From: Candidatus Geocrenenecus huangii
GTDB lineage: Archaea; Thermoproteota; Nitrososphaeria_A; Caldarchaeales; Wolframiiraptoraceae
Assembly: GCA_023268155.1 (NCBI GenBank)
Contig: JALNKM010000007.1
Span: forward strand, 1-64,000
Length of the DNA stretch: 64,000 bases
Direction: 5' to 3'
Shown here piece after piece: positions 1 through 64,000 of the stretch. Position 1 is the first letter of the stretch. Each line of letters opens with the position of its first letter. Both the position numbers and the translations under genes were made by a program. The notes beneath the pieces were generated by a model. That model made no database searches, was not told the DNA's origin, and saw only the letters and a program-made list of their open reading frames with translations.

Positions 1-1010
1 TAAAACTATTATCTGAATTTTCCAACTATTTCTCCCTCTACGTATTTGCAGGCTCGAAATTATATGATAGGAAGGTGTTTGATAAGAATGAATCTTACCG
101 AGTTTACTACTTATTTCCATTCCTGATCCCTAAAAGAGTAAAATACTATATTGGAGGAATGATTTCACAGGTAATCATTAATCTCGTAAAGCCTGACATA
201 GTGTGGCTCTTCGATACAGCAGCCCCTCTTACCCCTCTAACAATCAATAGGCCAATAGTACTGGATATAGATGATCCAAATTTCAACCATAAAAACAAGC
301 TATCACGATTAAAAGACCTATACATTCTAAGGAATAAACGTGTTAGAAAAATTGTCGTTCCGACAGAAATGATAAAACGTAAATTCATTAGATTTTATGG
401 AATTCCAAAGGATAGAATTGAGGTGTTGCCTAACGGTGTTGATTTAGAACTGTTTAGAGCGACAGATATACCGGATGAAGACATAGTTCTCTATTATGGC
501 ACGTTGGCCCCTTATCGCTCTAGATTTCTAATAAAAGTTATAGAAAATACCTTAATGCTCAGAAAAGATGTAAAGTTTATTATTATAGGAGATATACCCA
601 CATGGTTTAAAGAATATCTCATAAAGAGAAATCTAACAGATAGCGTCATTACCCCAGGATTTGTGGAGCATGATAAACTACCGGAATGGATTAGGAAAGC
701 GAAAGTATGTATATTTACACAGGATATTTCTCTAGGAGGTAGACTTTCATTTAAGCTTCTCGAATACATGGCCTCTGGTAGACCTATCGTTGCCACGGAT
801 GTGGATGAATCTTGGCCTGTTAGAGAATCTGGCGCAGGAATAATTACACCAATAGACCCTAAGATATTTGCAGAAGATGTTATCACGTTATTGGAAGATA
901 AGAAACTAGCAAAAGAATTAGCTGAGAAAGGAATCGAATATGCTAGAAGATTCAGCTGGGATGAAATGGTTAAAAAGTACATAAAATGCTTTATGGAAAT
1001 AATAGGATAA
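1..1010 (+). CDS. Glycosyltransferase family 4, 5' end outside window
   Basis: Probable GT-B glycosyltransferase transferring a sugar from an activated donor to a surface glycan or lipid. The frame is open from base 3, and the first possible start inside the window (GTG at 75) would remove the N-terminal Rossmann half, so the gene begins upstream and is partial here. Numbered from that GTG, the donor-site region PNGVDLELF is at about 119-127 and the E-x7-E type segment LLEYMASGRPIV at about 228-239. It is clearly paralogous to the GT4 at 3016-4071: both share a D-D-P-x-F motif, PTE(M/I)IK, YYGT and LGGR. Sugar and acceptor cannot be told from sequence. No lipid anchor or membrane segment is obvious in the visible part. 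Confidence 0.85.
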   Translation, partial: KLLSEFSNYFSLYVFAGSKLYDRKVFDKNESYRVYYLFPFLIPKRVKYYIGGMISQVIINLVKPDIVWLFDTAAPLTPLTINRPIVLDIDDPNFNHKNKLSRLKDLYILRNKRVRKIVVPTEMIKRKFIRFYGIPKDRIEVLPNGVDLELFRATDIPDEDIVLYYGTLAPYRSRFLIKVIENTLMLRKDVKFIIIGDIPTWFKEYLIKRNLTDSVITPGFVEHDKLPEWIRKAKVCIFTQDISLGGRLSFKLLEYMASGRPIVATDVDESWPVRESGAGIITPIDPKIFAEDVITLLEDKKLAKELAEKGIEYARRFSWDEMVKKYIKCFMEIIG

Positions 1011-1107
1011 AGATAATTTCAGCGCATGATGGCGCTCTAGGAAGCCGGGAATACCAAAGTTTGTCTTCAGAAATTGCTCCGCAAAGGGGAGTCTGTATTA
1101 ATACAAG

Positions 1108-1117
1108 CTTATATAAA
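1108..1117 (+). promoter_or_regulatory. TATA box upstream of GT2 gene
   Basis: CTTATATAAA lies about 30 bases before the TTG at 1142, the spacing expected for an archaeal TATA box with a very short leader. It supports a transcription unit separate from the upstream GT4 gene. Confidence 0.45.
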
Positions 1118-1141
1118 GCGATAACTATGTGAACAATAACC

Positions 1142-2047
1142 TTGGCATTTTTCTCCGTCATTACTCCAACTTTTAATAGGGCTCCTATGCTTAAAGATGC
1201 TATTGAATCTGTACTCATTCAGGATTTCAAAGAGCTAGAGCACATAATCATAGACAATGGCTCAACAGATGAAACCTCAAGAATTGTGGAAGATTATGCC
1301 AGAGAATTTCCCAACATCCATTTTATTAGTTTGCCTAAACCTAATTTACCCAGAGCTATAAATGAAGGACTAATAAAATCCCGTGGACGCGTAATTGGAA
1401 TTCTATGCGACGATGACCTGTATCCTCAAGGTGCTTTACAGGCGATAGCACAAGTATTTCATGATAATAAAGAAGTTGACATAGTTTCCACGGGTATTCA
1501 AATAGTAAGAAACATTGGTAATCAGTTTATTGTGGAAAAAGAAGCGTATCCTAAATTCAGCGTACACGACCTTTTGTTCCATACACCCTATGAATCTGCA
1601 AGATTCTTGAGAAGGTCACTTATCTATAAGGTCGGCCTTCTTAACGAAGATCTTGGAGTTTCTAGTCAGAGAGAATGGCTCCTCAGAATAGCGTTAACGG
1701 ATCCAAAAATCTTCTATCTCAACCGTGTCTGTTATATTTTGAGAAGACATTCCCATTCATTAACATGGAATTTTGATCCATATTCAAAATTGAAATGGCT
1801 GCCAAACCATATCCGAATCGCCCGTCATTATCTGAAGGTAGTAAATGACGTAAAATTACGTCAAATCTTCAAACAGTGGTCAAATCGTCAATCCTATGCG
1901 GGTTTCCGATTATCTCTTAAGAGGGGCATGCTAAAAAAATCATTGTGGTTTATAATACATGGACACATTAACGATCCGGCCATGACATCCAAAATCCTAT
2001 GTCAAGCAATAAAACGTAGGACTAAGAGGCATGGTTATGCTCATTAG
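1142..2047 (+). CDS. Glycosyltransferase family 2
   Basis: GT-A fold inverting glycosyltransferase. The N-terminus has the family signature (VITPTFNR at 6-13, IIDNGSTDE at 36-44). A metal-binding DDD is at about 90-92, and the sequence QREW follows the middle of the protein where GT2 enzymes often carry a (Q/R)xxRW-type motif. Length of 301 residues is normal and there are no membrane helices, so it probably acts at the cytoplasmic face on a lipid-linked or nucleotide-sugar substrate. TTG start chosen because it directly precedes the first beta strand; no good alternative exists upstream. It sits between a GT4 gene and a deacetylase, consistent with a surface-glycan locus. Substrate unknown. 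Confidence 0.85.
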   Translation: MAFFSVITPTFNRAPMLKDAIESVLIQDFKELEHIIIDNGSTDETSRIVEDYAREFPNIHFISLPKPNLPRAINEGLIKSRGRVIGILCDDDLYPQGALQAIAQVFHDNKEVDIVSTGIQIVRNIGNQFIVEKEAYPKFSVHDLLFHTPYESARFLRRSLIYKVGLLNEDLGVSSQREWLLRIALTDPKIFYLNRVCYILRRHSHSLTWNFDPYSKLKWLPNHIRIARHYLKVVNDVKLRQIFKQWSNRQSYAGFRLSLKRGMLKKSLWFIIHGHINDPAMTSKILCQAIKRRTKRHGYAH

Positions 2048-2182
2048 TATTCATTATCCATAAATACTTTGGCAACTATAAAACATATTTATCCGGCTCA
2101 TCTGCCAGCAATAAATCTAATAATTGCTTTCCAGTTGACGGATAGACATAAATGCTAGATTACTTCTATTAATACCACTAAA

Positions 2183-2896
2183 TTGTTAAGCAATCGTCTT
2201 CGCTTGCTTATGAGCAAGTTTAAGCTAAAGTTTCCGATAATAGTTATTCTTCTCTACCACTCAATAACTGATAAAGAAAGTTCTGACAGGTATACATTGC
2301 CAACAAGCATTTTTTATGAGCAGATGAAATATTTGAACGAAAATTTTAAGATCATAAGAGTATGCGATTTAAAGAGTATGCTTTCATCAGGTTGTCATAA
2401 CGAGAATATAGCATGCGTAACATTTGATGATGGTAGATTAGATAATTACGAAGTAGCTTTACCAATACTTGAAAGATATAACATAAAGGCCACATTCTTT
2501 ATCGTAACGAATTTTGTCGGGAAGCCTGTGCCTATGAATTTTACTAGAAGAACGGAATTCATGAGTTGGGAGCATATTATTGAACTTTCAGATAAAGGTC
2601 ACGAAATTGGTTCACACTCAATCTCACATCCTAATCTTCTCAACCTTCCATTAGATACTACGCGAAGAGAAATAATGATGTCTAAGAAGAAAATCGAGGA
2701 AAACATTGCCGGAGAAGTTATGTCGTTCGCATATCCGTATGGAAAATACAATGAAGTCATCAAGAAGGAAGTGAAGCTTGCAGGCTATGAGAATGCAGTT
2801 ATTGTCTGTGGAAAAAATATCTCGGTAAAGAGGATAGATTGGTTAGCCTTACCTAGGATAGAAATAAAACCCAACATGGAACTGCATGATCTTTAG
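2183..2896 (+). CDS. Polysaccharide deacetylase (NodB homology, CE4)
   Basis: Metal-dependent de-N-acetylase of the carbohydrate esterase 4 family. Motif 1 TFDDG is at 80-84 with the catalytic and metal Asp, motif 2 H-S-I-S-H at 145-149 supplies the two metal His, and motif 3 SFAYPYGKY is at 181-189. The likely substrate is an N-acetylated sugar polymer or lipid-linked glycan made by the neighbouring glycosyltransferases. The start is a TTG at 2183; an ATG at 2210 would give a slightly shorter N-terminus. The C-terminus stops soon after the conserved LPRIEIKP segment, a little earlier than usual, so a small 3' truncation is possible. Confidence 0.88.
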   Translation: MLSNRLRLLMSKFKLKFPIIVILLYHSITDKESSDRYTLPTSIFYEQMKYLNENFKIIRVCDLKSMLSSGCHNENIACVTFDDGRLDNYEVALPILERYNIKATFFIVTNFVGKPVPMNFTRRTEFMSWEHIIELSDKGHEIGSHSISHPNLLNLPLDTTRREIMMSKKKIEENIAGEVMSFAYPYGKYNEVIKKEVKLAGYENAVIVCGKNISVKRIDWLALPRIEIKPNMELHDL

Positions 2897-3015
2897 CTGA
2901 TTATCTCTCTAATAAAACGCTGTCTAAATAATTGGCGGATAACTATATTAGAAACATACTTACGGTCGAATATTTAATATAGCATTTTATGAGATAGGAG
3001 CTAAGGAAAGTTGCA

Positions 3016-4071
3016 TCAGAGACTTCTCAGAGATTCTTTAATAATTTTAGCGTAGCGTTCACTTACTATTTCCCAGTCGTAGCGTTCTGCGTATCTTACA
3101 CCTTTCTGAGAAAGGTCTCTTGCTAGACGATCATCATCGAGCAAAGCTATTATTGCTTCTGTCATGCTCTTTGCATCTATTGGGGTGATTATACCTGAGC
3201 CGGAATTCTTAATAATCCAGCTCTCTTCTACATTTGTCATGACGATAGGTCTACCGCAGGCCATCCATTCAATAAGTTTGACAGGGAATCGACCTCCTAA
3301 TGAAGTCTCTTGCGGGAGAATACATACTCTACATTTCTCTATCCACCCAGGCAGCATTGAATGTGGTATGTAGCCAACTATTTGCACGTTTTTAAGAATC
3401 ATTTTTTCCTTAAGCTGGGAGATAAACCAATCTGGTACCTTACCTATTAATATAAACTTTGCACTCCGCCTCTTCTTTAAAACTTCTTCCATAACTTGTA
3501 AAAGTAGCCTCGATCTAAATTTTGCAAATGTTCCATAATAAAGTATGTTTTCATTTCTGGGTATAGGTGAACTTTTAAACAATTTTGTATCAACGCCGAA
3601 TGGAACTACAGACAATTTAATTGGGTCAATCTTATAAATATTTATCAATTTTTCTTTAATAATTTCCGTCGGTACAATTATACGCGCGACTCGTTTATCG
3701 TAAATAATCGGGTTTGGCGGTAAATCGAACCGTGGATCATCAAGATGAAGAATGAGAGGGACTTTACCCATAATTCTATAAGTGAGCTGAGGAAAAACAG
3801 TATCTATAAGCCAAAAACCATCCGCCTTCGATATACTCATAAGTATTCCAGCTAAAAGACCTACAAAAGGTACAAGATATCTTCTGCCTCTGCTAATAGG
3901 TATAAAACGAATATTGTGAGGAAAGATCTTACTGCCCATAACTGAAAAAATTGCTACATCTACCCCATGTCTTGGGAGTCTTCTAGCGAGTTCCCAACGA
4001 TTAACATTACTAAAAGGAAAATGCGATACTAATGCAAACAGCTTTACCTTTTCATGATTTTTTCTTACCAT
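3016..4071 (-). CDS. Glycosyltransferase family 4
   Basis: Full-length (351 residue) GT-B glycosyltransferase. The N-terminal Rossmann half starts with KLFALVSHFPF and contains NRWELARRL. The C-terminal donor-binding half has FGVDTKLF at about 158-165 and the E-x7-E type segment KLIEWMACGRPIV at about 265-277. It faces the other three glycan genes convergently and is a paralogue of the partial GT4 at the start of the window, which suggests duplication within the locus. Specificity unknown. Confidence 0.88.
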   Translation of the reverse strand: MVRKNHEKVKLFALVSHFPFSNVNRWELARRLPRHGVDVAIFSVMGSKIFPHNIRFIPISRGRRYLVPFVGLLAGILMSISKADGFWLIDTVFPQLTYRIMGKVPLILHLDDPRFDLPPNPIIYDKRVARIIVPTEIIKEKLINIYKIDPIKLSVVPFGVDTKLFKSSPIPRNENILYYGTFAKFRSRLLLQVMEEVLKKRRSAKFILIGKVPDWFISQLKEKMILKNVQIVGYIPHSMLPGWIEKCRVCILPQETSLGGRFPVKLIEWMACGRPIVMTNVEESWIIKNSGSGIITPIDAKSMTEAIIALLDDDRLARDLSQKGVRYAERYDWEIVSERYAKIIKESLRSL

Positions 4072-4591
4072 TTTTACTCGCTACTAGAATCTAGAGAGAA
4101 GTATAAATTATATGCGGAATTGCGCTCTATAAACCTCGTTGTCTTCTAAGGAGTGTCTGATATAAGCTGAAGTACTGGTTGAAGGTTTTCTAGTTATACT
4201 ATATCAGGATTCGATTATAAGCATCTAGAATATAGGCGTAGGTGCTTGGAGGTACTCTGCTCTTTCTAATGTTTCATTTTTTCATCGAGGTCTTTCTTTT
4301 AAGTTTATGGTCTAAGCAAGGCCCGTAGCCGATTTATTTAGTAATTTAATGAAGATAGGGTTATAGCTTGAGATTGTATCCATGCCTACTCTCATAAGCA
4401 ACTATAAATTTTGAAATCCCTCTCTCAAAACTGTGTTTAATAGCTTTACAACTTATAAATATCTAAATCTATATCTGCTTTTTTGAAACTATTAAGTAAG
4501 CATTTTTATGGGTTTAAGCTTATCATTATATGCGAGCTTATTGGGATTAAGTTTATATTTCCTTAATGCCATATTAACTTAAGGTTTAATC
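4072..4591. other. Intergenic region without a supportable gene
   Basis: About 520 bases, AT-rich, with stops in all frames. Short stretches read like degraded coding sequence (for example around 4150-4260), but no frame is long enough to name. The right edge contains the promoter of the VapB-like gene. Confidence 0.5.
4551..4560 (+). promoter_or_regulatory. TATA box of the VapBC-like operon
   Basis: GTTTATATTT is centred about 36 bases before the ATG at 4592, preceded by a purine-rich BRE-like GGGATTAA. Confidence 0.45.
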
Positions 4592-4867
4592 ATGATTAGA
4601 GCTAAAATTGACGAGAAACTTGAGCGGAGGTTTAGGGAATTAGCTATGAAGAGGTTTGGTTATGGTAAGGGAGCCCTTACCAAGGCCGTTGAGGACGCTA
4701 TCCTAAAATGGATATCTACTATTGGGGAGGAGACGGTATCTTTTGAAGGTGACCCAATTAAGATCCTAGACGGCATCCTTTCCGGGATTGATGTAGATGC
4801 TGTCAGCCTCCAGCACAAGATAATGGCTCTTTGGCTTTCTAAGGTGTCAACAAATGTATCTGATTGA
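4592..4867 (+). CDS. VapB-like antitoxin
   Basis: 91-residue protein directly before a PIN-domain gene, overlapping it by 14 bases. The N-terminus (MIRAKIDEKLERRFRELAMKR) looks like the ribbon-helix-helix or related DNA-binding start found in archaeal VapB-type antitoxins, and the C-terminal half would bind the toxin. Expected role: neutralise the nuclease and repress the operon from the promoter just upstream. The call rests mainly on size, gene order and overlap; the fold is inferred. Confidence 0.7.
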   Translation: MIRAKIDEKLERRFRELAMKRFGYGKGALTKAVEDAILKWISTIGEETVSFEGDPIKILDGILSGIDVDAVSLQHKIMALWLSKVSTNVSD

Positions 4868-5279
4868 CACAAACGTCTTCCTAGAAGTAATGCTTTCACG
4901 TGAGAGGAGTGAAGAGTGTAAGGAGCTTCTTAGAATGCTTAAAGAAGGTAAACTAGAAGGAGCAATAACCGATTTCACTATTCATGCTATAATCGTTCTA
5001 CTCGATAGATTCAAAAAGCTAAATGCTCTAAAATCATTTCTACAAAGTCTAACAGTATATAAAGGTCTGTATATCTACACTACATCTCTACATGGAGAGA
5101 TAAAAGCTGTTGAGCTGGCTACAGAAACAGGGTTAGATATGGATGACGCCATCCAATATTATGCCGCCTTATCAGTTAACGCCGAGGCCATAGTATCATA
5201 CGACAAGCACTTCGATAATTTGAAGATCCCGCGAAGGGAACCAAAAGATATAGTGGAGTCAAGACCACAACAATTTTAG
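4854..5279 (+). CDS. PIN-domain ribonuclease (VapC-like toxin)
   Basis: 141-residue PIN domain with the N-terminal LIDTNVF (first metal Asp at residue 5), the central LDMDDAIQYY (Asp97/Asp98) and SYDKHFD near the end (Asp117). These acidic residues form the Mg-dependent RNase site of VapC proteins. The usual second-position Glu is not obvious in ITDFTIHAIIVLL, so activity is not certain. It is translationally coupled to the upstream antitoxin. RNA target unknown. Confidence 0.85.
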   Translation: MYLIDTNVFLEVMLSRERSEECKELLRMLKEGKLEGAITDFTIHAIIVLLDRFKKLNALKSFLQSLTVYKGLYIYTTSLHGEIKAVELATETGLDMDDAIQYYAALSVNAEAIVSYDKHFDNLKIPRREPKDIVESRPQQF

Positions 5280-5600
5280 AGATTATTGAGGGAGTAGGAA
5301 TATAATATCACAAAACTCATAAAAGAGCTTGAAGTAGGCTAAAACTTAGACTGATTTAAGATGCTGGATGGTCATGTTGACCTCTTAGCCGCCTCTCTTA
5401 CCCTCCTCCTAAAAAGAGGTTTGGAGATGGATCCAACTAAACTTTCAAAGGTTTGCTGCAATATGCCTAAACTCTTTATCTTCTCTCAATATTCTCAGGA
5501 TCTCTTTCTTAATATCTAGAGTCATCCCTGAGCTTCATCAAATAATTGTTCCACCTAGCTTATAAACATCTAGAAGAAGGACGAGTACTTGAAATATTTG
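5280..5600. other. Intergenic region containing a gene stump
   Basis: About 320 bases with no intact gene. The only recognisable item is the minus-strand stump at 5445-5525 described separately. A plus-strand frame of about 49 codons starting near 5360 is present but has no recognisable features. Confidence 0.5.
5445..5525 (-). pseudogene. N-terminal stump of a DUF3782-type coiled-coil nuclease gene
   Basis: Reading from an ATG at 5525 gives 26 residues (MTLDIKKEILRILREDKEFR, then HIAANL) and a stop. It matches the N-terminal pattern of the broken gene at 6551-7304, which reads DFLKLLEKDVEFRTALIGL. Nothing after the stop resumes the family sequence. I read it as the surviving 5' end of a second copy. 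Confidence 0.45.
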
Positions 5601-6059
5601 TTAATGATTTTTCTCTTTTACTCTAAGTTTTATCTCGGCTATCTTAGATAGATTCCATCTTCCATATTTATTTACCATGATATATCTTGATTTACTTAAT
5701 GTTTTCAACATCTCGACGATCTTTTCTTCTACGTTATTCTTATCATATATTACCTGGTAGCCGAGGGAGAGTCCTGACAGGAAGCTTCCAATCTTCAGAT
5801 TCTCATTGAATTGCTCAAGGTCTAAAATATGTGCATCGAAAACCACTTCGTAATTAAACGATCTATTCAATAGCATTTTGACCTCCTCCTCTAAATCCAT
5901 CTTCTCGTCTAGACCGCTTATACTATCGATTAGTATTAGGATGTCTACATCTCTACCACGTCCAATATAGATGCTGCTACCGAATAAGATGATGGACACG
6001 AGCCTAGTACCTAGAAGAGTTTCCAGCATTCTAACGATCCTCGATTCTAACCCCTTCAT
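5601..6059 (-). CDS. MNT-type nucleotidyltransferase
   Basis: 152-residue minimal nucleotidyltransferase. The hallmark LFGSS is at 25-29, followed by R-D-V-D-I with catalytic acids Asp37 and Asp39. A third acid probably lies in YEVVFDAHILD at about 69-79. It lies directly downstream of, and overlaps by 29 bases, a HEPN gene on the same strand, the standard HEPN/MNT arrangement. In studied pairs MNT proteins adenylylate the HEPN RNase to inactivate it, so this is the likely antitoxin; the activity here is inferred from family and order. Confidence 0.82.
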   Translation of the reverse strand: MKGLESRIVRMLETLLGTRLVSIILFGSSIYIGRGRDVDILILIDSISGLDEKMDLEEEVKMLLNRSFNYEVVFDAHILDLEQFNENLKIGSFLSGLSLGYQVIYDKNNVEEKIVEMLKTLSKSRYIMVNKYGRWNLSKIAEIKLRVKEKNH

Positions 6060-6486
6060 CTTCTAGATACCTCTTAGCCTCTAGAAATGCCTCTTCTGCA
6101 AGCTTTATGGCTTTCTCAGCTTTCTCCTTAGGGATATACTGGCTTGGCTCGATAACTTTTTCATCAATTATAAATGGGTATCTACTTCTCGTATAATATT
6201 CTTGGAGTTTTTCTAGTGCCTCAAGAATTTTATCGAATCCTCTTCTCCAATCTTCTTGGAAGGTTTTTAAAAAGTATCCTGCTAGTCTGGGACCATGATT
6301 GTAAACATACTCGCCTTTAACTTCAAGCATAGCCTTAACGGCTTTCTCTACACATTGTTGAGAGAAGAATATAGATGCAGGATAATCTTCTGCTTTAAGC
6401 ATATTTTCAGCTCTCTTAAGATCTCTCAACGCTTCTCTAATATAGCTTCTAGCAAATTCTTTAAAGAGACTCATCCATACTCTCAA
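6031..6486 (-). CDS. HEPN-domain protein
   Basis: Helical HEPN protein, partner of the MNT gene it overlaps. The family core is visible as FFSQQCVEKAVKAMLEVKGEY at about 40-60, with YTRSRYPF at 98-105, a segment typical of this HEPN group. HEPN proteins of such pairs are usually RNases. I do not see the classical R-x4-6-H motif, so the catalytic status is open. An internal start (MSLFKEF, residue 5) is as plausible as the first ATG. Confidence 0.8.
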   Translation of the reverse strand: MRVWMSLFKEFARSYIREALRDLKRAENMLKAEDYPASIFFSQQCVEKAVKAMLEVKGEYVYNHGPRLAGYFLKTFQEDWRRGFDKILEALEKLQEYYTRSRYPFIIDEKVIEPSQYIPKEKAEKAIKLAEEAFLEAKRYLEDEGVRIEDR

Positions 6487-6550
6487 ATAATATCTTATAA
6501 CGCATGGTTTTTATAGTTTCATCTAGATTCCTAGAGAATCGAGAATGGTC

Positions 6551-7304
6551 TCATCTCATATATGATGCTATTAGCTTTATCTTGTTTTCTTCAGCTATCT
6601 TCTCAGCGGATGGATGTATATAGTATCCGAACATAAGCTTATACTTTTCAGCTTCTATAAGCTTCTCCACCCTCCTAAGCCTTGAGATAAATTCTTCAAC
6701 ATCTCTTTTATAGATCCTAGACTTAACTTCGCCTAGTATCATGATCCTCTCTCCAGCTTTAATTCCTTCTCCATATAAATTGACTTCGACTTCTTCCCCC
6801 TCCACGACCAAGACCTCTCTATAAAGTTCTTCAACCTCTATGCTTTCATGCCTATAGAGCCAGCCTGGGACGACTACTCTAGCATTATCTTCAAGGCCGA
6901 AACCTAAATATCGGATAATTGGCCTACTTGTACAGCAAGATTCCTTAAGGCTTCCTCAGTTCTCTTCTGGGCTAATACTAGTTCTTCAAGTCTTTCTTCA
7001 GTTCTCTTCTGAGCTGATGCTAATTCTTCTATTCTTGCTGTTAGACGCCCTAAACTTTCTTCCGATCTTTTTTGAGCTAGCGATAATTCTTCAACAATTC
7101 TCTCCAACCTATTTAGACCACTTGTCAACTCTCTTAATTCTTCTTCTGTCATCTTTTGTGCTTGAGCTAGACTAGATACTGATTCTTCCAATCTTGTATA
7201 GGTTCTTCTAAGTTCTTCGAAACCTATTAACCCTATTAACGCTGTCCGGAACTCTACGTCTTTTTCAAGAAGTTTTAAAAATCCTTTTTAAGTTTAGCGA
7301 CCAT
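6551..7304 (-). pseudogene. Coiled-coil PD-(D/E)xK-type nuclease (DUF3782-like), two frameshifts
   Basis: Three frames join into one gene of about 251 codons if a single T is added to each of two T runs. From ATG 7304 the frame reads MVAKLKKDF then stops. One extra T at the run 7277-7281 continues as LKLLEKDVEFRTALIGLIG into a coiled coil (7191-6907) with a repeated LAQKRTEE-type unit. A second extra T at 6906-6908 turns LSDI-stop into DILGFGLEDNARVVVPGW and leads into a C-terminal domain with GEVKSR, the E-x-K of a PD-(D/E)xK nuclease. Archaeal proteins with this N-terminus, coiled coil and nuclease order are the DUF3782-like family. A TATA-like element at 7334-7345 supports the 7304 start. 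Either a decayed gene, sequencing error in homopolymers, or slippage. Confidence 0.75.
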
Positions 7305-7361
7305 ATCAACTCTAAAACTCCTCTAGACCGTCTAATATATAAAAATGTAGTAGAAGACCAC

Positions 7362-7544
7362 CTACCTTATAGAGTGATACCTCCACGATTGATATAATAA
7401 GTCAAGCAGTTTAGATGCTATAAATGGTGCAAGTAAAGAATCTACTCCAACTAGAATTAAGAAAGCTCCAAAATACGCTTTCATAGTAACATGCTCAATA
7501 TGAGCGAAATCAACGATCTTCGTGACATTAAAAATTAAAAACAA
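7362..7544 (-). CDS. Possible small membrane protein
   Basis: 60 residues from a TTG, with one strongly hydrophobic stretch (AYFGAFLILVGVDSLLAPF). A TATA-like TATACGTATATAAAC element lies about 35 bases upstream on the same strand. No family is recognised and the gene may not be real. Confidence 0.25.
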   Translation of the reverse strand: MFLIFNVTKIVDFAHIEHVTMKAYFGAFLILVGVDSLLAPFIASKLLDLLYQSWRYHSIR

Positions 7545-7633
7545 TAAGGAGTGAATAGCCAGTTAATGTAAAGAAGTTTATATACGTATAGAAGGATTTG
7601 CTGGCATGATCTATAGGGCATGGACTAGGCATT

Positions 7634-7894
7634 CTAGAATATTCCTAGTTTTATTGCTAGCTCGGATGCAGGAGTTTCTGGTGAGAGTTTTACGTATGCT
7701 TTCTTTTCTCCTAGAGATGTGATCAACGTGTTGACTTTTACTACTTTTACATTATACAGTTCTTCTACGGCTTTCTTTATGTCTTTCTTTGTTGCTCTGA
7801 CATCCACTATGAATGTTATCTTGTTCTCTTTCTCTATAAGCGAGACAGCATCCTGAGTAATCACGACTCTCCTAATTATCTCTGATGCTCTCAT
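7634..7894 (-). CDS. rpl23: Ribosomal protein uL23
   Basis: 86-residue large-subunit protein that binds domain III of 23S rRNA near the exit tunnel and docks SRP. It shows the archaeal L23 features: internal [20 protein letters not shown], then VKVNTLIT and [10 protein letters not shown]. It starts 4 bases inside uL4 (ATGA-type coupling) and is the last gene of the uL3-uL4-uL23 unit. uL2, normally next, is absent. Confidence 0.95.
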
Positions 7895-8724
7895 CCTAGA
7901 CCACCTAGTAGCAACTCATCAATCTTCTGGAAAGCATTAACACTATAGATTGTCAATCTTCCAGGCTTGGCTCCGGGAGCAAGATGGAGAACACTTAAGT
8001 CTTTTAGTTTGACAACATCTACTCCGGGAATGTTTCTCGCCGCGTCCGATATTCCGACGTCTTCTAGTACTACTATTAATGGACCAACCCTCTTCTTGTA
8101 TCTTCTACCACGTCTCTTGCCTTTCCCCGCTCTAATCTTCTTTTCTCTACATCTTTCGAGCTCTTCTCTGAGACCAATCTTCTCGAGAAATCTTACAAGT
8201 TCTTTAGTCTTAGCTACCGATTCTATCTTCCCATCGACTACTATTGGTAGAGAGATGTTCTCCGGCACTCTATGCCCACGTTCTATTACCGCTCTTGTAG
8301 CACCCGTAAATGCTACGGCGGTTATCAATGCTATCTTCTTCTCTTTCTTATTCAATTCCTTATGTATCTTTTTCTCGGGTGTTGGTGGATGGGTTGGCCG
8401 TCCTCCGACAGCTGATGGGACCATTCCACCTGCTTGGGCTTTGCCTGTACCTGAAGCGTTTATCCTGGAGATTCTCGCCATACCATATCCTGCGCCCCAT
8501 GAATCTACAGAGTATTTATGTCCAGATCCCTTGAATGCTCCTTTAGGTTGTAGGCTGTGAGTTTGAAGGTGTATGAATGCTCGGGATACTAGGTCTATTC
8601 TTAAAGGTGCGTAGAAAACTTTCGGGAGAGATGCTTCACCTATCTTTGACCCCTCAAGGTCTATGACCGGTATCTTTCTCTCGACACCTTCAGATGCTTT
8701 AAGCAATTCTACTATTATACTCAT
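7891..8724 (-). CDS. rpl4: Ribosomal protein uL4
   Basis: 277-residue uL4. Its extended loop, rich in basic residues, lines the nascent-peptide tunnel: [20 protein letters not shown] at about 82-101 and [12 protein letters not shown] at 107-118. The C-terminal part has [21 protein letters not shown] and [15 protein letters not shown], typical of archaeal/eukaryotic L4. It overlaps uL3 upstream and uL23 downstream by 4 bases each, indicating one operon. Confidence 0.96.
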
Positions 8725-9707
8725 CCTGGAACACCCACCATTACTATATGAGGTGCTTCACGGATGGGTGGAGGCTTAGCAGGTATTCTTAATACTACAG
8801 GTCTCTTAGGGGTTCCTGGAACTGTTCCTTCAAGTATTACTGCCTCTGTCCTAACTATTCCATAATGGGGGAATCCCCCCTTCGGAGTATATTCTTGCCC
8901 ATTCTCGGTTATTGTGAGTATTCTTTTGTTGAACTCAGTTCTACGATGATATCCGAGTTGACCAGCTCTTGGAACAGTATATGTTACGTAGGCGGGGCTT
9001 CTACCACCTATCGCTCCAACCTCTCTTCTAGTTTTCCTCTTCTTCCTAGGCATAATCTTTACTTTGTATCTACCTACTACTCCTTCGAATCCTTTCCCTC
9101 TAGTGACAGCTATAACGTCTATGTATTCCCCATTATTGAAGACCTCGGAGATCTTTACTTCTTTACCTAGTTTGCTTATAGCGTATTCAAGTGCTTTGTC
9201 TATTGGTCCACCCACCTTTATCTCTATGAGGTCTGGCTTCTTCTTAGGTAAGCCGGCCAGCTTGGGTCTAGCTAGACCAATTATTCTAACTTCCTTCAGT
9301 TTGCCAATGCTGTTCTTCAGTTTCTCCAGTTTCTCTTTTTCATTCGGTCTCCATGTAGGTATCTTCCTCTTAATTTCTTCAGGTAGACTGCTTGCCCAGA
9401 CTCTCATGTATTCTTTTAACGTGCCGTTTTCCTCTATGTATCCAACTATTCCTGCAACGATTATTGGGGGCGTAGCTATCAAGGTGCCTACCTTCGCTAT
9501 TTCAAGGCCTAGAGTCGGAGAACCTGGTGTATTATCAATGTAGTAAATGGTTGTATGTCCAGCTTTATATCCTACATATCCCAGGAGCTTGGGCTCCCCC
9601 TCATATGGAGGCCAATACTTTATTCTAGGAATGATGCGGCTAGCTCTACCTCTTGGAAGATAAGCTAGTGAGCCTCTCCTAGGAGCAGATTGCTTTCTAT
9701 GTCCCAT
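8721..9707 (-). CDS. rpl3: Ribosomal protein uL3
   Basis: 328-residue archaeal uL3, binding 23S rRNA near the peptidyl-transferase centre. The N-terminus MGHRKQSAPRRGSLAYLPRG, the central VTRGKGFEGVVGRYKVK and the following HRRTEFNKRI are family hallmarks. First gene of the unit. An AT-rich TATA-like stretch at about 9739-9752 on the same strand is the likely promoter. Confidence 0.97.
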   Translation of the reverse strand: MGHRKQSAPRRGSLAYLPRGRASRIIPRIKYWPPYEGEPKLLGYVGYKAGHTTIYYIDNTPGSPTLGLEIAKVGTLIATPPIIVAGIVGYIEENGTLKEYMRVWASSLPEEIKRKIPTWRPNEKEKLEKLKNSIGKLKEVRIIGLARPKLAGLPKKKPDLIEIKVGGPIDKALEYAISKLGKEVKISEVFNNGEYIDVIAVTRGKGFEGVVGRYKVKIMPRKKRKTRREVGAIGGRSPAYVTYTVPRAGQLGYHRRTEFNKRILTITENGQEYTPKGGFPHYGIVRTEAVILEGTVPGTPKRPVVLRIPAKPPPIREAPHIVMVGVPG

Positions 9708-9868
9708 AAACCTTCTTCTAAGCCATCCATCTAAACTCCTACGATAAAAATATTTTCTTTCTCGTATATGCGGGCTCCAACAATTTTTCTAAGTGTAGAA
9801 TGATCTTTAAAGATCATTATTCTCTCTATCTCTTCTTTAAAGTTTCTAGAAATATTGATTGAGTATTT

Positions 9869-10528
9869 CTAGTAAACGGCATGAGCCTTGCCTCGTAATG
9901 TTTCCAGATATTTAATTGCTCGACATGATAAGTCTGAGATTCTTACTTCTTTAAAGTATCCGGAATCATAGATTTTCGCTAGAGTCGTATCGGAGAGCAT
10001 GGTATTGAGTTTCGGGATGGCCTCGGAAACTCCTAGTTCCTGTATAGTTTTGATAGTGTATGCCCTAGTAGATGGATCAGGATCATCCAGTAGGTGGAGT
10101 AGCTTATCCTTTAGGTTTATTCTCGCCTTCAGGATCTTCCTACCTATCCTCCCTAAGGCATAGACAACGTATCTGGTTTCTAGTTCATCGTTCTCTATGA
10201 GTGAAGCGGTGGGGTTGATGAAATCGTTAAAAGACTCTTCAAGAAGTCTACCGATCTCTCCTACAACTATAGGTGCACCTCTACAGTATCCACCGTTTTC
10301 CTCATTCATGTACCAGAACATTCTTCTAACAATTTCTTTAGCGGTCTCTGGGTCTTCTCTATGGATTAGGTGGCAGAGGTATCCGATCGCCTCAGCTGCT
10401 CTAAACATGTAGACTTCATCTTTGTAAAGATAGGATATTAGAATCGATAATGTCTTCTTGATACTGCCTATCTCTGCAAGTCTACTACACTCTCTTTTCT
10501 CTAATATCTCAAATATTTCTCTCTTCAT
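9869..10528 (-). CDS. HEAT-repeat protein
   Basis: 219 residues of alpha-helical repeats (for example YVVYALGRIGRKILKAR and LLHLLDDPDPSTRAYTIKTI), the HEAT/PBS-lyase-like pattern used for protein binding. No catalytic motif seen. It begins one base after the stop of the Lrp-type regulator, so the two are probably one operon. Function unknown; a scaffold or adaptor role is inferred from the fold only. Confidence 0.75.
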   Translation of the reverse strand: MKREIFEILEKRECSRLAEIGSIKKTLSILISYLYKDEVYMFRAAEAIGYLCHLIHREDPETAKEIVRRMFWYMNEENGGYCRGAPIVVGEIGRLLEESFNDFINPTASLIENDELETRYVVYALGRIGRKILKARINLKDKLLHLLDDPDPSTRAYTIKTIQELGVSEAIPKLNTMLSDTTLAKIYDSGYFKEVRISDLSCRAIKYLETLRGKAHAVY

Positions 10529-10529
10529 T

Positions 10530-11018
10530 TTATTCTTCTTTTATCGATCTTTCTAGAAGCTGGATAGGTCTCCATTCTTCCTTTATAGTGTCTAGGACGA
10601 TGTACGTGATCGTTCTCTCGACGTACTCATTTGCAAGCAGCGTTTTAATAAATGTGCTTAGTTCCTCCCTATTTCTGAATCTTGCTAGGATAATGGAGTC
10701 TGATTCCCCTGTTACATCGTAGACTCCATATACGTTTGGATAGGAGGCGATCGCTCTCTGGACTTCGAGCAGTTTCCCATGTTTTATCCTAACATGGACC
10801 ACCGCTGAGAATGTGTAACCGATCTTAGTTGGGTCGACTAGAGCCGTGTATCCTTTTATGATGCCATTCTTCTCTAATGCTTCTACACGGGAGACAATAG
10901 TTGAAACTGATACTCCTAGTTTTTCAGCAATTTTTCTAAAACTTGCTCTACCATCTCTTAGAAGTTCCGCGAGTATCTTGTAATCAAGGTCATCTAATAC
11001 TATAGGTCCTTGGGCCAT
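10530..11018 (-). CDS. Lrp/AsnC-family transcriptional regulator
   Basis: 162 residues: N-terminal winged helix-turn-helix (LDDLDYKILAELLRDGRASF, IAEKLGVSVSTIVSRVEAL) followed by the RAM/AsnC effector and oligomerisation domain (YTFSAVVHVRIKHGKL, GVYDVTGESDSIILARF). Such proteins form dimers to octamers and regulate amino-acid metabolism. Which ligand or genes it senses cannot be told; the HEAT gene is co-transcribed. Confidence 0.93.
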   Translation of the reverse strand: MAQGPIVLDDLDYKILAELLRDGRASFRKIAEKLGVSVSTIVSRVEALEKNGIIKGYTALVDPTKIGYTFSAVVHVRIKHGKLLEVQRAIASYPNVYGVYDVTGESDSIILARFRNREELSTFIKTLLANEYVERTITYIVLDTIKEEWRPIQLLERSIKEE

Positions 11019-11181
11019 GACCTAATAACTCTCCAATATAAGTTAGCTTCTTCGATTAATATGTCTTATTGATGCTTACATGGATAGTGGTGAGGTCTCT
11101 CCTTACGGTATTGGATGTTAATCTCTACATGTCGTATATTTGGGGTAAATGTTTTTATTCTTATTTTTACGAGTCTAATAC

Positions 11182-11664
11182 ATGGTTGTTAAGATCTCCG
11201 AAATAACAGAAGAGATTGTAGACCTGTTGTCTAAGGATAACGTAGTTGGGCTCGCCACACACAGGCATCTCCCACATGAGAAAGCTATCTATATGAGGCA
11301 TGGAGTATGCGGTTTCTCGATAGACGTTATGCTTGAAGAAGGTGGCGTGAAGACTCTCTACTCAATACTTGTTAACGCTGAAGCCAAACCTAAGAAGAAG
11401 ATAGTAGATAACTGGATAAAATATGGTGGAAGAGTAACATACTACCTGACTGTAAAGAGTGAGAAGGGGTTGAAGACAAAGAAGAAGATCTCGACCTACC
11501 GTGATGGAGAGCACCTCTTCAGGCAGGTAGAAGAAGTTAGACAAGCATTTTATAGAAAGTATAAAGAATTGAAGATGAAGCAGGAGGTTGCACCGGTCAA
11601 GCTTGAAGAAGAAATATTCCACATGGTTGGGATAGAAGAGAGAGATTTATTTCTAGGAGTATAG
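11182..11664 (+). CDS. Conserved-looking protein of unknown function
   Basis: 160 residues, soluble, lysine-rich; not recognised. The N-terminal half has THRHLPHEKAIYMRHG and the C-terminal third is a predicted helix (HLFRQVEEVRQAFYRKYKEL). A TATA-like GTTTTTATTC at about 11151-11160 lies 25-30 bases ahead of the ATG. The gene ends 27 bases before the asparagine-synthase-like gene, suggesting co-transcription. Confidence 0.6.
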   Translation: MVVKISEITEEIVDLLSKDNVVGLATHRHLPHEKAIYMRHGVCGFSIDVMLEEGGVKTLYSILVNAEAKPKKKIVDNWIKYGGRVTYYLTVKSEKGLKTKKKISTYRDGEHLFRQVEEVRQAFYRKYKELKMKQEVAPVKLEEEIFHMVGIEERDLFLGV

Positions 11665-11691
11665 ATAATAATACGTTCAGGAAGTAGTAGA

Positions 11692-12978
11692 ATGCTAGGT
11701 AATCCAACAATATTCAGTTTAGCTATTGTAGAGAAAGAAAAAGAAAGATACTATAGAGAAGACGTAAGCAAAAGGCTGGAGATCTTTAATTCATCTAGAC
11801 TCAGAGAAATATATCTTGAACTCGGCGATGGCTTATCAATACTACTCTACTTCTCTCAGCCTTCTATCTACTATGAACAGAATAGGGGCATAATGTACAT
11901 TGAATGTTATCCAGATGATTTAATGAAAGAGTTTGAGAAGATAAGTCTAGATAGTTCGATGAGAGAGTTGGAAGAAGTTCTCGTAGGTATTGATGGATTC
12001 TTCACAGGATTCATAGTAGATAAATCGAGGATCATTTTCTTCAGAGACCATGTAGGAGCAATACCATGCAATTATCGAATCAGCGATGGATCCTTCATGG
12101 CGGCATCATTTAAGAAGATCATGAATGGTGGAGTTGGTCTTCCACCTGGAAGAATATTGGTTTGGGATAAAGGATCTCTAAAGATTCATAGATGGTTTCG
12201 ATGGAAACAACTAGATGGGGATCGTGTCCAAGAACTGAAGAATAGGTTGGTCGATGTTTTCTCTAGATATCTTCCTGAATATTTCAGTCTAAGTTTTTCA
12301 GGCGGTATAGATAGTACTATAATAGCTTTTGTTGGCTCTCTGCTTAATAGGAGCTTTGAATGCGTTACCGTTGGAACAGAAAACTCTATTGATTTCCAAT
12401 GGGCTGAAGAGGCTGCATCAATCCTGGGGCTGAGACTTAGAAAGGTCAAGGTATCTATGGATCTTGTAAAGAATGTTGTAGAAGTTGTTTCTAGGTATCT
12501 TGTGAATCCTACTTCCATGGATAAGTGTATTGCCTCGGTTTATTACTTAGTGGCCACAAACAGTATAGATGATTTTATTGTCTCAGGTCAGGGCGCAGAT
12601 GAATTATTCGGTGGATATTACAAATACATCAAGCTTAGGAGAGAGAAGAATCTAAAGTATGTTCATGGAGTTATGATGAGTGATCTACTTAGATTGCATG
12701 AAACAAATATTGAAAGAGACTACCTGATAGTGACGGTTGCGGGTAGGAGGCTTATCCAACCATTTTTGGCCAAACAGATCTTCGAGATAGCTCTATCTAC
12801 ACCCGTAGAATTGAAGATTGACTTAGAAGATGATGTGAGGAAGATCATGTTAAGAAAAGTCGGCGAGATGTTAGGCATCCCTAAAGAATTAATCATGAAG
12901 CCTAAAAAAGCACTACAGTATAGTTCAGGAATTCAAAAACTTGTGTCGAGCATGATTAAAAAGCCGTCATATATTTGA
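11692..12978 (+). CDS. Asparagine-synthase-like amidotransferase without N-terminal Cys
   Basis: C-terminal ATP-pyrophosphatase domain with the PP-loop SGGIDS at 203-208 and GQGADELFGGY at 299-309, as in AsnB. The N-terminal half keeps class II glutaminase features (FFRDHVGAIP at about 117-126, LPPGRILVW at 150-158) but starts MLGN instead of MCG, so the glutaminase nucleophile is missing. It may use ammonia or another amine, or make something other than asparagine. Length of 428 residues is shorter than bacterial AsnB (over 500). Confidence 0.8.
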   Translation: MLGNPTIFSLAIVEKEKERYYREDVSKRLEIFNSSRLREIYLELGDGLSILLYFSQPSIYYEQNRGIMYIECYPDDLMKEFEKISLDSSMRELEEVLVGIDGFFTGFIVDKSRIIFFRDHVGAIPCNYRISDGSFMAASFKKIMNGGVGLPPGRILVWDKGSLKIHRWFRWKQLDGDRVQELKNRLVDVFSRYLPEYFSLSFSGGIDSTIIAFVGSLLNRSFECVTVGTENSIDFQWAEEAASILGLRLRKVKVSMDLVKNVVEVVSRYLVNPTSMDKCIASVYYLVATNSIDDFIVSGQGADELFGGYYKYIKLRREKNLKYVHGVMMSDLLRLHETNIERDYLIVTVAGRRLIQPFLAKQIFEIALSTPVELKIDLEDDVRKIMLRKVGEMLGIPKELIMKPKKALQYSSGIQKLVSSMIKKPSYI

Positions 12979-13414
12979 GCAGGAAATATTTTGTCAGCAT
13001 ACCGATAAAAGTTAAGTGATGAAGAGATGCGATTAATGTAGAATTGGCAAGGAAAGAGCAAATATTGTTGATAGTGTTGCTAACATTGGTTAACAGTAAT
13101 GCCGAAGGAATGTCGAAGGTAATCGCCTCTTTGGATGAAGATGGGAAATCAGTCAGGAACTACATATAAGGTTAACCGCAATAGCCACATCTTCACTGGA
13201 ATAAATTTACGGTATTACCTTAAGCATTGAGAAGAGGATATAGAATCCCAGAAGTCCGACCTCGAATGAAATTCTACTATTAACCTATGTATATAAGGTG
13301 TAAAAGCATCAATATGGTGGAAAACACCAAAAGACCTTATAACCCGGACTAAAACTTTTTTATGCAGCGTTAAGTATTATAAGTCTTGAAATAATGAAAA
13401 ACGAGTGAGATGGA
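12979..13414. other. Intergenic region with promoter of the surface-protein gene
   Basis: About 435 bases with no supportable gene. A 41-codon plus-strand frame starting at a TTG near 13044 and ending at 13169 contains ILLIVLLTL and could be a degraded fragment. AT-rich TATA-like stretches at about 13346-13358 and 13373-13383 lie upstream of the next gene. Confidence 0.4.
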
Positions 13415-15286
13415 TTGTATCGTAGACTAGCAAGTCTCTGCACAGCTTTAATAATCTCCATAATCTTCCTAGCATATATTATCAGCATCGGGTACACGGT
13501 CTCACAATATACAATCGACTCAAACTATATCGTACCCCTAACCGTAAATGGGGTTGAAGTGCAACCACCAGTTAAAGTGTCTGAAGGAGATACAATATGT
13601 GTAAAAGAAACCATAGTGTATCTACTCCAGAACAAGAGGTTGATATTTAGGGGATGGAATGACGGGGTTAGAGACCAATGCAGAGTAGTGAAAGGAAATC
13701 ATACAGCGCTATACGATCTAGAAGTCCTATTACAAATATATGCGGAGCCAAAAGCACTGAGAAAGAGTGAATGGGTGAAAGCAGGCACACTTGTTAAATT
13801 AGACTACCCGGAGATCTATCATGAAGATAGGTCGGTAAGATATGTATTCGAGATGTGGAGTGGTGGCGAGACCCCGTTCCAGCCAAATAACGTGATCTTC
13901 GTATCCGAGCCGGCTCGTCTAGAAGCAAGATACGTTAAAGAATATTTTGTTGAGGCTGTAGGTCTAGTAAAGATAAATGGTACAGGATGGTACAGGGATG
14001 GAGAAGTAGCTATCATAGCCACAAAGCCTGTGATCTACTTATCAGATGAGGAGAGATTAGTCTTCACTGGATGGGAGTCTATAGGAGCTGTGCCAGTAAT
14101 CATAAGCAATCCGCAGAACTCTATAATAGTAATAAACGTTAAAGGACCATACATTTTAAGAGCAAACTATGAAAGACAGTATCGAGTAGAGGTAACGAGT
14201 CCTAAAGGCGTATTATTTAAAGGATGGGTTAAGGATGGTGAAACAATCAGGATACAGGCAGACCCAATAATACAGTTGCTGGAAGATACGCGGCTGAGAT
14301 TTGTTGAATGGAGTTTAACCGATCTACCGAAGGTACCGGATGTGACTCTTCAAGTCCATAAACCATACAATTTTACAGCAATATATGTCAGACAATACTA
14401 TCTATCAGTTGATTCCCAGTATGGTGCAGCAGGTGAAGGATGGTATGATGAAGGAACATTTGCGGTTGTCAGAGCAAATCCTCAGCCTCCATCCAATGTC
14501 ATGATAAATAGAAAACTTGTTGGATACTCTGGAGATTGCGGATACGATTGCCAGCACGATAACGGTGTAGCAATGGTTAAGGTCGACTCGCCAAAGAGTA
14601 TTAGAGCTATTTATACAACCGAGCCGAACCTACTAACAATAGGGATAATTACGGGTATAGGTGGAGCTCTAGTAGCAGTATACGCCCTAACAGGTAAGAA
14701 GAAGCCTGAAGAAGCTAAGTTAAAACTAGAGGAAGCCTTGGAGAGGGAGACGAAGAAGGAAATGGTGTATAGTGCAGATCCATCCAGAGCATTATTTAGG
14801 TGTACTGAATGTGGAGCAATGGTGAAAGGTAGGGAGAAAGCACTCAAACATGTTAGAAAACATAGCTACAAGCATCCTGTAATGGAGTATGTAGCATTAG
14901 AAGAGATCGCTGAACCCTTGGATGAGAGGACGGCGCTACTTTGGACGAAGGGGTTGAAGCTTAGAATGACTCCGCCAGACCAGTTGACGGTTAAAGAGCT
15001 TGTCCAGCCTGGAGACATAATAAGATACACTGAGATACCTGGAAGACTAAGAGTAGAATCGGTTGAGAAGCATGAGAGATTCGGCCTACCGGTCTTCACG
15101 ATAGTAGCGACTCCGACAGATGATAGTGGGGTAAAACCGTACAGGAGATACATCAATGACATGGTTGCACAGGATGGAAAAATATACTGTATACTTGAAG
15201 AATGTGACTGTCAGGTATACGTAGAGACTCGTGCACCTAGAAATAGGGAGGTTGAAAGAATAGCTCAAACATCTAGAAAAACATAA
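13415..15286 (+). CDS. Surface protein with four beta-repeats, TM segment and cytoplasmic C2H2 finger
   Basis: 623 residues. A signal or anchor helix is at about 7-28. Four repeats of about 72-79 residues follow, each with a W-x-x-x-G segment (EWVKAGT at 119, GWYRDGE at 191, GWVKDGE at 270, GWYDEGT at 342). Repeats end in an A-x-Y pattern (171-173, 250-252, 322-324, 398-400). A second transmembrane helix is at about 405-427. After it comes a charged linker, a perfect C-x2-C-x12-H-x3-H finger (Cys463, Cys466, His479, His483) and a C-terminal domain of about 130 residues that I do not recognise. Topology is therefore probably outside repeats and inside finger. This combination suggests a surface sensor or a link between envelope and nucleic acid, but that is inference. 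Confidence 0.75.
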   Translation: MYRRLASLCTALIISIIFLAYIISIGYTVSQYTIDSNYIVPLTVNGVEVQPPVKVSEGDTICVKETIVYLLQNKRLIFRGWNDGVRDQCRVVKGNHTALYDLEVLLQIYAEPKALRKSEWVKAGTLVKLDYPEIYHEDRSVRYVFEMWSGGETPFQPNNVIFVSEPARLEARYVKEYFVEAVGLVKINGTGWYRDGEVAIIATKPVIYLSDEERLVFTGWESIGAVPVIISNPQNSIIVINVKGPYILRANYERQYRVEVTSPKGVLFKGWVKDGETIRIQADPIIQLLEDTRLRFVEWSLTDLPKVPDVTLQVHKPYNFTAIYVRQYYLSVDSQYGAAGEGWYDEGTFAVVRANPQPPSNVMINRKLVGYSGDCGYDCQHDNGVAMVKVDSPKSIRAIYTTEPNLLTIGIITGIGGALVAVYALTGKKKPEEAKLKLEEALERETKKEMVYSADPSRALFRCTECGAMVKGREKALKHVRKHSYKHPVMEYVALEEIAEPLDERTALLWTKGLKLRMTPPDQLTVKELVQPGDIIRYTEIPGRLRVESVEKHERFGLPVFTIVATPTDDSGVKPYRRYINDMVAQDGKIYCILEECDCQVYVETRAPRNREVERIAQTSRKT

Positions 15287-15358
15287 ACGACCATCACTTA
15301 GAGTAAGTCTATCATGATTGTAATACAAAATGGAAATATAGTATTTAAGAGCAGATGA

Positions 15359-15910
15359 GTGGGGGAAGATATGGATTACCTACTAGAGATAAATGATGTT
15401 CTTTCAAGATTGAAAGAGGTCAGGAGAACCGGATGGGTAGAGAGAGGAGTTGAGGATCCTGAATCCGTAGCAGATCATTCTTTCAACGTAGTTGCGTTAT
15501 CTATAATATTGGCGGACGCCAGAGGTCTAGACGTAGCAGAGGTTGCTAGAATGGCCATACTGCATGATCTACCAGAAGCAGTAATAGGAGACCTTACGCC
15601 ATCCCAGAAAAGAGAAAAACTAAGTGAACTGGGAAGAATAGAAGATGAAATAATAAAATCGTTGGCAGGATCGATGCCTAGGGAAGTTGGGGATAAATAT
15701 CTTCAAGCATGGAGAAAGCTAGTTGAGGGTAGATCGCCTGAAGCTAAGCTCGTAAGACTGGTTGATAAACTGGAAATGGGTTTACAGGCCACTAGATATA
15801 TCAAGAAGGGAGGGGATAATAAGTTGCTAGAGATATACTATTCTGGAATCGATTCTGTAAAAGAAGATCCCTGTCTATTGGAGATCTTGAAGAAAGCGTT
15901 AGAACGGTGA
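15359..15910 (+). CDS. HD-domain phosphohydrolase (YfbR/5'-nucleotidase-like)
   Basis: 183-residue HD hydrolase. Metal ligands are visible as ADHSFNV (first H), ILHDLPE (HD pair) and a later Asp in LVRLVDKLEMGLQA. The order and length match the YfbR/HDDC2-type deoxynucleoside 5'-monophosphatases, so a nucleotide-pool role is likely. An ATG at 15371 (MDYLLEIND) is a plausible alternative to the GTG at 15359. It is followed 42 bases later by the primase gene. Confidence 0.82.
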   Translation: MGEDMDYLLEINDVLSRLKEVRRTGWVERGVEDPESVADHSFNVVALSIILADARGLDVAEVARMAILHDLPEAVIGDLTPSQKREKLSELGRIEDEIIKSLAGSMPREVGDKYLQAWRKLVEGRSPEAKLVRLVDKLEMGLQATRYIKKGGDNKLLEIYYSGIDSVKEDPCLLEILKKALER

Positions 15911-15952
15911 AGATATATACCTCCGGAGATATAATCGTTGTAGAAGATAAGG

Positions 15953-17020
15953 ATGGCGTTAGCCGATAAACTTTCAACGAGAGCAAAGTATCCATTTCTC
16001 CCAGAAGCTAAGGAAGCATTTCTAGCATTAGGATTCAATCTAGACTCTTTTAGAGACGCGTCTACAAAACCGATAGTGGAGAGAGCGGCAAAGAGAATAA
16101 TCAATGCGCTGCATTGGGGGGAGAATGTAAACCCGATGGATGTAACGGAAGATGATGTAACAGAACTAGTATCTTTCCCTTTAGCAATAATCCTGGCAGC
16201 AAAAACAGGCGATAAATATCTTCAAAGAAGATTTGCATTAGCGGAAGCATCCTTAGCGTATAAGAGGATGAGCAATGAAGACTCAGAACTTATTTTGAGG
16301 ATCGCTAGAGAAGCTTTTAAGATAAATGTGGAGTATGATGACACCTATCCACCCTACCGGTACACGGTAGGCTTAGTAGATTACTTGAAATCTGCTTCTA
16401 AATTTAACGACCCAGTATGGAAGCTAGTAAATAGAGTAGTAGCTAGAGGTAGAGTCTACATAGAGTCTCGTGAATTGATACGTCTCCTTAGAGATAGGAT
16501 AGAAAAATACATTCTGGAGAACATCGAGAAAGCTGAGATAGAAGTCGGTAAACTTCCAGAAAATCTTGAAGAAGTTGTGAAAAACATTAGAAATCAGATC
16601 CCTGAAAGAAAGTTTGAAGATTTAACGTTAAAAGAGGGGTCGAGTCCGGAAGCATGGCCTCCATGCATGAAGGCGATATACGGTAAACTTACTTCGGGTG
16701 AAAGCGTAAGCCACTTCGCTAACTTCATGATGGCAGCTTTCCTCGTCAACATAGGATTACCGGTAGAGGAGATCATATCCATATACTCTAGGAGAAGCGA
16801 CTTTAATGAGAGAATAGCTAGGTACCAGGTAGAACACATAGCGGGACTGAGGGGGAGTAGGACCAAATACATTACGCCAAGCTGCAGCAAGATAAGGACC
16901 AATGGATTATGTATAGAGAATGGGAGATTATGTGGAAACATTAAGAACCCCATGACATACTACAAGAAGAAGTTGAGGGAGTTGAAGAGGATTGATAAAG
17001 ATAAGGCTCAGGAAAAATGA
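15953..17020 (+). CDS. priL: DNA primase large subunit PriL
   Basis: 355-residue regulatory subunit of the archaeal/eukaryotic primase. It carries the [4Fe-4S] cluster domain: Cys238 (PPCMKAIYG), Cys311 (PSCSKIRTNG), Cys320 and Cys327 (CGNIKNP), with YQVEHIAG upstream of the second ligand. It helps the catalytic subunit PriS start RNA primers; PriS is not in the window. It overlaps the start of the next small gene, suggesting coupling. Confidence 0.95.
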   Translation: MALADKLSTRAKYPFLPEAKEAFLALGFNLDSFRDASTKPIVERAAKRIINALHWGENVNPMDVTEDDVTELVSFPLAIILAAKTGDKYLQRRFALAEASLAYKRMSNEDSELILRIAREAFKINVEYDDTYPPYRYTVGLVDYLKSASKFNDPVWKLVNRVVARGRVYIESRELIRLLRDRIEKYILENIEKAEIEVGKLPENLEEVVKNIRNQIPERKFEDLTLKEGSSPEAWPPCMKAIYGKLTSGESVSHFANFMMAAFLVNIGLPVEEIISIYSRRSDFNERIARYQVEHIAGLRGSRTKYITPSCSKIRTNGLCIENGRLCGNIKNPMTYYKKKLRELKRIDKDKAQEK

Positions 17021-17354
17021 GAATACAATCAATCTAGCGGCCAGCATGGCTGAAGAATTAGTACCCCTCGAGATAGTCCCAATCATAAAAAACAACGAGA
17101 TCGTATTAGATGATTCATCGTCAAGCAGGCCTCTCAGTGTGGAAGAAGCATTGCAGTATGTAAGAAGAAGTTTAGAAAGATTAAAGACAAAATATAGATA
17201 CATCTATGTTAAGAGAGAAACAATATGCGTGGAAGATTTAGAAGGAGAGGAGAAGAAGTATGAGCCTCCCTTACTATTCTGCCCGTTCTGCGGGTATGTA
17301 ACACAGTATGAAGAAATATACTGGATACATGTGAAGAGCCACGGAGTAATCTAG
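16992..17354 (+). CDS. Small C2H2 zinc-finger protein after PriL
   Basis: 120 residues, mostly charged, ending in a single C-x2-C-x12-H-x3-H finger (CPFCGYV to HVKSH) four residues from the C-terminus. The listed TTG start overlaps priL by 29 bases; an ATG at 17046 (MAEELVPLEIV) is an equally good start. No wider family recognised. Position suggests co-expression with primase; nucleic-acid binding is inferred from the finger only. The finger spacing equals that of the surface protein at 13415-15286. Confidence 0.65.
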   Translation: MIKIRLRKNENTINLAASMAEELVPLEIVPIIKNNEIVLDDSSSSRPLSVEEALQYVRRSLERLKTKYRYIYVKRETICVEDLEGEEKKYEPPLLFCPFCGYVTQYEEIYWIHVKSHGVI

Positions 17355-18226
17355 GTATATTTCTTCTGTAGAAGCCTCAACCTTAACTCTCTCTCCGAGA
17401 TCTCGGCAATCCTGTCATGATTGATTGATAGGTCGACCCCCTTCACAACTCCCACCAACTCATTATAAGTTGGCTCACGATTCCTGTAGATTATGCCTAC
17501 GGGATACTTGCCATCTTCTTGAATAGATAGAATCATTTCTACGGCATTCTTGAGGTTTTCAAAAGGTGCTCCCAACTCTTCAACATATACGATTCTCTCT
17601 CTTAATTCTCTAATTGTTCTCACTGGATTGAATGTTGGACACATGCTCAATACATTGATTAAAGAGAACCCCTTATGGTTAATTGCTTCCTTGAAGTATT
17701 CTTTCAATCTATCTATGTCACCTACAAATCCTTGAGCTACAAATGTTGCTCCGCTCATTAATGCTAGTAATAGTGGGTTAACAGGTTTCTCAGGCCAAGC
17801 TCTAGGGTAGTTCTTCAGATGAGAGTAGATAGGAGTAGTAGGTGAGGGTTGACCCCTAGTATTTCCAAAGACACCGTTATCTACAACTATGTATGTTATC
17901 TCTACGTTTCTTCTAGCAGTATGTATTAGGTGGCTGCATCCAATACTGTATGCATCTCCATCTCCCGAAATACCTATAACCTTGAGCCTCGGATTGACAA
18001 GCTTGACCCCCGTGGCCGCTGGCAGAACTCTTCCATGTATACCTTTCAAAGCATTAGTATTTAGATAACTCCAGATAAAAGTCGCGCAACCTATACCGCA
18101 TACGAGAACGATCTCTTCAGGTCTAAGATTAAGTTCTAGAAATGCTTTTTTCAACGCTTCATATATAGAGAAATCTCCACAACCTGGACACCATCTAGGT
18201 TTAGAACGCTCGAAAATATCTATCAA
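17351..18226 (-). CDS. korB: 2-oxoacid:ferredoxin oxidoreductase, beta subunit
   Basis: 291-residue thiamine-diphosphate subunit that cleaves 2-oxoacids to acyl-CoA, CO2 and reduced ferredoxin. Cluster ligands are visible as C-P-G-C (Cys13, Cys16), CGIGC (Cys43/47) and Cys196 in SMCPTFNP. The TPP/Mg motif GDGD is at 88-91 with a downstream VVDNGVFGNT. It forms a two-gene unit with the fused gamma-alpha gene upstream (2 bases apart), the two-subunit type known from crenarchaea. Its 3' end overlaps the zinc-finger gene by 4 bases on the other strand. Confidence 0.93.
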   Translation of the reverse strand: MIDIFERSKPRWCPGCGDFSIYEALKKAFLELNLRPEEIVLVCGIGCATFIWSYLNTNALKGIHGRVLPAATGVKLVNPRLKVIGISGDGDAYSIGCSHLIHTARRNVEITYIVVDNGVFGNTRGQPSPTTPIYSHLKNYPRAWPEKPVNPLLLALMSGATFVAQGFVGDIDRLKEYFKEAINHKGFSLINVLSMCPTFNPVRTIRELRERIVYVEELGAPFENLKNAVEMILSIQEDGKYPVGIIYRNREPTYNELVGVVKGVDLSINHDRIAEISERELRLRLLQKKYT

Positions 18227-18228
18227 GC

Positions 18229-19911
18229 TTACCCAATCCCTCCATCCATTAGTTCTTGATGGATCTCTCTAGGCCTGAACGGCATACCATCGAATTTCTT
18301 CACACTCTTCAATTCCACTCTTTTCGGAAGCTTCGAGGATACTAGGTTCATAAGTTGACCTGATGCATTCTGTTCAACAACGTATATTCTCTCAGCGTCT
18401 TTCAAGGTCTCTTCAAGCTTCTTCGGCAGAGGCCACAACTGCTTTAAAGGTATATGCATGATCTTCCTACCAGTCTTCCTAATCTTATATAGGGCTTCTT
18501 CAACGGCGCATCTACATGAACCGATGCTTATAACTGCTTCAACGGCGTCCACATCACCTAAAACCTCCCACGAGATGGGTTGATCTTCTAGTTCTTTCAT
18601 CTTCTCCATTCTTTTTAAAGACATCTCAACGTGAGTCCGTCCATCTTGCATACTTAGACCTCTAACATCATGTTCTACACTACTTGCTACAACGAGGAAG
18701 CCCCTAATAGGAGGTGCGGGAAAAGCATCTATCGAACCACTATAGTTTGGGTATACTTGGAGTGTGGCCCCCTCACTGCCGGATGCAAGTCTACGTCCTG
18801 GAACCTTAGATACCTGAAGCCCCTCAAGGGTAAAATAATTCATTACATAAGCATGATCTAGCAATAATATTACTGGGCATCTGTAGCGGTCTGCAAGCTC
18901 AAACGCATCTACAGTCATACTGTAATACTCCTCTATAGTTGAAGGCGCTAGGACAATTCTGGGCGCGTCGCCATGGGATGGATGCGTAGCTAAATCTATG
19001 TCTCCCTGCTCGTGAGCGGTTGGGAGACCGGTGCTGGGGCCGGCTCTTTGAACATCTACAACTACGATCGGTATTTCAGCCATAGATGATAAACCGATCC
19101 CTTCAACCATTAGGGAGAGACCTGGACCGGAGGTCGCGGTCATGGCTCTTGCTCCAGCATAACTCGCCCCGATCACCATGTTCACTGCAGAAAGCTCATC
19201 CTCAACTTGTACAGCTACCCCTCCTACTTCTGGAAGCCACTTTACGAGTCTCTCCATTATGCCTGTGGATGGCGTAATAGGGTAGCCGGCATAGAACTTG
19301 CACCCTCCCGATAATGCAGCTAAAGCGACTAAATCTGAACCTTGTAAAACATTCTTCGGAGAATCAGAGCAGGGCAGGTTATAGCTCTCTAGACCCGTAT
19401 CCATGAAAATCCTGTAACCGGCCTCAACTCCTCTAAGATTAGATTCTAGAAGGTCTTTTCTCGAAATCTTTCTTTCTAGAATCTTTGATATGGTCTCTAA
19501 CCTGAGTCCGAGGAGACCTGAGATAAACCCTACTGCGATGATGTTCGGCCTAGTCTTACTCTCCAGCGAAGTCTTCTTTAAGGGTAGCTTTAGTATCCTA
19601 CAGTTAAATCGTGGAGCACTATTCTCTTCATCAACTACGACGATGCTGTTCTCTGAAAGTAAGCCATCCGCGTCCATTACTTCAACCTCGCCTAAAATAG
19701 TTAGAATATCTATCTTGTCTGAGCGAGCTTGGATCTTTCTATCAGAGATTCTTATCTCCGAGTAGGTGTATCCTCCCCTAACGATTGTTGGAAACCATCT
19801 AAAAGTACATACGTTTAATCCTCTGAGAGAACATCCTTCAACTATGACTTCGGTTGCAAACTCTATTCCCTGCCCGGTTAGACCATCAATTCTTAACGAG
19901 ACTTCCTTCAA
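18229..19911 (-). CDS. korA: 2-oxoacid:ferredoxin oxidoreductase, fused gamma-alpha subunit
   Basis: 560 residues: a gamma domain at about 1-185 (GLTGQGIEFATEVI near the start) fused to the alpha domain, whose YPITPST motif is at 210-216. YPITPSTG is the signature studied in two-subunit archaeal enzymes with broad 2-oxoacid specificity. A TTG start at 19911 is used. Partner KorB follows directly. Confidence 0.93.
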   Translation of the reverse strand: MKEVSLRIDGLTGQGIEFATEVIVEGCSLRGLNVCTFRWFPTIVRGGYTYSEIRISDRKIQARSDKIDILTILGEVEVMDADGLLSENSIVVVDEENSAPRFNCRILKLPLKKTSLESKTRPNIIAVGFISGLLGLRLETISKILERKISRKDLLESNLRGVEAGYRIFMDTGLESYNLPCSDSPKNVLQGSDLVALAALSGGCKFYAGYPITPSTGIMERLVKWLPEVGGVAVQVEDELSAVNMVIGASYAGARAMTATSGPGLSLMVEGIGLSSMAEIPIVVVDVQRAGPSTGLPTAHEQGDIDLATHPSHGDAPRIVLAPSTIEEYYSMTVDAFELADRYRCPVILLLDHAYVMNYFTLEGLQVSKVPGRRLASGSEGATLQVYPNYSGSIDAFPAPPIRGFLVVASSVEHDVRGLSMQDGRTHVEMSLKRMEKMKELEDQPISWEVLGDVDAVEAVISIGSCRCAVEEALYKIRKTGRKIMHIPLKQLWPLPKKLEETLKDAERIYVVEQNASGQLMNLVSSKLPKRVELKSVKKFDGMPFRPREIHQELMDGGIG

Positions 19912-20139
19912 GATGACTTCATGGATGATTTACTTAATACTCTCTCAAAAATATTCTTGAATATGCTGAGGCCATGAAACGTAACTATGACGATGAGGCT
20001 GAAACATGAAAGATAGGGAAGAAGTATGAAGTTTTTCAGAAGAACTAAAAGAAATTTTTACATAATCCGAAGAAATCTTTAGACATCCTTAAAAGATGGT
20101 ACGATTTCCAGTTTGATCAAGGTATCGAGCTCGTGGATA

Positions 20140-20508
20140 CTAAGATTTAAAGAATAACCAGCCTTTTGGAGTATTTATCAAGATGTATCGTCCACGAAGT
20201 TTTACCCCATCTAAGTGTACAATTATCTTACTTTCAGGAACATGTTCTTCAAGCCTATACTCGCCTTTATCCCAGATCTTAACTATTCCAGCACCATACC
20301 CTTGGATGATTTCTCCCTCGAAATCTGCATAAGAGAGGTCATGGTCAGGCTGAGGAATACAGAGTCTCTTCACATTCTTGGTGATAGGGGGCTCCTTCCT
20401 CATTGCCCAAGACTTTAAGACCCCTTCTATCTCGATCCTCAGGTCATAGTGGAGACCAGCCCTCTTCGCAAAATGCTGATGGACAACGAATATCGGCGTA
20501 AAGCTCAC
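20140..20508 (-). CDS. Stand-alone LigD-type 3'-phosphoesterase
   Basis: 122-residue DNA-end-healing enzyme equivalent to the PE domain of bacterial LigD. It removes 3'-phosphates and terminal ribonucleotides. Visible site residues: His12 (HQHF), LHYDLR at 19-24 (His20, Asp22, Arg24), DH at 55-56, and YADFEGEI at 60-67 followed by YGAG and IWDKGEY. Independent PE proteins of this size are known in archaea. Its start overlaps the upstream metallo-beta-lactamase gene by 4 bases, so the two are co-translated. No Ku or ligase in the window. Confidence 0.9.
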   Translation of the reverse strand: MSFTPIFVVHQHFAKRAGLHYDLRIEIEGVLKSWAMRKEPPITKNVKRLCIPQPDHDLSYADFEGEIIQGYGAGIVKIWDKGEYRLEEHVPESKIIVHLDGVKLRGRYILINTPKGWLFFKS

Positions 20509-21395
20509 CTCAATCTGTAAAGAAACAGTCTACCATCATCAAATTTACTATCGATTATCTTTTCATCAATAAGCCAAGAGATGTATGATTTCAAAGCTGA
20601 GCTATACAAGAAATACATTGAAGGAGAAAGCTCCAAATTGAAATCCCTCAAGATATTCGAGAATAGTTCTTCGAGAGATATCCCGCTTGAAGTATATTCT
20701 TCTATGAGGTCCCTAACTCTCTGAATAGATTGGAGATTAACTTTAATGATACTGCCAATATCGGAGACTGGTTCAAAGTGGCTGGGAACATAATATCTGA
20801 AATTCATCTTCTCTAATTTAATCAGGGTTTTTACGGCTTCCTTAACATTGAAATGATATATTACTCCGAATTTTTTTATTGAGTTCTCGGAGAAGATTGC
20901 ATCAGCAATAAAGAATACATCATCAGAGATTACGCCATACATGTTGAAAGAGTGTCCAGGGAGACTTACGTATCTAAATCCCGTTTCTTCATCTAATCCT
21001 TCTATCACCGTTCTATCGACCTTGGAGGGATTAGCCATGAGGAATTTTTCTTTTAAGCTTTCAGGAGGATGAGAACCGTAGAGGAACAATGGTTCGAGGA
21101 CAGGGTTCTCGATAAAGTAGGATTCTAGGCTCGGGGCCAAGACCTTAGCTTCAGCTCTATCCAGTATAATGTCGTTTCCACCAATATGGTCTGCATGTGA
21201 ATGAGTATTGAAGATATACTTTATTCTTAGTCCAGCTTCTCTAACTACGTTAAATATTCTCCTGCCTTGGTCTTCGTCTAACCCTGTGTCAATTACCATA
21301 CACCAATCGTCTCTAGAGACTACTCCGACATTAGTCCTTCCAGGAATATAGTAGATATCTCCAAATATCTTCCTCAATTCTCTAACTGGACGCAT
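20505..21395 (-). CDS. Metallo-beta-lactamase-fold hydrolase
   Basis: 296 residues with the metal motif H-S-H-A-D-H at 65-70, a metal Asp in VIDTGLD at 35-41, a downstream His in LPGHSFNMYG and an Asp in FFIADAIF. The longer C-terminal helical part resembles the glyoxalase II / SoxH-like branch. Substrate unknown. Coupled to the phosphoesterase downstream, which may or may not indicate a DNA-repair link; it lacks clear beta-CASP nuclease features. Confidence 0.85.
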   Translation of the reverse strand: MRPVRELRKIFGDIYYIPGRTNVGVVSRDDWCMVIDTGLDEDQGRRIFNVVREAGLRIKYIFNTHSHADHIGGNDIILDRAEAKVLAPSLESYFIENPVLEPLFLYGSHPPESLKEKFLMANPSKVDRTVIEGLDEETGFRYVSLPGHSFNMYGVISDDVFFIADAIFSENSIKKFGVIYHFNVKEAVKTLIKLEKMNFRYYVPSHFEPVSDIGSIIKVNLQSIQRVRDLIEEYTSSGISLEELFSNILRDFNLELSPSMYFLYSSALKSYISWLIDEKIIDSKFDDGRLFLYRLR

Positions 21396-21456
21396 CTAAA
21401 TCATCTTTACAAAAACATCCAAGCATATAATAATTATCTCTAGACATACGTAGTAT

Positions 21457-22812
21457 TTGAAGAGGTTAAAGATAAAAGTGAGGGAGAATACACAATCGTG
21501 GAGGATGTTTTTGGAGGCTTCCATTAGAACTTTTATAAAAAAACTCGAGGATGAGGGTAAGATTGTAAAGATCGGGAAACCTGTATCTACTAGATTTGAG
21601 GTAGCGTCTATCTTGAAGAAACTCGATCCCAAACCTGTCTTATTCGAGAAGATAGTTGAGCATCCAGGCTTCAGGCTTGTTGGAAATCTATGCTCAGATA
21701 GAAGAATCTTGGCTGAAGCTCTAGATACATCTATCCAGGAATTAAAGAATAGATTAATTCAAGCAATAGAAAATCCCGGAGAGACGGAGATCGTCGAAAA
21801 CCCTCCCTGCCAAGAAGTAGTCGTCGAAGATCCAGACCTAACCAAGCTCCCATTCATCTGGACTGGAACGAGAGACCGTGCTCCATATACGTCTGCAAGC
21901 ATAATAATAGCATACGATAAAGAATATGGGTATAATGCGAGTTTTCATAGACTTATGCTAGTAGACCATAAGAGAGTAGCTCCGAGAATTGTTCCTAGAC
22001 ATCTCTACAATTATGTTGAGAGAGGATGTAGGGAGGTAGCTATAACGATAGGGAATCATCCAGCCTTCATGCTCGCATCCGCCGTCACCGAAGACATAAG
22101 AATAGATGAGCTCTCAGTAGCTTCATCACTTGCAAAAATAAGATATGCTAAGACTTTAACGAACAATCTATTGGTCCCAGCGGAGTGCGAGGTGGTTCTT
22201 GAAGGATATGTCACGGACGAGTATGTAGATGAGGGGCCATTCATAGACATTCTAGGGACATATGATATAGTTAGGAAGGAGAGAGTAATAGAGATAAGAT
22301 GTATAACTATGAGGAAGAACCCGATCTTTCAATATATTCTGCCTGGAGGATACGAGCATAAGAACTTGATGGGTCTACCTAGAGAGGCAACGATACAACG
22401 TGAAGTCAGTAAAGTATGCGAATGCTTAGACGTGAAGCTTACAGCTGGAAGCGGTGGATGGCTTAACGCTGTCGTGAAGATACGTAAGAAGAATGATGAA
22501 GATGGTAGGAGAGCGATAGAAGCAGCTTTCAGAGGACATGAAAGTATGAAGTATGTAGTAGTGGTGGACGAAGACATAGATATCGGTAACCTTGATGAGG
22601 TTGAATGGGCGATATCCACGAGGACTCAGCTAGATAGAGACTTGGTTCTGAAGCCTGGTGAGAAGGGATCATCACTTGACCCTTCAGCAGACCAGGTCAC
22701 GAGATTAACGTGTAAAGCAGGAATAGACGCAACCATACCATCTATGAGGGAGAAAGAGAAATTCATGAAAGCTACAATACCTGAAGTGGAACTAGAAAGA
22801 TTCCTAGATTAA
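21457..22812 (+). CDS. UbiD-family decarboxylase, probable anhydromevalonate phosphate decarboxylase
   Basis: 451-residue prenylated-FMN-dependent decarboxylase of the UbiD family. Characteristic segments include GNHPAFMLASA, VPAECEVVLEGYV and DEGPFIDILGTYD, the last being typical for UbiD enzymes. In the archaeal mevalonate pathway a UbiD homologue decarboxylates trans-anhydromevalonate 5-phosphate to isopentenyl phosphate. The next two genes encode the matching dehydratase, so that role is favoured over a UbiD of quinone synthesis. The listed TTG start may be too early: the ATG at 21505 (MFLEASIRTF) fits the family start better. Confidence 0.85.
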   Translation: MKRLKIKVRENTQSWRMFLEASIRTFIKKLEDEGKIVKIGKPVSTRFEVASILKKLDPKPVLFEKIVEHPGFRLVGNLCSDRRILAEALDTSIQELKNRLIQAIENPGETEIVENPPCQEVVVEDPDLTKLPFIWTGTRDRAPYTSASIIIAYDKEYGYNASFHRLMLVDHKRVAPRIVPRHLYNYVERGCREVAITIGNHPAFMLASAVTEDIRIDELSVASSLAKIRYAKTLTNNLLVPAECEVVLEGYVTDEYVDEGPFIDILGTYDIVRKERVIEIRCITMRKNPIFQYILPGGYEHKNLMGLPREATIQREVSKVCECLDVKLTAGSGGWLNAVVKIRKKNDEDGRRAIEAAFRGHESMKYVVVVDEDIDIGNLDEVEWAISTRTQLDRDLVLKPGEKGSSLDPSADQVTRLTCKAGIDATIPSMREKEKFMKATIPEVELERFLD

Positions 22813-22934
22813 TAGATTACGCTTTTCATCAACATACAATGTTAAAATGTCTACGAGTCATTAATCAAACTTAATATAATTGGTCTTCCCATTAGATGAC
22901 GGTTAACGCTTAGACGTTAGATGCGGGGTAGATA

Positions 22935-24125
22935 ATGTATCTAAGTAGAGAAGAGGAAAAGATGCTGAATGGAGAATTTGGTTATGCAAAACAGGTAGCT
23001 ATGGAGATTCTTGTAGCGCTGGGGGAGATATACAATGCGGAGAAGATGATTCCGATAAAAAGTGCGCAGATATCAGGCGTATCATACAAGAACTTGGGAG
23101 AAGCGGGGATAGAGTGGATAGAAGAATTATCTAGAGATGGTAGAGTGGAGGTTCATACAACGTTGAATCCAGCTGGTATGGATATGGAGAGATGGGAGGA
23201 GATGGGTATAAGTAGAGACTTCGCCGAGAAACAGTTCAGGATAATCAGAGCATATACTAGGATGGGTATTCAGCCAACCTTCACATGTACTCCCTACCTT
23301 GCGGGGAATAAGCCAACCCTAGGAGACCACATCGCATGGAGTGAAAGTTCAGCGGTAGTATATGCAAACTCCGTATTAGGAGCTAGGACGAACAGAGAAG
23401 GAGGGCCAAGCGCTCTAGCCTCAGCATTAACTGGTAGAACACCATACTATGGTCTACACATATCTGAGAACAGAGTATACGCAGTTAAGATAGATGCCCC
23501 GGAGCTCGATGATGAGTATGACTTCGCACTCCTAGGATATGTTTCGGGAAGACTTTCAAAAGGGAGAATACCGTTATTCACCGGAGTCGAGTCTGCTAAC
23601 CAAATAGAGCTTAAAGCTCTGGGAGCAGCTTTAGCGAGTACAGGGGGAGTAGCGATGTTCCATATTGAAAGATTAACTCCAGAATACATGTTGCCGCCAA
23701 TAGATAATGTTGAAGAAATAGATTTGGGGAAAGAAGATCTTAAGAATGCTGCAGAAGAATTAAATGATGGTGTTGAGCCAGATCTAATATTCATTGGATG
23801 CCCTCATGCCTCACTCGAAGAGCTAATCATCGTATTGGAGAGGCTTAAAGGCAGGGCTGTAAAGAAGAAAACATGGATATGCGTCTCAAGAACTATCAAG
23901 GATTTATCTGTGAGGCTGGGAATATTCCAGAAACTTGAAGAACTTGGAGTAAAAGTAATCTGCGATACATGCCCTATAGTTGCACCTATAGTCGATTTGG
24001 GAGTAAGATCTATTGCTACAAATTCTGCGAAATGTGTTTGGTATTCTAGAAATCTTAATAACCTGAAGATTAAAATTGGTAGATTGACTGATTTAGTGGA
24101 AGAGGCTACTAGGGGATGCTTTTAG
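22935..24125 (+). CDS. Aconitase-X large subunit, probable phosphomevalonate dehydratase
   Basis: 396-residue large (catalytic) AcnX subunit. In archaea the two-subunit AcnX is phosphomevalonate dehydratase, forming trans-anhydromevalonate 5-phosphate with an iron-sulfur cluster. Family features: MLNGEFGYAKQVAMEILVALG at the start, a Cys at 118 in TCTPY, the long SESSAVVYANSVLGARTNRE stretch, and later Cys residues in CDTCPIVAP and SAKCVWY. The GGGGT-type ribosome site precedes the ATG. It overlaps the small subunit by 10 bases. Confidence 0.92.
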   Translation: MYLSREEEKMLNGEFGYAKQVAMEILVALGEIYNAEKMIPIKSAQISGVSYKNLGEAGIEWIEELSRDGRVEVHTTLNPAGMDMERWEEMGISRDFAEKQFRIIRAYTRMGIQPTFTCTPYLAGNKPTLGDHIAWSESSAVVYANSVLGARTNREGGPSALASALTGRTPYYGLHISENRVYAVKIDAPELDDEYDFALLGYVSGRLSKGRIPLFTGVESANQIELKALGAALASTGGVAMFHIERLTPEYMLPPIDNVEEIDLGKEDLKNAAEELNDGVEPDLIFIGCPHASLEELIIVLERLKGRAVKKKTWICVSRTIKDLSVRLGIFQKLEELGVKVICDTCPIVAPIVDLGVRSIATNSAKCVWYSRNLNNLKIKIGRLTDLVEEATRGCF

Positions 24126-24517
24126 AGGTTAAAGGTAGAATCATTAAGAGCGGTTATGCTGAAGGCGTAGCGTTAAAGACCAATCAACCTATAAGCTTCT
24201 ATGGAGGAGTAGATCCAGAAACGGGTATAGTGGTAGAGAAAGGCCACGAGATAGAAGGTGAGACTATTTCCGGAAAGATTCTTGTCTTCCCACATGGTAT
24301 AGGCTCAACAGTAGGCTCATACATACTGTATAGACTAAAGAAGAACAACAAGGCTCCAGCTGGAATAGTAAATCAATACTGTGAACCCATAGTAGCAGTA
24401 GGAGTAATCATTTCTAACATCCCCACAATAGATAGAATTGATATAAGCTTGATAGAAACAGGAGACTATATCGAGATAAATAGAGAAACGCTAATCATTA
24501 AGAAGACCGGTCAATAA
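24116..24517 (+). CDS. Aconitase-X small (swivel) subunit, probable phosphomevalonate dehydratase
   Basis: 133-residue swivelling beta-domain equal to aconitase domain 4. KGRIIKSGYAEGVAL starts the fold, and PHGIGSTVGSYILY holds the conserved Ser used in catalysis. Overlap with the large subunit gene indicates stoichiometric expression. Confidence 0.92.
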   Translation: MLLEVKGRIIKSGYAEGVALKTNQPISFYGGVDPETGIVVEKGHEIEGETISGKILVFPHGIGSTVGSYILYRLKKNNKAPAGIVNQYCEPIVAVGVIISNIPTIDRIDISLIETGDYIEINRETLIIKKTGQ

Positions 24518-24589
24518 ATACCTACTAAATACATATTGTCTCAAGTATATTTTTTAACTAGAAACGCCTATTCTTAAATTGGGGATTTT

Positions 24590-25486
24590 TTGCTCATATA
24601 TGCTAGATTTCATGGTAGAGGTGGTCAGGGAGTTAAAACTGCAAGCAGAATTCTTGGAAACGCAGCCCACTTAGAAGGATACTATACACAAGATTTTCCA
24701 ATCTATGGAGCTGAGAGAAGAGGTGCACCGGTAGTAGCTTTCACCAGGATCTCTCATGAACCTCTACCATTATCAGAGAGAGGATATATCTTCAATCCAA
24801 ATTTAATACTGGTGGCGGATGAATCCCTGCTAAGTGATCCATTAGTTAATCCTCTCTCAGGATTGCAGAGTGGTGGGGCACTCTTCATAAATTCGAGCAA
24901 GCCCGCAGATAAGATAAGAATCGATAGAGATGATGTTACAGTAGTTGTAGAAGACTTGATTGACCTATCTTTAAAGTATGTGAGAAAGACTGTTCTTAGT
25001 ACAGGTTTAGGAGCTGTAGCAGCTAAATTAACAGGTCTCATTAGATGGGTCTCACTGGAAGAAGGTGTTAAAGAAGAACTTATAGAGATAGGCGTGAAAG
25101 GAGAGATGCTTGAGAAGAATATACTCTTCGCTAAGGTATGTTTTGAGAAGGTCCATCCAGTCTCTTTACCATCACCGAAACTTGGGGAACCCATGAAGAT
25201 TGTAGAGGTAAGCTGGATGCCTACGAATTTGACGATCCCGGAGATAAGAAAAGTGGGGAACACGAGAGTGAGGAAAACGGGTAACTGGAGGATCTTCAAA
25301 CCAACAATAAACCATGAGAGATGCACTAAGTGTGGGATATGCGTTATCTATTGTCCGGAAGGAGTTATAACTATGATGGATGATGAACCCGAGATAGATT
25401 ATGATAATTGCAAAGGATGCTTAATATGTTTCAATGAATGTCCCGTTAAAGCATTCAATTATGTTAGAGAGGTAGAAGCAGCATGA
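24590..25486 (+). CDS. porG: Pyruvate/2-oxoacid:ferredoxin oxidoreductase, fused gamma-delta subunit
   Basis: 298 residues: gamma domain (FHGRGGQGVKTASRILG near the start, GAERRGAPVVAF) followed by a delta-type ferredoxin domain with two 4Cys motifs (CTKCGICVIYCP and CKGCLICFNECP) at the C-terminus. It carries electrons from the TPP site to ferredoxin. First gene of a gamma-delta, alpha, beta operon with 4-base and 1-base overlaps. TTG start, preceded by GGGGAT. Which 2-oxoacid (pyruvate or a branched-chain acid) is used is undecided. Confidence 0.92.
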   Translation: MLIYARFHGRGGQGVKTASRILGNAAHLEGYYTQDFPIYGAERRGAPVVAFTRISHEPLPLSERGYIFNPNLILVADESLLSDPLVNPLSGLQSGGALFINSSKPADKIRIDRDDVTVVVEDLIDLSLKYVRKTVLSTGLGAVAAKLTGLIRWVSLEEGVKEELIEIGVKGEMLEKNILFAKVCFEKVHPVSLPSPKLGEPMKIVEVSWMPTNLTIPEIRKVGNTRVRKTGNWRIFKPTINHERCTKCGICVIYCPEGVITMMDDEPEIDYDNCKGCLICFNECPVKAFNYVREVEAA

Positions 25487-26760
25487 TGAGGACTAAGCTT
25501 ATCTCAGAACTTAGACCTAGAAGAGAATTAGCCTCTTCCATTATTAGAGGCAAGATGATGACTGGGAATGTTGCAGCAGCATGGGCTGCGAGACTAGCTG
25601 AAGTAGACTATATACCCGCCTACCCGATTACTCCTCAAACAGAGATCATAGAGGTACTTTCACACTGGATTGCTCTAGGAGAGATGAAGGCGAGGTTAAC
25701 CATCCTCGACTCCGAGCACTCCATGCTGACAGCCGCTGGAACAGGTTCACTCGCAGGTGCAAGAGTATTTACTGCAACTTCTAGCCAAGGATTACTTTAC
25801 GGATTCGAGATGCTATACAATATAGCCGGATGGAGGGCTCCAATAATACTAGTTAACGTGAGTAGAGCTGTAGCGGCTCCCATAACGCTTGAACCAGACC
25901 ATAACGACTTCCTATCCACTAGAGATACAGGCTTCATACTTCTACAAGCCGAGACATGCCAAGAAGTCTTAGACCTAATACTCTTAGCATATAGAGTCTC
26001 AGAAGACCGTAGAGTACTTCTTCCATCAATAGTGAATCTCGACGGATTCCACCTATCTTTCACTCGTGAGCCTGTGAAGACCCCCAGTATAGAAGAAGTT
26101 AGAAGCTTCCTCCCAAGATATGCTCCTCCATATCCGTTCAGAGCAAGCACCCCCTCAACTAAAGGTACTCCGGTTCTGAGACCTCCACTATACAGTTTCT
26201 TCAAATACCAGATGTATCTCTCATCTCTCAATGCAGTGAAAGTATTCAAAGAAGCATGCGATGAGTTTGAGGCATATTTCGCGAGGAGATACGACGTCGT
26301 AGAGAAGTATATGCTGGATGACGCAGAGTACGTGTTGGTTATGATGGGGTCTTTCGCATCCATAGGTAAGAAGGCGGTAAAGATAATGAGGGAGGAAGGG
26401 TTCAGCGTAGGCTTGTTAAAGCTTAGAATGATTAGACCCTTTCCGAGGCAAGATGTAAGAAGAGCCCTTGAAGGAAAGAGAGCGGTTGCAGTAATAGACC
26501 AGAATATCGCTCCAGGTCTCGGCGGAATACTCTATCCAGAGATATGCTCCGTACTCTATAATGTGGTGAATAAGCCTAAGATAATCCTTCCAGTAATAGG
26601 GGGAGTTGGAGGAAAGACGATATCGATCGATGAGATTAGATACGTGGTAGAATTGATGAAGAAGTATGAAATAGGCGGTGAACCCGAGCCTGTCCTGCTA
26701 TTCAGGGAAGATGAGCTCAGAGAAGTAAAATCCCTACTGAGGATAGGGGTTGGAGAATAA
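25483..26760 (+). CDS. porA: Pyruvate/2-oxoacid:ferredoxin oxidoreductase, alpha subunit
   Basis: 425-residue alpha subunit with YPITPQTEIIE at about 46-56, the motif of POR-type enzymes, and the C-terminal transketolase-like domain (VAVIDQNIAPGLGGILY). It is distinct from the YPITPST type encoded at 18229-19911, so the organism has two systems. Overlaps the genes on both sides. Confidence 0.93.
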   Translation: MMRTKLISELRPRRELASSIIRGKMMTGNVAAAWAARLAEVDYIPAYPITPQTEIIEVLSHWIALGEMKARLTILDSEHSMLTAAGTGSLAGARVFTATSSQGLLYGFEMLYNIAGWRAPIILVNVSRAVAAPITLEPDHNDFLSTRDTGFILLQAETCQEVLDLILLAYRVSEDRRVLLPSIVNLDGFHLSFTREPVKTPSIEEVRSFLPRYAPPYPFRASTPSTKGTPVLRPPLYSFFKYQMYLSSLNAVKVFKEACDEFEAYFARRYDVVEKYMLDDAEYVLVMMGSFASIGKKAVKIMREEGFSVGLLKLRMIRPFPRQDVRRALEGKRAVAVIDQNIAPGLGGILYPEICSVLYNVVNKPKIILPVIGGVGGKTISIDEIRYVVELMKKYEIGGEPEPVLLFREDELREVKSLLRIGVGE

Positions 26761-27722
26761 TGTCTCAAGCAAGATTCAAATCTATAAAAGACCTAATATG
26801 CGAAGACTATCTTACTCCAGGTACACCTTCATGTGCTGGATGCGGTGCATTGATAACTCTTAGGTTATTCCACAAAGTATTGGGGGGCAGGGTAGTCTGG
26901 GTTAACGCTGCAGGATGTATGACTCTATTGATAGTTTACCCATTCACGCCTTTAAAGTCTTCATGGATGTATACAGCTATGGCGTGCGCTCCAGCAGGCG
27001 CCCAGGGGATTAGAGATGCATTAGATATACTGATAGATAAAGGAGTGATATCTTCAGAAGAGGATCTAAAGGTGGTCGTAGTTACAGGTGATGGAGCAGC
27101 AAATGATATTGGTCTCCAGAGTACATCTGGAGCAATACATCGAGGTCTAGACTTCTACTATCTCTGCTACGATAATGAAGCCTTCGGGAATACGGGTTTC
27201 CAATACTCGCCAGCGACACCGTACGGTTCTAGAACAGCAACCTCGCCGCCTACTCCCCTCGTACCTGAAGGGTATAGAGGTAAGAAGAAAGACTTATTCG
27301 AGATATGGAGAGCGCATAAACCTCCGTACGTGGCCACGCTATCGATCTCCCATCCAATGGACATGGTTAGAAAGATTGAGAAGGCTGAAAAATATAAAGG
27401 ACCAAAGCTTTTCATCTCTCTTTCACCATGTCCGCCAGGATGGGGAATAGAGACTATGGAGACGGTTAAGATAGCTAGGTTAGCTGTAGAGACGGGAGTA
27501 TGGTCTCTGAAAGAAGCAGTCTACGGTGAAGTACGCCATACATATATTCCGAGGAAGCTGAAGCCGCTGGAAGAATACTTGAAAGCTCAAGCAAGATTCA
27601 GACACTTATTCTATCCGGTGAGGAGAGACGAGGTCATCTCGAAGATGCAGAGTGAAGTTGAAGAATATTGGAGGACAGTATACGATAGAGAACTAGGTAG
27701 GGAAGATGCTGGTGGAAGCTAA
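26760..27722 (+). CDS. porB: Pyruvate/2-oxoacid:ferredoxin oxidoreductase, beta subunit
   Basis: 320-residue TPP subunit. Proximal cluster ligands appear in PSCAGCG, NAAGC and SLSPCPPGW. The TPP motif is VVTGDGAANDIG, followed by CYDNEAFGNTG. Last gene of the operon. The C-terminus has a charged extension of no clear role. Confidence 0.93.
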   Translation: MSQARFKSIKDLICEDYLTPGTPSCAGCGALITLRLFHKVLGGRVVWVNAAGCMTLLIVYPFTPLKSSWMYTAMACAPAGAQGIRDALDILIDKGVISSEEDLKVVVVTGDGAANDIGLQSTSGAIHRGLDFYYLCYDNEAFGNTGFQYSPATPYGSRTATSPPTPLVPEGYRGKKKDLFEIWRAHKPPYVATLSISHPMDMVRKIEKAEKYKGPKLFISLSPCPPGWGIETMETVKIARLAVETGVWSLKEAVYGEVRHTYIPRKLKPLEEYLKAQARFRHLFYPVRRDEVISKMQSEVEEYWRTVYDRELGREDAGGS

Positions 27723-27867
27723 AAACTGCCTGAGAGCCTTATTCCAGCATATTTCACCAGTAATCTATATTCCTGAAAAAAGAGGGTTTTTCAGGTTCTG
27801 CAGCCTTCATCATACCTCAGAGTACCTCGAGTTCATCATCTAATCCATCACGTATTGAAGGATTATT

Positions 27868-29334
27868 TTAGATTTTAATGTTAAACAACGATTGAGCCAC
27901 GGCTCCTACAAGGAAGAATCCATAGAAGATCATTCCAGCTATCAGTATTATCGTAACTATTATTGATGGTCTCAATTCTTTGGGCATAAACTTGTAGTTT
28001 ACAATTACTTGCAGCGGGTAGGCGACCGTTAAAGCGAATAGACCTAGGTTTGCGCCTATGAGAGTTAACTGGTAGGGTGAAGCCCAACCGAGAGTTAGAG
28101 ATCCCACTATTATTATGACTGAGACAGCGAACATGATGTAAAGTATTAGGTAGTAGAGTCTTCTAATATCTCCTCTAGCCCAATTTCTAATCTTCCCACT
28201 AGCAAACCAGAAGTTATCAGTGATAGTTCTAGTTGTAGCATCCATCAATCCCCACTGCGTATCGAACAGTATCCAGAAGCCTCCAAGTAGAACGATAAAC
28301 CATGCAGCTCCACCTAAAGCTTTAGATAAGGCTTGCGCTTGAGCTGCAGCGATAGCGAACCCTCTAAGCCCTGCGGCCTGTTCAGGTGTTAGAAGAGCAT
28401 GAGCCATCACGCTAGTCATCACTATTGTTATGAATGTTAGCAGTGAGAATATTATCCATCCATCTAATCTTAGAATGTTTAGCCAACCTTTCCACCTCTT
28501 CAAGTTTTCTTCATTTATCTTGAACGGCTTCTCCTCAATGTCTAGCGCAACTTTACTACCGCCAATCAAAGCTGAGATATATCCTATCTTGCTACCCATA
28601 CCCCATCCTTTGTCCCTTGCATAGCTAGAGAGCATTAAGTTGAATCCGAAGCCTGCGGGTATGTATGCGATAGCACCAGAGATGGCTAACCAGTCTATCT
28701 TTTGAGGTTGTGGGAAGCCTCCCCTATCTGTCAGGAATCCCCCTAAGCCGCTTAAAACTGTGATCCAGTCATCGAGGGTAGCGGCCGCCAGCACACCGAC
28801 CAGGACCGTAGCGAAGAGTAAGATTATCAATGGCCAACTTATCAATTCGAGTGTTCTCTGAACCTTCCATCCAACATGAAGTATGAGTAAACCCACGATT
28901 AATGCTATTAGGCTCCAAGAGAGTAGTAGCAATGAATCCTGCGGTCCTGGAAGCCGACCTAGCTGTAGAGCAGTAGCGGCTGTCGCTGAAGCAATCGCCC
29001 ATGAAGGCCACATAACAGGAATGAACAACATCAAAGTCCACGCCAAAGACCATCCAAGAGGACCTGGTGGAAGTTTCTGTATCGCTCTATGTACAGGTTG
29101 TCCACAGTAAACAGGATACTTCATGGATTCCACTGCTAGAACAGCCTGTATTAGACATGAGAATGCAGCTGCCCAGAGTAATTGTGGTCCAAAAGTAGCT
29201 ACTACAGCTGGGAATGTTATCCATTCCCCGGAACCTATCGCTAGCGATGCCATTATAACGCCTGGTCCTAACGCTTTAAGGTATGCTGAAGCTTTCGGAG
29301 GTGGTGGAGGAGGTAATTCAACATCTTGGTTCAT
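27868..29334 (-). CDS. Nramp-related membrane transporter
   Basis: 488 residues with about 11-12 transmembrane helices and a proline-rich cytoplasmic N-terminus. Overall similarity is to the Nramp/SLC11 family, but the TM1 metal motif DPGN is replaced by GSGEW (34-38), and TM6 reads AIAYIPAGFGFN instead of the usual MPH segment. Canonical Mn/Fe transport is therefore doubtful; the substrate may be another cation or a different solute. Transcribed alone. Confidence 0.75.
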   Translation of the reverse strand: MNQDVELPPPPPPKASAYLKALGPGVIMASLAIGSGEWITFPAVVATFGPQLLWAAAFSCLIQAVLAVESMKYPVYCGQPVHRAIQKLPPGPLGWSLAWTLMLFIPVMWPSWAIASATAATALQLGRLPGPQDSLLLLSWSLIALIVGLLILHVGWKVQRTLELISWPLIILLFATVLVGVLAAATLDDWITVLSGLGGFLTDRGGFPQPQKIDWLAISGAIAYIPAGFGFNLMLSSYARDKGWGMGSKIGYISALIGGSKVALDIEEKPFKINEENLKRWKGWLNILRLDGWIIFSLLTFITIVMTSVMAHALLTPEQAAGLRGFAIAAAQAQALSKALGGAAWFIVLLGGFWILFDTQWGLMDATTRTITDNFWFASGKIRNWARGDIRRLYYLILYIMFAVSVIIIVGSLTLGWASPYQLTLIGANLGLFALTVAYPLQVIVNYKFMPKELRPSIIVTIILIAGMIFYGFFLVGAVAQSLFNIKI

Positions 29335-29452
29335 GGCTGTATTTTTTTGTTCTTTCCAGCCAATATTTCAACATTTCTATTCTATGAATTAAATTCTTAA
29401 AACCGTTTCGGATCAAATATTCTATAACAAAGTTATGCTTTAAAAAGCTGCA

Positions 29453-29995
29453 TTAAGCCCTTCTCAATACCTCATTAAGCTTCTTCTCAAATATCTTATA
29501 CGTTTCATCATCGTAGAGGCAGAGGATAATCTTCTTGAGATTAGTCTCCTTTCTGGATACATAGTCTATGATAGTTGACAACATTATGTCTGCACATCTA
29601 TCTTTAGGATAACCAAATATCCCTGTCGAGATAGCTGGAAAAGCGATGGACTCTACATGGTATTTATCTGCGAGTTCAAGAGAATTTAGTGTTGCATTCT
29701 TAAGTTTGTTGTCTTCATCTCCCTCACCCATTCTCGGTCCAACAGCGTGGATAACGTATTTTGCTTTAAGCTTACCCGCACTCGTTAATACCGCTCCTCC
29801 GACAGGGCAGTACCCAATCTTATCGCATTCCTCTTGGATTACCCTACCTCCCTTTCTGAGGATCGCTCCTGCAACACCTCCTCCCATCTTTAAGCTAGAG
29901 TTAGCAGCATTAACGATAACGTCTACTTGCAGTTCAGTAATGTCTCCTTTAACAAGCTCGATTACGGTTCTACCAATCTTCAACATACTATACAT
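29453..29995 (-). CDS. Macro-domain (ADP-ribose-processing) protein
   Basis: 180-residue stand-alone macro domain of the MacroD/YmdB type. DVIVNAANSSLKMGGGVAGAI at 25-45 forms the ADP-ribose loop, and the second loop is AISTGIFGYPKDRCADIM. It likely removes ADP-ribose from proteins or deacetylates O-acetyl-ADP-ribose. An internal start (MLKIGRTVIELVKGDI) is also possible. Upstream sequence is the decayed transporter copy described next. Confidence 0.93.
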   Translation of the reverse strand: MYSMLKIGRTVIELVKGDITELQVDVIVNAANSSLKMGGGVAGAILRKGGRVIQEECDKIGYCPVGGAVLTSAGKLKAKYVIHAVGPRMGEGDEDNKLKNATLNSLELADKYHVESIAFPAISTGIFGYPKDRCADIMLSTIIDYVSRKETNLKKIILCLYDDETYKIFEKKLNEVLRRA

Positions 29996-30007
29996 CGAGA
30001 AGAAAAC

Positions 30008-30190
30008 CTAAGATAAAAAACTTAGTTTAACCTTTCAGATATACCACTATTAATCCTGTAATTACGAAATATAAAGGGTATTCACGGTTAGTCTCGATTA
30101 TTTTGGACGGACTAGAAGATATGATACTTGTGGTGCTATTGACTATCGTATTGTCGAACTCGTTTTTCTGAATAGAGGCCGACCTAATCA
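30008..30190 (-). pseudogene. Decayed 3' end of a DMT transporter gene copy
   Basis: The first 23 bases (30008-30030) are identical to 32269-32291, and 43 of 49 bases match over 30008-30056 against 32269-32317. All six differences are transitions, mostly at third codon positions. Read on the minus strand the copy ends GLIVVYLKG, against GLMVAYLKD in the intact gene at 32288-33154, and further up KIIET aligns with EIIET. Beyond that the copy diverges, and no start codon is found. Confidence 0.65.
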
Positions 30191-30290
30191 GAGAATTCTA
30201 ACCGAACACCCTATCTTCAAATCCTTATCTTTATACGGTGATTTGTTATGTCTTCCATAATAAATTATCAAAAAAGATTCTTATGATATT

Positions 30291-30725
30291 TTGAATAAGG
30301 CTTACTCTAAAAGTTTATCAACAACGTTAGAGAGAGATCTTAACGATATAGAATTGTGCGGTGAAAGATCATGTTTATCTGAACTAGAAATTTTGACGAG
30401 GATATTGAGGTCCGGCTTAGTGAAGATTCTCGGTGAGACTGGATTAGATGTTCTTGAACATTTTATGCAGTTTCCACTTAGTGGAGACATGTATCGTGTT
30501 TTTTATGAAGATCCTCAAAGATTTTACGGTGAGTTCATCAAGATTTATGGGAGGGGAGCTGATAATCTCTTGAAAGTATTGTTCTCCACATTAATCCGAG
30601 AAGGATTACTAGAACCAGTAAACCCCATCGAGATCATAACCTTGATGAAATCTGGGGATAGAGACTCGATCAGGAAGCTTACACATGTGTTTAAGCTGGA
30701 GGAGGGCTCTCCTATTGGAAAGTAG
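30291..30725 (+). CDS. Small protein coupled to the KaiC-like ATPase
   Basis: 144 residues from a TTG, helical, with no membrane segment; not recognised as a known family. Core segment: LVKILGETGLDVLEHFM followed by DPQRFYGEFIKIYGRGADNLLKVLF. It overlaps the KaiC-like gene by 11 bases, so the two proteins are translated together and probably interact. Confidence 0.65.
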   Translation: MNKAYSKSLSTTLERDLNDIELCGERSCLSELEILTRILRSGLVKILGETGLDVLEHFMQFPLSGDMYRVFYEDPQRFYGEFIKIYGRGADNLLKVLFSTLIREGLLEPVNPIEIITLMKSGDRDSIRKLTHVFKLEEGSPIGK

Positions 30726-32127
30726 AGAAGATTTCATATCAACAGGTATACCTGGACTTGATTATTTAATTAAAGGTTTTCCAAGAGGTGGGTTGGTCGT
30801 TGTCTCTGGAGCGCCGGGGACAGGTAAGACAGCTTTAGCATCAAACTTTATTTATCAGGGTGCGGTAAAGTACGGTGAGCCGGGAATCTACGTATCTCTA
30901 ATAGAGGATGAGACGCGTTTCTATACCTACATGAAGAGCTTCGGTCTCGATTTTGAAAAACTGACAGAAAAGAAGCTATTCAGATATGTTCCTCTTCCTA
31001 CGTTACTTGAATCTGGAATGTCTGCAGCTATAACTACGGTTATTGATGACATCTTATCCATAAATGCAAAGAGAATAGCTATAGACTCTTACACAGCTAT
31101 AAGCGGGTCATTTAAGGATCAGGCAGAGGGAAGAGCATTCCTGCACAGTGTATTATCAAAGATCACCTCACAGCTTAAATGTACTACCATGTTGATTAAG
31201 GAAGAAAAAGAAATAGAAAAGAAGGAATTCGATTATGTAGACTTCATAGCTGATGGAGTAATACATCTCAAATACGGTACTATAGAAGACAAATTGTATA
31301 GAGAATTGGCTTTCATAAAATTAAGGGGTTCTGAACTGAGAAATCCGAGGGCATGGTTTACACTACATGGTGGATTCAAGGTAATGATACCTACGAAGAT
31401 TCCCGATAAGCGGAGATTCGCTGGAATACAATATCCAGAGAATCCGCAAACAGGCTACACTACAGGAATACCAGACCTAGATCGGGAGATTGGAGGTTAC
31501 CCTGACAAAACGGTAATACTGTTTGAAGTAGATCCGAAACTCACATTCAAGGATTATATGTTCTTAACGGTTCCATTAATTTCTGCACATATTCTAAGAG
31601 ATGGCTATTGCTTAGTTATACCGTCAGGAGGGGTTACTCGCGATGTTTTATTAGATGCATATATGATGTACGGTGTAAGTGAAGAACAATTTAGAAGAAA
31701 CTACCACCTACTCACCGAGCCCGATTGTAGAGAGGAAAGGAGTGAAAAGACCATGGAGATCGAACCCCCTGAGATGGTTGTTAAGAGATTTACGGAATTG
31801 GAAAATAAGCTCCTAGAAAGATATAGGAGACCTCCAATAAGATTGTTTGGAGTGGATAGGTTAGTTCAGTATTATGGAGAAAGAGTTTTCAACATTTTGT
31901 ATATTGTAGAAGATGAGCTTAGAAGGAAAGGTGGATTGATTATATGGATAGTTAAACCTGTTAAACCCTGGTTGATGAAGGGTCTTGCACCAATAGCTGA
32001 CATCCACTTCAAGATATTTAGAAAGCATGCATGTATGTTCATGTATGGTGTTAAGCCTATCACGCCGATTTATGGAATTCAAATAAGGGAAGATTCACCA
32101 ATCCCTAATTTGATACCAATAGTATAG
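30715..32127 (+). CDS. KaiC-like RecA-fold ATPase with degenerate second domain
   Basis: 470 residues from the TTG at 30715, chosen because GGAGG lies about 12-16 bases ahead and the protein then begins with the family start (FISTGIPGLDYLIKG). The first domain has Walker A GAPGTGKTA at about 33-41 and a Walker B-like RIAIDSYTAI. A second half begins TGIPDLDREIGGYP, the same domain opening, but its P-loop position reads LFEVDPKLTFKDY with no GxxxxGK(S/T). It therefore looks like a two-domain KaiC whose CII has lost nucleotide binding. Archaeal KaiC-like proteins usually act as signalling ATPases; the target here is unknown. Confidence 0.82.
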   Translation: MESREDFISTGIPGLDYLIKGFPRGGLVVVSGAPGTGKTALASNFIYQGAVKYGEPGIYVSLIEDETRFYTYMKSFGLDFEKLTEKKLFRYVPLPTLLESGMSAAITTVIDDILSINAKRIAIDSYTAISGSFKDQAEGRAFLHSVLSKITSQLKCTTMLIKEEKEIEKKEFDYVDFIADGVIHLKYGTIEDKLYRELAFIKLRGSELRNPRAWFTLHGGFKVMIPTKIPDKRRFAGIQYPENPQTGYTTGIPDLDREIGGYPDKTVILFEVDPKLTFKDYMFLTVPLISAHILRDGYCLVIPSGGVTRDVLLDAYMMYGVSEEQFRRNYHLLTEPDCREERSEKTMEIEPPEMVVKRFTELENKLLERYRRPPIRLFGVDRLVQYYGERVFNILYIVEDELRRKGGLIIWIVKPVKPWLMKGLAPIADIHFKIFRKHACMFMYGVKPITPIYGIQIREDSPIPNLIPIV

Positions 32128-32218
32128 CGTAGATAAGGGAGAAAAAGGAAGACTTTAATTAAGTTAGGTTCTCCACCCTAAGTTGGACATATCGATTAAG
32201 AAATCCTTGTAGACTCTA

Positions 32219-32253
32219 CTCAATCCTTCTATGAGAGATCCATATCCAGACCA
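32219..32253. repeat. Copy of the DMT gene 5' flank, left
   Basis: About 28 of 35 bases match 33197-33230 in the same orientation. That second copy lies just upstream (5') of the DMT transporter gene, while this one lies downstream of it. It fits a former second transporter gene whose 3' end survives at 30008-30190. Confidence 0.5.
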
Positions 32254-32268
32254 TATATAGAAGGAAAT

Positions 32269-32291
32269 CTAAGATAAAAAACTTAGTTTAA
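32269..32291 (-). terminator. Inverted repeat at the end of the DMT gene
   Basis: CTAAG and CTTAG flank an A/T run, giving a short hairpin with a T tract on the minus strand directly at the stop codon of the transporter gene. An identical copy is at 30008-30030. A terminator role is inferred. Confidence 0.35.
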
Positions 32292-33154
32292 TCTTTTAGG
32301 TATGCTACCATTAATCCAGCTATGACTAGTACTGCACCGATGGTTTCGATTATTTCGAGCGACTCAGACAACATGATGTATGCTAGGATGGATGAGACAA
32401 CAGGTATTAGGAGACCGGAGGTAGCCATTAGGGTTGCACTCACATCTTCGGAACCGATATTGAACAAATAGTATGATACCGCGGAGGGAAAGACTCCAAG
32501 CCATACGAGACCAATAATAGATGATGGTTCTCCGGGGATGGTGATATTGCGTTGGATGAATAAGACTGAGATAAGAATTAATGGGAGAGAGATCATGAAG
32601 GTCCTCAATGTTATTGTTAGACTTCTCCCGCTTAGCTCCATCTTCTTCAAGTAGGCTGCATAAACTGACCAGCAGAATATAGCGAACATTATTAGTAGAG
32701 CTCCAATAAACCATTCAAGATCATATTCTAGCCCAATCTTATCTAGAAAGAATATTATCAGACCTAGGAAGCCTATGAGTATTCCCGTGTACTGTATTTT
32801 CTTAAGTTTCTCTCCTACAAGGAAATATGCAACTAGGAAAGTCATCAGAGGATAGCATCCAAGCATCAGCCCCGCATGGTTTGCATTAACGTAAAGTAGT
32901 CCAAGATTATATGTAAGCCATGGAACTGCTATACCACTCAATGAAAGTATAATCAAGTCTCTTAGATTGGTTTTCGGGGATTCTGGAACTCTAGCAACCC
33001 TAACCAACAAGATTAATGTAAGACACCCGATCAAGATTCTGTAAACCACTATATCCCATGGGGTAATATCTTGGAGAACGATTTTACTTACAGGAGCCGT
33101 CGAACCCCAAAGTATCCCTGTAAGAATAGGCGTAAAACGTGAAAGCTTTTTCAC
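32288..33154 (-). CDS. DMT-superfamily transporter (EamA type)
   Basis: 288 residues, ten predicted transmembrane helices in two EamA repeats. The N-terminus TGILWGSTAPVSKIV and the second-half WSVYAAYLKKM and SSILAYIMLSESLEIIETIGA are family patterns. Probably a metabolite or amino-acid exporter; substrate not predictable. GTG start. A partial duplicate lies 2.3 kb to the left, beyond the KaiC-like operon. Confidence 0.88.
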   Translation of the reverse strand: MKKLSRFTPILTGILWGSTAPVSKIVLQDITPWDIVVYRILIGCLTLILLVRVARVPESPKTNLRDLIILSLSGIAVPWLTYNLGLLYVNANHAGLMLGCYPLMTFLVAYFLVGEKLKKIQYTGILIGFLGLIIFFLDKIGLEYDLEWFIGALLIMFAIFCWSVYAAYLKKMELSGRSLTITLRTFMISLPLILISVLFIQRNITIPGEPSSIIGLVWLGVFPSAVSYYLFNIGSEDVSATLMATSGLLIPVVSSILAYIMLSESLEIIETIGAVLVIAGLMVAYLKD

Positions 33155-33196
33155 CTTGAATCGATATTATCAGTTAAACCATCTATATAGGATTTG

Positions 33197-33230
33197 CTTA
33201 ATCATTCTATGGGAGATTCATGTCTAGCCA
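33197..33230. repeat. Copy of the DMT gene 5' flank, right
   Basis: Partner of the repeat at 32219-32253, lying about 45-75 bases upstream of the transporter start on the minus strand. Confidence 0.5.
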
Positions 33231-33292
33231 TTCACTATAGAGTCGTACAGATGTAAGTATTCTTTAAAAATAAGGATTCATACAGTTTTTGT

Positions 33293-34522
33293 ATGGATTT
33301 CGAGTTCTCAGAAGATGAAATAAGATTTAGAGAAAGTGTTCAGGAATTCTGTAAGAGATACATTGAGCCTAGATGGATAGAGATAGATGAGAAGGGTAGG
33401 ATACCACTTGACCTAATTAAGAAGATGGGTGAACAAGGGTTATTCGCAATCCCTATCTCTGAAGAATATGGTGGAATGGGTGGAACAATAACGATGACCG
33501 CTATAGCTGCTGAGGAGATAGCATATCATGATCCATCCGTAGCGACGGCAGTCTACACGCTACTAAACAATGGGTGGCCACTACTATTAGAAAAATATGG
33601 TGATGAAGACGTCAAGAAAGAGGTCTTGCCGAAAGTAGCGAGTGGAGACGCATTCTACGGTATAGCTTCGACTGAATCTCATGGAGGGTCGGATGTAGCG
33701 GGTATAAAGACGACGGCGATGAAGAAGAATGGTGTATGGATAATTAATGGTGAGAAGACATACATAAGCGGGATAAGAGAGATACAAGAATTACCGGAAG
33801 GTGGAGGATACTTCCTAGTGGCCAAGACAAATAAACCAGAATATGGACATAGGAACATAACGGCTTTCAATCTAATCGTTAAATGGAATGGTAAAGTGAG
33901 AAGAGAATGGAAACCAACAATCTTCGAAGAAATAGGTAGAAGAGGGATAAGCACAGGAGCATTCGTACTTGAAGACTTCCAGCTAGAAGACAAGTACCGG
34001 ATCGGTGAAGAGAATAAGGGATTCTACTACTTGATGGAGGGATTCAACGTTGCGAGAATACTCGTCGCGGCAGCAACTATAGGGAGTGGGAGATGGGCAC
34101 TAGACCAAGCGGTCGAATGGTTAAAGAATAGAAGGTTGTTTGAAGGTAGATCGTTGGCCTCATTCCAAGGTGTAAGCTTCAAGCTTTCCGAATTATATGC
34201 TGAACTAGAAGCTTCAAAACTTCTAACATATAGAGCGGCGTGGCTTGCCGACAAAATCTACTTTGAGAAGAACCCTAAATGGAAGGAAAAAGACTTGAAC
34301 ATACCTGTAGCCTTATGTAAATTGAAAGCTCCTGAGGCGACGACAAAGATATATGAGGAGCTCATGAAATGGTATGGAGCATACGCTTACACTAAAGAGT
34401 GTAATGCCTTCAGAGGATGGCTGGGGACCTTCTCATACACTATAGGGGCCGAGGGAGCACAGAATATAATGAGGATAATAATTGCTAGAGACTTGATAGG
34501 CAGAGAATATGTTAAAGGATAA
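33293..34522 (+). CDS. Acyl-CoA dehydrogenase
   Basis: 409-residue FAD enzyme that oxidises an acyl-CoA to the 2-enoyl-CoA and passes electrons to ETF. N-terminal FSEDEIRFRESVQEFCKR, the FAD-binding FYGIASTESHGGSDVAGIKTTA and the C-terminal GAEGAQNIMRIIIARDLIG with the probable catalytic Glu are all present. It heads a unit with EtfB, EtfA, FixC-like and FixX-like genes, so its electrons are probably delivered to them. Acyl chain length unknown. Confidence 0.94.
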   Translation: MDFEFSEDEIRFRESVQEFCKRYIEPRWIEIDEKGRIPLDLIKKMGEQGLFAIPISEEYGGMGGTITMTAIAAEEIAYHDPSVATAVYTLLNNGWPLLLEKYGDEDVKKEVLPKVASGDAFYGIASTESHGGSDVAGIKTTAMKKNGVWIINGEKTYISGIREIQELPEGGGYFLVAKTNKPEYGHRNITAFNLIVKWNGKVRREWKPTIFEEIGRRGISTGAFVLEDFQLEDKYRIGEENKGFYYLMEGFNVARILVAAATIGSGRWALDQAVEWLKNRRLFEGRSLASFQGVSFKLSELYAELEASKLLTYRAAWLADKIYFEKNPKWKEKDLNIPVALCKLKAPEATTKIYEELMKWYGAYAYTKECNAFRGWLGTFSYTIGAEGAQNIMRIIIARDLIGREYVKG

Positions 34523-34547
34523 TGTTAGATGTGTAGGAGGATGAGTA

Positions 34548-35309
34548 GTGAGGGTACTTACACCGATAAAACTAACAGTAGACATCAGTCAACTAAAATA
34601 CGAATCGTCTGGAGAGCCGCTAATAGACATCGCGCCGAGGAAGATGGGCGACTCCGATAAATGTGCAATAGAAGAAGCTGTTAGATTGAAAGAGAAACAT
34701 AATGCACATACGGTGGTGGTAACAGTTGGGTCAACCCCAGACCATGAAAGAATGGTCAGAGACGCATACGCTATGGGGATAGATGAAGGATATATTATAG
34801 AAGTAGATGGACACGAAAACCTGCAAGCCGTCAACGTAGGAGAGATAATTGCATCTATGGCTGAGAAGACTGGACCATACGATTTAATAATCCTTGGAGC
34901 AGGCTCTCTTGATACTCACTCCTACACTCTAGGCCCCATCGTAGCTTCAAGGATAGGTATACCGATAATTGCAAGCGTAGACTCGTTGAACTACGTTGAG
35001 GGATACATCGAAGCAAAAAGCGTTATGGAGGATGGAACGTATATTTACCGGTCAAAGCCTCCACTAGTAGTTACGGTGACAACTGAAGCTAATGAGCCTA
35101 GAATACCTACCTTAAAAACAATACTTAAGTCAAAGAAGATGGAGGTGAAGAGACTAAGCATAGAGCAGCTGGGAGTAAGATTGGAGAAGGTCGGCCTAGT
35201 AGAGGTTAAGAAGTACATCATCCAGAGAAAGAATATAGTTTGGGATGCAAGTGAAGACTTCGAGAAAGCAGTTGACAACTTGGTAAATCTCCTAGTCGGT
35301 GAGGTCTAG
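34548..35309 (+). CDS. etfB: Electron transfer flavoprotein beta subunit
   Basis: 253-residue EtfB of the FixA type: ALSO-type adenine-nucleotide alpha-hydrolase fold with EEAVRLKEKHNAHTVVVTVG and LIILGAGSLDTHSYTLGP, ending in a recognition-loop and tail region. GTG start with AGGAGGATGAG just upstream. It pairs with EtfA 5 bases downstream. Confidence 0.93.
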   Translation: MRVLTPIKLTVDISQLKYESSGEPLIDIAPRKMGDSDKCAIEEAVRLKEKHNAHTVVVTVGSTPDHERMVRDAYAMGIDEGYIIEVDGHENLQAVNVGEIIASMAEKTGPYDLIILGAGSLDTHSYTLGPIVASRIGIPIIASVDSLNYVEGYIEAKSVMEDGTYIYRSKPPLVVTVTTEANEPRIPTLKTILKSKKMEVKRLSIEQLGVRLEKVGLVEVKKYIIQRKNIVWDASEDFEKAVDNLVNLLVGEV

Positions 35310-35314
35310 CCTAC

Positions 35315-36220
35315 ATGAGGATACTCGTTTACGGTGAGACGGTTGAATGGCTTAAGCAAGTCAGAGAGATAGCGGAGATACTGAACAGCGAAGTGTATGG
35401 TGTTATTCCATCTAGGGAGCTAGTCAACCAGGCGTCCAAAATCCTAGACAAGGCATACGTCTTCGATGGATTAACATATGAGCCGAACACCTACCATAAG
35501 ATTATTCGACGAGTGTCCGATAAGGTTAAGCCAGACGTAACACTATTTCCCTCAACTATCAAGGGAAGAACTTTAGCGGGATTATATGCTGGAGAGAAGG
35601 GTCAGCCGATAATAACAGACGTGCTCAACCTGAGATACATAGCTGGAGGACTAGAGATCGAGAGGCTGGTATATGGTGGTTCATGCATCGCAACAATAAG
35701 ATCCACTTTACCAGCAACGATATGCATATCAATCGGAGCATTCAAACCATCAGAAAAACAAGTAAATGGAGAAATAGAATATCTTGAGGAGATAAGGGAG
35801 AGCGCCGTCCAGACGGAATTCAGGAGTAGAGAATACGTCGGGGTACCCTTAGAGAGAGCAGAGATAGTCGTAGCGGCGGGTAGAGGATTCAAGAAGAAAG
35901 AAGACCTCGAAATTGTTAAGGAGCTTTCAAGAATACTTAATGGTGCATGGAGTGTTACAAGGCCTCTTGCAGCAGATTATGGATGGTCCGATACATGGAT
36001 AGGCATTTCGGGGGCCACAATAAATCCGAAGATCTATCTAGCGGTAGGGGTGTCCGGGCAACCACTCCACATGATCGCTGTTAGAAACTCCAAGACGATA
36101 ATAGCTATAAATAAAGACCCGAGCGCGCCGATCTTTAATGAAGCAGACTATGGAGTAATAGGAGACCTATACCAAGTCCTTCCAAAATTATTAGAGAAAC
36201 TTAAGAAGAAACTAGGATAA
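35315..36220 (+). CDS. etfA: Electron transfer flavoprotein alpha subunit
   Basis: 301-residue EtfA with the C-terminal FAD domain: VVAAGRGFKKKEDL, RPLAADYGWSD, VGVSGQPLHMIAV and TIIAINKDPSAPIFNEADYG, the family signature. The FixC/FixX genes next door suggest the EtfABCX group, some members of which bifurcate electrons between quinone and ferredoxin. Confidence 0.94.
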   Translation: MRILVYGETVEWLKQVREIAEILNSEVYGVIPSRELVNQASKILDKAYVFDGLTYEPNTYHKIIRRVSDKVKPDVTLFPSTIKGRTLAGLYAGEKGQPIITDVLNLRYIAGGLEIERLVYGGSCIATIRSTLPATICISIGAFKPSEKQVNGEIEYLEEIRESAVQTEFRSREYVGVPLERAEIVVAAGRGFKKKEDLEIVKELSRILNGAWSVTRPLAADYGWSDTWIGISGATINPKIYLAVGVSGQPLHMIAVRNSKTIIAINKDPSAPIFNEADYGVIGDLYQVLPKLLEKLKKKLG

Positions 36221-36290
36221 CCTTTATCTCAGCTAGTCAAGAATTAATAGACGTATGTATCCTATTTCTAGATATAGGTGTGATTGATTA

Positions 36291-37544
36291 TTGAGTGAAA
36301 AATATGATGTAGTAGTTGTGGGAGGAGGCCCAGCAGGTCTCTCAGTAGCTTACTTCCTAGCCGATAAGGGATATACCGTAGTAGTTCTTGAGAGGGGGCT
36401 GGAGCCGGGCTCAAAGAATGTTTTCGGAGGAAGAGTATACAGCTATCCGCTAGACAAGTATTTTCCAGGATGGAGAAGAGATGCACCTATTGAGAGATGG
36501 GTTAGGAGGGAAATGCTCTCGATACTTTGTAGAGAAAACATGGCGAGTATAGGATACCAGTTGAGTAGGAAGCCAGATGGGCACGATAGTTTTACAGTAT
36601 TTTTAAGCAGGCTCCTCAAATGGATGGCGTCAAAAGTAGAAGAGAAGAATGTTCTTCTTGCATCGAATGTAAGAGTAGATGAGATGCTGTTTAGAGATGG
36701 CGTAGCATGCGGTGTAAGAGCCGGCGAGGATAAGATTGAAGCAGAATACGTAGTCATAGCTGAAGGTGCCAACACGCTTCTCCTAGAGAAACATGGATTG
36801 AGAGGAAGACCCTCTCCTAGAGATATTGCTGTAGGTGTAAAAGAAGTTGTAAGAGTCGGTAGAGAAAAGATAAATGAGAGATTCGGCCTAGGAGACGAGG
36901 AAGGTTTAGCGCAGTTCTTGATTAGCCCGGTCTTCGGAGGAGGGTTCATATACACTATGAAAGAGTACGTCTCTGTAGGAGTAGTCTATAGACTTTCCTT
37001 TAACAACCACGTAGAAGGAAAAGACGTTATAGAAGAGTTGAGGATGCACCCCGAAATCTCTAAACTATTAGAAGGTGGAGTTCCGGTTGAATACTCTGCG
37101 CACATAATAAGAGAAGGAGGGTACAAGGACTTAATGAGCAAACCGTATGGGAAGGGATACGTAGTAGTTGGAGACGCAGCTGGACTAATACTGAATACAG
37201 GGTTTACCGTGAGAGGAGTAGACCTGGCGATAGAATCTGGAAGGCTGGCAGCAGAAGCCATAACGAAGACTTCACCAGGGGAAGAATTATCGATCTACAT
37301 GGACCTTTTACGAAGGAGTGGAATAATCGATGCCCTGAAGAAATTTAAGAATGTACCCAAGATACTATCCAATCAGAGAATTTATGTAGAATATCCCGAT
37401 CTAATCTGCAAATTACTGGACAATATATATTCTGTAGACGAATTCCCAGAAACACTTAATGAATCACTAAAAAAAGCAGTAAAAGGGAAAACCTCAATTA
37501 TCAGGTTACTGCTTGACCTACTGATGACGGTGAGAAGCTTGTGA
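36291..37544 (+). CDS. fixC: FixC-like ETF:quinone oxidoreductase flavoprotein
   Basis: 417-residue flavoprotein. The FAD dinucleotide motif VVGGGPAGLSVAYFLADKG is at 10-28, and the second FAD-contact segment GYVVVGDAAGLILNTGFTVRG comes in the C-terminal half. The family passes ETF electrons to membrane quinone. It starts from a TTG and ends 4 bases inside the FixX-like gene. Confidence 0.93.
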   Translation: MSEKYDVVVVGGGPAGLSVAYFLADKGYTVVVLERGLEPGSKNVFGGRVYSYPLDKYFPGWRRDAPIERWVRREMLSILCRENMASIGYQLSRKPDGHDSFTVFLSRLLKWMASKVEEKNVLLASNVRVDEMLFRDGVACGVRAGEDKIEAEYVVIAEGANTLLLEKHGLRGRPSPRDIAVGVKEVVRVGREKINERFGLGDEEGLAQFLISPVFGGGFIYTMKEYVSVGVVYRLSFNNHVEGKDVIEELRMHPEISKLLEGGVPVEYSAHIIREGGYKDLMSKPYGKGYVVVGDAAGLILNTGFTVRGVDLAIESGRLAAEAITKTSPGEELSIYMDLLRRSGIIDALKKFKNVPKILSNQRIYVEYPDLICKLLDNIYSVDEFPETLNESLKKAVKGKTSIIRLLLDLLMTVRSL

Positions 37545-37822
37545 AGAGGATGAGCGTCGAGGAGAGGCTGGCATTAACGAAGTTCGAGGTTCACAGTGAA
37601 CCACACATAATCTTGAGAACCGAGAAGTGTAAAACATGCAGCTTCAAGATCTGTGTATCTTCATGCCCCGCAGGATTGTACACGTTGAATGAATCTGGAG
37701 AAATACAATTTACATATGAAGGATGCTTAGAATGCGGTACGTGTAGAATAGTTTGCCCAGAGAATGCTATTGAATGGAATTATCCACCTGGAGGATTCGG
37801 GGTCCAATACAAGTTTGGGTGA
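37541..37822 (+). CDS. fixX: FixX-like ferredoxin
   Basis: 93-residue ferredoxin with two cysteine sets: Cys30, 33, 38, 42 and Cys62, 65, 68, 72 (CLECGTCRIVCP). It carries the iron-sulfur part of the ETF:quinone oxidoreductase. The internal ATG (MSVEERLALTKF) is a plausible alternative to the GTG. Completes the EtfBA-FixCX set. Confidence 0.93.
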   Translation: MKRMSVEERLALTKFEVHSEPHIILRTEKCKTCSFKICVSSCPAGLYTLNESGEIQFTYEGCLECGTCRIVCPENAIEWNYPPGGFGVQYKFG

Positions 37823-37843
37823 ACGGCTAGATAGTGACCGTGG

Positions 37844-38506
37844 ATGCTGAAGGCTGAAGAATTTCTCGAGATAATAAGGGTACTTGAAGATAGATATCGA
37901 GTACATCTTCCTGAACATGTAAGAGAAGACCCCTTCAGAATACTTATCGGGACGATACTGTCCCAGCGGACCAAAGACGAGATGACGGATAAGGCCTACG
38001 AAGCACTCTTCAAAGAATATCCTACAGCTGATTCCTTAGCAAAAGCATCCGTGAAAAAGATTGAGAAGCTGATCAGGCCGGTGGGGTTCTATAGAGTCAA
38101 GGCTAAGAGAATAAGAGAGATTTCAAGAATAATTCTAGAAAGATATTCAGGAGCAGTCCCTAAGGATCGTGAAGAATTATTGAAGCTTCCAGGCGTAGGG
38201 GATAAGACAGCAGATATAGTATTGTCGTTCGGATATGGGTTGCCTGAGATCGCTATAGATACCCATGTGGAGGCAGTAGCTAAAAGACTAGGGATAGCGG
38301 ATGAAAAAGATAGGTATGTGGAGATTAAGAAGAAGCTTGAAGAAATAACGCCGCCAGAAAAACGCTCGATCTTGAACAGCATCCTCGTACCCTTCGGTAA
38401 AGAGATCTGTAAGAAGCCTAGGCCAAGATGTAGTATCTGTCCAATAAGCAATTTCTGCGCATATTTTAAGAAAATGCAATCGTCAGCAAGAATGCAGAGC
38501 TTATAG
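37844..38506 (+). CDS. nth: Endonuclease III (DNA glycosylase/AP lyase)
   Basis: 220-residue base-excision repair enzyme for oxidised pyrimidines. The helix-hairpin-helix LLKLPGVGDKTADIVLSFG carries catalytic Lys121, and Asp139 follows in IAIDTHVEAV. The [4Fe-4S] loop has Cys189, 196, 199 and 205 (C-x6-C-x2-C-x5-C). It follows the Fix genes by 21 bases but is not functionally linked to them. Confidence 0.96.
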   Translation: MLKAEEFLEIIRVLEDRYRVHLPEHVREDPFRILIGTILSQRTKDEMTDKAYEALFKEYPTADSLAKASVKKIEKLIRPVGFYRVKAKRIREISRIILERYSGAVPKDREELLKLPGVGDKTADIVLSFGYGLPEIAIDTHVEAVAKRLGIADEKDRYVEIKKKLEEITPPEKRSILNSILVPFGKEICKKPRPRCSICPISNFCAYFKKMQSSARMQSL

Positions 38507-38632
38507 TTGAATCGGGGAAAACACTGCATTTCTTAAACAATTTTTCTACAAAAATAACTATATGAATCCCCTAAATATTTATTGAATAGAGTTAGATAAT
38601 TGGAGAGGGATTAGAAGCGGTGGAGAGAAGTA

Positions 38633-39292
38633 ATGGTTAAATTAAATATCGTTGAGGAGGATGAGAAGTCTATAAAAGTTGAGCTTGAAGGTTTACCGCT
38701 AGCTGTTGCGAATACGTTGAGGAGATTTGTGATAAACGAGGTGCCGACGATGGCTATTGAAGAGATCCTGATAATAGAGAATACCTCTGCTATGCCTAAC
38801 GAGGTTCTAGCTCATAGGCTCTCATTGATACCCTTCATCTCCGATATAGATAGGTACGTGGCCCCCGAGGAATGTGATTGCGGAAGCAAGCTTGGATGTG
38901 AGAAATGTGTCGTAAGGTACGTGGTGAGGGCTGAAGCAGTAGATGAGCCGGTGACAGTCTACTCGAAAGACATTATACCAGAAGACCCCTCAATCACAGT
39001 TAAACCTGTGAGCCCGAAGATACCTATAGTCAAGCTAGCGCCAAACCAGAGAATAGAGATAGAGCTTTACGTCCGGGTGGGGAAAGGTAGAAAGCATGCT
39101 AAATGGCAAGCAGCTATATCTTCCCTATACGAGAAGGATGGTGAACCAGGTAAGAGAATACTATTCATAGAGTCTATAGGATCTCTTCCCCCTAGGAGAA
39201 TACTTAAGGAAGCTGTAAATATCTTTAAGAAGAAAGTACAAGAACTAAACGAGAAGATACTAAGTGATATCGGGGGTCTTAGAGATGGTTAG
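38633..39292 (+). CDS. rpo3: RNA polymerase subunit Rpo3 (D)
   Basis: 219-residue assembly-platform subunit, homologue of eukaryotic Rpb3 and bacterial alpha. N-terminal KVELEGLPLAVANTLRRFVINEVPTMAIEE and HRLSLIPFISD are hallmarks. The inserted domain has Cys81, 83, 89 and 92 (CDCGSKLGCEKC), the position where some archaeal D subunits bind an Fe-S cluster. Overlaps uL18e by 8 bases, the conserved archaeal order. Confidence 0.97.
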   Translation: MVKLNIVEEDEKSIKVELEGLPLAVANTLRRFVINEVPTMAIEEILIIENTSAMPNEVLAHRLSLIPFISDIDRYVAPEECDCGSKLGCEKCVVRYVVRAEAVDEPVTVYSKDIIPEDPSITVKPVSPKIPIVKLAPNQRIEIELYVRVGKGRKHAKWQAAISSLYEKDGEPGKRILFIESIGSLPPRRILKEAVNIFKKKVQELNEKILSDIGGLRDG

Positions 39293-39647
39293 CAGGACAA
39301 AAACTATCAAACCCGGGTTCAGGAATATGATATTGTCGCAGATACCCGTTAAATTAAGGAAGAAGAGATTCTGGAGGAAGATAATCGAAGAAGCTGAAAG
39401 ATCTAGAAGAAGTAGGAGAGTGGTAAATCTATACAAGATAGACCGCTTAACAGATGACGGCGACGTTGTCTACGTGGTCGGAAAAGTGCTCGGCGCAGGA
39501 GAACTGTCTCATCAGCTAACCATATCAGCATTCTCCTTCAGTAAAAAAGCATACGAGAAGATAAAAAAAGCAGGTGGAACGATACTTACCATAGCCGAAT
39601 TCGCTGAAAAATACCCTAATGGAAGAAACGTAAAGATCATAGGATAA
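39285..39647 (+). CDS. rpl18e: Ribosomal protein eL18 (L18e)
   Basis: 120 residues. The ATG at 39285 is chosen over an in-frame GTG at 39264 because GGGGGT sits about 9 bases ahead and the protein then begins MVSRTKTIKPGF. GKVLGAGELSHQLTISAFSF is the family core. In other archaea uL13 follows directly; here a secreted-protein operon intervenes. Confidence 0.95.
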   Translation: MVSRTKTIKPGFRNMILSQIPVKLRKKRFWRKIIEEAERSRRSRRVVNLYKIDRLTDDGDVVYVVGKVLGAGELSHQLTISAFSFSKKAYEKIKKAGGTILTIAEFAEKYPNGRNVKIIG

Positions 39648-40147
39648 CTCGCAAAGCATGGTCTTGAATAAGAATGTCCCGAAACGTTGAGGAGAAAATA
39701 GCTGGAAGATGGTAAGAAAGCACCTTTAATATAAGATGCTTATAGAGGTGTAGCATATTATAGAGAATGCTTCGGAGTAGCTGTAAACGTTTCTAACTGG
39801 TATATACATAGGAGAAAATTCACGTAACATATTTTACTACAATTTTACCTGAAGACATCGAGAACATTAAAGAATGTGGCCAACTTAGGATGCAATGTAG
39901 AAAAGGATGTGCGGAATAGATCAACAAGAGAAGCTAAGCTTCTGTAAAGATACTGTTAAGTTTCTATATGCATCTCGAAGTAGAGAAAGTAATAAGCCTA
40001 AAGCAATCATGAACGATTTGAAAAGGTCAAGAGATTTTTAGATGAAGATGCAAGCAAACCTGGTGATTATTGAAATAATGTTAACAAGCATGACGAGATA
40101 CGTTTATTAATAGAGTTAACCCTTAAGGAAAGCATAGAGGTGGTTAC
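39648..40147. other. Intergenic region before the secreted-protein operon
   Basis: About 500 bases with stops in all frames and no supportable gene. Lysine-rich fragments in shifting frames between about 39.9 and 40.1 kb suggest eroded coding sequence, but nothing nameable. This is the break point between L18e and the inserted operon. Confidence 0.45.
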
Positions 40148-40558
40148 ATGAGGCGTAGGATATTATTGCTACTCCTATTGACGATCTTGACAGCGGTAGC
40201 AATAGCGTACGCAGCATCGCTCAGTGTAACCGCAGTAAACGAGCTTGGAGCGTCTCAACCAGTCCAAGTAAACTGCCCAGCTCAAGGTTGCACAATTAGT
40301 AGAATAGCGTGGAGATTAACAAGTAGCGCTCCGTATAATGTTGACGCAGCTAGAGTGTACTGGACTGCTACTTCTACTTCTAAAACATATACAGTCTGTG
40401 TAGAACTATACGAAACGGATGCTGGTTCACCAATATCATCCGGATGTACTACCACTCCAGGATCTAATACTAACCCCACAAACGTGGATCTTAATCCAAA
40501 CGTGGATCCAAGGCTCGTTAACTACGTTAGGGTAGTGATAGTTGATGAGACAACTTAA
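40148..40558 (+). CDS. Small secreted beta-rich protein, candidate filament subunit 1
   Basis: 136 residues with a clear signal peptide (RRRILLLLLLTILTAVAIAY, probable cleavage before ASLSVTAVNELG). The mature part is rich in Ser, Thr and Val with beta-strand patterning and four Cys. AARVYW, then YTVCVELYETDAGSPISSG and VDLNPNVD align with the next protein's SARIIW, YNVTVKVSLKDDYGNTISSG and IDLVPDVN, so the two are paralogues. First gene of an operon ending in a signal peptidase. Family unknown; resemblance to TasA/camelysin-type or archaeal bundling-pilus subunits is inferred from size, fold pattern and gene order. Confidence 0.7.
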   Translation: MRRRILLLLLLTILTAVAIAYAASLSVTAVNELGASQPVQVNCPAQGCTISRIAWRLTSSAPYNVDAARVYWTATSTSKTYTVCVELYETDAGSPISSGCTTTPGSNTNPTNVDLNPNVDPRLVNYVRVVIVDETT

Positions 40559-40570
40559 TCGTGGACATCT

Positions 40571-41110
40571 ATGAGGTTTGGACACCTGTCAAGATCCTCC
40601 ATTATTTTTTCTTTCTTGATAATCTCCCTTACAGTAATCTTAGGCATAACACTCTATGAAGCTTACTCCGTATACATATCTCTCCAAGAATCATCCATTC
40701 AACCTCTGCCAAGGAGAACGAGTATACAGTACGTATTCTCAAAACAAGGTTCCTCAAATGTATTTTTTGCAGAGGTAAGAAGTATTTCGCTTTCAACCTC
40801 CGGGACCACCATAACATCGGCCAGGATTATATGGTATAGACGTTTTCCTATTTGGATCGGATATAATGTTACCGTTAAGGTAAGCCTTAAAGATGATTAT
40901 GGAAACACGATATCTTCAGGGACATCAGGAACTGTATGCTATATTGGAAGAGGTCTTGTAACAAGTGATATAGATTTAGTTCCGGATGTAAATATTGACA
41001 GCGTAGCTAGAGTTGAGACCTCAATAGATATAGGTGGCGTATGCTGGGAGCTTCTTTTGACGGTCGAGCCGACTGAATCTATCGATGAGTCTGGGGAGGA
41101 GCAGGCATGA
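40571..41110 (+). CDS. Secreted or membrane-anchored beta-rich protein, candidate filament subunit 2
   Basis: 179 residues. An N-terminal hydrophobic helix (about 9-32) is without an obvious AxA cleavage site, so it may stay anchored. The rest is a beta-rich domain paralogous to the first protein, ending in an acidic tail (SIDESGEEQA). It could be an anchor or cap for the other two. The stop overlaps the next start by 4 bases. Confidence 0.65.
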   Translation: MRFGHLSRSSIIFSFLIISLTVILGITLYEAYSVYISLQESSIQPLPRRTSIQYVFSKQGSSNVFFAEVRSISLSTSGTTITSARIIWYRRFPIWIGYNVTVKVSLKDDYGNTISSGTSGTVCYIGRGLVTSDIDLVPDVNIDSVARVETSIDIGGVCWELLLTVEPTESIDESGEEQA

Positions 41111-41493
41111 GAACGATTATATTAATTCTAGTTCTTCTCTCTATAGCTGTTGCATACTCTGCAACTATCATCGTTACAGAGATATCCGAGATAGGAGGTA
41201 CAGATGCTGTGAAGGTAAGCAAATACAATATTAGAGTTATTAGCATCTCTATAGAAGTCTCAGGCGATGTTTACAATAACCGGATTACCTCGATCACTGT
41301 TAGTGTAGCTTCTTCTCATCCGGGATACTACAACGTTCAAGCAACTGTCATTAGTCGTCAGTGTACGGACGCAACTTCTTGGACAAACATATATCTTGAC
41401 TCTACACCTAGATCTCTTACGAGTAGCCTCTCGAATCAATGTCGTTACACCCCTCCTGGAGCAACAGTTGAAGTAAGAGGTGTTCCCGCTTGA
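41107..41493 (+). CDS. Small secreted beta-rich protein, candidate filament subunit 3
   Basis: 128 residues with a short signal peptide (MRTIILILVLLSIAVAYS) and a mature N-terminus ATIIVTEISEIGGTDAVKV. This parallels ASLSVTAVNELGASQPVQV of the first protein. The body is Ser/Thr-rich with two Cys. Overlaps the signal peptidase gene by 4 bases. Confidence 0.68.
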   Translation: MRTIILILVLLSIAVAYSATIIVTEISEIGGTDAVKVSKYNIRVISISIEVSGDVYNNRITSITVSVASSHPGYYNVQATVISRQCTDATSWTNIYLDSTPRSLTSSLSNQCRYTPPGATVEVRGVPA

Positions 41494-42143
41494 AGACGAA
41501 GCTTCTAGCAATCTTCATCATTACAGTAATAATCTTAACCTCTATTTCGCTGGTCGACGATTTGAGAATGTTCCGTATTGTTTCTCCAAGCATGGAGCCC
41601 GCTGTTCCGGTCGGCTCGCTCGTCATAGTATCTCAAACAGAGCCGATAGAGGTAGGGGACGTCGTCGCGTACGAGCTCGAAGTCTTAGGCAGGAAGTATA
41701 CGGTCGTTCACAGAGTAGTAGACATTGAGGATGGAGTATACATGGTGAAGGCAGACGTAGACGCTTCGGGTCTAGGAGAGAGAGTTGAAGCTGGAAGAAT
41801 TATAGGTAAAGCTGTACTAGTAATCCCCTATCTAGGATACTTGGCTGGAGCATTTATAGCCGTCCCAGCAATAATAATCCTAATCCCAATCATAGGCAAG
41901 AAAGGTGGATTAGGCTTCCCCGCAGCGGCATTCATATCTTTCCTACCATCCGTACTACCATTACAAGGCCTAGCATCTATCCTCGGTAACATATATTTCA
42001 CAACAATCATGGTTGGAGCAGTAATCGTTGGAAGAATAATAGAGCTTAAAGACGAAGATATGGCGGAAATAATCTACACGCTAGCTGCAGGAGTAAGCGT
42101 TGTAAGCATCAACGTACTGGAAGTAGTAAGATGGTTCGCCTAG
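41490..42143 (+). CDS. Signal peptidase I (S26B, SipW-like)
   Basis: 217 residues. One N-terminal membrane helix precedes the catalytic core: V-S-P-S-M-E-P with nucleophile Ser34, TVVHRVV with His74 in place of the bacterial Lys, and an Asp at about 89-91 (KADVD). The C-terminal half has about four further membrane helices. Ser/His-type peptidases of this kind are the archaeal/ER and SipW group. Its coupling to three secreted proteins suggests it is dedicated to them. Confidence 0.88.
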   Translation: MKTKLLAIFIITVIILTSISLVDDLRMFRIVSPSMEPAVPVGSLVIVSQTEPIEVGDVVAYELEVLGRKYTVVHRVVDIEDGVYMVKADVDASGLGERVEAGRIIGKAVLVIPYLGYLAGAFIAVPAIIILIPIIGKKGGLGFPAAAFISFLPSVLPLQGLASILGNIYFTTIMVGAVIVGRIIELKDEDMAEIIYTLAAGVSVVSINVLEVVRWFA

Positions 42144-42320
42144 CAGATCAACATAAATGCAACGATGACATCGTGAACATTTCTTGTAGCAAGAAGGATA
42201 CTTGGTCAATATGGATTAATGGATTAACCTGCATCGATGGTGATGAACAGTTTGCGGCACAGACGTGAAGACGAATATGCCGTCGAGAATATGAACATCG
42301 ATAGCTTCCAAGTCTAATCC

Positions 42321-42328
42321 TTATATAC
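42321..42328 (+). promoter_or_regulatory. TATA box of the uL13-uS9 operon
   Basis: TTATATAC is about 35 bases before the ATG at 42360, giving the ribosomal genes their own promoter downstream of the inserted operon. Confidence 0.5.
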
Positions 42329-42359
42329 AGGCTTCAGTAGAGAACGATTGAAAAAATAA

Positions 42360-42830
42360 ATGTTGGAGCAGGCAGCCTCAGTAAGAATAATCGTCGACGC
42401 AGAAAAGCAGAGACTAGGTAGGATGGCCTCTAGAATCGCGAAACTCCTACTCTCAGGAGTCGAGGTGGTAGTCGTAAACGCGGAGAAAGCAGTGGTTACA
42501 GGTAGCAAGACCGCTATCCTAGAGAGATATCTTAAGTTAATGAGGAGGAGGCAACTTACATCTCATAAAGTTATAAAAGTCTGGTATCCTAGAAAACCAG
42601 ACAGGATAGTTTGGTATACTATTGCTCGAATGCTCCCCCGCAAAAAGCCTAAAGGCAGAGAAGCATTAGGAAGATTAAAAGTATACATGGGTGTCCCTGA
42701 ACAATTCCAGAACATTGAAAAGGTAAAATTCAAAGATGCAGAGCTAGGAGACGGTGTAAGCAAGTCGGGGAGAGTATTGAGATACATGACTATAGGAGAG
42801 ATATCTAGAATAATAGGAGGTAGACAATAG
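42360..42830 (+). CDS. rpl13: Ribosomal protein uL13
   Basis: 156 residues. RLGRMASRIAKLLLSG, VVNAEKAVVTGSK and MLPRKKPKGREALGRLKVYMG are the L13 core. Ends one base before uS9, the conserved pair. Confidence 0.96.
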   Translation: MLEQAASVRIIVDAEKQRLGRMASRIAKLLLSGVEVVVVNAEKAVVTGSKTAILERYLKLMRRRQLTSHKVIKVWYPRKPDRIVWYTIARMLPRKKPKGREALGRLKVYMGVPEQFQNIEKVKFKDAELGDGVSKSGRVLRYMTIGEISRIIGGRQ

Positions 42831-42831
42831 A

Positions 42832-43230
42832 ATGGTTAAGCTTATGGGGCCATTCGTAGGTAGGAGAAAGACAGCTATAGCAAAACTATACATAAGACCT
42901 GGGAAGGGAAACATTTACATAAACAACCAACCTATAACCTACTTCGGAAACGAGATCATAAGAAACAAGATACTTACCCCGCTTTACCTAGATGAGAAAT
43001 TCTGGAAAAACCATGACTTCTACGTAAAAGTTGAAGGTGGAGGGGTAATAGCGATAGCAGATGCGGTATCCTTCGCATTAGCTAAAGCACTTGCTTCAAG
43101 AAGCGAGAACGTGGCCCAGAAGATAAAAGAATATAATAGAATACTGCTGGCTGGAGATCCCAGACAAACAGAACCGAAGAAGCCAAACAGATACTCTGCT
43201 AGAAGATTCAAACAGAAATCCTATAGGTAA
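42832..43230 (+). CDS. rps9: Ribosomal protein uS9
   Basis: 132 residues. GRRKTAIAKLYIRPGKG at the start, VKVEGGGVIAIADA in the middle, and the basic C-terminal tail KKPNRYSARRFKQKSYR that reaches the P-site tRNA. Rpo10 normally follows but is separated here by two genes on the other strand. Confidence 0.97.
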   Translation: MVKLMGPFVGRRKTAIAKLYIRPGKGNIYINNQPITYFGNEIIRNKILTPLYLDEKFWKNHDFYVKVEGGGVIAIADAVSFALAKALASRSENVAQKIKEYNRILLAGDPRQTEPKKPNRYSARRFKQKSYR

Positions 43231-43272
43231 TATTTTAGAGGAAGAGCTGGTTGATGAGTGTCTCCTAAGATT

Positions 43273-44454
43273 TTATAACTGAGTGCAGTTCAAGAAGGCC
43301 TCTGCATATTTGTAGAAATGGTCGGGAAAAACCAAGACCGATACACCATCTCGTTCAGAGAGCTTTTCTAGACCTGCTATTATAGCTCCAGAGCTTAAAC
43401 CTATGGGTAAACCATCCATACTGGAGACTTTCGTCAATCCCTCGATAGCTTCTCTCCTAGTAACATCGACCACATGGTCTATCTTTACATAGTGTATCCA
43501 TTTCATGCCTGTCTCCACTCTCCTCATACCCGGTATCGTCTCATCATTGGCTGGCTGAACACCTACGACCTCTACCTCATCCCCATACCTGTTCTTGAAG
43601 TAGAATGATATAGCACTCGCATGACCGGAGGTTCCAAGAGCGCAAATTATTCTTCTAGGTTTTAAACCGATACTCTTCAGCTGGTAGTCGAGCTCTTTAG
43701 ATGTATATCTTAGATGACATATGAAGTTAGCATCATTTTCGAACTGGTCGATATGTAGTGCATTATCTCTTATAGAATCCTGTCTTACCAAGTTTATGGC
43801 CTCTACAGTTAGTTGTTCTTGAACTCTAATGACCTCTGAGCCTAGAAGCCTTAGATAGATATCGCTACATCTCTGAACAGTCCTCGGAAGATATATCCTG
43901 GTTTTCAGATTAAGGCTCTTGCCTATGCATGATAAGGCTATGCCGGTATTAGTCGAAGAAGCCTCATAAATGGATCTAGTACCATGTAGAATCCTTCCAT
44001 TTTCTAATGCATCTATGATCATATACCAACCAATCCTATCCTTGATGCTATTACTGAAGGGGTTCAAGTATTCTAACTTGGCCCAAACTTCTCGTGAACC
44101 ACTCGATAAAGAATTCAGCCGGATTAAAGGAGTAGGCCAGCAAGCCTTGATTAATTCTGTATGATTTCTACAAACCTTCATCGGGTTAAAATCCAGGTCT
44201 TCACGGAATCCAAGATCTTCCAATGATAAATCGACTCTCTCTCTACAGTTTATCGATGCAGGGATAAATCGCACCCCTAAAATCTTCAAAGCATGAAATC
44301 TCTTGTAGTCTGCTAAACATACATTATACCCTTCATCCAGCTGGATCGTCTCGGTAACTCTACACGTCCTCAATAACTTGATAGCTTCATCGAGGAGCTC
44401 ACCTATAGGTGGTCTAGGAAGAGATCTAACATCTTCTATGGGTACTAACTTCAT
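43273..44454 (-). CDS. O-phosphoserine sulfhydrylase-type cysteine synthase
   Basis: 393-residue PLP enzyme. The Schiff-base Lys138 lies in NSIKDR, the substrate loop is EASSTNTGIALS, and the phosphate-binding CALGTSGH is near 271-278. Arg311/312 in PGMRRVETGMKW match the arginine region used for O-phosphoserine by the Aeropyrum enzyme, whose length (about 389) is similar. An N-terminal extension of about 90 residues resembles a degenerate SerK/ParB domain. It starts right after the SerK-like gene and would combine O-phosphoserine with sulfide to give cysteine. Confidence 0.88.
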   Translation of the reverse strand: MKLVPIEDVRSLPRPPIGELLDEAIKLLRTCRVTETIQLDEGYNVCLADYKRFHALKILGVRFIPASINCRERVDLSLEDLGFREDLDFNPMKVCRNHTELIKACWPTPLIRLNSLSSGSREVWAKLEYLNPFSNSIKDRIGWYMIIDALENGRILHGTRSIYEASSTNTGIALSCIGKSLNLKTRIYLPRTVQRCSDIYLRLLGSEVIRVQEQLTVEAINLVRQDSIRDNALHIDQFENDANFICHLRYTSKELDYQLKSIGLKPRRIICALGTSGHASAISFYFKNRYGDEVEVVGVQPANDETIPGMRRVETGMKWIHYVKIDHVVDVTRREAIEGLTKVSSMDGLPIGLSSGAIIAGLEKLSERDGVSVLVFPDHFYKYAEAFLNCTQL

Positions 44455-44895
44455 TTATTCATCCTCCATCAATCTTCTTAGAGGAATATTGACTTCAGGA
44501 ATTACGATGTCTCTTACGACATGCTTACTCGTCTTGTATGGAAGCTTCTTACTTCTCGACAACCCCGCATTGACAACTATTTCTTTGGTTACATTCCAAT
44601 CATTACGCCATGAGTAAACTTCGATCAATGGAGAATCGTAGTCTACTAAGAATACTGGGGCAAGTCTTGCTCCCAGCATCTTTAAAACAGCATATCTATG
44701 ATGACCATCCAATAGGATGTAATATCTATCCTCGACCAGTAACGGCTTTACGAGCATCTTGTCTCTGACAACTTCATGATACAATTTCAAGACATAATCT
44801 CTACATACTTCTTCATGCGGTTTGATAAGTTTCATAGGAACGAGATATACTCTCCAAGGAATAAGGAGCTGCCGGCTCTTAAGAGATACTGACAC
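44455..44895 (-). CDS. serK: ParB-fold free serine kinase (SerK-like)
   Basis: 146 residues from the GTG at 44895. KPHEE is at 25-29 (the region of the catalytic Glu of Thermococcus SerK), DGHHR at 63-67, and the ending SKHVVRDIVIPEVNIPLRRL matches the SerK C-terminus. SerK makes O-phosphoserine from serine and ADP. A longer frame opens upstream, but the TATA-like TTAAATATCC at 44931-44940 and GGTGG before 44895 favour the GTG. Shorter than Thermococcus SerK (about 250): a middle segment is missing. Next to the sulfhydrylase, this completes a serine-to-cysteine route. Confidence 0.85.
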   Translation of the reverse strand: MSVSLKSRQLLIPWRVYLVPMKLIKPHEEVCRDYVLKLYHEVVRDKMLVKPLLVEDRYYILLDGHHRYAVLKMLGARLAPVFLVDYDSPLIEVYSWRNDWNVTKEIVVNAGLSRSKKLPYKTSKHVVRDIVIPEVNIPLRRLMEDE

Positions 44896-44930
44896 AAATA
44901 TAGACCACCTGTAACTAACGCTGCTACACC

Positions 44931-44940
44931 GGATATTTAA
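44931..44940 (-). promoter_or_regulatory. TATA box of the SerK-sulfhydrylase operon
   Basis: TTAAATATCC on the minus strand, about 40 bases before the chosen GTG, preceded by AAAG as BRE-like sequence. It excludes the much longer upstream reading of serK. Confidence 0.45.
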
Positions 44941-45044
44941 CTTTAACACACTAACAAAAAAGGACTTAACTCCAGGGCATCTTGAAGAACACGCTAAAAG
45001 AGTAAACTTATATAGTATGCCGGACGGCAAGATAGTGAAATTAC

Positions 45045-45266
45045 ATGATGTTTCCTATTAGATGTTTTACGTGTGGCGCATTGATAGCGGATAAATGGGA
45101 GGAATATCAGGAAAGAGTAGAGAGAGGAGAAGAACCTGGAAAAGTCCTAGATTCACTAGGAGTGAAAAGATACTGTTGTAGAAGAATGTTCCTTACACAC
45201 TACGAAGTATATGATGAAATCGTGAAGTTCCACACAATATATGGATATAAGGAAGCAACGGAGTAA
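45045..45266 (+). CDS. rpo10: RNA polymerase subunit Rpo10 (N)
   Basis: 73-residue zinc-binding subunit, Rpb10 homologue. [16 protein letters not shown] gives C-x2-C (Cys7, Cys10) and the CC pair (Cys44/45) is in [12 protein letters not shown], all family-defining. It joins the Rpo3/Rpo11 platform. Rpo6 (rpoK), often next, is not seen. Confidence 0.97.
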
Positions 45267-45326
45267 AGGCCAAAACATAGTGAACCCAGCAAAACTTATA
45301 TTAGAAGAACAGTATCTCTAAATGTT

Positions 45327-46238
45327 ATGTTTAGACCTTTATCCACTTACTCGATAGTAGCAATAGATAGGGTGAATGGGGTAATGGGGGTCGCAGTCCA
45401 ATCTCACTGGTTCTCTGTAGGTTCAATAGTTGCATGGGCTGAGCCTGGAGTAGGAGTAGTTGCAACTCAATCGGTAGTTGAGGTTAGCTATGGCCCCCTA
45501 GGTTTAGCGTTAATGCGTGGGGGAATGACGGCGGAGAAAGCTCTTAAAGCATTATTATGCATTGACCAGTTCCCTGAAGTTAGGCAGGTGGCAATGCTTG
45601 ATAAAAATGGAATCGTGGCAGCTCATACTGGCAGTAAATGCATACCAGAGGCAGGCCACATCATCGGAGACGGATTTAGTGTACAAGCCAACTTAATGCG
45701 GAGTAGTAGAGTATGGGTAGAGATGGCTGAAGCATTTAAGAATAGTAAAGGACCTTTACATGAAAGACTCTTAACAGCTCTCGAAGCAGCAGAAGCTGCT
45801 GGAGGAGATATAAGAGGAAGGCAATCAGCATGCATACTAGTCGTTAAAACTAGTTCATCGGGATCTATCTGGGGAGGTAAAATAGTGGACCTCCGAGTAG
45901 AAGATCATCCAGAACCATTAAAAGAATTGAGGAGGCTTGTTACACTCCATGAAGCATATGAGCATGCCAATAGAGGGGATAGCCTGGTGGCGGAGGGAAA
46001 GATCGAAGAAGCCTTACAAGAGTATAAGAAAGCATCAGAACTCGCACCCGACAAGATAGAATTAAAATTCTGGCAAGCCTTAACCATGTACCTGCATGAT
46101 AGACGAACGGAGGCTGAAAAAATCTTTAAAGAAGTATTCTCAAAGAGTAAAGATTGGAAGACCGTATTAAGGTCTCTACCTAGAACAGGTTTATTCGATA
46201 TAAAAGAAGAAGATGTAGAAGAAATCCTAAAACTGTAA
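45327..46238 (+). CDS. DUF1028 Ntn-hydrolase-like protein with TPR tail
   Basis: 303 residues. The DUF1028 domain (STYSIVAID at 6-14, VAVQSHWFSVGSIVAWAEPGVG, ATQSVVEVSYGP) resembles Ntn-type gamma-glutamyl-hydrolase folds. Residues about 205-275 form one or two TPR-like helical pairs (AYEHANRGDSLVAEGKIEEALQEYKKASELAPDK). Peptide or amide hydrolysis is possible and fits the peptide transporter downstream, but function is unproved. Confidence 0.85.
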   Translation: MFRPLSTYSIVAIDRVNGVMGVAVQSHWFSVGSIVAWAEPGVGVVATQSVVEVSYGPLGLALMRGGMTAEKALKALLCIDQFPEVRQVAMLDKNGIVAAHTGSKCIPEAGHIIGDGFSVQANLMRSSRVWVEMAEAFKNSKGPLHERLLTALEAAEAAGGDIRGRQSACILVVKTSSSGSIWGGKIVDLRVEDHPEPLKELRRLVTLHEAYEHANRGDSLVAEGKIEEALQEYKKASELAPDKIELKFWQALTMYLHDRRTEAEKIFKEVFSKSKDWKTVLRSLPRTGLFDIKEEDVEEILKL

Positions 46239-46348
46239 TAAGAATTACAATCACCAATAAACATCAATGCTACCTGGTTCTCCGACCACGTCTCACTCAA
46301 CGATTCTCTCATAGGGTTATTCCAACTGTATATTTTTCTTAGTTAATG

Positions 46349-46356
46349 TTTATATA
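46349..46356 (+). promoter_or_regulatory. TATA box of the peptide transporter genes
   Basis: TTTATATA is centred 26 bases before the ATG at 46379, which is the spacing of a leaderless archaeal transcript. It places the promoter inside the longer reading from 46346 and decides the start of the binding protein. Confidence 0.5.
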
Positions 46357-46378
46357 CATAATGATTTCAGTAGGTTAC

Positions 46379-47968
46379 ATGAGAAAAATTAGTCGTACAG
46401 CATTATCAAGGGTCGCGGTAGTTGTTATTGCTATTGTGGTAATAGCTGCAGTGGCCTTGTCAGCTTTTTATCTTACATCCACGGTTTCTCCACCTCAACC
46501 GAAAAGATCTGATACTCTCATAATAGGTACTACTGACAGGGTTACACAGATGGATCCCGCAAAAGCATACGACTTCTACACATGGGAGGTTCTAAACAAT
46601 GTACTTGAAGGCTTAATGAAGTATGAGCCTGGGACAGCTAGGTTAACCTTTGGATTAGCTGAAAGGTATACTGTGAGTTCTGACGGAACAGAATATGTCT
46701 TCAAACTGAAAGAAGGCTTAAAGTTTAGTGATGGAACACCTCTAGACGCTACTCATGTTAAATACCAGATAGACAGAGTATTCGCTACTCAAGCAGATCC
46801 TTCATGGCTTGTAACCTCATTTGTTGAAAGCGTAGAAGTCTTGAATTCAACAGCAATAAAATTCAAGCTGTATGCTCCAACATCATTCTTTCCTGCATTA
46901 TTGGCTACACCACCATACTTCCCCGTTAATCCTAAAGGATACCCTCTCGATGAAATTGCTCCCGACTCAACAGCGGGCGGAGCAGGACCGTACAGGATCA
47001 AGAGCTGGGTTAGGGACCAGCAATTGATCCTAGAAGCAAACCCATACTATCACGGGCCTCCTCCTGCTACGAAGACAATAGTAATAAAATTCTACAAAGA
47101 TGCATCATCGCTTAGACTAGCTGTTGAGAGAGGAGAGATAGATATTGCTTGGAGAGCCTTAAACCCAGTCGATTTAGAAGACCTTCGTAAGAATCCTAAA
47201 CTACAGGTCCTCGAAGTCCCAGCCTCATATATTGGATTCTTGGTCTTCAATACTAAAGACCCTCCATTCAACGATGTAAGAGTTAGGAAAGCGCTGGCAG
47301 CCGCTATCGATAGAAAGGAAATAGCATCTAAAGCATTCTTTGATACAGTCATACCATTGTATACTCTTGTTCCAAGCTTCTTGTGGGGTCGTGAAGAATC
47401 GTTTAGAAAACTTGGAGACGCAAACATAGAGTTAGCTAGGTCTCTCCTAAGGGAAGCGGGATACTCTGAGCAGAATAAGCTCCAAGTCGAGTTGTGGTAC
47501 ACTACTACTCAGCTAGGAGAACCGGGAAGAGATATGGCCTTAGTAATTAAAGATAGCTGGGAGAAGACAGGCTTAGTAAGTGTGTCTCTGAATACAGCTG
47601 AGTGGGCAACTTACCTAGACAATGCAGCTAACGGTATAATGAAAGTCTACATCCAGACCTGGTATCCAGACTACTTAGACCCTGATGATTATCTAACGCC
47701 CTTCCTAGTACCTGAAGCGAATAGCTGGAGCGGATGCTTCTACGACAACGAGGAGGTAACAAACCTAATACTGGAAGCGCAGAAGATAACCGACCAGAAT
47801 GCTAGAGCCAATCTGTACAAGAAGGTTCAGGAAATTGTTGCAGAAGAGATACCTTTTGTCCCAGTATTCGAAGGGAAAACAATAATGGTAGCAGCAAAAG
47901 GAGTCAAAGGAGTTCTGCTAGATGCTACGACCTTGTTAAAGTATTTGACAATATACAAGGAAACATAA
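46379..47968 (+). CDS. ABC transporter substrate-binding protein, peptide family (SBP_bac_5)
   Basis: 529 residues from the ATG at 46379. An N-terminal membrane anchor (about 10-33) is followed by a linker and the cluster-C binding fold: LIIGTTDRVTQMDPAKAYDF, LKEGLKFSDGTPLDATHVKYQIDRV, and RKALAAAIDRKEIA. No lipobox Cys, so it is held by its N-terminal helix outside the cell. It captures oligopeptides or similar solutes for the permeases encoded next. Confidence 0.93.
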   Translation: MRKISRTALSRVAVVVIAIVVIAAVALSAFYLTSTVSPPQPKRSDTLIIGTTDRVTQMDPAKAYDFYTWEVLNNVLEGLMKYEPGTARLTFGLAERYTVSSDGTEYVFKLKEGLKFSDGTPLDATHVKYQIDRVFATQADPSWLVTSFVESVEVLNSTAIKFKLYAPTSFFPALLATPPYFPVNPKGYPLDEIAPDSTAGGAGPYRIKSWVRDQQLILEANPYYHGPPPATKTIVIKFYKDASSLRLAVERGEIDIAWRALNPVDLEDLRKNPKLQVLEVPASYIGFLVFNTKDPPFNDVRVRKALAAAIDRKEIASKAFFDTVIPLYTLVPSFLWGREESFRKLGDANIELARSLLREAGYSEQNKLQVELWYTTTQLGEPGRDMALVIKDSWEKTGLVSVSLNTAEWATYLDNAANGIMKVYIQTWYPDYLDPDDYLTPFLVPEANSWSGCFYDNEEVTNLILEAQKITDQNARANLYKKVQEIVAEEIPFVPVFEGKTIMVAAKGVKGVLLDATTLLKYLTIYKET

Positions 47969-47996
47969 ATATCGCTAGTACGAGAAGAAGCTGAAG

Positions 47997-49010
47997 ATGG
48001 CTAGCCTGAGAAGCTACATTGTTACGAGGCTGCTGCTAGTTATACCGATGGTATTCATAGTACTCACTATCATCTTTATTGTTCTAAGAATTCTCCCAGG
48101 AGATCCTGTCATCACGGTTCTAGGTCCAAAATCGACACTAGAAGAAAGAGAGAGGCTGAGAGAACAGCTGGGTCTCAATAAACCGATATACATACAATAC
48201 GTAGAATATCTAGGCAATATTGTGAGAGGCGACCTAGGTAGGTCATTGATATTTGGTAGACGACTAGTGATAGATGAAATCATGGATAGGTTTCCAGCTA
48301 CCGTAGAGTTAGCGGTCACCTCACTTATCTTCGGAGCGGGAGTCGGCATACTCATAGGTTCCCTCGGCGCATTGTCTAAAAGAAAAAGTGTCGATATTAT
48401 TTCAAGATTGTATGGGATAGCGTCTTATTCATTCTTTATTCCTTGGCTAGGATTAATGCTACAGATGGGGTTAAGTATAGGTCTGGGATTATTCCCAGTC
48501 TCAGGAAGAATCGACCCTCTACTAACACCTCCTAGAATAACTGGTCTATACTTAGTAGATAGTCTCCTAACAGGAAGACTTGACTCATTTCTGAGCGCTC
48601 TATGGCATATAGTTCTACCAACAATAACTCTGGGCACAGTTATCTCAGGTATATTCGCTAAACTTGGAAGGACAAGCTTCGCAGAAGTGATTGTGCAAGA
48701 CCATGTACTGGCAGCGAGAGCTAGAGGAATCAGAGAATCGACAGTATTTAGACATCACGTGGCCAGGAATGCCATCGTCCCTATAATGACTATGATGGGT
48801 TTACAATTTGCACTACTGCTGGGAGGTACTGTTCTAACTGAAGCAACATTCTCATGGCCTGGGATGGGCTACCTCTTATTTGAGAGAATACTCTACAGAG
48901 ACTACAATGTTATCCAAGGTGTATTGATAATATTCGGATTACTTGTCGCTTTAATAAACTTGATAGTAGATATTCTCTACGCATACGTTGATCCCAGGGT
49001 GAGGTTCTAA
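47997..49010 (+). CDS. Peptide ABC transporter permease (DppB type)
   Basis: 337 residues, six membrane helices. LRILPGDPVITVLGPKST and YLGNIVRGDLGRSLIFGR are family marks. The EAA loop (HVLAARARGIRESTVFRHHVARNA) contacts the ATPase. 28 bases after the binding protein. Confidence 0.93.
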   Translation: MASLRSYIVTRLLLVIPMVFIVLTIIFIVLRILPGDPVITVLGPKSTLEERERLREQLGLNKPIYIQYVEYLGNIVRGDLGRSLIFGRRLVIDEIMDRFPATVELAVTSLIFGAGVGILIGSLGALSKRKSVDIISRLYGIASYSFFIPWLGLMLQMGLSIGLGLFPVSGRIDPLLTPPRITGLYLVDSLLTGRLDSFLSALWHIVLPTITLGTVISGIFAKLGRTSFAEVIVQDHVLAARARGIRESTVFRHHVARNAIVPIMTMMGLQFALLLGGTVLTEATFSWPGMGYLLFERILYRDYNVIQGVLIIFGLLVALINLIVDILYAYVDPRVRF

Positions 49011-49012
49011 GA

Positions 49013-49876
49013 ATGGTTTCAATGAATGTAACTCGCCTAATCGGTAGGCTGCTACCGCAGCGGAAAACGCCTCACTACCTAGTCTTTACAGGCGGACTCA
49101 TAGTTGCATCGATAATTATAATGTCATTGATAGCGCCCCTACTCACCGAATACGATCCTACCATCCCCGTAGCCGATCCCCTACTACCACCTTCTCCTGA
49201 ACATCCTCTAGGAACAAATAACCTAGGATACGATATGTTCAGTAGACTACTCTACGGGGGTAGAACCGTTCTATACATCGTCATACTGTCAACGTTGATG
49301 TCTATGATCGCAGGTGTCTCTCTCGGATTAGTTTCAGGCTATTACGGCGGATACAAAGATAGAGTTCTAACCTTGATTATGGATAGTGTCTACTCCTTTC
49401 CAGACGTAATACTGGCTATAGCTATCTCGATAGCTCTTGGACCAGGAATCTATAATGCCGCAATAGCGATAGCAGTAGTATACATCCCGACATACTTCAG
49501 GATGGTTAGAGGTCAAGCATTAGTTCTGAGAGAGCAGGGATACGTTGTTGCAGCTCATATGCTAGGTGCCAAGGATTGGTGGATCATGGTAAGATATATC
49601 CTGCCCAACCTTCTACCAGTAGTAGTCGTAGTCTTCACGTTAAATATTACTGACGCTATACTTACGGAAGCAGCTTTAAGCTTTCTGGGCCTCGGTGTCG
49701 TACCGCCTACACCAGATTGGGGCTATGACCTGAGAGCAGGTCAGACCTACCTACCCTCAGGATACTGGTGGCTCGTAACATTTCCAGGACTAATGATAAT
49801 GGTCTTAGTGATAGGTTTCAGCTTAATTGGAGAAGGGCTTAACGATATTCTCAACCCACGCATCTCGAGAAGATAG
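49013..49876 (+). CDS. Peptide ABC transporter permease (DppC type)
   Basis: 287 residues. HPLGTNNLGYDMFSRLLYGGRT and the EAA-type YVVAAHMLGAKDWWIMVRYILPN, with PTPDWGYDLRAGQTYL near the end, are typical. It starts 2 bases after DppB and ends facing the ATPase genes, which are on the other strand. Confidence 0.93.
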   Translation: MVSMNVTRLIGRLLPQRKTPHYLVFTGGLIVASIIIMSLIAPLLTEYDPTIPVADPLLPPSPEHPLGTNNLGYDMFSRLLYGGRTVLYIVILSTLMSMIAGVSLGLVSGYYGGYKDRVLTLIMDSVYSFPDVILAIAISIALGPGIYNAAIAIAVVYIPTYFRMVRGQALVLREQGYVVAAHMLGAKDWWIMVRYILPNLLPVVVVVFTLNITDAILTEAALSFLGLGVVPPTPDWGYDLRAGQTYLPSGYWWLVTFPGLMIMVLVIGFSLIGEGLNDILNPRISRR

Positions 49877-49887
49877 AGCACACTACA

Positions 49888-50874
49888 CTAATGCGAGAAT
49901 GGAAGGACTGGGCATGCGACGAAATGGTCTCGTAAGATCTCTTCTAGTGTTGGCTCATTCTTCCTACATGATTCTATCGCATAGGGGCATCTAGTATGAA
50001 ATCTACACCCCTCAGGTGGATTTATTGGGCTGGGTATCTCGCCAGAAGGTATAAACTTCTCTCTCCGAAGTCTTGGGTCTGGAACTGGCACTGCAGAGAT
50101 GAGGGCCTTCGTATATGGGTGCATAGGGTTATCAAATAATTCGTCTGTATTTGCGAGCTCCACGATCTTACCGAGATACATTACGGCAATCCTATCGCAT
50201 ACATAGCTAGCGGCTGAGAGGTCATGCGTTATAAAGATATATGTTAACCCATATTCTTTTTTCAAGCTAAGTAGGAGGTCTAGTATCTGAGCTCTTACCG
50301 AAACATCAACCATCGCAACAGGTTCATCGGCCACTATCAGTTCAGGTTTCAAGATTATGGCTCTAGCTATTACTACTCTCTGTCTCTGTCCGCCACTTAA
50401 TTCATGTGGAAACCTATCCATAAATGAAGGGCTCAACCCAACCTTCTGGAGGGCTTCACTAACCATTTCTCTTCTTTCTTTCGCAGAACCTATCCCGTGG
50501 ATTCGTAGTGGTTCTTCGACGGCCTCGCCAATTTTCATTCTGGGATTCAGAGAGGCCATAGGGTCCTGAAACACCATTTGGATCTTTTTCCTTAATTGTC
50601 TTAGCTCTCTAGAAGATAGGCTAGCAATATCGGCTCCGTCGAACAATATTCTTCCATAGGTTGGTTTAGTTAAACCCACCACCATTAAGCCTGTCGTAGT
50701 TTTCCCGCTTCCGCTCTCTCCTACAAGTCCTAGTACTTCACCTCTCAAGACTTTAAAACTTACTCCGTCGACAGCCTTGACATAGGTCTTCTCCTTCGAG
50801 AATATCCTCTCAATAAAACTCTTCTCAATCGGAAAGTATTTCTTTACATTATCGACGACTAGTATGTTTTCCAT
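49888..50874 (-). CDS. Peptide ABC transporter ATP-binding protein (OppF type)
   Basis: 328 residues. Walker A GESGSGKTT, signature LSGGQRQRVVIARAI, Walker B LIVADEPVAMVD (Val-Ala-Met where most have Thr-Ser-Ala/Ala), and the C-terminal oligopeptide-type extension with Cys-rich GCRFHTRCPYAIESC. It powers the DppBC permeases. Three bases separate it from the paired ATPase upstream. Confidence 0.93.
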   Translation of the reverse strand: MENILVVDNVKKYFPIEKSFIERIFSKEKTYVKAVDGVSFKVLRGEVLGLVGESGSGKTTTGLMVVGLTKPTYGRILFDGADIASLSSRELRQLRKKIQMVFQDPMASLNPRMKIGEAVEEPLRIHGIGSAKERREMVSEALQKVGLSPSFMDRFPHELSGGQRQRVVIARAIILKPELIVADEPVAMVDVSVRAQILDLLLSLKKEYGLTYIFITHDLSAASYVCDRIAVMYLGKIVELANTDELFDNPMHPYTKALISAVPVPDPRLRREKFIPSGEIPSPINPPEGCRFHTRCPYAIESCRKNEPTLEEILRDHFVACPVLPFSH

Positions 50875-50877
50875 TCT

Positions 50878-51840
50878 TCATCCTCCATAGAGGTAGCATG
50901 CTACAATTCTTCCTCCAACATCTATTAGAGGTGGATGTTCTTTAAGGCATTTATCAAATCTCTTCGGACAGCGAGGATTGAAGAGGCATCCCGAGGGTGG
51001 ATTTATTAAGTCTGGGGGTTCTCCAGGTATAGATGCTATGTTTCTAACCCTTCTGAGAAAGTTTGGTGCGGACTCGAATAATCCTTGGGTATAGGGGTGT
51101 AGGGGTTCTGCGAATATTTCTTCTTTAGAGGCGGCTTCAACGAGTTTGCCAGCATACATCACGGCTATCCTATCTGCATTCTCTGCAACCACCCCCATGT
51201 TATGCGTTATCAAGATCATTGTTAGATTCAGTTCCCGTTTAAGCCTGTTTAGAAGTCTGAGAATCTGTGCTTCAATCAGAACATCAAGAGCAGTGGTGGG
51301 TTCATCCGCTATCAAGATCTTCGGGTTAAGGGCTATTGCTAATCCTATGTAGACACGCTGCTTCATCCCTCCACTTAACTGATGGGGATAATCATTAAAT
51401 CTCTCAGACGGTATCCCTAACCTCTTCAGAATCTCTATACTTCTTTCTTCAACGTCTTTATCCGATATGTTCGGCTCATGAGTTCTAAATAGTTCGATGA
51501 AATGATCTTTTATCTTCATGAGCGGGTTAAGAGATGAAGAAGGATCTTGGAAAACCATAGAGATCTCTCTTCCTCTTATCTTTTGGATCGTTTCATCATC
51601 TACTCTAAGCAAGTCTACTCCATTATAGAAGATCGATCCCTTCACTATTCTGCCTGGTGGGGGGACAAGTCTGAGTATGGCGAGACCAAGGGTAGACTTA
51701 CCTGAACCGGATTCTCCAACGAGCCCTAGGACTTCACCTTTCAGGATAGAGATGCTAACATCGTCGACGGCTCTAACGAGGCCATAAGGAGATTGGTATG
51801 CTACTGATAGCCTCTGAATATCGAGGATGTTATCGCTCAT
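50878..51840 (-). CDS. Peptide ABC transporter ATP-binding protein (OppD type)
   Basis: 320 residues. Walker A GESGSGKST, signature LSGGMKQRVYIGLAI, Walker B LIADEPTTALD, and the C-terminal GCLFNPRCPKRFDKC cysteines of OppD/OppF proteins. Convergent with the permeases, an unusual layout for this operon type, which normally has all five genes in one direction. Confidence 0.93.
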   Translation of the reverse strand: MSDNILDIQRLSVAYQSPYGLVRAVDDVSISILKGEVLGLVGESGSGKSTLGLAILRLVPPPGRIVKGSIFYNGVDLLRVDDETIQKIRGREISMVFQDPSSSLNPLMKIKDHFIELFRTHEPNISDKDVEERSIEILKRLGIPSERFNDYPHQLSGGMKQRVYIGLAIALNPKILIADEPTTALDVLIEAQILRLLNRLKRELNLTMILITHNMGVVAENADRIAVMYAGKLVEAASKEEIFAEPLHPYTQGLFESAPNFLRRVRNIASIPGEPPDLINPPSGCLFNPRCPKRFDKCLKEHPPLIDVGGRIVACYLYGG

Positions 51841-52052
51841 CGATCTAATCGGCTTAACTCATTTTTATAAACCTTTAAAGAATCCAATAATTTTAAGTAA
51901 ACCTTACATCTGAGAGATTAACAGACTCTACATATTCGAGGACGGATAGCGTTTAACTAGAAAAGTGAGCCCCTCTATCTCTACCAGCCTCTACCCATCT
52001 TGACATGCGCTATTTTAGAATATTTCTATAATCCCTCCCAACTATCGTTAAG

Positions 52053-52060
52053 TATTTTAA
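52053..52060 (+). promoter_or_regulatory. TATA box of the enolase-uS2 operon
   Basis: TATTTTAA is centred about 28 bases before the enolase ATG at 52085, consistent with a very short or absent leader. Confidence 0.45.
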
Positions 52061-52084
52061 TTCACTAATAGAGGATATTTCAGA

Positions 52085-53332
52085 ATGTCAGAGACCGTTA
52101 TAAAGAATGTTAGAGCTAGACTCGTCTATAATAGTAGAGGAGAAGAGACAATTGAGGTTGAAGTCGTTGTTGGTAATAGTGTAGGGAGAGCTGCTGCTCC
52201 AGCAGGTAAAAGTAAAGGAGAGAAAGAAGTAATGTATTATCCGAGTGGAGGCGTAGCTGAAGCTATAAGAATAGTCAACGACGAGATCGCGGATAAACTA
52301 AGAGGAGTAGATGCTTCAAGGATAGAGAACGTTGAAGAGATTTTGAGAAGGTATGACGATACGAAGAACTTGAAAAAAATAGGTGGAAACACAGTTTATG
52401 CAGTATCTTTAGCGGCTTCCCTAGCCGCCTCGAATAGTATGGGAATCCCGTTATACAAGTATCTGAGGATAGTTAACGACTTCCATCTACCTATACCATT
52501 GGGAAACGTAATTGGAGGTGGAAGACATGCTGGAAAAGGCGCTCCTGATTGGCAGGAGCTTTTAGCTCTGCCTATAGAAGCACCCAATATACATTTAGCA
52601 ATAAGAGCGAACATCATGGTGCATGAATATACGGGGAAGCTTCTAGACAAGACACTTGGAGGATTTACACTAGGTAAAGGAGATGAAGGTGCTTATGCTC
52701 CTCCGATAGACACCCTTAAAGGGCTAGAGATACTTAAAGAAGCAGTTGAACATGTATCAGATGAGCTGGGATTCAAGATAGGCGTAGGAGTCGATGTAGC
52801 TGCGTCGAGCTTATGGGATCCAAAAAACAAGATGTATGTTTATCCAACAGAAGGTAAAAAGCTCTCTCGAAAAGAACAGATAGAAAGAGTAGTAGATTGG
52901 GTTGAGAGGTTCAATCTGGTTTATGTTGAGGATCCTATGGAGGAGAATGATATGGACGGGTTCGTAGAACTTAACAAGATGCTAAATGGGAAAACCTTGA
53001 TATGCGGCGATGACCTAATCGTTACAAACCCAGATATACTGAGAGAAGCAGTAGCTAAGAAAGCTGTAACAGCGTTAATCGTTAAACCCAATCAAGTTGG
53101 ATTCATTACAACATCTATGGAGACCGTAAGGGTAGCTCATACAGAAAAGATCGTTCCAGTCGTTTCTCATAGGTCTGGTGAACCGCCAGAAGGACACCTA
53201 GCACAGCTAGCCATTGCATGGGGTGGCAAGATTCTGAAGTCGGGAATAATGGGTGGGGAGAGAATAGCTAAGGCAAATGAATTAATTAGAGTCAGTGAAG
53301 AAATTGGAGGTAGTAGAGTAGCGAGGTTATAG
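52085..53332 (+). CDS. eno: Enolase
   Basis: 415-residue 2-phosphoglycerate dehydratase of glycolysis/gluconeogenesis. N-terminal RARLVYNSRGEETIEVEV, metal ligands in GVDVAASS, YVEDPMEENDMDGF and ICGDDLIVTN, the catalytic Lys in LIVKPNQVGF and the flexible loop SHRSGEPPEGHLAQLA. Followed 2 bases later by uS2, the conserved archaeal order. Confidence 0.97.
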   Translation: MSETVIKNVRARLVYNSRGEETIEVEVVVGNSVGRAAAPAGKSKGEKEVMYYPSGGVAEAIRIVNDEIADKLRGVDASRIENVEEILRRYDDTKNLKKIGGNTVYAVSLAASLAASNSMGIPLYKYLRIVNDFHLPIPLGNVIGGGRHAGKGAPDWQELLALPIEAPNIHLAIRANIMVHEYTGKLLDKTLGGFTLGKGDEGAYAPPIDTLKGLEILKEAVEHVSDELGFKIGVGVDVAASSLWDPKNKMYVYPTEGKKLSRKEQIERVVDWVERFNLVYVEDPMEENDMDGFVELNKMLNGKTLICGDDLIVTNPDILREAVAKKAVTALIVKPNQVGFITTSMETVRVAHTEKIVPVVSHRSGEPPEGHLAQLAIAWGGKILKSGIMGGERIAKANELIRVSEEIGGSRVARL

Positions 53333-53334
53333 CT

Positions 53335-53964
53335 ATGTCGGTCGGAGACAATAAACCAACGAAAAGCGATGAGATAAAAGAAATACTCGTAAAAAGTAGT
53401 CTGCATATCGGTTCGCAGATAAAGGTCAAACATATGGAGAAATTTATCTTCAGGCTTAGACCCGACGGAGTCTACTTAATAGATATTGGTAAAACAATCG
53501 AGAGACTTAACATAGCTGCTAGGTTCATATCATTCTACCCTCCTGAGAAGGTAGTAGTAATCTCTACGCACGTCTATGGAACGAAGCCTGTAAGAAGATT
53601 CTGCGAATTAACAGGATGTGTACCTATAACTGAAAGGTTTGAGCCGGGGTCTTTCACGAATCCTAGCCTTCCATCCTATATGGAGCCTGAGCTAATAGTT
53701 GTATCAGATCCTAGATACGATAGCCAGGCGGTTCTAGAAGCCAAGATTGCGAGGATACCCGTGATAGCAATGTGTAGCACGGATAACAGTATTAGCAACA
53801 TCGACTTAGTGATACCGATGAATAATCGTGGGAGGCTAGCTCTACCATATGCTTTCTGGTATCTAGCGAGAAGAATACTAGTAGAGAAGGGGATACTGAC
53901 AGAAGAGCTAGTTGATAATATAAAACCTGAAGAATTTATAACGCAGCAGGTTACGGAGACTTAG
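53335..53964 (+). CDS. rps2: Ribosomal protein uS2
   Basis: 209 residues. HIGSQIKVKHMEKFIFR, DGVYLIDIGKTIERLNIAARFI, RFEPGSFTNPSLPSYMEPEL and VIAMCSTDNSISNIDLVIP are the archaeal S2 core. Its 3' end overlaps the isopentenyl phosphate kinase gene by 14 bases tail to tail. Confidence 0.97.
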   Translation: MSVGDNKPTKSDEIKEILVKSSLHIGSQIKVKHMEKFIFRLRPDGVYLIDIGKTIERLNIAARFISFYPPEKVVVISTHVYGTKPVRRFCELTGCVPITERFEPGSFTNPSLPSYMEPELIVVSDPRYDSQAVLEAKIARIPVIAMCSTDNSISNIDLVIPMNNRGRLALPYAFWYLARRILVEKGILTEELVDNIKPEEFITQQVTET

Positions 53965-54736
53965 TAGAAAGCCTCGTCCCAATTGTTTCTTCTCCAATAA
54001 TAGCTGACTTAATTCTTCCTCTAGCCAACCCGTTTACCAAGAGTACTTCGACACCTTTCTCCGCAGCCTCGAAACCTTCTTCAATCTTCTTGATTATTCC
54101 TCCAGTAACATCTTCCTCGACCGTTTTGAAAACTTCTATAGGCATGCCAGGTGTGAGTTTTTCTGCGAGCTTGACCTCTCCTGTAACTCTATCTCTTATG
54201 TAGACCCCATCTACATCTAGTGCGAAAACTATCCTCTTAGCCTTTAACCTAACTGATAGGTATGATGCGATAGTATCACCTGAGAGAATTGTAAACTTCA
54301 ATACTCTATCGAATACAGCATCTCCACATGTTATAGGCGTTACACCTATATCCAATGCTGTGAAGAAGGCATCTAGGTTACATGTCTCGATCCTTCCATT
54401 CTTCGTAATAATGAACGTTGAGGCGGGGATACCTATACATGGGAAACCTGAATTGACAAGATTTTCAACTACTTCGCTATTTAGTCTCCTAACGATCTTG
54501 GCCGTTTCGAGAAATCCCTTAAGATGTTCAGGCGTCTTGTATCCTTCCGAGACTCTATAGGTCTTAGCGATTGGATGAGCATAAGACCCCCCTCCGTGAA
54601 CTATGATTAACGGAGTAGGCCAAACTTCTCTTAACTCTCGACCAATATCCTCTAAGACATCTCTCCTAAGAGTGAAGGTTTTCTCTTTATCGGTTATTAA
54701 GGAACCTCCTAACTTCAATATCGTTAACTCTCTCAC
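53951..54736 (-). CDS. ipk: Isopentenyl phosphate kinase
   Basis: 261-residue amino-acid-kinase-fold enzyme making isopentenyl diphosphate. LKLGGSLIT is at 8-16 and VHGGGSYAHP at 46-55 with the diagnostic catalytic His54. VFALDVDGVY and TGGIIKKIEEGFEA follow. It overlaps mevalonate kinase by 4 bases. Together with the dehydratase and decarboxylase genes at 21.5-24.5 kb it completes the archaeal route. Confidence 0.95.
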   Translation of the reverse strand: MRELTILKLGGSLITDKEKTFTLRRDVLEDIGRELREVWPTPLIIVHGGGSYAHPIAKTYRVSEGYKTPEHLKGFLETAKIVRRLNSEVVENLVNSGFPCIGIPASTFIITKNGRIETCNLDAFFTALDIGVTPITCGDAVFDRVLKFTILSGDTIASYLSVRLKAKRIVFALDVDGVYIRDRVTGEVKLAEKLTPGMPIEVFKTVEEDVTGGIIKKIEEGFEAAEKGVEVLLVNGLARGRIKSAIIGEETIGTRLSTKSP

Positions 54737-55644
54737 GTCTTCTCCTCCTTCAATCCTACTGCTGAAAGCTCTGTCAAATATGTTTTAAACTTACTTGATA
54801 GGGCTTTAGAGATACGTTCTATCTTGTCTTCGTCGACGAGGCATATGACACATCCTCCTCCGCCAGCTCCCGTGATCTTTGCTCCATAAGCACCAGCATC
54901 TAAAGCAAGCTTTATAGCTTCATCGATCTCCATCGATGAAACTCCCAACTCTCTAAGAAGATTCTGGTTTTCAAGCATTAGCTTTCCAAGCTTTTCGAGA
55001 TCCATATTCTTGAATGCATCGAATGCATCTCTTATAATTTCCTCCTCTTTCTCCAGCATCATGTTGAATCTTTCTTTATTCTGCTCCATGAAGTCTTTGA
55101 CACGCTTCACCATCTCTCCCGTTTTGCGGATCCTCCCCGTGTTGACAATTAAGATCTTCTTTAGAGGTATGTCTACATGCATGAAGCCACTGGACTTTCT
55201 ATACACTCCTCCTCCACCATACAATGCTATGGTTGTATCGATGCCTGAAGGATTAAAGTGAACGATCTTTTCGCCTTCAACCGCCGCGGCCTTCACCAAT
55301 TCTATATCTATCTTCTTGAGACTGAGTAGAGATGCTGTAGCAGCGGATGCGACGGATATTGAAGCTGAAGAGCCTAGACCTACGCTTGCAGGGATATCAG
55401 ATGAGATCTTCAGTGAGATGCCTGAAGTAAAACCTGTTTTCCCGAAAATATATTCTATAGCTCTTGAAGCGGGGTGATTCGAGAGCCTCCTACCCCTAAT
55501 CCATACACCCGGCTCATCATATTTCCATGCTTCTACGTATGCTCTAAGATTTATCGCGGAGACTATTGCTGGCCTATCATATACCACGAAGTGTTCACCG
55601 AATAATATTACTTTGCCTGGAGCTGAAGCAACGACTTTCTCCAT
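54733..55644 (-). CDS. mvk: Mevalonate kinase
   Basis: 303-residue GHMP kinase. SAPGKVILFGEH at 7-18, the ATP loop PASVGLGSSAS at 85-95, the catalytic Asp136 in NPSGIDTT, and the C-terminal GAKITGAGGGGCV. Phosphorylates mevalonate to mevalonate 5-phosphate. Coupled to IPK downstream. In many archaea this pair is colinear with eno-S2; here it is inverted. Confidence 0.96.
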   Translation of the reverse strand: MEKVVASAPGKVILFGEHFVVYDRPAIVSAINLRAYVEAWKYDEPGVWIRGRRLSNHPASRAIEYIFGKTGFTSGISLKISSDIPASVGLGSSASISVASAATASLLSLKKIDIELVKAAAVEGEKIVHFNPSGIDTTIALYGGGGVYRKSSGFMHVDIPLKKILIVNTGRIRKTGEMVKRVKDFMEQNKERFNMMLEKEEEIIRDAFDAFKNMDLEKLGKLMLENQNLLRELGVSSMEIDEAIKLALDAGAYGAKITGAGGGGCVICLVDEDKIERISKALSSKFKTYLTELSAVGLKEEKT

Positions 55645-55698
55645 CTTCTATTATACCACCAACTAAAAGAATTATGCCAGTAAATAAATTATCTTCTA

Positions 55699-56430
55699 TT
55701 ATTGTTTTCCAGCGCTCTCATGTATTAATGGATGAACTTCTCTAAAAATGTAGTCTAGGAAGTCTAACTCATTCATTCTAGTAAAAGATGTGACCACACA
55801 GTTCCTCGTCAACCCCATGACATACGAGGTATTAGGAACCTGGTATACGATATACCATATCTTTCCATGCCTAAGATACTCTTCATATAAGGCTGAATTC
55901 TTAACACTATCACCATACAGTGCGAGCTTGGCGACTTCAGGTATGTCTAGGTCGTCAAAGTATATGACCTTCGTATTCTCAGGGTTTCTTTCATGGAACG
56001 CTCTCATGATCTCAGGCGATATCCGTGCCTCAACTATTGCACGATAGCTAAGAAATAGTTGATGAGAAAGAAGAGAGGCAACAGCATTCGCGAAATGTTT
56101 CTCCTGTACAACGGTAAGCAAAGTCATTCCATGTTCCTTGCTAAAAACAATTCTAGCTTGAGTAGTCTTCACAATAGGTACGGTTCTACCCCTTTGGGGT
56201 ATCAGTATTATCTTATCTTTACTGAAGATTCCCTCCAGCCTATTCTTCTTCAAGTCTAAGTCTCTGACTTCAGTAATTAATTCGAATTTTTCACCTTCTT
56301 CCTCTCTTTCTTCAGCAATTCTATAATCTTTAAGCTTCTCAGCGATTTCTTCTAAAGAAGTATCGGGCTTAATATCAAATATTTTAGATGCTAGGGGCAG
56401 CGTCCAACACCTCCCATAAACAATTCTCAA
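55699..56430 (-). CDS. Protein of unknown function next to mevalonate kinase
   Basis: 243 residues, soluble, not recognised. Visible segments include IILIPQRGRTVPIVKTTQAR, KVIYFDDLDIPEVAKLALYG, and a C-terminal region with YIVYQVPNTSYVMGLTRNC. It is upstream of mvk on the same strand with 54 bases between, so co-expression is possible. No catalytic motif can be claimed. Confidence 0.65.
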   Translation of the reverse strand: MRIVYGRCWTLPLASKIFDIKPDTSLEEIAEKLKDYRIAEEREEEGEKFELITEVRDLDLKKNRLEGIFSKDKIILIPQRGRTVPIVKTTQARIVFSKEHGMTLLTVVQEKHFANAVASLLSHQLFLSYRAIVEARISPEIMRAFHERNPENTKVIYFDDLDIPEVAKLALYGDSVKNSALYEEYLRHGKIWYIVYQVPNTSYVMGLTRNCVVTSFTRMNELDFLDYIFREVHPLIHESAGKQ

Positions 56431-56476
56431 GCTTTAATAAAATCTCATCGCAGACACATGCATTCATTACTAGGGT

Positions 56477-57532
56477 TTAACTAGACTCTTCATAGATTCT
56501 CCAAAGTTCATCAATTATTTGTCCAGTAATCTTCTCTTCGCTCTTATCGGCTTTCACGAGAATATTAGGCATTTTCTTCTCTCTTAGTTCTCCTATAACC
56601 TTGAATCCCATCTTCTCAACACTCCTTAAGTTCTTCTTTGAGATACATGCCAGTAGAACTCCTGAGCTAACTAGCTTCAATGGGTCACATCCTAGAATAC
56701 TGCATATCTGTCTAGTTTCTTCAGAGACTGGTATCCTGTCCTCATATATTATGAAAGATGTATTGCTTGCTTCGGAGAGCTCATAGACTCCTCCTAATAC
56801 TCCACCCTCTGTGGGGTCATGCATCGCAGTAGCCAATCCCAGCCTAGCAAGTTTAAGAGCTTCTTCAACAACGCTTATCTTCTCATAATATTTCTGAGCT
56901 TTCTCCAATACCTCGGCAGAGACCTTCTGTCTCAATATTTCTCTAAAATCCCTTGCAAGTATGGCCGTCCCCTCTATCCCCGCCGTCTTAGACATTATGA
57001 TTAAATCGCCGGCTCTCCCTCCACCTGTTCTTATCGGCCTACGAGATATAAGCTTCCCCATCATGAATCCACATACTATGCTACGTTGAATGTTCGGGGT
57101 AACCTCTGTATGCCCCGTCACTACTCCGACTCCAAGCTCCCGACATGCTCGATGGATATCGTCCACAATATTTTCTAGCTCTTTTCTATCCGCACTTCTA
57201 CTTAATAGTATTATTGGAGAGAACCATGCTGGCTTACCTCCGCAGACAGCGACATCGTTTGCATTGATATAGACTGACAGCCATCCTATCCTCTCCGAAG
57301 CACCAGTGATCGGGTCGCAGGAAACAACAATCAGCCCACCATTCTTGATTACTCCAGCATCTTCGCCGAAAGCGGGGCCGAGAAGAATGTCTCTTCTTCT
57401 TACGCCAAGCTTTACATAGACTACTTCTTCCAAGACCTCTTTACCAAATTTACCTAGCCTGAACTTCAAGTTCTTCAATGTAGAAGAAGACAGTCTCCCT
57501 AAAGAATGTATACGCGGAAATTCTCTAATCAA
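56477..57532 (-). CDS. AIR-synthase/HypE-like protein
   Basis: 351-residue PurM/HypE/ThiL superfamily member. The N-terminal FGEDAGVI matches the GDDA-type metal motif. WLSVYINANDVAVCGGKPAWF, VVTGHTEVTP and TAMHDPTEGGVLGGVYEL are typical of the AIRS-related group found in archaea. These enzymes bind ATP in a dimeric cleft; the acceptor here is unknown. No hydrogenase genes nearby, so true HypE is not assumed. Confidence 0.83.
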   Translation of the reverse strand: MIREFPRIHSLGRLSSSTLKNLKFRLGKFGKEVLEEVVYVKLGVRRRDILLGPAFGEDAGVIKNGGLIVVSCDPITGASERIGWLSVYINANDVAVCGGKPAWFSPIILLSRSADRKELENIVDDIHRACRELGVGVVTGHTEVTPNIQRSIVCGFMMGKLISRRPIRTGGGRAGDLIIMSKTAGIEGTAILARDFREILRQKVSAEVLEKAQKYYEKISVVEEALKLARLGLATAMHDPTEGGVLGGVYELSEASNTSFIIYEDRIPVSEETRQICSILGCDPLKLVSSGVLLACISKKNLRSVEKMGFKVIGELREKKMPNILVKADKSEEKITGQIIDELWRIYEESS

Positions 57533-57557
57533 TCTGTCAAGTCATACGTGTTTATGA

Positions 57558-58172
57558 CTATTTTCTTCTTTTAAGTATGTTCTCAACTCTATGGATGTCC
57601 GAGGGATTGGAGACCCTCAAGAACATTAAGAGTTTTTCATCGAAGATTCTCAAACTATTACTTGACAGGTACAGCACTTTCTGCACTTTTCTAACTAGTG
57701 AATCCATGTCTTCTTCACGATTCTTAGAGAAAACTTCTAGGAAGGGGCTTCTCTGATATGATGCCATAGTGTATATTGTCTCTCTAGCTTGATTACGTGG
57801 TATAACTGCTGAAAACTTCTGAGAAGCCTCAACCAAGAAGGTTGTAAAATCTCTAGTCAGAAGTGGAGAATCACATGGAAGTAGGAGGACGTTTTCAGTA
57901 TGGGCGGATGAGATTGCGAACTCGATTTGACTTCTAACTGATCCGGATAACTGGTTTGACAATAAGACTTCAGCGAGATATTCTCTAGCCAAGTCTCTGT
58001 ATGCTTCAGCCTTCTTCTCATCATCAACGGCTATGAATATGTCGGATACCTGATCCGGGACGACTTCGAGAACGTATTCTATCATGGGTTTACCTGCGAT
58101 CGGGATTAAGCCACGTTCAATACCCTTAAATCCCCTCATGTTAGCAAAAATCACAGCAGATGCTTCCTTCAA
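57558..58172 (-). CDS. MobA/CobY-like nucleotidyltransferase with altered G-loop
   Basis: 204 residues with the GT-A nucleotidyltransferase layout: N-terminal AVIFANMRGFKG at 6-17, IPIAGKPMIEYVL at 24-36, and LLLPCDSPLLTRDF with the metal Asp. The usual LAGGxSxRMGxxK loop is changed (ANMRG and no GG), so nucleotide specificity is uncertain. Candidates are molybdopterin guanylyl- or adenosylcobinamide-phosphate guanylyltransferase. Confidence 0.72.
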   Translation of the reverse strand: MKEASAVIFANMRGFKGIERGLIPIAGKPMIEYVLEVVPDQVSDIFIAVDDEKKAEAYRDLAREYLAEVLLSNQLSGSVRSQIEFAISSAHTENVLLLPCDSPLLTRDFTTFLVEASQKFSAVIPRNQARETIYTMASYQRSPFLEVFSKNREEDMDSLVRKVQKVLYLSSNSLRIFDEKLLMFLRVSNPSDIHRVENILKRRK

Positions 58173-58291
58173 CCTCTAACCCTTCAACATTGAATAGGTA
58201 TGAGACAAAATTTAAAGATATAAACCCTCTAGAAAGATCCCAGTAGGCTGGGTCTGTTGATTAGAGCGTTGGAGAAGAGTCGAAGTCCTCG

Positions 58292-59269
58292 CTATCTCTG
58301 TTCAAGGAGGAAATATTGAGATAGAACCATGTTTTCTTCGAAGTAGCTGGGTAGAGGCCACATTAAGAGGACCTCGTAGTTGAGCTTCATTGATTGTTCC
58401 GAGACTCCTCCGCCTAAAAGGAGTTCTAATAGAGTTGGAGTTCTAGGTCTAATCCATTTTCTGGGGGAGTCTTCAGGTATTCCAGCTAGCTGGCATGCTC
58501 TCTTCACAGCATCATCTATCGAACCGATGTGATCAATAATTCCTGCTTCTAGAGCTTGGATACCCGTATATGGTCTAGCAGTAAATACCTCATCATAATT
58601 TCTTATCTTATCTCTTCGATGTTCTCTTACCCTCTCCTTGAATACGTCGGCTACAGATCCTATAATAGAAAGCATAATATTTCTTTCCTCATCTGTTAAA
58701 TCTCTCCACGAACTTCCAATATCTTTTAATCTTCCACTTTTGAATGTTTCGGTTTTTATGCCGAGCTTATCCATTAATTCTTTATAGTTTATTACCAGGC
58801 TTATTGCGCCGACGGAACCTGTTAAAGCGTGTGGAGAAGCAATTATCTCTCTTGATGGCAGAGCAATGTAGTATCCACCTGATGCACCATACTCCGTAAT
58901 ATATGCAACTGATACTTTCTCCTCACTTAACTTCTTGAGCATGCTGTATATTTCTTCGGAAGCCGCCGCGCTCCCACCTGGACTATTGATAACTAGCACT
59001 ATGGCCTTTATAGTTGGATCTCTAGTAGCTTGAAGAATAAGTTGTTCAACATCTCTTGGTGTGAGAACATCTCCTGAAAACAAGGTTAATGGTGATTCAG
59101 AATAGGCAATAGTCCCTGAAAGCTCAATTAATCCAATATATTCTAAGCCTTTAACAGTAGTCGAAGCTTGTAGGAGATAATATATCCCTGAAGATAATCC
59201 TACTCCTAGAATCAATCCAATTAGAAGCCACACCCACCATTTGAAGCTTCTAACCATACTCCTCACCAT
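58292..59269 (-). CDS. sppA: Signal peptide peptidase SppA (S49)
   Basis: 325-residue membrane-anchored protease. TM helix at about 11-34, INSPGGSAAASEEIY at 95-109, nucleophile Ser130 in GASGGYYIALP and the general-base Lys in FKSGRLKDIGSSWR (about 182). It clears signal peptides and other membrane fragments after secretion. Not near the secreted-protein operon, so no dedicated link is claimed. Confidence 0.92.
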   Translation of the reverse strand: MVRSMVRSFKWWVWLLIGLILGVGLSSGIYYLLQASTTVKGLEYIGLIELSGTIAYSESPLTLFSGDVLTPRDVEQLILQATRDPTIKAIVLVINSPGGSAAASEEIYSMLKKLSEEKVSVAYITEYGASGGYYIALPSREIIASPHALTGSVGAISLVINYKELMDKLGIKTETFKSGRLKDIGSSWRDLTDEERNIMLSIIGSVADVFKERVREHRRDKIRNYDEVFTARPYTGIQALEAGIIDHIGSIDDAVKRACQLAGIPEDSPRKWIRPRTPTLLELLLGGGVSEQSMKLNYEVLLMWPLPSYFEENMVLSQYFLLEQR

Positions 59270-59456
59270 TAATGCACCTTCTTGAGAAATAAATCTTTTG
59301 GATAAATCTTAGACCTGTCGATATAAAAACACAAAATTTAAGAATTGTATGGTCAATCGTAATAATCTCGAGCTATATCTACAGATCTTCTCATTGTCTT
59401 ATACTGGAGCAGGTTTTTTGAAATACTTAATATATTAAATTGGGACAACCCTATCA

Positions 59457-60119
59457 TTGGTGAATAAGAAGTTGAAGTTCCCGTTCGGGGTAAGAAACGA
59501 AAAGCCTGTTCAAAGCCAACCTAAACCTCTCGCAATACTGATGAATAATAGGTTGATGGATATCTTGACACAACTAAAGATCCAATCTGAGAAGCTTAAG
59601 AGAACATATCAAAGACTGTTAGCAAGAGATAGAACACTATTTGAAGCATGCATAAGAGCAGAACAAGAACTCGACAGGGATAGGGCCGTCATATACGCTA
59701 ATGAGATAGCTCAACTTAGAAAGATGAGTAGGACAGTACTGAGAAGCCAGATATCGTTAGAGAAAGTTATACTGAGACTAGAAACAGTACAAGAATTCGG
59801 AGATGTAATGAGGGCTCTCGCACCTGCAACGAAGATAATAAAACAAGTTCAATCAGAACTATCAGGTCTAGTTCCAGAAGTGTCTGCTGCACTAAGAACA
59901 GTGGATGAGATGCTTGAAACAGTAATAATAGAGGCAGGAAACGTTACGGGAGCACAAGTATCAGTGATGGTTTCAGATAGTGAAGCACAGAAGATACTTG
60001 AAGAAGCAGCGGAGATAGCAGCTCAAAGAATGAATAGTCAATTCCCACAACTTCCTGAAACATTGAAAGATTTATCAAGTGAACAATCTTCAAGTAATAG
60101 CAAACTAAGAAATCCATAA
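59457..60119 (+). CDS. cdvB: ESCRT-III-like protein (CdvB family)
   Basis: 220 residues, Snf7-type: N-terminal basic segment (KKLKFPFGVRNEKP), long helices at about 30-130 (MDILTQLKIQSEKLKRTYQRL, RAEQELDRDRAVIYANEIAQLRKM) and helices 140-192. FPQLPETL at 196-203 could serve as a MIM2-like Vps4-binding motif. No C-terminal winged helix, so it is closer to CdvB1/B2 paralogues than to Sulfolobus CdvB. CdvA and CdvC/Vps4 are not in the window. Role: membrane constriction in division or vesicle release. Start TTG 59457 or GTG 59460. Confidence 0.88.
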   Translation: MVNKKLKFPFGVRNEKPVQSQPKPLAILMNNRLMDILTQLKIQSEKLKRTYQRLLARDRTLFEACIRAEQELDRDRAVIYANEIAQLRKMSRTVLRSQISLEKVILRLETVQEFGDVMRALAPATKIIKQVQSELSGLVPEVSAALRTVDEMLETVIIEAGNVTGAQVSVMVSDSEAQKILEEAAEIAAQRMNSQFPQLPETLKDLSSEQSSSNSKLRNP

Positions 60120-60308
60120 TGATTAAAATTGAAGCACTGAAAGAAGGTGGAGACGACGACTTTCAGGATAAAAGCTAGAATATAGCATAGAATTAAGAAG
60201 GCTCACCCTTATTATTTATTAATAAGCAAATCATGATGAAAGAGGAATCTACATCAGGAAGCATGTATAGCACATCAGGTGACATGGGTGCCAGGTTATC
60301 TGGTAATA

Positions 60309-60318
60309 TTTATATTTT
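60309..60318 (+). promoter_or_regulatory. TATA box of the aldolase-like gene
   Basis: TTTATATTTT is centred about 32 bases before the ATG at 60346. Confidence 0.45.
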
Positions 60319-60345
60319 ACTAATGCATAGAAGATAACGAGCATT

Positions 60346-61509
60346 ATGGTCTCTCAACATATTGCTTTCTTCGAAGAGCCCAGGAACCCTATACCTGGTG
60401 ACTTAGTCTTTAGAGCTTTAACACCTCCTAGAGAAATAATTCTAGCAGTGAATCCAAGAGTAACTTTAGAAGTAATAGAAGGGGTCTTGAGAGCGGCAAA
60501 AGACACGGAGAACATAGTAATTCTTGAATTGGCCTTATCCGAGATGAATCTTAAAGGTGGATACACTGGTCTTACACCCAAGGCATTTGCGGAAAGAGTT
60601 AGAAAGGCAGCAGAAAACGTTGGATGGTTCGGATATGTTCTTCACGCTGACCATGTAACTGTGAGAAAGGGGACCTATGAAGAGATAGATAATGTAAAAA
60701 GAGAATTAGAAGCAAGGATAGAAGCAGGCTTCACAAGTTTCGCAATCGATACATCATACTTATTCGATGTAAGTAAAGATAACATACCTGAACAATTGAA
60801 AAGAGTGATAGACGTGGGGACCGAGCTATTCAGGTTCCTAGACGAAAAGATAGGTCATAGAAATTATGGAAGAGAAGGAGAAGTAGGAGAAATCGGGAAA
60901 AGTGAATTAACAGAAGTTGAAGAAGCTCTTTACTATGTTAAGACTATGAAAGAGAATGGAGTAGATCTCCATTGGCTGGCGATAAATAATGGTTCGAAGC
61001 ACGGTGTATCTGTAGATGCGGAAGGAAACATTATCCCCCAGTTAGGCATTAACATAAAAAGAACAGTAGAAATAGTTCAAGCACTCTGGAATAATCGCTA
61101 CCCGACGAGAATCGCTCAACATGGAGTCAGTGGAACTCCACTCCACCTCATAGCAGAAGCATTTCCAAAAGGTATGATAAACAAGGGAAACGTAGCAACA
61201 TATTACATGCTAATGGTATATGATATACTCAGGATCTATGAACCCGAATTATTTAAGAGAATATACAAATGGGTAGTCGAAAAGTACAAGAAAGAAAATA
61301 TTCCAGAAGTTGAGATATTCGTAGAAAATTCTAAGAATGCTATAAAGGAATTCTTTAACGAGTTCGAGAAGATAAGTGACGAAGCGAAGCAATCAATAAG
61401 AGCGAAGGCTTATGCTGATACCCTACTACATATAAAAGCATTTGGGATGGAGAAAACCGCTAGGAAGGTCTATGATTACCTGAAGAAGACGAACATCAAA
61501 TATGAATAA
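60346..61509 (+). CDS. Class II (zinc) fructose-bisphosphate-aldolase-like protein
   Basis: 387 residues. HADH at 100-103 in GYVLHADHVTV and HGVSGTPLHLIAEAF in the second half are class II aldolase metal-site features, with NNGSKHG between them. The long acidic C-terminal part (about 300-387) is unlike short bacterial FbaA and resembles the larger KbaZ/GatZ-related or archaeal class II forms. Substrate could be fructose or tagatose bisphosphate or another ketose. Followed 195 bases later by a pentose-phosphate epimerase. Confidence 0.78.
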   Translation: MVSQHIAFFEEPRNPIPGDLVFRALTPPREIILAVNPRVTLEVIEGVLRAAKDTENIVILELALSEMNLKGGYTGLTPKAFAERVRKAAENVGWFGYVLHADHVTVRKGTYEEIDNVKRELEARIEAGFTSFAIDTSYLFDVSKDNIPEQLKRVIDVGTELFRFLDEKIGHRNYGREGEVGEIGKSELTEVEEALYYVKTMKENGVDLHWLAINNGSKHGVSVDAEGNIIPQLGINIKRTVEIVQALWNNRYPTRIAQHGVSGTPLHLIAEAFPKGMINKGNVATYYMLMVYDILRIYEPELFKRIYKWVVEKYKKENIPEVEIFVENSKNAIKEFFNEFEKISDEAKQSIRAKAYADTLLHIKAFGMEKTARKVYDYLKKTNIKYE

Positions 61510-61704
61510 GCTCCTCTACTCGTATCCTATTTCATTCTTCTAACTAAACATATTCATTAAGGTAAAGCTTAATATCTTCATAAGAAACTAATCGATGACT
61601 GAGACATGAATCATTCACGTGTATGCCCCCGTAAAGAACAGGGTGAAGGAAATAGATTATACAGTTACAAGTATATTCATAAAACTGTAATTCATTACAA
61701 ATAG

Positions 61705-62436
61705 GTGCAGGAAGATATGACGATGGTCCCTAAAAAATCTCAGTTACCTCCTCCAAAGATAGTTCCATCTATATTATCGGCAGATTTTAGAAAACTCGGA
61801 GAGGAAGTTAGGAAAGTTGAGAAAGCCGGAGCAGACATGCTGCACTTCGATATAATGGATGGACACTTTGTCCCGAATATAAGCTTCGGCCCCATGGTAG
61901 TGAAGGCTCTACGAAAAGAAGTTAGTATCCCGTTTCTAGTTCACTTAATGGTTGAGAACCCAGAGGTAATCCTTGACCAGACAATAGATTCAGGAGCCGA
62001 CATAATATTATTCCATGTAGAAGTCTCTCCACATTTATGGAGAATACTAGAGTCGATAAAGGAGAGAGGAGTTAAAGCAGGTGCAGCATTAAACCCATCT
62101 ACTCCATTATCTACAATCGAATACTTCATAGAAGAATTAGATATGGTTCTACTAATGACTGTTAACCCAGGATTCGGTGGACAGAGGCTCATACCAAAAA
62201 TGCTTGACAAGATACGTGATTTTAGAAGAAGCTTGATAGAGAAGAAGATTATGCTAGACATAGCAGTGGACGGCGGAGTAACATTCGAAAATGTGGAAGA
62301 CATAATAGAGGCTGGAGCAAACGTTATAATAGCTGGGACAACAATATTCGGTCAGGAGGATGTTGAAGAAGCAACAAGGAGGTTAAAGAAGTTGGCAGAA
62401 GAGAAATATTCTCGAATAATCTCATTTTACCTATAA
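61705..62436 (+). CDS. rpe: Ribulose-phosphate 3-epimerase
   Basis: 243-residue TIM barrel: PSILSADFRKLGEEV at 21-35, HFDIMDGHFVPNISFGP at 47-63 with metal His and Asp, HLMVENPE at 80-87, MTVNPGFGGQ and DGGVTFENV. Interconverts ribulose and xylulose 5-phosphate. A GTG at 61705 or ATG at 61717 may start it. Not universal in archaea. Confidence 0.95.
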   Translation: MQEDMTMVPKKSQLPPPKIVPSILSADFRKLGEEVRKVEKAGADMLHFDIMDGHFVPNISFGPMVVKALRKEVSIPFLVHLMVENPEVILDQTIDSGADIILFHVEVSPHLWRILESIKERGVKAGAALNPSTPLSTIEYFIEELDMVLLMTVNPGFGGQRLIPKMLDKIRDFRRSLIEKKIMLDIAVDGGVTFENVEDIIEAGANVIIAGTTIFGQEDVEEATRRLKKLAEEKYSRIISFYL

Positions 62437-62452
62437 TCTTTCTGAGCAATGT

Positions 62453-63364
62453 TCATGCTTCTCTAGATAGCTTCTGTAAGAATCCTAACTTTTCTGAAAC
62501 CCATCTAAATAGATCTACTTTAGGCTTCCATGAAAGAATATTTTGAGCGAGTGAAATATCTGCAACACTGTATCTTACATCGTTTTTCCTCGGCTCCCGG
62601 TAAACTATTCCGACACCTGACCTTTCATTAATGTATTCTGCAAGTTCTCCTACTTTGACTGGTTTACCTGAACCGATATTGAACACCTTTCCAGACACGG
62701 AATCTTTCATACATGCTTTGTAGAAACCCTTAACAACATCTCCAACATATATGAAGTCTCTAACATTCTTTCCGTTGCCGAATACTGTTAGAGGTTTACC
62801 TAGATATACGGATTCTAGAAAGTTCTTCACTACCCCAGCTCTGGCTCTCTCGCCATAGACATTGAACAATCTTAAGATGACAACATCTATCTTGTCGGAG
62901 TATCTAAGACATTCTTTTTCTCCTTCAAGTTTTGTATGACCATAAAAGTTTAAAGGGTTCAGAAGAGCATCCTCTACTGCAGGCTTCTCTAAATCACCAT
63001 ACACCGCCGCCGAGCTAGCGTAGACTACCCTCATATTCTTCTTCGATGCGATATCGAGAATATTTGCTGTCCCGAGAAAGTTTACCTCCCAATAACTAGA
63101 TCTATCTATCTCACTTTCTTCAACATCCGTCAATGCTGCTAAATGGAATACTACGTCTCCAGATAGTACTTCAGATAATCTGCCTCTATCTCTAATGTCA
63201 ACAACCTCAACTTCTAGATTATTCATTTTCAAAAATCTACTATAAACATCTATTGAAGCTCTAGATAGATTATCGATAACCTTAACTCTAAACCCCTTCT
63301 CTAACAAGAATTCTACGAGATGGCTACCGATGAACCCGCATCCTCCAGTTACAACAGCCTTCAT
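62453..63364 (-). CDS. NAD-dependent nucleotide-sugar epimerase (GalE-like)
   Basis: 303-residue extended SDR. GGCGFIGSHLVEF at 7-19 binds NAD, the catalytic Ser/Tyr/Lys are in ASSAAVYGD (116-124) and YGHTKLEGE (Tyr141, Lys145), and RNDVRYSVADI follows. Likely UDP-glucose or UDP-GlcNAc 4-epimerase supplying sugars for surface glycans. Transcribed away from the rRNA promoter. Confidence 0.93.
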   Translation of the reverse strand: MKAVVTGGCGFIGSHLVEFLLEKGFRVKVIDNLSRASIDVYSRFLKMNNLEVEVVDIRDRGRLSEVLSGDVVFHLAALTDVEESEIDRSSYWEVNFLGTANILDIASKKNMRVVYASSAAVYGDLEKPAVEDALLNPLNFYGHTKLEGEKECLRYSDKIDVVILRLFNVYGERARAGVVKNFLESVYLGKPLTVFGNGKNVRDFIYVGDVVKGFYKACMKDSVSGKVFNIGSGKPVKVGELAEYINERSGVGIVYREPRKNDVRYSVADISLAQNILSWKPKVDLFRWVSEKLGFLQKLSREA

Positions 63365-63478
63365 TCATGAAACCGTTATCTTCAATACTAAAAAACTTTT
63401 AAGAATACAATTACATAAACATAGATAACTCAATAGATCTCTACCCACATATTTTAAACATACATCGTAATAGAATAC

Positions 63479-63494
63479 AGGAAATACTTATATC
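63479..63494 (+). promoter_or_regulatory. Promoter of 23S rRNA (BRE and TATA)
   Basis: AGGAAA followed by TACTTATATC, a strong BRE-TATA arrangement, predicts initiation at about 63515. It lies upstream of the 23S gene with no 16S gene between, so 23S rRNA has its own promoter. Confidence 0.6.
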
Positions 63495-63528
63495 CAGCCA
63501 GATACAGTATAGGAATGGCGTTCATGAA

Positions 63529-63592
63529 AGTCTCCAATGAAAAATTGGAGACTAGATGCTGATGAGCCCTGAAGCTCAAGATGAAGCATCTA
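63529..63592 (+). other. Pre-23S leader hairpins
   Basis: A perfect 10-bp hairpin (AGTCTCCAAT, loop GAAAA, ATTGGAGACT; 63529-63553) is followed by AGATGC pairing with GCATCT (63554-63591). This second stem encloses an asymmetric internal loop and a GAGC/GCTC stem. They sit in the transcribed leader and may guide processing. Confidence 0.5.
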
Positions 63593-63636
63593 CAGGAATA
63601 AGAGATACCGCAAACTAGATAGTAGAAGAACCCACA

Positions 63637-64000
63637 CCCTAGGCCTGAAAACGCCGACCGGTGGATGCCTCGGCTCAGGCGCCGAGGAAGGACGTGGCAA
63701 GCTACGAAAAGCCCCGGGTAGCCGCAGGCGGGCGTTGATCCGGGGATCTCCGAATAGGACTTCCAGGGAACTCGACCTTTACGGGTTGAGTTCTCACTCC
63801 CGGGTTTAACCCTGGGAGAGGGAACCTCCCGAACGGAAGCATCCAAGTAGGGAGAGGAAAAGAAACCAAGATGGGATTCCCTGAGTACCGGCGAGGGAAA
63901 AGGGAGGAGCCTAAACCAAACCTCTAGAGGATAACTCTAGAGGGATGTGGGGTGATGGACCTGGGGCCCACCCTAACCCATCGATCCGAAGTGCTCTGGA
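63637..64000 (+). rRNA. 23S ribosomal RNA, 5' part (continues beyond window)
   Basis: GGTGGATGCCTCGGCTCAGG (63661 on), the archaeal 5' domain with paired G/C-rich stems, and GGGAGAGGAAAAGAAACCAA followed by CCCTGAGTACCGGCGAGGGA are conserved large-subunit rRNA sequence. GC content is much higher than in the surrounding genes, as in thermophiles. The exact 5' end is estimated from the conserved start of domain I. An apparent minus-strand reading frame here is not a gene. Confidence 0.95.

Follow-up and report, generated by a model that had tools for sequence, protein, structure and literature searches.

The window, a stretch of 64,000 nucleotides, corresponds to contig C19 of a draft genome of 1.70 Mb (21 contigs, 96.5% complete). 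It carries a tight operon of four genes, A, B, C and S, the first three encoding secreted proteins and the last a signal peptidase (Table 1). A and B are separated by 12 bases, and B-C and C-S overlap by 4 bases each; the original prediction of this operon was exact in both coordinates and spacing. The operon lies between the genes of uL18e and uL13, which are 2.7 kb apart here, 54-218 bp apart in the other members of the genus (G001-G004) and close to each other in most of the order, and the insertion proposed at this point is therefore real. At the same junction, G012 carries a 404-aa MFS-type transporter gene and G016 a gap comparable in size (loci L107 and L108), so insertions may recur at this point in the family.

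Table 1. Coordinates of the features of the operon, its surroundings and the distant gene D in the window (the arrow marks the predicted cleavage site).
Feature	Position	Strand	Remarks
Gene A, secreted Ig-like beta-sandwich protein, 136 aa	40148..40558	+	predicted mature start 40214 (AYA↓ASLSV)
Gene B, paralogue of A/C, 179 aa, longer hydrophobic N-terminus	40571..41110	+	predicted mature start 40670 (AYS↓VYISL)
Gene C, paralogue of A/B, 128 aa	41107..41493	+	predicted mature start 41161 (AYS↓ATIIV)
Gene S, ER-type signal peptidase I	41490..42143	+	Ser34, His74; TTG start; extra C-terminal membrane segments
Gene D, secreted, membrane-anchored repeat protein	13415..15286	+	alone, at the operon site common to G001/G004
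Decayed methyltransferase-like gene fragment	39698..39866	+	matches the gene upstream of A in G003
Whole insert, uL18e (39264-39647) to uL13 (from 42360)	39648..42359	+	
Former ABCS position, asparagine synthase to D	12979..13414	.	436 bp
TATA-like TTTATTAATA and GAGGTG ribosome-binding-like motif, upstream of A	40103..40140	+	inferred from sequence

The active-site pattern of S is of the ER type, with an SMEP-type Ser (within SPSMEP) and an HR-type His (within VVHRV), and the protein passes the curated archaeal signal peptidase I model TIGR02228 (52.8 bits, the cut-off being 51.85), as expected of an ER-type signal peptidase I. The SipW equivalog model NF046067 gave only 34 bits against a cut-off of 190. 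A separate housekeeping peptidase was found in 10/10 genomes checked, with the operon present or absent, and S is therefore an extra copy, dedicated by association. A (E<=1e-8) and S (E<1e-9) have an identical distribution, over 10 of the 44 Caldarchaeales genomes, in agreement with the dedicated Ser/His peptidase that had been proposed. We infer that S cleaves the signal peptides of A, B and C.

No family of Pfam or NCBIfam matched A, B or C above its cut-off. Compared with hhalign on the mature sequences only, A and B were related with a probability of 97%, A and C with 84% and B and C with 87%, and several cross-family hmmsearch scores exceeded the best of 2,800 shuffled sequences, clearly for A-B and only marginally for B-C. 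The similarity reported earlier for A and B is thus real, and, as judged from their sequences, the three proteins are paralogues, the kinship of C with A and with B being weaker than that of A with B. All three share the N-terminal motif [small]-[Y/F]-[A/S], followed after the cleavage site by x-x-[I/L]-x-[L/V/I]; the pattern first noticed at the mature N-termini of A and C extends to B. The cleavage sites were positioned by eye on this motif, without a signal-peptide predictor, and the figures for positions -3 to -1 are for this reason partly circular (aromatic at -2 in 25/28 sequences, Ala or Ser at -1 in 28/28). The alternation behind the site is not circular: in the same 28 sequences the residue is strongly hydrophobic at +3 in 28 and at +5 in 25, at +4 in 5 and at +6 in none. 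B had been taken for an uncleaved base with an acidic tail. The acidic tail exists, only here and in G001, and B carries the same cleavage motif as A and C, so that it is probably not an uncleaved base.

A is the most conserved of the secreted genes. G001 and G004 have the operon at the same site, and identity between them is 80% for S, 41% for B, 57% for C and 40% over 65 aa for A; the subunits, which are exposed, thus evolve more rapidly than S. In the alignment of A homologues, cysteines 84 and 100 (residue numbers of A in the window) are present or absent as a pair, which suggests that they form a disulfide.

The search of related genomes showed that the order A-B-C-S recurs in the heat-loving Caldarchaeales. 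Loci of this operon with a named source belong to Candidatus Caldarchaeum subterraneum, Ca. Calditenuis fumarioli, archaeon HR01 and a Calditenuaceae archaeon, and on this basis the window is assigned to the order Caldarchaeales (Aigarchaeota). The arrangement of the genes and their overlaps are kept across three families, with the genes intact, and B and C are both encoded in G034 (L037). The operon meets a contig end in G001, G003, G004 and G031, where its completeness is partial. In three congeners (L032, L033, L031, L138) the draft breaks in or at the operon, in S for G001, between C and S for G003 and in A for G004, and these breaks may reflect strain-level variation. Weak matches to the A profile (L143, L144) in G042, which would have been an eleventh genome, and in G038 proved to be regions of larger unrelated proteins and were discarded. 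Outside the order, family f15 has reduced versions with A, S and D together, arranged as A-S-D in G054 (contig 19) and as S-D-A in G348; G293 is similar, with the frame of D broken.

The protein encoded by D consists of an N-terminal hydrophobic segment or signal, a repeat ectodomain, a transmembrane segment at about 406-424 and a C-terminal tail with a zinc-finger-like CxxC-H-H motif, which would be cytoplasmic in the topology deduced from the sequence. The ectodomain of a homologue gave a weak match to the Divergent InlB B-repeat. D was missed earlier because it lies 25 kb upstream of the operon in this genome. In G003 and G004 it encodes 613-619 aa and follows S directly, overlapping it, and homologues adjoin S also in G028, G027, G030, G034 and G035. 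Moreover, S and D are fused into one protein of 591 aa on contig 26 of G054, behind an A-like gene. This adjacency and the fusion make D the best candidate for an anchor or platform, and a better anchor candidate than B; its role would be that of a membrane anchor.

The operon of G001 follows the asparagine synthase gene and that of G004 precedes an HD-domain gene; these two genes are adjacent in G002 and G003. In the window the arrangement is asparagine synthase, D and HD, without ABCS, and no ABCS remnant was detectable between asparagine synthase and D. The nearest relatives of A (60% identity), B (57%), C (64%) and S (69%) are those of G003, and the nearest relative of D is that of G004 (72%). 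Analysed together, ABCS grouped the window with G003 (support 100/99), and groupings of the window with G004 (p=9.4e-5) or with G001 and G004 (p=0.013) were rejected. The 12 flanking genes, in contrast, grouped the window with G001 and G004 (100/100) and rejected a grouping with G003 (p=6.5e-8).

In G003, ABC adjoins a methyltransferase-like gene, which in G000, G002 and G004 is directly followed by an apparent lysyl-tRNA synthetase gene. The frame-broken fragment upstream of A in the window is identical to this G003 gene at 112 of 173 positions, with a score of 41 against 23 for the best of 1,000 shuffles. The genome's own intact methyltransferase copy was considered as the source of the fragment and discarded, its forward score being 17 against 41 for G003. 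In G003 the S-D block is separated from the lysyl-tRNA synthetase gene by two more genes (L031 9010-10264), which may have come with the same insertion.

Read most simply, these data mean that a G003-like donor supplied ABCS together with some of the adjoining sequence, and that the native ABCS beside D was lost. By these comparisons, the swap is a cassette exchange within the genus in which the native D stayed put, and the mobile or lineage-specific module suggested in the original prediction is supported on both counts. A chimeric join in the assembly is unlikely, considering the native genes on both sides in one contig, the identity to G003 of only 57-69% and the decayed flank.

The mature form of A was modelled with AlphaFold2 from 28 homologues, with a mean pLDDT of 83.1 and a pTM of 0.76; the core, with six long strands, is above 90, and residues 1-10 are below 50. 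A and B were also modelled together as a read-through, which is in frame in the window, with the stop read as Gly and 15 alignment rows. This model presents confident beta domains for both proteins and mature N-termini below 50, with no confident inter-domain contact (pTM 0.44), and strand insertion was seen in neither of the two models. The cores of A and B are modelled with confidence as beta-sandwiches, and the unfolded part is exactly the strand with alternating hydrophobic residues. The free hydrophobic N-terminal strand that had been predicted next to the cleavage site is supported by the alternation in the 28 sequences and by the models, in which an unfolded N-terminus can also be explained as a chain end under a shallow alignment. 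The nearest fold matches, all weak, were Ig-like adhesin ester-bond domains, beta-galactosidase accessory domains and DUF1425, and the predicted fold of A and B is a generic Ig-like one. A viral structure library gave no useful match.

The co-occurrence of A and S, the +3/+5 pattern, the unfolded N-termini, the recurring gene order and the link between S and D support the hypothesis that the operon encodes a strand-exchange surface fibre. The lack of insertion in the A-B model and of a match to known strand-exchanged filaments weakens it, and we place it just on the probable side. A, B and C would be exported through Sec, and S would cut their signal peptides behind the small-aromatic-small motif, freeing the N-terminal strand with its alternating hydrophobic residues. 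This strand would not pack on its own Ig-like sandwich and would instead complete the sheet of a neighbour, giving a fibre. A would be the main subunit, B and C minor parts of the tip or base, and D the membrane anchor or assembly platform beside S. In this species, the ABCS of a congener has displaced the native one, with the native D retained.

Another explanation, which we consider unlikely, is that A, B and C are Ig-like adhesins or ligand-binders of the surface or associated with the S-layer, which S matures and D holds in place and which do not polymerise. The nearest solved folds, generic Ig-like stalk and accessory domains, would suit such proteins, as would a membrane-anchored repeat protein like D. 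However, three short single-domain paralogues with a conserved amphipathic strand at the cleavage site would be unexpected for simple adhesins, and the unfolded state of that strand in the models would be likewise unexpected.

It is more doubtful still that the proteins are true members of the SipW-dependent TasA/AbpA family whose sequences have diverged too far, as the homology originally proposed would require. The gene partnership is of the same kind, an ER-type dedicated peptidase beside secreted beta proteins, and the aromatic residue near the cleavage site and the N-terminal strand also speak for this reading. Nevertheless, hhalign against archaeal AbpA/AbpX-type proteins of the phylum, encoded beside S-like peptidases, gave a probability of 0.2%, and none of TasA, AbpA, AbpX and the threads was among the 50 PDB fold matches listed for each model. 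PDB sequence and profile searches with A, B and C returned weak Ig-like chance matches only, without TasA, AbpA or AbpX. The comparison with TasA and AbpA that the original prediction called for thus yielded weak Ig-like folds in place of a TasA-like jelly-roll, and by the homology and fold tests applied here the proteins do not qualify as members of TasA/AbpA. That unrelated secreted genes were inserted incidentally, the peptidase link being due to chance or decay, can hardly be credited: the operon is patchy and changes position, but its conservation with intact genes in three families already refutes this.

If the strand-exchange fibre is real, it adds another archaeal system of this kind, in a largely uncultured order for which gene lists are the main source on surface structures, and the S-D fusion names its anchor. 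It would also suggest that the pairing of a dedicated ER-type peptidase with an N-terminal-strand fibre arose more than once, or earlier than sequence comparison reveals. The ABCS exchange is a well-resolved replacement of a surface cassette from one archaeal species to another, in which the flank of the donor can still be recognised. A wider proposal, which is possible although we would not call it probable, is that these fibres form a new family in archaea with no kinship to TasA, AbpA or the threads, built from Ig-like donor-strand subunits with a dedicated S beside or fused to D. The exchange of its subunit and peptidase cassette, with the anchor staying in place, would then amount to surface-antigen switching.

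Among known systems, type IV pilins have a class III signal peptide, keep the hydrophobic helix and depend on an assembly ATPase; the predicted site here is a small-aromatic-small one after the hydrophobic stretch, and the operon has no ATPase. Chaperone-usher pilins resemble the subunits in that an Ig-like sandwich carries an amphipathic extension at its N-terminus; no periplasmic chaperone or usher was found in the operons, and the usher is an outer-membrane protein whereas the archaeal cell has a single membrane. The beta subunit of the Sulfolobus threads (Saci_0406) is processed by signal peptidase I and forms a donor-strand fibre (PMC9715654). A beta subunit with processing of this type is predicted here from the genes, and the mature Asp and YYY of the threads are absent from the predicted ASLSV, VYISL and ATIIV. 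Elsewhere in the phylum, the genes of secreted proteins adjoin that of a longer S-like peptidase in classic TasA/AbpA-type operons (L040, L041, L043, L184), and L041 matches the solved AbpX. The bundling pili of AbpA (Pyrobaculum) and AbpX are thus alike in pairing archaeal secreted beta proteins with an S-like peptidase, as at L041, and unlike in that no homology to A, B or C was detected and the signature after the cleavage site differs.

In Bacillus, TasA is matured by the dedicated ER-type SipW, the aromatic residue at P2 hindering the bacterial P-type enzyme (PMC10269814), and an N-terminal donor strand has been proposed for the TasA fibres of tapA-sipW-tasA (PMC9674648, PMC10269814). The system described here differs in having no sequence similarity that we found, a peptidase far below the SipW cut-off, a subunit of about 110 aa predicted to be a small Ig-like sandwich in place of the TasA jelly-roll, and an extra partner, D. 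It is alike in encoding a dedicated ER-type Ser/His peptidase with secreted beta-rich substrates that carry an aromatic P2, and, by this analogy, its gene logic plausibly works like that of the SipW/TasA system.
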